A stretch of 19,507 nt of DNA. Origin: Lentibacillus juripiscarius JCM 12147. GTDB taxonomy: Bacteria; Bacillota; Bacilli; Bacillales_D; Amphibacillaceae. Positions 1-19,507 of the stretch are shown here, piece after piece (positions within the stretch are counted from its first letter, which is position 1; each line of letters begins with the position of its first letter). The translations under genes and the position numbers were made by a program. The stretch is from NCBI GenBank assembly GCA_001311805.1, contig BBCA01000051.1, positions 1 to 19,507 on the forward strand. The letters run 5' to 3'. The notes below the pieces were generated by a model, which saw only the letters and a list, made by a program, of their open reading frames with translations, ran no database searches and was not told where the DNA came from.

Positions 1-42
1 CGAAAAGCTTTTCACCAAATCAATGGATGAAAATCCCCTCTT

Positions 43-196
43 CTGCGAGGAGTGCCACTCCACTGAATGAACTTCCAACACGACGAGCACAAGCAATGCT
101 TCACCGAGTACGCTTCAACCTGCGAGGAGTGCTGCTTCACCGAAAAACTTCCAACACGACGAGCGCCAAGTATTCTGCCGGAGCGAATTCAAGTAC
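43..196. repeat. Diverged tandem repeat, period about 77 bp, in a non-coding left flank
   Basis: Two adjacent units begin with the same 13 bases (CTGCGAGGAGTGC at 43 and 120). They share a second exact block, AACTTCCAACACGACGAGC, ending near 88 and 164, and keep weaker similarity afterwards (CAAG...CGAG...TTCAA). Positions 1-280 hold no credible gene: the one open frame has no ribosome binding site and simply reads through the repeat. From memory, similar GC-rich intergenic repeats occur in other Bacillaceae, but I cannot verify a family name. Confidence 0.6.
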
Positions 197-280
197 TTAC
201 GAAAGAGATTTTTCAATATGTCGCAGTTTAGGTCAACTGCACTGGAAAACAACATCATTTGCGAAAACAGCCTTATGGAA

Positions 281-306
281 AGATAGTCCAAACTAGTGGA
301 CTATCT
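281..306 (-). terminator. Hairpin downstream of the cba operon, weak terminator
   Basis: AGATAGTCCA and TGGACTATCT form a perfect 10-bp stem with a 6-nt loop (AACTAG). It lies 19 bases past the stop codon of the subunit I gene. On the minus strand only a short T tract follows, so termination may be weak or factor-assisted. Confidence 0.55.
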
Positions 307-324
307 CTTTAACATGTGAAGGTA

Positions 325-2003
325 TTACCACGTCTTGATTGGCGGTGATCCCGGAGGTCCATTCACGATAAAGTCAACAATCGGGATAACGTATGCCATG
401 GCAACCACCATCAGCATCAGGATAATCCAAAGACTCCAGCGTTCCGTCCATAGTGGTGTTGGCAGTGCGTCGTCTTCCGATTCACCGATTGGGAATTCTG
501 TTTCGCCTTTTGGTGCAAAGAACATCATATTAAATACAGCATATACCTGGATAATGACACCCAGCAGAAGCAATGTTGCACCAATTCCCATGACATATTC
601 GTACGGAATCCAGCTTAGTGCTGTTTCGTGATCACCATAAGTGGTGTAGGATGTCCGTCTTGGGTCACCCAAAAGACCAACCATGTGCTGTGAACCGGAC
701 ATCAATATCATTCCGACCGTCCATGTGATCGTCTGAATGATTCCCATTTGTTCATCTGCGGTGTCAATTTGCGTTTCGAGATGAACGGAACAAGCCAGTA
801 ACAAATACCGAAGAAAGTGAGTACAACTGATACACCAACGGTTATATGAAAGTGGCCGACAACCCAAAGTGTATTGTGAATGACCTGGTTAATCTGGTTA
901 CTTGTGTTAATCAGTCCGCCTGCACCGCCAGGAATGAATGCAATCATTGCAATCATTGGTGCCAGGAAGCGAACATCTCCCCAAGGCAATTTCTTAAACC
1001 ATCCGAACAATCCTTTTCCGCCATGTTTGCGTCCGGCACGCTCCAGAACAGCGAACATAGCGAATGCTGTCATCAGGGAAGGGAATGCGATGGATATACT
1101 CATGAACACGTGCAGAAATTTAACGGTTTCCGTAATTCCCGGGTCAATGATCTGGTGGTGAAATCCTCCCGGAATGTTCAGGATGACAAGCAGGATGACA
1201 ACAACCCTTGCCAGTTTATCGCTGAACAGCTTCCCGCCAACAATTTTCGGGATAGCAACATACCAGGCAGATGATGCGACAATGTACCAAATATTCACCA
1301 ATGTGTGACCGAAACTCCAGAACAATGTACGGCTCACCATGACATTGACTGTTTCTTTCCAGCCAAGTGACCAAGGGATAAGTGTAAGCACCTCATAGGT
1401 CACACCCAAACTTCCGAAAAACCAGAGTACGAATACTCCCATGGTGAAGAAAGCAAACAGCGGTGTTACTTGCCCTTTATGGTTTTTCCTCCAGTGGTTA
1501 TAGTTGATAAACACACCGAAACAGTTCGACCAGATTCCCAGTACAATGAATACCAGTCCAATATAGAACACAGGTGACGCTGCCATCGGTGGATAGAATG
1601 TATATAAGACAGATGCCTCATTTGCCAGGATAGTTGCGACAACCAGCACAACTCCTACTAGTATCAGACCAAATCCGGTCCAGGCCATCTTGCGGACTTT
1701 CGGAAGCAAACCGCCGATCGTATGCGCGAATCCGGAATATAAATAACCAATCGTAAATGCTGCCGTAAAAATTAAGATCAATAGAATCCCATGGGCCGTC
1801 AATACCTGATAGTAATTCAGCCATGCCGGCAATTCCATGAGCCCAGCCCGCTCGAGTCCCTGCAGTAAACCGAGAACCCCGCCGATAAGCAATGTAATAA
1901 AAGCGACTGACAAATAGGATTTCGTTATTCTGGCATCTTTCGGGTTCGGCCCAAAGACTTTTTTTGGGTCATCATAAATAATATCTTTTAGCGGCCTTGC
2001 CAT
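325..2003 (-). CDS. cbaA: B-family haem-copper oxidase subunit I, probable nitric oxide reductase (CuA-NOR/bNOR-like); one frameshift
   Basis: This is the large catalytic membrane subunit of a ba3-type (B-family) haem-copper enzyme, 559 residues once one frame break is repaired. The break is in the T run at 747-749: AACAAATGGG should read AACAAAATGGG, restoring Q-M-N-K-M-G-I-I-Q. The low-spin haem ligands are H71 and H386, the CuB ligands H233, H282 and H283, and the high-spin haem ligand H384. This numbering is almost identical to Thermus ba3 as I recall it. K-channel-like S309, T312 and Y248 are present. The key oddity is the CuB motif G-H-T-L-V-N-I-W-Y: position 237 is Asn where oxygen reductases have the Tyr cross-linked to the CuB histidine, and residue 244 is Ser, not Tyr. 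B-family NO reductases such as Bacillus azotoformans CuA-NOR lack this tyrosine, so NO reduction is inferred. The start ATG has AAAGGAG 7 nt upstream. It is the last gene of the operon. Confidence 0.88.
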
Positions 2004-2015
2004 ACTATCACTCCT

Positions 2016-2476
2016 TTACTTCACCGTAATCTCGGTGGACATCAGCTGATGCCCTGTCCCGCAGTATTCATTGCACAGAACTAGATAGTTGCCAGGCTCA
2101 TCAAATGAATGCGTGATTTTTGAATGTGCCCTGGCATCACCATCGCGTTTATGTTTGTTCCGGCAACCTGAAACCCGTGCGTTACATCCTTGGACGTCAT
2201 CGTAAACGTAACTTTCGCTCCAGCTGGCACTTCAATGTCACCAGGATTAAATGAGAATGCCTGGAGTGTCATGATAACTTCATATTCGTTCTCGCCTCGC
2301 TTGTAAACCCCGGGCTCATCAAATGGAGCTGTCTCATCAACCTTTTGCGGGTCAATCGTATCCATATTGCTCGGTGGTCCCATGCCGAGTGCAAATCCCT
2401 GATAACCAACGATAACCATGAAAATAACTAGAATACCGGCACTTAACGCTAGCCAAATTTCTTCCAGACGATGCAT
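2016..2476 (-). CDS. cbaB: Cytochrome c oxidase-type subunit II with CuA site; one frameshift
   Basis: Restored length is 153 residues. One N-terminal membrane anchor (about residues 8-30) is followed by a cupredoxin domain outside the membrane. The binuclear CuA ligands are complete after repair: H100, C135, E137, C139, H143 and M146 (C-N-E-Y-C-G-T-G-H-Q-L-M). The domain takes electrons from a c-type cytochrome and passes them to subunit I. The frame break is a lost base in the T5 run at 2117-2121. Without repair the protein would stop after the first His and lose the copper site. The stop codon is 12 bases before the subunit I start, so the two are translationally close. CuA is compatible with either a ba3 oxygen reductase or a CuA-type NO reductase, and does not decide between them. 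Confidence 0.88.
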
Positions 2477-2488
2477 ACCGTTCCCCCC

Positions 2489-2632
2489 TTAAACTCTTTC
2501 CATATAAAGCCAGAACACACCGGCCCACATGACGACGATAATAGCTGCAACGATCAGCACTGATGCAAATGTACCTCTCAAAGACTTTTCATCATTCTTA
2601 TTTTTTGGAGCACTCTGTTTTGAAGCTTCCAT
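2489..2632 (-). CDS. Cytochrome oxidase subunit 2A-like single-span membrane protein, 47 aa
   Basis: A 47-residue protein opens the operon. It has a charged, Lys-rich N-terminal stretch (about residues 1-19), then one hydrophobic helix (about 22-42) ending F-W-L-Y-M-E-R-V. This is the size and pattern of the small subunit IIA that accompanies ba3-type enzymes in Bacillaceae and Thermus, where it packs against subunits I and II. AGGAGG lies about 8 nt before the ATG. An ATG five bases upstream is in a different frame. The stop is 12 bases before the subunit II start, within the GGGGGG ribosome binding site region. No frame break is seen. Identification rests on length, topology and position rather than on catalytic motifs. 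Confidence 0.8.
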   Translation of the reverse strand: MEASKQSAPKNKNDEKSLRGTFASVLIVAAIIVVMWAGVFWLYMERV

Positions 2633-2666
2633 ACATACTCCCTCCTCATTGATTCGGTTCACTTAC

Positions 2667-2709
2667 ATCATAGTCAGTGGGGGGCATTATCGAAGTGAAC
2701 TGCATCACA
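2667..2709 (-). promoter_or_regulatory. Fnr-type (CRP/FNR) box at -41.5 with a TATGAT -10: probable anaerobic promoter of the cba operon
   Basis: On the minus strand TGTGATGCAGTTCACT (2709-2694) matches the Bacillus Fnr consensus TGTGA-N6-TCACT as I recall it. A TATGAT -10 lies at 2672-2667. Placing +1 seven bases below the -10 (about 2660) puts the box centre at exactly -41.5, the class II activator position used at known B. subtilis Fnr promoters. The leader to the first ATG is about 28 nt and carries the ribosome binding site. There is no good -35 hexamer, as expected for an activator-dependent promoter. The motif and spacing are seen in the sequence; control by Fnr is inferred. Confidence 0.7.
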
Positions 2710-2770
2710 GGTAAGTGTGATTTCCATAACACCACCCGGGGGGAATGCACACGTCTTTCTTTTTTTGCGT

Positions 2771-2810
2771 AAATAAAAGGCCAAATCCTTGACATGACAA
2801 GGATTTGGCC
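2771..2810 (-). terminator. Rho-independent terminator of addBA
   Basis: A perfect 13-bp stem, GGCCAAATCCTTG / CAAGGATTTGGCC (2779-2791 and 2798-2810), has a 6-nt loop. On the minus strand it is followed by TTTTATTTACG. It lies about 50 bases past the addA stop and isolates addBA from the cba promoter downstream. Confidence 0.9.
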
Positions 2811-2857
2811 CGATGATTTTCCATATTCCCGTTGTAACAATTTCGCCACAAATGGTA

Positions 2858-5800
2858 CTACATTTCCAGTTCGAGCTGTTTGGAAAAGAAATAAAGGTGT
2901 GCCGCCTTTACTGGCTTTTTCCAAATGCGCTCGAGCGCTTCTTTATAAAGGTTCATTTGTACGTCATACCGTTTGCGAAGTTTTTCCTTTGCCGTTTCTG
3001 CCACTTCTTCGGTCATCGTATCCGTTTTATAATCAAGAATGGCCCATCCGTCTTCCATTGGGATGACACAGTCAATCACACCCTGAATCAGCACTTGTTC
3101 CTCGGTATCATTTGTCCAGTCGGCATAGACTTCATTTGCCGGGAGAGTTAAGCTGAAAGGCACCTCCCGATAAACTTCTGCTGCATTTATTACCTTCTGC
3201 CCAATTGCTGTTGTGAAGAATTCGGAAATGGCATGCCCATCAATCGCGTCCGCTTCCTGCCGCGTGAGAAATTCCCCTTCAACCAGTGATTCCACAAACT
3301 CTGTGATCTGTTCAGGCTGGAGTGGCTGTTTTAATGGAATATGCTGCATCACCGTATGCATGGCCGTCCCTCGTTCTGCGGCGGTGATTTCTTTTGTTTT
3401 TGCATGAAAGCGGGCCGTCTGACGATTGGCGGCTGAAACTGGGCAATCAACTGGTCACTGCTGTATTCATCCTTTTGTTCACGTTGTCGTTTCAGCTCGG
3501 TGACCGTCTGTTTTGAACGGGATCTGGCCGCCTCTTCGTAAGGATAACGGTAAGACAGCCTGTTGGCTACTGCTTCCGTATAAGCATTTTCTTCCATGTC
3601 CAGCGGTTCCCAGTTCATGAGTTTTTCTCTCAGATGACTGTCCTCGTGTTCGGAGTCTTTCTCCAGATCCGTATAAGCACTTCCATGCGTGACCGTTACC
3701 TTCCATTGGGATGGGTCAACACGAATCTCCTCCAGCACTTTATCTGCAACATCTTCCGTTCTGAGTGCATCATTCATCTTGTGCCGGATTAATGCAGGTC
3801 CAACCCAGTCCAGGTATGATTTCGATTTTACACGGTAATGTGCCGGCAGGATCCAGTCGGCGTGATCAATCATCTGCTCCCATTTCTCTTGTTTTTGGTA
3901 AATGAGACGACACTTCCGACCATCAGCAGTTTCTCTTTCGCACGTGTCATGGCAACATACAACACACGCATTTCTTCCGCCAGCAATTCCCGCCGTTTTT
4001 CCTGTTTCATCGCATGATAGTACAGTGTCGGGTAGGTGATCCGTTTAACCGGGTCGATATATTTGCTGGCCATGCCAAGGTCCTTATGCAGCAAATACCG
4101 TTCATTCAGATCCTGCACATTAAAACTCCTTGTCCATCGCTCCAAGAATAACGACCGGAAATTCCAGCCCCTTGCTTTTATGAATCGTCATCATCCGGAC
4201 AACGTCTTCCTGTTCACTGAGGGCACGGGCAGCACCTAAGTCATCCCCGCGTTCTTCCATCCGTTCAATGAACCGCAAGAAGCGGAACAACCCACGGAAT
4301 GAGGTCGTTTCATACCCGCGCGCCCGGTCATATAGTGCTCTTAAATTAGCCTGGCGCTGCCGTCCTCCTGGCATGCCACCGACAAAATCATAGTAGCCTG
4401 TTTCTCTATAAATCTGCCAAATCAACTCTGAGAGTGCCCCCTGGCGTGATGCCAGACGGTAACGGGCAAGATTGTCGAGAAAACGATCGGCCTTCGTGGC
4501 TGTCTCATCCATGCTCTGCCGACAGAAGGCCTTTAATGCATCATAATAGGTTCCCCACCTGTTTGCCAGACGGATTCGGCCAAGGTCTTCCTCATTCATG
4601 CCGACAATCGGTGACTTCAGTACAGATGCGAGCGGAATGTCCTGTCTTGGGTTGTCGATCACTTTTAAAAAGTTCAGCATAACTTTTACTTCAATGGCGT
4701 CAAAATAACCGGTCGACAAATCGGCATAAACGGGTATCCCCTGTTTTTTCAGTTCATCCATAATGGTTGGTGCCCAATTCATGGAACGCATTAAAATGAC
4801 CATGTCACGATATTGGATATCCCGCTGGGCGTCAATCGTTTTATCATACACTTGCATGGGGGCATTACCGTTTTTTCCAATCCAGTCCTTTATCTTTTCC
4901 GCATATGCCCTAGCTTCCAGTTGAGCCTTTTCCAGATCCTGATAACTCTCTTCTTCAGGTGACATTTCTTCCGGTTCATCATTTGCTTCCCTGTCAATGA
5001 TAACAAGTTCAGGTTCCGGTTCGGCATGCGGAACGGCATCATACCTGTCATTACCATAAATCAATTCCGCATCCTCGTCATAGCTGATTTCACCAACATC
5101 CTCATCAAGAATCTGCCGGAAAACAAATTGTTCCAGTAAGTACTTCTTTCCGGCTGCGGAAATTGCTGGCGAGATCAATGCGTGCGGCAGGGCTGGCCGT
5201 ATCTGCAAAACGCTTATACTTGTCAATAAACAGCGATGGTTCCGCATGACGGAAACGGTAAATGCTCTGCTTCACATCGCCAACCATGAACATATTGCCT
5301 GGCCCGTCCTGGTCACTTATGAGCGATAGAATGGTCTCCTGGACAAGGTTGGTATCCTGGTATTCATCAACGAGCAGTTCTGTAAATTGCTCACGCAGGC
5401 TTACCGCCACATGAGAGGGCTTTACATGTCCAGGCCCTGATGCTTCGCCCGCCAAAAGCTGCAGGCAATAATGCTCCAAATCGGAAAAATCAACAATCGC
5501 CCGTTCCCGCTTCTGTTCACTAAAGCGGTACGTAAACTGTTTGACCAGTTCTGCCAGGTGCCTGATAACCGGTGCCAGTTCCTGCATGTCCGCCACATGA
5601 TTTTCCAGGTTGCGGCTGAACCATTTTTCTTTCATATCATTCCAGCGTTTTTTGTAGCGTTCACGCAGATTTTTCACTTTTTCTTTTTTCGTTTCATCAC
5701 AGTCGGCTTTTTTCCCGGATAAACGCTTAAACGAACTTGCGGCCATATATGCCTGCAGCTCATCCCACGAGTGGAGACGGGCACGCGCCTGCTCCAGATT

Positions 5801-6574
5801 GGAAAAGTCAGCTTCCACTGTATCGGCATAGTGATAGGGACCATCCGTTTCCCTCGTCACCTCCAGCGCCAACTGCATCTCCTGTTCGATGGCGTCCAGC
5901 TCACTTTTGATTTCTTTATAAATGATAGCCAGCCAGTCCAGATCTTCCTCCTGCCAATCATCCGGGATTTCATACGCACTGGCTAGCCCATCCAGCCATG
6001 ATTCAGGCCATGGATTCTGCATGGCAAAATCATACAATTTCAGGATGAGTTTTTCGACATCCGCATCACTTCGGTCACTGGAAAATCGGTCCACAACGGA
6101 AAAGAAACGCTGCTGTTCTTGTCCGTCTTTACCATACCACTCCTCAAATAAATCATCGATTACTTCCTGCTTGATCAGATCCGCCTCCGAATCATCCGCA
6201 ATCCGGAATGAAGGATCGATATCAAGCAGGTAAGCATACTGTTTCACTATATCAAGGCAAAAAGAATGCAATGTCGTGATAGACGCACGCTGCAGCATGG
6301 ACAGCTGCTTTTTCAGGTGAAGCGAGGCTGGGTTTTCCGCTAGTTTCGCTTCCAGTGCCTGCCCGACTCGGCTGCGCATCTCCTGTGCTGCCGCGTTCGT
6401 AAAGGTGACAACAAGCAGGGAATCGATATCAACGGGATCCTCCTGACGGGTCAATTTTTGAATGATACGTTCCACCAGTACGGCTGTTTTCCCTGATCCT
6501 GCGGCGGCAGCAACCAGAACATCCTTGCCATCTGTGTAAATCGCTTCTTCTTGTTTTCTCGTCCATCCAGCCAT
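2858..6574 (-). CDS. addA: AddA, helicase-nuclease subunit of AddAB; four frameshifts
   Basis: UvrD-like superfamily 1 helicase with a C-terminal RecB-type nuclease, partner of AddB. Together they resect double-strand ends until a Chi site and prepare the 3' strand for RecA. Restored length is about 1,240 residues, normal for the family. Visible motifs are Walker A A-A-A-A-G-S-G-K-T (about 22-30), Walker B V-D-E-Y-Q-D-T (about 401-407), motif III G-D-V-K-Q-S-I-Y-R-F-R, motif IV N-F-R-S-R-K-E-V-L, late helicase motifs T-I-H-K-S-K-G-L-E-F and V-A-M-T-R-A-K, and nuclease residues G-V-I-D...D-Y-K-T-D (about 1,180). Frame breaks lie at 5125-5129 (two bases lost or one gained), 4122-4125 (one T gained), 3892-3896 and 3392-3401 (one base lost each). 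Three ATGs stand in a row at 6580, 6577 and 6574. The GGGGG ribosome binding site is 1, 4 and 7 nt from them, which favours 6574. It overlaps or abuts the addB stop, indicating translational coupling. Confidence 0.93.
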
Positions 6575-6576
6575 CA

Positions 6577-9500
6577 TCATTCCCCCTTATGCTTAAGCGC
6601 GAGTTTTTCTAGGACTTCCTCGTCTTTCATGTCGGTCAGTTTCCGGTAGTTGTTCTCCTCAAGCGACGGGTCAAACTGGCAGACAGACAGAAATGGACAG
6701 TACGTGCACGGGACTCTCTGCTGATGCTGGTACGGATTCAGATGGACACCGCCTGATGTAATATCCAAACCTGCCTGGGACATGAGCTGGTGTATATGGT
6801 GCTGCAGGCCGGCAAATGAGTCATGGTCAGCGATTTTAGAGCCGCTGTAAAATCCGCCATTTTTCTTGACACCGGCGGGGACAATTTGACTTCTTCCCGA
6901 TTCAATAGATGTATCCATCAGTTTAACGATCTCTTCATCCGACAGCAGCAGCCCCTGCATTTTATATTTCTTGAACAATTCCTTTTCAATTTCATCATCG
7001 GTCATTTGTTTGCTGACCGACAGCAATGGATTGTGCACGTGAAAATAAAGCACCCCGGCCGGTTCTGCTTTCGCACCAAGCCACTGTTCCGACTGAGACA
7101 GGATAACATCCAGATACGTCAGCATCTGCAGCGCCAGCCCGTAATAGACTTCCAGCAGGCTCAGTTGCTGACTGCTCGATTTATAATCAATAATCCGCAA
7201 AAATAGCCCATCATCATTTTCCGCTTTATCCACACGGTCAATCCGCCCGCGCAGCATCAATTCAAAACCATTCGGCAATGACAGGGTAACCGGATCAAGT
7301 GTCTGTTTGTCACCGAAACCAAGTTCAAGTCCAACTGGTGTGAACGCACTCTGGCGGGCCTGCTCGCTCAAAATGTATGTGGCCCTGGTAATGACTTCCT
7401 GCAGTTTCTCCTGAATGTATTTGTAGCGGTTCGAGCTGTGCAGGATCTGGTGCTGCAGCGCAGGGGCCAGATTTTCGACAGCCTGACGCGCATAGCCCGC
7501 ACTGTCCGTTTTTGTCAGCTGGGCAAACTCCCTTCCCTCGGCCTGAATCCATTCGGTAATTTTTTCAGCGCCTCGTGGAAAAGCTGGCCGATATCAGGGG
7601 CATCCAGCTTATAGGTCTTCCTTTCCTGCAGGCTGAGGCTGTAGTTGGCAAAATGCTGATAGGAACAGCGATAATACGATTCCAGCCTGGACACACTCGC
7701 TTTCACCTGTTTCGGGTACAGCTGGTGTGCTGTATCCTTGGTCAGGTTTACTGGCCGGTTCTGATAATGCAGGCTTTGCAGTATGTTGTATGTTGTGCTG
7801 TGTTTCGGTTCATGCTGGATATACCAGTTCAGGACATGCCACCATACATCTCTCACCGGGTAGCCTTTTCGACTGCGGGCAAGCTGTGCTGTTAATGCTG
7901 CTCTTGTTTTGACCGGTGTCGTAATAAATCGTTCCGCATCAAACAGCTCGTCCGGATCCTGTAACAGCAAGTGTTCAGAACATGCTGGAAACAATTCTTC
8001 CATCCGGCTGATTAGCTGGGATGGCATTTTCGATTTTCCTTCTTCATCGCTTAGCGGGTAACTGACCCATAAGTAATCGCTGGCGGAAGTAAACGCTGCA
8101 TACATATAAAACCAGTCATCAAGAAGCTGGCGGCTGCTGCTTTCGGCCAGCTGCATTCCATGCTCTTCCAGCAGGCCGCGTTCCTGTTCATTGATGATTC
8201 CTTCCTCTGCCGGTTTCATCGGCCATGCACCATCATTCACCCCTAAAAGCAAGGAACACTTGACACCACTTATGCGTGAGCGGTCAATCGTACCAACAAT
8301 CACATGGTCAATGCTTGGCGGTACATGGGCGAATGTCAGCGAATCAAAGCCTGCCTCCACTGCTGACCGGAATGTTTTCAAATTCATCGTTTCCTCACCA
8401 GCCATTTCGACCATTTCATCAAACAGCTGAATGACCGCATTCCATACTTGTTCCTGTTCCCGTGCTTTTTCCAGTTCCCCTTCCTCGTCATACATCGCCT
8501 GCATCTGTTCCAGCCGTCCTGGTACATTCAGCCGCTCCAGCAGTAAATAAACAGCCTCACACTTATCCCGTACTGATTTCGCCTTGCGAATCTCCCGGTC
8601 AAACTGCTGCAGCGCCTGAACCACCTGGCTTCGATATGCATTCAATCGCTTCTGTGTTTCCTTTTCTGAATCGGTCTGAGCAGACTGATCAAAACCGCGA
8701 AACCGCTGAAAAATCCACTCTTCATCCCCAAGCCAGCGATCCCGGGACCGGATACCATATTCAAGTACATAGTTTTCCAGTTCATCAATGGCATCATCGT
8801 TCAATGGATAGCTCGGATCAACGGACGGAATAAAGCCTGTTTTCAGCACCCGGAAAACAGCATCATAGCGCCAGTTGCCCTCGGCCATCTCCAGAACTGA
8901 GCGGATTAGCTCAATTAACGAGTGGTTAAGCATAGTACGTTTCTCGTCAATAAAACCGGAATGCCATGGTCGCTGAAAATGGTTTCTATCAAATCATGGT
9001 AGACATCTGTCTGACGGATGAATACGGCTATATCACGAAAACGATAATGCTCTTCCCGCACAAGGCGCAGGATTTCCTGGGCAGCCCCTTCCACTTCCGC
9101 ACGCGGATGGACTGCTTCAGCCAGTTGAATCGGTGCCTCTCTTTCATAAGCAGGTGCAGGACGAACGTCGAAGTATTGCTCCAGATGGGCAAAATAAGGC
9201 CGGCTGCGCAGTCTGCCTTTATCAGGCTGAAATACCTCTGTAGCGTCAACAGGAATTCCATTTGCCTCAGCTGTTGCCTGCAGCATATGGTACGTTTCTT
9301 TCGTCTGATAGAATAAGTCCAGTTCCGAGAGGCGTTCCTCGTCCGGATCATCAGCTGTCAATGCCACAGTTACCGAGCGGCATTTTTTCATTAAAGCTTC
9401 CACAACGTGCAGTTCTTTCGGGGATAGACGGTGGAATCCGTCCATATAAATGGTTGCGTTTTTCCAGCATCGGGGCATCCTTTATTTTATCGGCAAGCAT

Positions 9501-10072
9501 CTGCAGCTGATCTTCGCTGTCAACATACTTTCCATCCAGAGCCATGCCCAATTTTTCATAAATGTACGCTAAGTCGTTCAGTTTCCCTGCTAATGCAGCT
9601 TCACCAGGCTCCTGGTGGACAAATTGCTTCATTTGATCCACTTGCATATATAGCATGTCAGGGGTGATCCGGTAACGCTTAAATTCAGTAATCATGCGTT
9701 CAAGCTGCTCAAGGAACCCTTGCTTTTCCAGCGTCTTCTGAAATATATTCCAATCGGCTTCTTTTTCCTCGATAATTTTCCGGAGCATCATTTGCGTACC
9801 GACCGAGCTGATAAACTGTCTTGTGCTCCCCCCGGTTTCCTGCAGTACACGATAGGCCAGCCGTGAAAAGCTGACAACCTGTGCACGAATGCTCCCCTTT
9901 ACTGTCTCGTCCTGAAATAGTGCATACTCCTGCTGAAACGTCATCTGATCAGGTACAATATAATAGATTGGTGCGCCTTGTGGATCATTAGCCAGCGCTT
10001 CCTTTATTTCATCCAACATTCTGCCACTTTTGCCGGTTCCGGCTCTTCCCAGTAAAATCGGAGTCCCATCAT
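6577..10072 (-). CDS. addB: AddB, nuclease/Chi-recognition subunit of AddAB; four frameshifts
   Basis: Restored length is about 1,165 residues, matching B. subtilis AddB. An N-terminal P-loop, G-R-A-G-T-G-K-S (about 8-15), appears only after adding one T at 10054-10057. The C-terminal nuclease has G-R-I-D-R-V-D and D-Y-K-S-S (about 960). The four cysteines of the family's 4Fe-4S cluster are present: one in Y-Y-R-C (about 802) and three in C-T-Y-C-P-F-L-S-V-C (about 1,120-1,130). Both nuclease and cluster are therefore intact in the restored protein. Frame breaks lie at 10054-10057 (one base lost), 9459-9463 (one A gained), 8952-8955 and 7560-7565 (one base lost each). The start is ATG 10072 or the next ATG, 10069; AAGGGAG is 5 and 8 nt upstream respectively. 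It is the first gene of addBA and sits after the signal peptidase terminator. I see no clear promoter in the short A/T-rich gap at 10081-10137. Confidence 0.92.
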
Positions 10073-10129
10073 TCCCGCTCCCTTAATTAGAAAACTTAGC
10101 TAATCGCCAATAACGAAAGCCTACATTGC

Positions 10130-10169
10130 AAAAAATAAACCTATTCTCATTTTAGCAGAGAATAGGTTT
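10130..10169 (-). terminator. Terminator of the signal peptidase gene, possibly bidirectional
   Basis: AACCTATTCTC / GAGAATAGGTT (10138-10148 and 10158-10168) form a perfect 11-bp stem, extendable by one pair, with a 9-nt loop. On the minus strand it is followed by TATTTTTTG. A T run also follows on the plus strand, so it could work both ways, but no plus-strand gene ends here. Confidence 0.85.
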
Positions 10170-10208
10170 TTATACACTTTATGTACGCCGGCTGTCATGA
10201 GTTTTTCT

Positions 10209-10756
10209 TTAGCCGAAACTCAACTGGACGTCTGAAAACGGCCAGTATTTGATACCCACTTTGCCAACAACTTTTCCAATTGGCACAAAACCAATCTTGC
10301 GGCTATCAAGACTGTCCCGGCGATTGTCTCCCATCACAAATAGGTTTCCTTCAGGCACTTGGGTTTTCCCAGTTGTTTCGTTTAATGTGAAATCCCCGGT
10401 ATATGGCTTGATGCTGCTGGCTTCCTTGAACGGCTCCAGAAACGGTTCCTCCACATGGTCACCGTTAACATACAATTTATCATCCTCGTAAACAATTTCA
10501 TCACCCGGCAACCCTATGACCCTTTTGACATAATCGTCCTTTTCATTGGCATGAAAGACAATAATGTCAAATCGGTCCACATCCGTCAAATTATAAACTA
10601 CTTTATTAACCATAAGCAGGTTGCCGTCATAGAGTGTCGGTTCCATTGACTCGCCGTTCACGACGTAACTTGCAACCAGATGCGACCGGAAAACAAAGGC
10701 CAGTGCGACGGCCAATAAGATAACCGGAATAATTTTGCGTATATAGCTTTTTTCAT
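10209..10756 (-). CDS. sip: Type I signal peptidase (SipS/SipV family); one frameshift
   Basis: Membrane-anchored serine protease that cleaves signal peptides from exported proteins at the outer face of the membrane. Restored length is 182 residues. It has a short positive N-terminus, one membrane helix (about 9-23), the catalytic Ser in N-G-E-S-M-E-P-T (S37), the catalytic Lys in Y-V-K-R-V-I-G-L-P-G-D (K78), and the G-D-N-R-R-D-S-L-D-S-R box. The N-terminal frame break is a lost base in the T6 run at 10748-10753. Adding one A gives M-K-K-S-Y-I-R-K. The start ATG at 10756 has GGAGG 8 nt upstream. It lies 77 bases below the TVP38-family gene on the same strand and probably shares its transcript, ending at the hairpin at 10138-10168. 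In B. subtilis the equivalent place is held by sipV; I cannot tell SipS from SipV here. Confidence 0.92.
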
Positions 10757-10833
10757 ACAGGTTTCCTCCAGGGATTTTCCTGCCAAGCAGACGCTAAACA
10801 GGCGCTTTACGTTTTTCTACTAGCATACCCTGG

Positions 10834-11517
10834 TTATTTATTTTTAACCTGACCTCTTTCGGAAACTTCTTTTATGATTGTTCTTCTGTGCAGCCGGCGT
10901 TCGATATATTTACCGAATATCCAGAAAAGCAGGATGCAAACTGCAACGACAATGGTTCTGACTGGGTTTTTGGCAAACTCAAATATGCTTGACCCGATAA
11001 AGGCAATCGAAAAAATCATGACCGATTTACCCATTAACACGGCAAGGATAAATTGCTGCACACTTATTTTGGATAGCCCCGCAACGACATTAATGACGGA
11101 TGAAGGCGAAAATGGAAAACACATCAAAAGAAACAAAGGTCCGAAGCCATGGCGCTCCACCCAATTCGTGACCTGACGCACTCGCTTATTCCGGCGCATT
11201 GCCATGAATATGCGCTTATCCCCCAGCCGGCGAATAACAAGAAATACGAGTACAGAACCGGTACACGCCCCCAGCCATGACAGTATGAACCCTTCCCACA
11301 AGCCGTACGCCGCTGCATTGGCAATCACAAATACAACCAGCGGCAAAAACGGCAAGAACGCCTCCACAAAGGGCAGCAGAATGCCCGGAAGAGGTCCAAG
11401 GCTTTCATATTCATTCAGTAATTCCAAAATAAACTCATCCATTTTTTCCTGCTCAAGCCATAATTTCCAATCCATAAGGCTGACGTTCAGCAAGTACATA
11501 GTTTCATTGTCCCCCAC
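10834..11517 (-). CDS. TVP38/TMEM64 (SNARE-associated/DedA-like) membrane protein, YhjE-like
   Basis: An intact 227-residue integral membrane protein with about five hydrophobic stretches. Family hallmarks are the re-entrant region L-P-F-V-E-A-F-L-P-F-L-P, the G-A-C-T-G-S-V-L-V-F-L segment, and F-P-F-S-P-S-S-V-I-N-V-V-A-G-L-S. A basic C-terminal tail (R-R-L-H-R-R) follows the last helix. The family is linked to lipid or other small-substrate movement across membranes, but no substrate can be read from the sequence. The position beside sip and addBA matches B. subtilis yhjE. The start is uncertain: the coordinates use GTG 11517, while the in-frame ATG at 11499 has GGGGG about 11 nt upstream and is an equally reasonable start. 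Confidence 0.85.
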   Translation of the reverse strand: MGDNETMYLLNVSLMDWKLWLEQEKMDEFILELLNEYESLGPLPGILLPFVEAFLPFLPLVVFVIANAAAYGLWEGFILSWLGACTGSVLVFLVIRRLGDKRIFMAMRRNKRVRQVTNWVERHGFGPLFLLMCFPFSPSSVINVVAGLSKISVQQFILAVLMGKSVMIFSIAFIGSSIFEFAKNPVRTIVVAVCILLFWIFGKYIERRLHRRTIIKEVSERGQVKNK

Positions 11518-11643
11518 TTCGTCCCAAGCGTCCGACTCCTATGTTTAGTATCCCTATCTTTATTTTAAAGTAAACTTCCTCATCTGCCTAGCAGAATAAT
11601 TTTGTGCCTCTTTCTTTGTCACTTTTTAACATTTGCTTTTTAG

Positions 11644-11676
11644 TGTATTTTTTATTCTGTTTATCATATAATGATA
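11644..11676 (+). promoter_or_regulatory. Candidate promoter with palindrome over the -10, upstream of the YhjD-like gene
   Basis: A perfect TATAAT lies at 11667-11672. The -35 position (11644-11649, TGTATT) is poor. The -10 sits inside the palindrome TATCAT-ATA-ATGATA (11662-11676), which could be an operator or chance in A/T-rich DNA. A GGAGGGG ribosome binding site and ATG follow within 50 bases. The rest of 11518-11713 shows nothing else recognisable. Confidence 0.35.
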
Positions 11677-11713
11677 CGGAACAGACGTTCGTTACATCAT
11701 GGAGGGGTTTTTT

Positions 11714-12100
11714 ATGCGCTGTCTGAATGATGAGGAATTGCAGCTTGCTTCACGTTTTTGTTTCTTTCCATGGCGATAACGGTCATACAGCAGGATATCC
11801 AGCATATCGAGACTGGGACATTTAAAATAAAGGAACCTTATCTTGAACTGCTCGAAAGTATGAACGCCGAGGCAGCGAGTGAGCGCAAAGAATTGCGGAA
11901 AAAATGCGGGACAAAAAGATGCAAGTCGTTACACTGCAAAAAACGATTCATTCTCATCCTATCTATTCCTATGCAATGGCCGTGAAGAAAAGCGAAATTA
12001 TTTTAACCCGGCCATCCGCAAAAAAGTAAAAACGATTATGCAGGAACTCATGGATAAGGCTCAGCCACCACATCAGCATTATTCCTCTGCACATACTTAA
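11714..12100 (+). CDS. Small conserved Bacillaceae protein, YhjD-like; three frameshifts
   Basis: Restored length is 129 residues. Recognisable segments are L-S-M-A-I-T-V-I-Q-Q-D-I, F-K-I-K-E-P-Y-L-E-L-L-E, a charged heptad-like middle (E-R-K-E-L-R-K-K-M-R-D-K-K-M) and F-S-S-Y-L-F-L-C-N-G, then E-E-K-R-N-Y-F-N-P. I recall this pattern from the B. subtilis YhjD-type protein, which has no established biochemical role; the name is tentative. Three lost bases, in the T5 run at 11755-11759 and the A6 runs at 11899-11904 and 11938-11943, break it. Repairing all three gives one continuous helical protein. The start ATG 11714 has GGAGGGG 6 nt upstream. The last 17 codons run into the 3' end of comK on the other strand. 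Confidence 0.7.
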
Positions 12101-12569
12101 GCCGGTTGTCCAGCAGATACCTGTACTGGGCCGTCCGCTGCACCTGATTGAGCATCGAACCAAAGGAAACATCCAGAAGAATGGTTCTGCCATTCTTGAA
12201 AATGACCTCTGTCTGCCGGTAAGGGCCCTTATTCACCTGTTCAACATGAGAATGAGCAATCCATGAACATTTGGGGTTTGACGGTGACGCTGTAGGAAAG
12301 AAATACATGCCGCAGGATGGATCAATGGAGATGGGAGCCTTGTGCGTAATGCCGCAAATGCCGCGAGTGCCGTCTTGCCTGCCTTTCAGACTGGACCCGA
12401 AGAACTTGCACGCATCTTCAATAATTTTGCTGGGAGAATCACGTACCGTAAATGTTTCCTGTTCTTCCAGCACGATCGTTTTTGGAATTCCATTTTCACC
12501 GTGGTCTGCAACAACAGCCATCGTGAGAGGCGTAACTTCGTGTGCTAAAGCGTAAATATTATTTATCAT
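12048..12569 (-). CDS. comK: ComK, competence transcription factor, short C-terminus
   Basis: ComK is the master activator of late competence genes in Bacillus and binds AT-rich K-boxes. Conserved segments are C-K-F-F-G-S-S (after the Asp-rich N-terminal third), I-T-H-K-A-P-I-S-I-D-P-S, Y-F-F-P-T-A-S-P-S-N-P-K-C-S-W-I-A-H-S-H-V and F-K-N-G-R-T-I-L-L-D-V-S-F-G-S-M-L-N-Q-V-Q-R-T-A. The reading frame is intact: 173 residues from ATG 12569, where AAAGGA is 8 nt upstream. The ATG nine bases earlier overlaps that site and is unlikely. It ends about 16-20 residues before the end of B. subtilis ComK (192 aa as I recall), in A-E-P-Y-P, so it lacks most of the C-terminal tail. The 3' end overlaps the convergent YhjD-like gene by 53 bases. 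Confidence 0.88.
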   Translation of the reverse strand: MINNIYALAHEVTPLTMAVVADHGENGIPKTIVLEEQETFTVRDSPSKIIEDACKFFGSSLKGRQDGTRGICGITHKAPISIDPSCGMYFFPTASPSNPKCSWIAHSHVEQVNKGPYRQTEVIFKNGRTILLDVSFGSMLNQVQRTAQYRYLLDNRLKYVQRNNADVVAEPYP

Positions 12570-12608
12570 ACAATTCATCCTTTCATTTTACATGAAAAGA
12601 AAGAGGCA

Positions 12609-12636
12609 TATATATAATTTACCAGATTTTTCGCAA
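12609..12636 (-). promoter_or_regulatory. Possible comK core promoter
   Basis: On the minus strand TTGCGA (12636-12631) and TATATA (12614-12609) are 16 bp apart, about 40 bp above the comK start. The region is so A/T-rich that this could be chance. I did not find a convincing paired AAAA-N5-TTTT K-box. Confidence 0.3.
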
Positions 12637-12662
12637 AAATGATACAAGAATTTTCATTTTTT

Positions 12663-12731
12663 AACGTCAGGAAGTATAAATTATGGATGACCTTATAATA
12701 AAACTAAGGTTTTCACTATAAAAACTTGGGT
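12663..12731. repeat. Dispersed repeat, copy A (interrupted)
   Basis: About 68 bp from AACGTCAG to ACTTGGGT is nearly identical to 16813-16880, with about five differences and one or two one-base gaps. The matching continuation in copy B (TAAAAGCCAAGTTTTTT) is found here only at 13141-13157, beyond a 406-bp insertion. Copy A lies upstream of comK on its template side. The function is unknown. Confidence 0.8.
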
Positions 12732-13137
12732 GAATCAATTTCATAAGTGCTGATCTTTGTAAAATAAGCGAATTTTTATAGGTTTAATTGTTCGTTTTTG
12801 TCAGCAATACTAGTTGTCCGTAATGAAAGGTGGCCGACTCCTTGAAAAAGAAAACCGCTTTTTCTTCGTGCGATGTATCGCTGCCGTAGCCTTCCTTGTC
12901 CTGCGGGAAAAGCATGTGTCTGAAGACCCCGCAGGAAGTGGTTTTCTTCCGAGGAGGCTGAAGCCATGCCCGCGGCAAAGTAGACACTGTGAAAGCGACC
13001 AAAGGGAGCTTGATCAGATGTCGCCCTTGTACCCGGAGTGGTGAAAGCGTGTCACCTTTTATGCAGGACAACGGTAGCATGAATTGAAACATAATGTTCG
13101 TGTTGTAGTTGCTTACAATGAATGATGAAATTGACTC
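12732..13137. mobile_element. MITE-like 406-bp element with 13-bp inverted ends
   Basis: The ends are GAATCAATTTCAT (12732-12744) and ATGAAATTGACTC (13125-13137), inverted with one mismatch. They are flanked by GGGT on both sides (12728-12731 and 13138-13141), a likely 4-bp target duplication. No coding frame is credible. The middle contains a hairpin CCTGCGGG/CCCGCAGG (12900-12907 and 12928-12935) and the string CGAGGAGGCTGAAGCC. This resembles GC-rich structured repeats I remember from many Bacillaceae genomes. Copy B of the surrounding repeat gives the empty site. The non-autonomous transposon identity is inferred. Confidence 0.6.
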
Positions 13138-13159
13138 GGGTAAAAGCCAAGTTTTTATA

Positions 13160-13208
13160 AAAAGAAAATGGACAAATTCCGGGCAAGAATCATTGACCGG
13201 AATTTGTC
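13160..13208 (-). terminator. Terminator of lcfB
   Basis: GACAAATTCCGG / CCGGAATTTGTC (13171-13182 and 13197-13208) form a perfect 12-bp stem with a 14-nt loop, about 55 bases past the lcfB stop. On the minus strand CCATTTTCTTTTTATAAA follows. The large loop and delayed T run make it a somewhat unusual terminator. Confidence 0.75.
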
Positions 13209-13261
13209 AGGGCGTTGTTGTTCTTTGTGAATTGAAAGCCCGTTGCTATATAATAAAAAAG

Positions 13262-14800
13262 TTAGCTATGGTTTATCTGTTCGCGCAGTTTTTTCCGCAG
13301 CAGTTTACCGGTTGTGTTTTTCGGCAGTTCGTCCATAAATTCGATGGAGCTAGGCACTTTATAGCCCGCCAAATGGGCTTTACAGAATTCCAGAAGAGCC
13401 GCTTCATCCAGTTGAGGGTCAGATACGGCAACAAATGCAAGCACCGATTCCCCTGTCTCCGGGTGCGGCGTTCCGATGATAGCTGCCTCTGCCACTCCGG
13501 ATGGTCATAAAGAACTTCTTCCACTTCGCGCGGATAGACATTGTAGCCACCGACAAGAATCATGTCTTTTTTCCGATCCACGATGTAAAAATAGCCTTCA
13601 TCGTCCATCCGGGCCATGTCCCCGGTATGCAGCCAGCCATTTTTTAAGGCTGCAGCTGTTTCTTCTTCCAGTTTATAATACCCTTTCATCACGTTCGGTC
13701 CGCGGACAACCAGCTCGCCTACTTCCCCTGGCGGAACTTCTTCCCCGAATTCATCTACCACCTTGTTTTCCACATTCATGATACTGGTCCCGATTGAACC
13801 CGGTTTTCTTGGCCGATCCAGTGGGTTAAAGCATGTGACCGGTGACGCCTCCGATAACCCGTATCCTTCAGAAACGGTAACATCAAATGCCGCTTCAAAT
13901 TGTTTCAGCAATGACACAGGCATCGATGCCCCACCGGAAATGCAAAACCGAATATCGGACAAATCTTCGCCGTTCTGTCCACTCGCCTGCAGAAGATAAT
14001 TGTACATTGTCGGAACCCCGGCAAAGATCGTTGCACCCTGCTCCTTTGCTATGCGGAAAACCTCCTGCGGGGAAAATTTCGGCATAATCATGACAGTACC
14101 GCCATTCATCAGCGGGGCATTCAAAGCAACGGTCAGACAAAAACATGAAACATCGGAAGTGCAGCAATCACCCGGTCATCGCCGCCAATAGTCAAATAAT
14201 CGGCAGTATCTTTGGCATTCGAGTAGATATTTTGTGGGTTAGCATGGCACCCTTGGGTTTCCCGGTCGTTCCGGACGTATACAAAACAATGGCTGTCTCG
14301 CCATCTGCTATTACCGGTTGTTCAAACCCCAGACTCCCCTCCTCGACCAATTTGGAAAAAGAATACAGCTTTTCATGAAGCGGGCTATCCACAAATGAAC
14401 TGTTGGCACCGCTTTCACAGCATATGTAATGCTCTATACCAGGTAGCTGACCGCTGATTGCTTCAAATTTTTCGAGCAGAACGTCCATGGTGATAATTCC
14501 TTTCACATCCCCATTTTTGAGAATATACTCCAGCTCGCTTGCTGTGTACTGCGGATTAATTGGGACTGCCACGGCCCCCAGCCTCAATGCGCCATACAAA
14601 CCGATGACGTAATAGGGGCTGTTGCCGACAGCAAGTGCAATATGATCACCCTTTTTGTACCCGAGCTGCTGCAGGCGGGATGCGAATTTCGTAACAGCTC
14701 TGTCCAGTTCCGTGTAACTCGTTTCCTCGTCATTGAACACATACGCCGTTTTGCCAGGGTTATTCCTGGCGGTAATGGCCAATTGTTCTGTAATATTCAC
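13262..14800 (-). CDS. lcfB: Long-chain fatty-acid-CoA ligase LcfB; three frameshifts
   Basis: ANL-superfamily enzyme that activates a fatty acid with ATP and CoA before beta-oxidation. Restored length is 513 residues, the size of B. subtilis LcfB (YhfL). Motifs in order are the P-loop [11 protein letters not shown] (about 165), [23 protein letters not shown], the hinge V-D-R-K-K-D-M-I, and the C-terminal catalytic lysine in [10 protein letters not shown]. Lost bases lie at 14230-14233 (A/T run), 14139-14143 (A/T run) and about 13495 (GG read as G; the only clear non-A/T site). The start is GTG 14800 with AGGAGG 7 nt upstream. It has its own promoter with a FadR operator in the leader and ends at a strong hairpin, so it is monocistronic. 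Confidence 0.92.
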
Positions 14801-14821
14801 ACGTTATCCTCCTAAATGTGA

Positions 14822-14839
14822 TGAATGAATAATCATTCA
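14822..14839. promoter_or_regulatory. FadR operator of lcfB
   Basis: TGAATGAATAATCATTCA matches the Bacillus FadR consensus TGAATGAMTANTCATTCA, as I recall it, at every position. It lies between the probable transcription start and the ribosome binding site of lcfB, where a bound repressor would block elongation or initiation. Long-chain acyl-CoA would release it. The site and its target agree with the known B. subtilis FadR regulon, which includes lcfB. Confidence 0.9.
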
Positions 14840-14863
14840 CCAATTGCTAAAATTTCTGAATTA

Positions 14864-14893
14864 ATTATAAACTACTTCCCGTTGTTCTTTCAA
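14864..14893 (-). promoter_or_regulatory. Probable sigma-A promoter of lcfB
   Basis: On the minus strand TTGAAA (14893-14888) and TATAAT (14869-14864) are separated by 18 bp. The FadR operator begins 25 bp below the -10. Confidence 0.65.
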
Positions 14894-14940
14894 GTGAAAA
14901 CGATAACAAAACTTTTTCTCCTCTTCTAGTCAGTATGTGT

Positions 14941-14980
14941 AAATAAAAAACAGCCTGCTGCATGGTGCTGCAACAGGCTG
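14941..14980 (-). terminator. Terminator of the yhfI-lplJ unit
   Basis: On the minus strand CAGCCTGTTGC pairs with GCAGCAGGCTG (14980-14970 and 14961-14951, one G-T pair) across an 8-nt loop. TTTTTTATTT follows. The stem starts 8 bases past the lplJ stop. Confidence 0.9.
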
Positions 14981-14987
14981 CATTCAT

Positions 14988-15982
14988 TTAATAAAGCAGA
15001 CCGACAAAATCTTCTTTGGAAATTTTGCCAAGGTAATAGGAAACATCAACATCTGCAAGAGCTTCGTCAATTGCCTTACGCTCGTGGCGGACACCCGTCA
15101 GCTTGTCTTCCAGTTCGCTAATCTCACCAAGGCCGAAAAAGTCGCCATAGATCTTGCAATTTTCGATCATGCCGTTCTTTACATCGAGACGAACATCGAC
15201 AAGGCCTCCGTCAATTTATGGGATGCCTGCACGTTAAATTTAGGGGATTTTCCATAATTCCATTCCCACTTTTGATAGCGGTTTTCTGAAATTTTATGAA
15301 TTTCTTTCCAGTCTTCTTCTGTCAGTTCATAGCGGGGAACATCCTTTACATCTTGCACATCAAAAATGTACTTCAGAATGAGCTCTTTGAACGCCTCCAT
15401 CGAAATTTTTTCATCGAGATATTCAGAAATGTTGGCAACACGGCTCCGAATCGACTTGATCCCTTTGGATTCGATTTTTTCCTTGTTGACGTTTAAGGCC
15501 GAAACAACATTTTCGATTTCTGAATCAAGCATCAATGTCCCGTGGCTGAACATACGGCCTTTTGTCGAGAACATGGCATTCCCGGAAATTTTACGGTCCT
15601 CCACTGCAAGGTCATTCCGGCCTTTCATTTCTGCCGGCACACCGAGCTTGTTCAACGCATCCACAACAGGCTGTGTAAACTTGGCAAAGTCCTGGAAACT
15701 TTCCCCGTCATCTTTCGTAATAAAGCTGAAGTTCAAGTTCTGTTCATCATGATAAACAGCACCGCCTCCGGACAGACGACGCACAACCTTGATGCCATTT
15801 TCATCTACATAGTCTGTGTTAATTTCCTCCACACTGTTTTGGTTCCGTCCGATAATGATCGAGGGCTTATTGATATAGAATAACAAGTATGTATCTTTCT
15901 CCCCGAAATTCTGCAAAATATACTCTTCTATTGCAAGATTTATTGTCGGATCGGTAATGCCCTGATTATCAATGAATTTCAC
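14988..15982 (-). CDS. lplJ: Lipoate-protein ligase LplJ; one frameshift
   Basis: Attaches lipoate to E2 and GcvH proteins in an ATP-dependent reaction, and in Bacillus serves lipoate scavenging. Restored length is 331 residues, equal to B. subtilis LplJ as I recall. Features are M-K-F-I-D-N-Q-G at the N-terminus, the lipoyl-AMP loop R-R-L-S-G-G-G-A-V-Y-H-D (68-79), G-R-N-D-L-A-V-E-D-R-K-I-S-G-N-A with the adenylate-binding Lys, F-S-H-G-T-L-M, and the C-terminal accessory domain ending K-E-D-F-V-G-L-L-Y. One base is lost in the T3 run at 15215-15217, separating the accessory domain. The start is GTG 15982: GGGAGG is 8 nt upstream and the family begins here. An upstream in-frame extension to 16015 is unlikely. 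yhfI ends 63 bases upstream, so co-transcription is probable. Confidence 0.93.
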
Positions 15983-16045
15983 AAAATATACCTCCCTTTG
16001 AGTAAAACTGGCCACTTTTTAGTGTAATAGAAATGGTTATTCCAA

Positions 16046-16787
16046 TCAAAAGTTACGACTTTTTACCCAAGTCAGATCTTCTTTTGCTAATTGAATACTT
16101 CCGGAGAAATAGTGACTAGCTTCGTTCACTAACCGATTATTATCCCCGTATTGCGGTAAATGGCTTAGAATCAGTTCCTTCACATTTGCCTTATCCGCAA
16201 TCATGGCACCCTCTTTACTGGTCATATGTCCTGCTCCGGAACCATCCTGATCTTCATAAAAGTTGCAGTCCGTTATCAAAAGATCCGCATCTTTTGCAAA
16301 GTTATACCATTCTTCCTTGAATGCTGAATCTGCGGTATAGACAATCACATCTTCTCCGTCCGTAACCCGCATCCCGTAACATGGCACCGGATGTTTCGTT
16401 TCCAGGAAAGTAATTGAGAATGGGCCAATGGTCAGTGCAGCATCCGGATCATACGCAATGCCTTCTGTACACTTATGTGTTAATTGCTCGAAACCATCCC
16501 TGTCTTCCGTGTGGCCATAAATCGGCAAAATTTCTTCCCGGTCATTCAGATACGAATGGACAAGCCATGCGTACTGCAACACACCAATGTCTGCCACATG
16601 ATCATGGTGATAGTGCGAAAGGATAACAGCATCCAGCGCCATCACATCTTTCTGTTTTGCAACTTGGACAATGAGCCACTGCCGGCATCAATTAGGAGAC
16701 TAAACCCATCTTTCTCAAGCAAATAAGCAGAAGTAGCGCCATCCGCAGCAGGATAACCGCCCCAAAACCGATAACAGTCAATTTCAA
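16046..16787 (-). CDS. yhfI: MBL-fold metallohydrolase YhfI; two frameshifts
   Basis: Metallo-beta-lactamase-fold protein of the ribonuclease Z/PhnP-like branch, 247 residues after repair. The N-terminus reads M-K-L-T-V-I-G-F-W-G-G-Y-P. The zinc motif is S-H-Y-H-H-D-H (about 58-64), followed by Y-T-A-D-S-A-F with the bridging Asp and a late S-H-L-P-Q-Y histidine. B. subtilis YhfI is close in length and pattern; its substrate is not settled to my knowledge. Lost bases are in the A4 run at 16764-16767 and the T4 run at 16654-16657. A TTG at 16787 is the best start: GAGGTG is 7 nt upstream and the family begins M-K-x-T-V-I-G. ATG 16793 lies only one base from that site. A dispersed repeat sits 25-110 bp upstream. 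Confidence 0.87.
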
Positions 16788-16812
16788 CAGCATTCACCTC
16801 ATTTATTTTTAT

Positions 16813-16897
16813 AACGTCAGAATATATAAATTATGGATGACCTTATAAGTAAAACTAAGGCTTTCACTATAAAGACTTGGTAAAAGCCAAGTTTTTT
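16813..16897. repeat. Dispersed repeat, copy B (intact), with terminator-like end
   Basis: Near-identical to 12663-12731 and its displaced right end at 13138-13157. The plus-strand end forms ACTTGG-TAAAAG-CCAAGT followed by TTTTTT, a terminator-like hairpin. GGCTTT (16859-16864) can instead pair with AAAGCC (16883-16888), which would break that hairpin. Copy A has GGTTTT here, still compatible by one G-U pair. It lies between yhfI (minus) and the yhfH promoter (plus), where no plus-strand transcript is obvious. Confidence 0.75.
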
Positions 16898-16907
16898 CTA
16901 AAATTTG

Positions 16908-16950
16908 TTGTAACACAGTATTGACTTATTGCATACTGTTGTATTACAAT
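16908..16950 (+). promoter_or_regulatory. yhfH promoter with a dyad spanning -35 and -10
   Basis: TTGACT (16921-16926) and TACAAT (16945-16950) are 18 bp apart. The -10 overlaps the perfect palindrome TTGTA-T-TACAA (16939-16949). A larger imperfect dyad, TTGTAACACAGTAT (16908-16921) against ATACTGTTGTATTACAA (16933-16949), brackets the promoter. This suggests a repressor site, but I cannot name the regulator. Confidence 0.6.
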
Positions 16951-16978
16951 GCATTTACCAACCAAAGGGGGATGCCAC

Positions 16979-17107
16979 ATGTTTAACGTTGTTGAGTTTT
17001 TCCGGAACCTGCCAAAGAAAAAGTGCCACCGCTGCGGCCATGACATGAACGAAAAAGCTGACTGCTATGGCAACTTATGCGATGACTGTGATCATCCAGC
17101 CCTGTAG
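16979..17107 (+). CDS. yhfH: YhfH family zinc-ribbon miniprotein, 42 aa
   Basis: A 42-residue protein with a basic helix-like start (F-N-V-V-E-F-F-R-N-L-P-K-K-K) and six cysteines arranged C-x2-C-x10-C-x4-C-x2-C-x... The pattern C-H-R-C-G ... D-C-Y-G-N-L-C-D-D-C-D resembles a compact zinc ribbon with paired cysteine knuckles. The size, pattern and position beside yhfI match B. subtilis YhfH, whose function is unknown. AAAGGGGG is 7 nt before the ATG. The frame is intact. It is transcribed divergently from yhfI, with its own promoter and a probable hairpin terminator at 17367. Confidence 0.8.
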   Translation: MFNVVEFFRNLPKKKCHRCGHDMNEKADCYGNLCDDCDHPAL

Positions 17108-17111
17108 ATCC

Positions 17112-17317
17112 TTGTTCAAAAAGGAGGATAAAAGGACCAAGAAGTTCGAGGCAGCGTAGCTTTGAGTAGTGGAATGCATGCTTTTAATACATGAGCACAA
17201 GGAAAGCTTCCCTGAACCCGCATCGCACGCAGGAAAAGTGTATTTCTTTTCCAAGGAACGGAAAAGCAAGCTAACGAAGAAATTCGAAGCGTCATTTTTA
17301 CCGGACTTTTTGAACAA
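17112..17317. mobile_element. MITE-like 206-bp element with 12-bp perfect inverted ends
   Basis: TTGTTCAAAAAG (17112-17123) and CTTTTTGAACAA (17306-17317) are perfect inverted repeats. Weaker pairing continues inward (GGATAAAAGGAC against the reverse complement of TCATTTTTACCGG). No credible gene lies inside, and no clear target duplication is visible (CCTT occurs on both sides but overlaps one end). I recall similar elements with this end sequence in other Bacillaceae but cannot confirm it here. It begins four bases after the yhfH stop, between the gene and its probable terminator. Confidence 0.6.
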
Positions 17318-17366
17318 CCTTGCAGACATTTTCATTGTACGCTAGGCCTATACTTCCTTACCATTG

Positions 17367-17394
17367 ATACAGCTATTCATATAGCTGTATTTTT
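17367..17394 (+). terminator. Hairpin terminator downstream of yhfH
   Basis: ATACAGCTAT / ATAGCTGTAT form a perfect 10-bp stem with the 4-nt loop TCAT, followed by TTTTGG. It is A/T-rich, so of moderate strength. The 380-bp stretch 17108-17486 otherwise holds only the inverted-repeat element and the pepF promoter region. Confidence 0.7.
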
Positions 17395-17417
17395 GGCTGA
17401 AAAACTATCGGAAAATG

Positions 17418-17446
17418 ATATTATTTCAGTTTATTTGGTTTATAAT
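17418..17446 (+). promoter_or_regulatory. Possible pepF promoter
   Basis: A perfect TATAAT lies at 17441-17446. The -35 position 17 bp above it (ATATTA) is poor. The start codon is 40 bp downstream with a good GAGGGG ribosome binding site. Confidence 0.4.
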
Positions 17447-17486
17447 TAATTAGAGAATCGAAACATTTGATGAGAGGGGAATCAGA

Positions 17487-19320
17487 ATGACAGCAACCGC
17501 TAAACGCAAAACACGCGCGGAAGTACCGAAAGAGCAAACATGGGATTTAACAGACCTGTTCGCATCAAAAGAAGAGTGGGAAAAGAATTAAACGCCATCC
17601 AGGCAAACGTCAGTGATGTAACCCAATATAAGGGCAAGCTGACAAACAGTGCTCAGAATCTATTGAATGGATTGGTCGCCAACGAAAACTTTGAAAAACG
17701 GCTGATTCGTGTATCAACATATGCCAATTTGAAATCGAGCGCGGACGGGTCTGACCCGCAAAACCAAGCTGATTCTGCTAAAGTTGCATCGGCGATGGCT
17801 GCCATTGGGGCCAAGCTTTCTTTTGTCGAAAACGAACTGCTTCAGTTATCACAGGATGCGATTGAACAGTATCTGGCAGAGGAACCAAAACTGGAAACGT
17901 ATCGGAAAATGCTTCAGGACGTCCTGGAGAAGAAGCCATTCACCCTAGCTCCGGAAATAGAGGAGACACTCGCTGCTCTCGGTGAAGTACATAGCGCACC
18001 ATTTATGATTTATGAGCGCAGCAAATCATCGGACATGCAATTCGATCCAATTACAGACGCAAATGGTGAGGAACTGCCGATGTCCGCAGCACTGTTTGAG
18101 GACAGCTATGAACTGGCACCAGACACCGATGTCCGGCGGAAGGCCTATGACTCGTTCATCCATACATTGAATCAATACAAAAACACCTATGCCGCAACCT
18201 ATGCGACGGAGGTGACAAAGCAGGTAACGATGGCACGTCTGCGCTCCTATGATTCCGTTACAGACATGCTGCTGCACCCTCAGCAAGTAACGAAGGAGAT
18301 GTATCACAATCAGCTTGATGTCATTCAGCAGGAGCTGGCACCGCACATGCGCCGGTTTGCCAAGCTGAAACAGGAAAAACTCGGGCTCAGTGACATGCGT
18401 TTTGCCGACCTGAAAGCACCACTCGATCCGGAATTTAACCCGGCAACAACGTACAAGGAAGCAACAGACACCATCCTTGAAGCGCTTCAGGTGATGGGAC
18501 CGGAATATAGTGAAATTATGCAAAAAGGAATAAATAACCGCTGGGTGGACCGGGCTGATAATGTCGGAAAACAAACCGGCGCGTTCTGCTCCCCTCCATA
18601 CGACGTCCATCCATATATATTGATTACATGGACGGACACGATGCGAGGTGCGTTTGTACTGGCCCACGAACTAGGACATGCAGGACACTTTTATCTGGCC
18701 GGCAAAAATCAATCCCTTGTCAATACGAGTCCATCAACTTACTTTATCGAGGCGCCATCAACCTTAAATGAACTGCTGCTGGCCGATCACATGCTTGCCA
18801 AAACGGATGACAAGCGGATGAAACGATGGGTCATCAGCCAGCTTCTGGGAACTTATTACCATAACTTTGTCACCCATTTGCTGGAGGGAGAATTCCAGCG
18901 CCGCGTGTACGAACTGGCGGAAGAAGGAACGCCATTGACAGCGGCTGTCCTGACCGAACAGAAAAAAGAAGCACTGGAAAATTTCTGGGGAGACGCTGTG
19001 ACTATCGACGATGGAGCAGGACTTACATGGATGCGCCAGCCACACTACTATATGGGACTATATCCGTATACGTACTCAGCCGGACTGACGATATCTACGG
19101 CAATGGCCGGGCAAATACGGAATGAAGGCCAGCCTGCTGTTGACCGCTGGCTCTCCGTTCTAAAAGCCGGCGGAACCCTGAAGCCAGTCGACCTCGCCAA
19201 AAGGCCGGCGTCGACATGGCCAATCCGGATGCAATCAAAGAAGCCGTTGCCTATGTCGGGCAGCTCGTCGACGAACTGGAAAAAGTTATGAATAATGGAA
19301 GTGGGAAGTGCTCCAGCTGA
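17487..19320 (+). CDS. pepF: Oligoendopeptidase F (M3 family metallopeptidase); two frameshifts
   Basis: Cytoplasmic zinc peptidase that cleaves short peptides; restored length is about 611 residues. The zinc site is A-H-E-L-G-H (about 392-397), with the third ligand in F-I-E-A-P-S-T-L-N-E. P-H-Y-Y-M-G-L-Y-P-Y-T-Y-S-A-G near the C-terminus is the family's substrate-binding Tyr/His region. The N-terminus reads M-T-A-T-A-K-R-K-T-R-A-E-V-P, then T-W-D-L-T-D-L-F-A-S, typical of PepF. Bases are lost in the A4 runs at 17581-17584 and 19199-19202. The start ATG 17487 has GAGGGG 7 nt upstream. As repaired, the stop (19318-19320) sits in the loop of the terminator. If one more A is missing at 19280-19284 the protein would end earlier, at a TAA near 19291, which would free the hairpin. 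Confidence 0.93.
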
Positions 19321-19340
19321 GGCTGGAGCACTTTTATTTT
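19306..19340 (+). terminator. Terminator of pepF
   Basis: AAGTGCTCCAGC / GCTGGAGCACTT (19306-19317 and 19322-19333) form a perfect 12-bp stem with the 4-nt loop TGAG, followed by TTATTTT. Confidence 0.92.
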
Positions 19341-19377
19341 GGTACAGGCCGCTGCTGAGATGATGGTCCCACCGCCC

Positions 19378-19507
19378 CGGTTGATTCTTGCCGCTTTCCG
19401 GTCGATTTCCCCTTGCTTCCGGTCGATTCCCGACCCCGAACGGTCGATTCTGCCGCTTTCCGGTTGATTCCCCCTTGCTTCCGGTTGATTCTCGACCCCG
19501 ACCGGTT
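19378..19507. repeat. 21-bp tandem repeat with 63-bp higher-order period
   Basis: Units start at 19378, 19399, 19420, 19441, 19461, 19482 and 19503 (21, 21, 21, 20, 21, 21 bp). Each begins CGGTYGATTY and is followed by one of three 11-nt tails in the order TTGCCGCTTTC, CCCCTTGCTTC, CCGACCCCGAA. That three-unit set then repeats with the same order. The window ends inside the array. No gene is visible in 19341-19377 or the array. Confidence 0.85.

What the first reader, a model, noticed from the sequence alone, without database searches (positions are those of the whole stretch)
1293..1307. Active-site tyrosine replaced by asparagine in the haem-copper subunit I: probable NO reductase, not an oxygen reductase
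Seen: H233 and N237 in the motif G-H-T-L-V-N-I-W-Y, with H71, H282, H283, H384 and H386 all kept at positions equivalent to Thermus ba3. Known: oxygen-reducing haem-copper enzymes need the Tyr four residues after the CuB histidine, cross-linked to it; the NO reductases lack it. The B-family CuA-NOR of Bacillus azotoformans is a precedent for a CuA-containing NO reductase built on this scaffold. I do not recall with certainty which residue replaces Tyr there. The whole motif diverges (no H-P-x-V-Y), so a single base error does not explain it. The gene would usually be auto-annotated as cytochrome c oxidase subunit 1.
Basis: partly seen in the sequence, partly recalled or inferred. Interest (0 to 1): 0.85.

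Follow-up and report, generated by a model that had tools for sequence, protein, structure and literature searches.

The report
Nitric oxide reductase resembling an oxidase
A gene that software would label as an oxygen-using respiratory enzyme is almost certainly a known kind of nitric oxide reductase of Bacillus relatives, recognisable by one swapped active-site residue, so it is a new member of a described family rather than something new.

Summary
In detail: on the minus strand H233 (1305-1307) and N237 (1293-1295) stand in GHTLVNIWY of a B-family haem-copper subunit I with all six histidine ligands kept. The window protein is 64% identical to that gene (L038) and falls in a clade of 40 sequences, all Asn, beside 50 distinct Bacillota Tyr-type relatives. 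Its operon holds IIa, CuA subunit II and subunit I; both large genes carry a frame change, probably sequencing error. Three additions. Asn237 comes with Leu240 to Tyr (40 of 40) and loss of Tyr244; distant type II NORs have Asn with a Tyr one residue further on. SCO1 and a second gene follow bNOR in 37 and 36 of 39 relatives but not in the window, which ends in a dispersed repeat. In a draw of 150 genomes, 14 of 21 bNOR carriers lack NarG, NirK and NirS. New member of a known kind.

The parts
2492..2632 (-). Small one-helix subunit IIa (47 codons), first gene of the operon
   Evidence: Pfam PF08113 CoxIIa, 27.5 bits against a cut-off of 20.7; counterparts in L001-L003
2081..2476 (-). CuA subunit II, N-terminal part; E5 (2462-2464) corresponds to the K-path entry Glu of Thermus subunit II
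   Evidence: 86 bits to Thermus ba3 subunit II; 86% identical to L001 up to the frame change near 2117-2120; E5 in 39 of 39 relatives
2019..2120 (-). Subunit II, C-terminal part in another frame, with CuA motif CNEYCGTGHQLM
   Evidence: third frame; 91% identical to L001 residues 124-157
708..2003 (-). Subunit I, residues 1 to about 420, with all six histidine ligands; homology in this frame ends near 747-753
   Evidence: PF00115, 244 bits; 85% identical to L001; ligands
325..753 (-). Subunit I, C-terminal part in another frame
   Evidence: 85% identical to L001 residues 422-563
1293..1307 (-). H233-T-L-V-N237: CuB histidine and the Asn that replaces the cross-linked Tyr
1284..1286 (-). Y240, clade-specific tyrosine one helical turn below N237
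   Evidence: 40 of 40 in the Asn clade, 0 of 53 Tyr-type rows
1260..1274 (-). S244 (Tyr in oxidases, lost here) to Y248 (K-path Tyr, kept)
1068..1079 (-). S309 to T312, K-path analogue residues, kept
   Evidence: S309 and T312 each 40 of 40 in the Asn clade; K-path assignment recalled
38..240 (+). Dispersed intergenic repeat, where the SCO1 and membrane genes stand in relatives
   Evidence: matches in 5 of 8 genomes searched, 34 of them in L. persicus; the downstream genes of L001 give no match in the window

Best explanation
This is the operon of a bNOR (formerly qCuANOR), a B-family haem-copper nitric oxide reductase, in a Bacillaceae bacterium close to Lentibacillus and Virgibacillus. Electrons from cytochrome c enter CuA in subunit II, pass to the low-spin haem b and reach the high-spin haem and CuB site of subunit I, where two NO are joined to N2O and water. 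(PMC3475470 also names quinol as donor; I recall that a later study withdrew this.) Protons come from the cytoplasm along the K-path analogue (E5 of subunit II, T312, S309, Y248, then Y240 and N237). Without the Tyr cross-linked to H233 the site lacks the donor that helps split O2. Shown here: the residues, the operon and the clade membership. Taken from papers: two haems b, CuA, NO reduction and electrogenicity of the B. azotoformans enzyme. Inferred: all function of the window's own protein, and the roles of Y240 and N237.
For: The Asn clade (window and L001-L039) is 40 of 40 Asn and one side of a branch with the helix VI columns left out: SH-aLRT 99 on 96 rows; bootstrap 99 and SH-aLRT 99 on 43 rows. 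L038 is S. azotoformans LMG 9581 contig42; its subunit II reads MHKSEKIWLTLSFGMIMGFM, the N-terminus of the purified NO reductase as quoted in PMC3475470, which reports Tyr to Asn in its subunit I. All six histidines are kept in 94 of 94 rows. The CuA motif is in 39 of 39 Asn-clade loci (also 41 of 41 Tyr loci) and in a window piece. SCO1 and a second gene follow in 37 and 36 of 39 Asn loci and 0 of 41 Tyr loci. narG lies within 10 kb of bNOR in 7 of 26 bNOR genomes, and a NirK-like gene in G016 at least (coordinates). By score class, 25 of 26 of these genomes have a second B-family subunit I; the 9 that I looked at, from 8 genomes, have Tyr. PMC8756737 Table A4 lists CuANor as N with one proton channel.
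Against: No activity is measured for this protein; the only member whose activity I met in the passages read is the B. azotoformans enzyme. Both subunit genes are frame-changed in the window. The SCO1 and membrane genes are not seen. In the draw of 150, 14 of 21 bNOR carriers have no NarG, NirK or NirS match, and co-occurrence is weak: NirK 4 of 21 against 6 of 129, p 0.034 (p 0.10 without the centre genome G001); NarG 6 of 21 against 19 of 129, p 0.11. A denitrification role in this host is not shown. No whole genome is held for the window. The tree carried a warning that the long Thermus branch meets the Asn clade.
Confidence: 0.93

Rival explanations
1. It is an oxygen reductase of the ba3/bo3 kind that does without the cross-linked Tyr, or uses Y240 in its place.
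For: 49-55% identity to Tyr-type relatives, K-path residues kept, and a new invariant Tyr240 on the same helix.
Against: The clade holds the gene of a purified NO reductase. By score class 25 of 26 bNOR genomes carry a separate B-family paralogue, and all 26 an A-family-like match above 500 bits; the 9 B-family paralogues looked at have Tyr. Y240 is seven residues from H233, about two turns, too far for the His-Tyr bond (geometry inferred).
Confidence: 0.04
2. It is a bNOR that serves NO detoxification, not denitrification.
For: 14 of 21 bNOR carriers in the draw of 150 lack NarG, NirK and NirS. PMC11388526 mentions aerobic NO reduction in microoxic settings as a proposal (passage).
Against: Of 26 genomes picked by similarity, 20 have NarG and 13 a NirK-like match below the curated cut-off. 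The nearest relative G001 has both. narG stands within 10 kb of bNOR in 7 of 26. NapA and other NO sources were not searched, and NirS only in the draw of 150.
Confidence: 0.35
3. The gene is a decaying pseudogene in this strain.
For: Frame changes in subunit I and subunit II.
Against: addA and addB in the same window also change frame (two and at least one), which suggests sequencing error. The active-site residues are intact, and identity to L001-L003 is 79-91% on both sides of the frame changes.
Confidence: 0.08
4. It belongs to the type II (sNOR-like) NORs rather than bNOR.
For: The same Asn four residues after the CuB His.
Against: 22-26% identity to type II over partial alignments against 64% to the B. 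azotoformans bNOR. The Tyr stands at H+7 here, at H+8 in type II.
Confidence: 0.01

Closest known systems
bNOR / qCuANOR type I of Schinkia (Bacillus) azotoformans, BAZO_06394-06399 (PMC3475470)
   Same: Subunit I with Asn for Tyr, CuA subunit II, small membrane peptide, same gene order; 64% identity over residues 11-424 of subunit I
   Different: In the window the SCO1 and six-helix genes are not seen; the contig ends in a repeat. The window's small peptide passes the CoxIIa cut-off, the B. azotoformans one has no Pfam match
ba3 oxidase of Thermus thermophilus and bo3-type oxidases of Bacillaceae
   Same: B-family fold, six histidines, CuA, S309, T312, Y248, E5 of subunit II
   Different: Thirteen columns differ between the Asn rows and the Bacillota Tyr rows, among them Y237N, L240Y and P234T; Tyr244 is also lost
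qCuANOR type II / sNOR-like enzyme of Bacillaceae (BAZO_04705 kind)
   Same: Asn at H+4, and a Tyr one turn further on (120 of 120 listed)
   Different: Tyr at H+8 instead of H+7; about 490 residues; 22-26% identity over partial alignments
eNOR
   Same: NO reductase with a cupredoxin subunit II, related to B-family oxidases (PMC11388526, PMC8756737, passages)
   Different: Gln at the Tyr position according to PMC8756737 Table A4

Membership tests
bNOR (CuANOR) | B-family haem-copper subunit I with six histidine ligands | tested here: met
bNOR (CuANOR) | Asn in place of the cross-linked Tyr | tested here: met
   N237; 40 of 40 in the clade; same in BAZO_06399 (PMC3475470)
bNOR (CuANOR) | Same clade as the purified B. 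azotoformans enzyme | tested here: met
   support 99
bNOR (CuANOR) | CuA-binding subunit II in the same operon | tested here: met
   the motif lies in a piece read in another frame
bNOR (CuANOR) | Small membrane peptide gene beside subunit II | tested here: met
   2492-2632, PF08113
bNOR (CuANOR) | SCO1/SenC and six-helix genes downstream | tested here: inconclusive
   present in 37 and 36 of 39 relatives, no match in the window, whose first bases hold a repeat before the contig ends
bNOR (CuANOR) | NO reductase activity, two haems b | not testable with these tools
   needs the protein
ba3/bo3 oxygen reductase | Tyr four residues after the CuB His | tested here: not met
   50 distinct Bacillota Tyr-type genes and Thermus have it
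ba3/bo3 oxygen reductase | Placement among Tyr-type sequences | tested here: not met
type II / sNOR-like NOR | Close sequence relation, Tyr at H+8 | tested here: not met
eNOR | Gln at the Tyr position | tested here: not met
   Asn here; criterion from PMC8756737 Table A4

The most novel reading that the evidence does not exclude
In Asn-type NO reductases the active-site tyrosine is not simply lost but moved about one helical turn down helix VI, to H+7 in bNOR and H+8 in type II. There it cannot cross-link to the CuB histidine but can still relay protons (and perhaps an electron) through the Asn. Asn plus lowered Tyr would then be a functional unit that turns an O2 reductase into an electrogenic NO reductase, possibly evolved twice.
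Probability: 0.3. Interest if true: 0.6.

Novelty: new member of a known kind. Interest (0 to 1): 0.33.

Why it matters
Where the sources give a name for a listed relative, the part shown is that of a cytochrome c oxidase subunit or of a cytochrome; I saw none named nitric oxide reductase. NO reduction, and with it N2O release, is thus easily missed in Bacillota; PMC11388526 makes this point for KEGG, eggNOG and TIGRfam. The added observation that Asn237 and Tyr240 come together in every clade member examined gives a two-residue marker for naming these genes and a concrete mutational question: how an oxygen reductase becomes an NO reductase that still takes protons from the cytoplasm.

Tried and rejected
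Single base error at N237: rejected, since the whole clade shares it. A tyrosine brought in from another helix: among Tyr kept in 36 or more of 40 Asn-clade rows within residues 1-424, only Y87 (far from the site by inference) and Y240 are rarely Tyr in the Tyr-type rows (2 and 0 of 53); Y89 is mixed. The part of subunit I beyond the frame change was not included. Two independent origins of Asn: the best tree keeps bNOR and type II apart, but forcing them into one clade costs only 5.75 log units, p-AU 0.156, so convergence is not shown. Denitrification as the sure role: weak association only. A possible second bNOR in G014 turned out to be Tyr-type (L137, GHALVYF). Structure prediction was not run, since its description offers no coordinates with which to measure Tyr240 to CuB. 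Literature: one search gave one paper; in the titles and abstract starts listed I saw no mention of a conserved lower Tyr, and I read only passages of four papers (PMC11388526, PMC3475470, PMC5826923, PMC8756737), so it may well be in print elsewhere. Hemp and Gennis 2008, Al-Attar and de Vries 2015 and Murali and others 2024 are known to me by recall or as citations only; a DOI that I tried from memory was not held.

Full report
What is there. On the minus strand lie, in order, a 47-codon one-helix peptide (2492-2632, CoxIIa), a CuA subunit II (from 2476) and a haem-copper subunit I (from 2003). Subunit I matches Thermus ba3 with 309 bits at best. All six histidine ligands align.

State of the genes. 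Against L001-L003, where they are single frames, subunit I changes frame near 747-753 and subunit II near 2117-2120; addA changes frame twice, and addB once in the part that L001 and L002 cover. Such a spread over unrelated genes points to sequencing error, but only resequencing can show it. The CuA motif CNEYCGTGHQLM is in the second piece of subunit II.

Relatives. The one genome scan gave 80 loci (190 stretches confirmed, best 80 kept). Identity is 62-85% for L001-L039 and at most 55% for L040-L080. I aligned 94 rows: the window, Thermus, these 80, eight B-family genes fetched from seven bNOR genomes, and four from other genomes (three of the four being second fetches of L040, L041 and L043). 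The split is complete: window plus L001-L039, 40 of 40 Asn; the other 53 Bacillota rows (50 distinct genes) and Thermus, Tyr. All 120 listed closest proteins, the window's own among them, match GHxx[VI]NxWY. In a tree without the helix VI columns the Asn rows are one side of a branch, SH-aLRT 99, with one change (96 rows; the tool warned that the long Thermus branch meets this clade). On 43 rows with A-family rows added support is 99/99, without that warning. The window pairs with Lentibacillus persicus.

Link to a purified enzyme. L038 is S. azotoformans LMG 9581 contig42. [quoted passage not shown] The same passages say that Tyr223 in that paper's Thermus numbering is Asn in BAZO_06399, and describe a second, shorter type II with Asn. 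PMC8756737 Table A4 gives N and one proton channel for CuANor (passages). PMC5826923 reports from others that the B. azotoformans enzyme is electrogenic and that a K-pathway analogue is the possible route (passages). PMC11388526 calls it bNOR and counts it in 123 of 433 Bacillota genomes that have NOR and/or Nos (passages). The finding is therefore a new member of a published family.

Coordinated switch. Thirteen columns pass my filter for a switch between the Asn rows and the 53 Bacillota Tyr rows. Beside Y237N they include L240Y (40 of 40 against 0 of 53) and P234T (39 of 40). Tyr244, 53 of 53 in the Tyr rows, is V 26, I 8, T 4, S 1 (the four commonest shown) in the Asn rows. S309, T312 and Y248 are kept in 40 of 40 Asn rows, and E5 of subunit II in 39 of 39 relatives. 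In the listed proteins of three searches, (H+4, H+7, H+8) is N, Y, then L, I or F in 119 of 120 bNOR (the one the script missed, P0057, matches), N, I, Y in 120 of 120 type II, and Y, L, then L or M in 120 of 120 bo3 type. The seven A-family rows that I aligned have Tyr at H+4, I or V at H+7 and L at H+8. The lists are the best 120 of each search, so they lean to close relatives. Convergence is not proven: p-AU 0.156 for one clade of bNOR and type II. I read the pair as a proton-relay rearrangement; that is inference.

Operon and context. SCO1/SenC and a gene without a Pfam match, in the place of the six-helix gene of PMC3475470, are found in 37 and 36 of 39 Asn loci and 0 of 41 Tyr loci (absence is within the DNA held for each locus). 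The window shows neither. Its first bases (38-240) belong to a dispersed repeat with 34 matches in L. persicus, a likely reason for the contig end. addA lies upstream also in L001-L003, L009, L013, L015 and L018.

Physiology. Of 26 genomes with an Asn-clade locus, picked from the best hits, 20 have NarG over the cut-off, 13 a NirK-like match of 184-204 bits (all below the curated cut-off of 296.3; one with a stop inside), and 7 NosZ over the cut-off (tallied); NirS was searched only in the draw below. narG is within 10 kb of bNOR in 7 of 26. In a draw of 150 genomes of the order (which contains the centre genome G001, and G006), 21 have a match of 65% identity or more to a bNOR, the next being 54% (Asn not checked one by one except in G001 and G006). 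Of these 4 have NirK, 0 NirS, 6 NarG; 14 have none of the three. NirK 4 of 21 against 6 of 129 gives p 0.034, and p 0.10 without G001; NarG p 0.11. Many bNORs thus stand without these partners, which fits NO scavenging or an NO source that I did not search.

Verdict. Observation confirmed, interpretation supported, kind already known. The paired Asn-Tyr switch and the carriers without nitrate and nitrite reductase are the parts worth a specialist's look.

Noticed in passing
window 38-240: Dispersed repeat (two imperfect units about 77 bases apart). Matches: 34 in L. persicus G001 (40 of 48 candidates scored), 13 in Oceanobacillus senegalensis G007, 8 in G002, 2 in G006, 40 short ones in G004 (cap reached), none in G003, G013, G025.
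   Followed up: partly
window 2861-6565 and 6580-7895: addA changes frame twice and addB at least once against intact relatives; the acyl-CoA synthetase-like region 13273-14800 also appears as separate ORFs (name by eye).
   Followed up: partly
L130 (G001:C7:180200-182400): The type II NOR gene of Lentibacillus persicus, beside its NirK-like gene, looks broken: a 401-residue frame, and a separate weak N-terminal match with two stops inside.
   Followed up: no
L113, L125-L128, L130: Type II NORs carry GHIFAN(S/A)xIYM: Asn at H+4 and Tyr at H+8; in G001 and G002 the gene lies within 2 kb of a NirK-like gene.
   Followed up: partly
G003:C4:8028-11063: In Lentibacillus populi the NirK-like gene lies about 0.9 kb beyond a Tyr-type B-family oxidase gene (L116), not beside a NOR.
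   Followed up: no
window 12048-12578: ComK competence regulator gene (PF06338, 181 bits).
   Followed up: no
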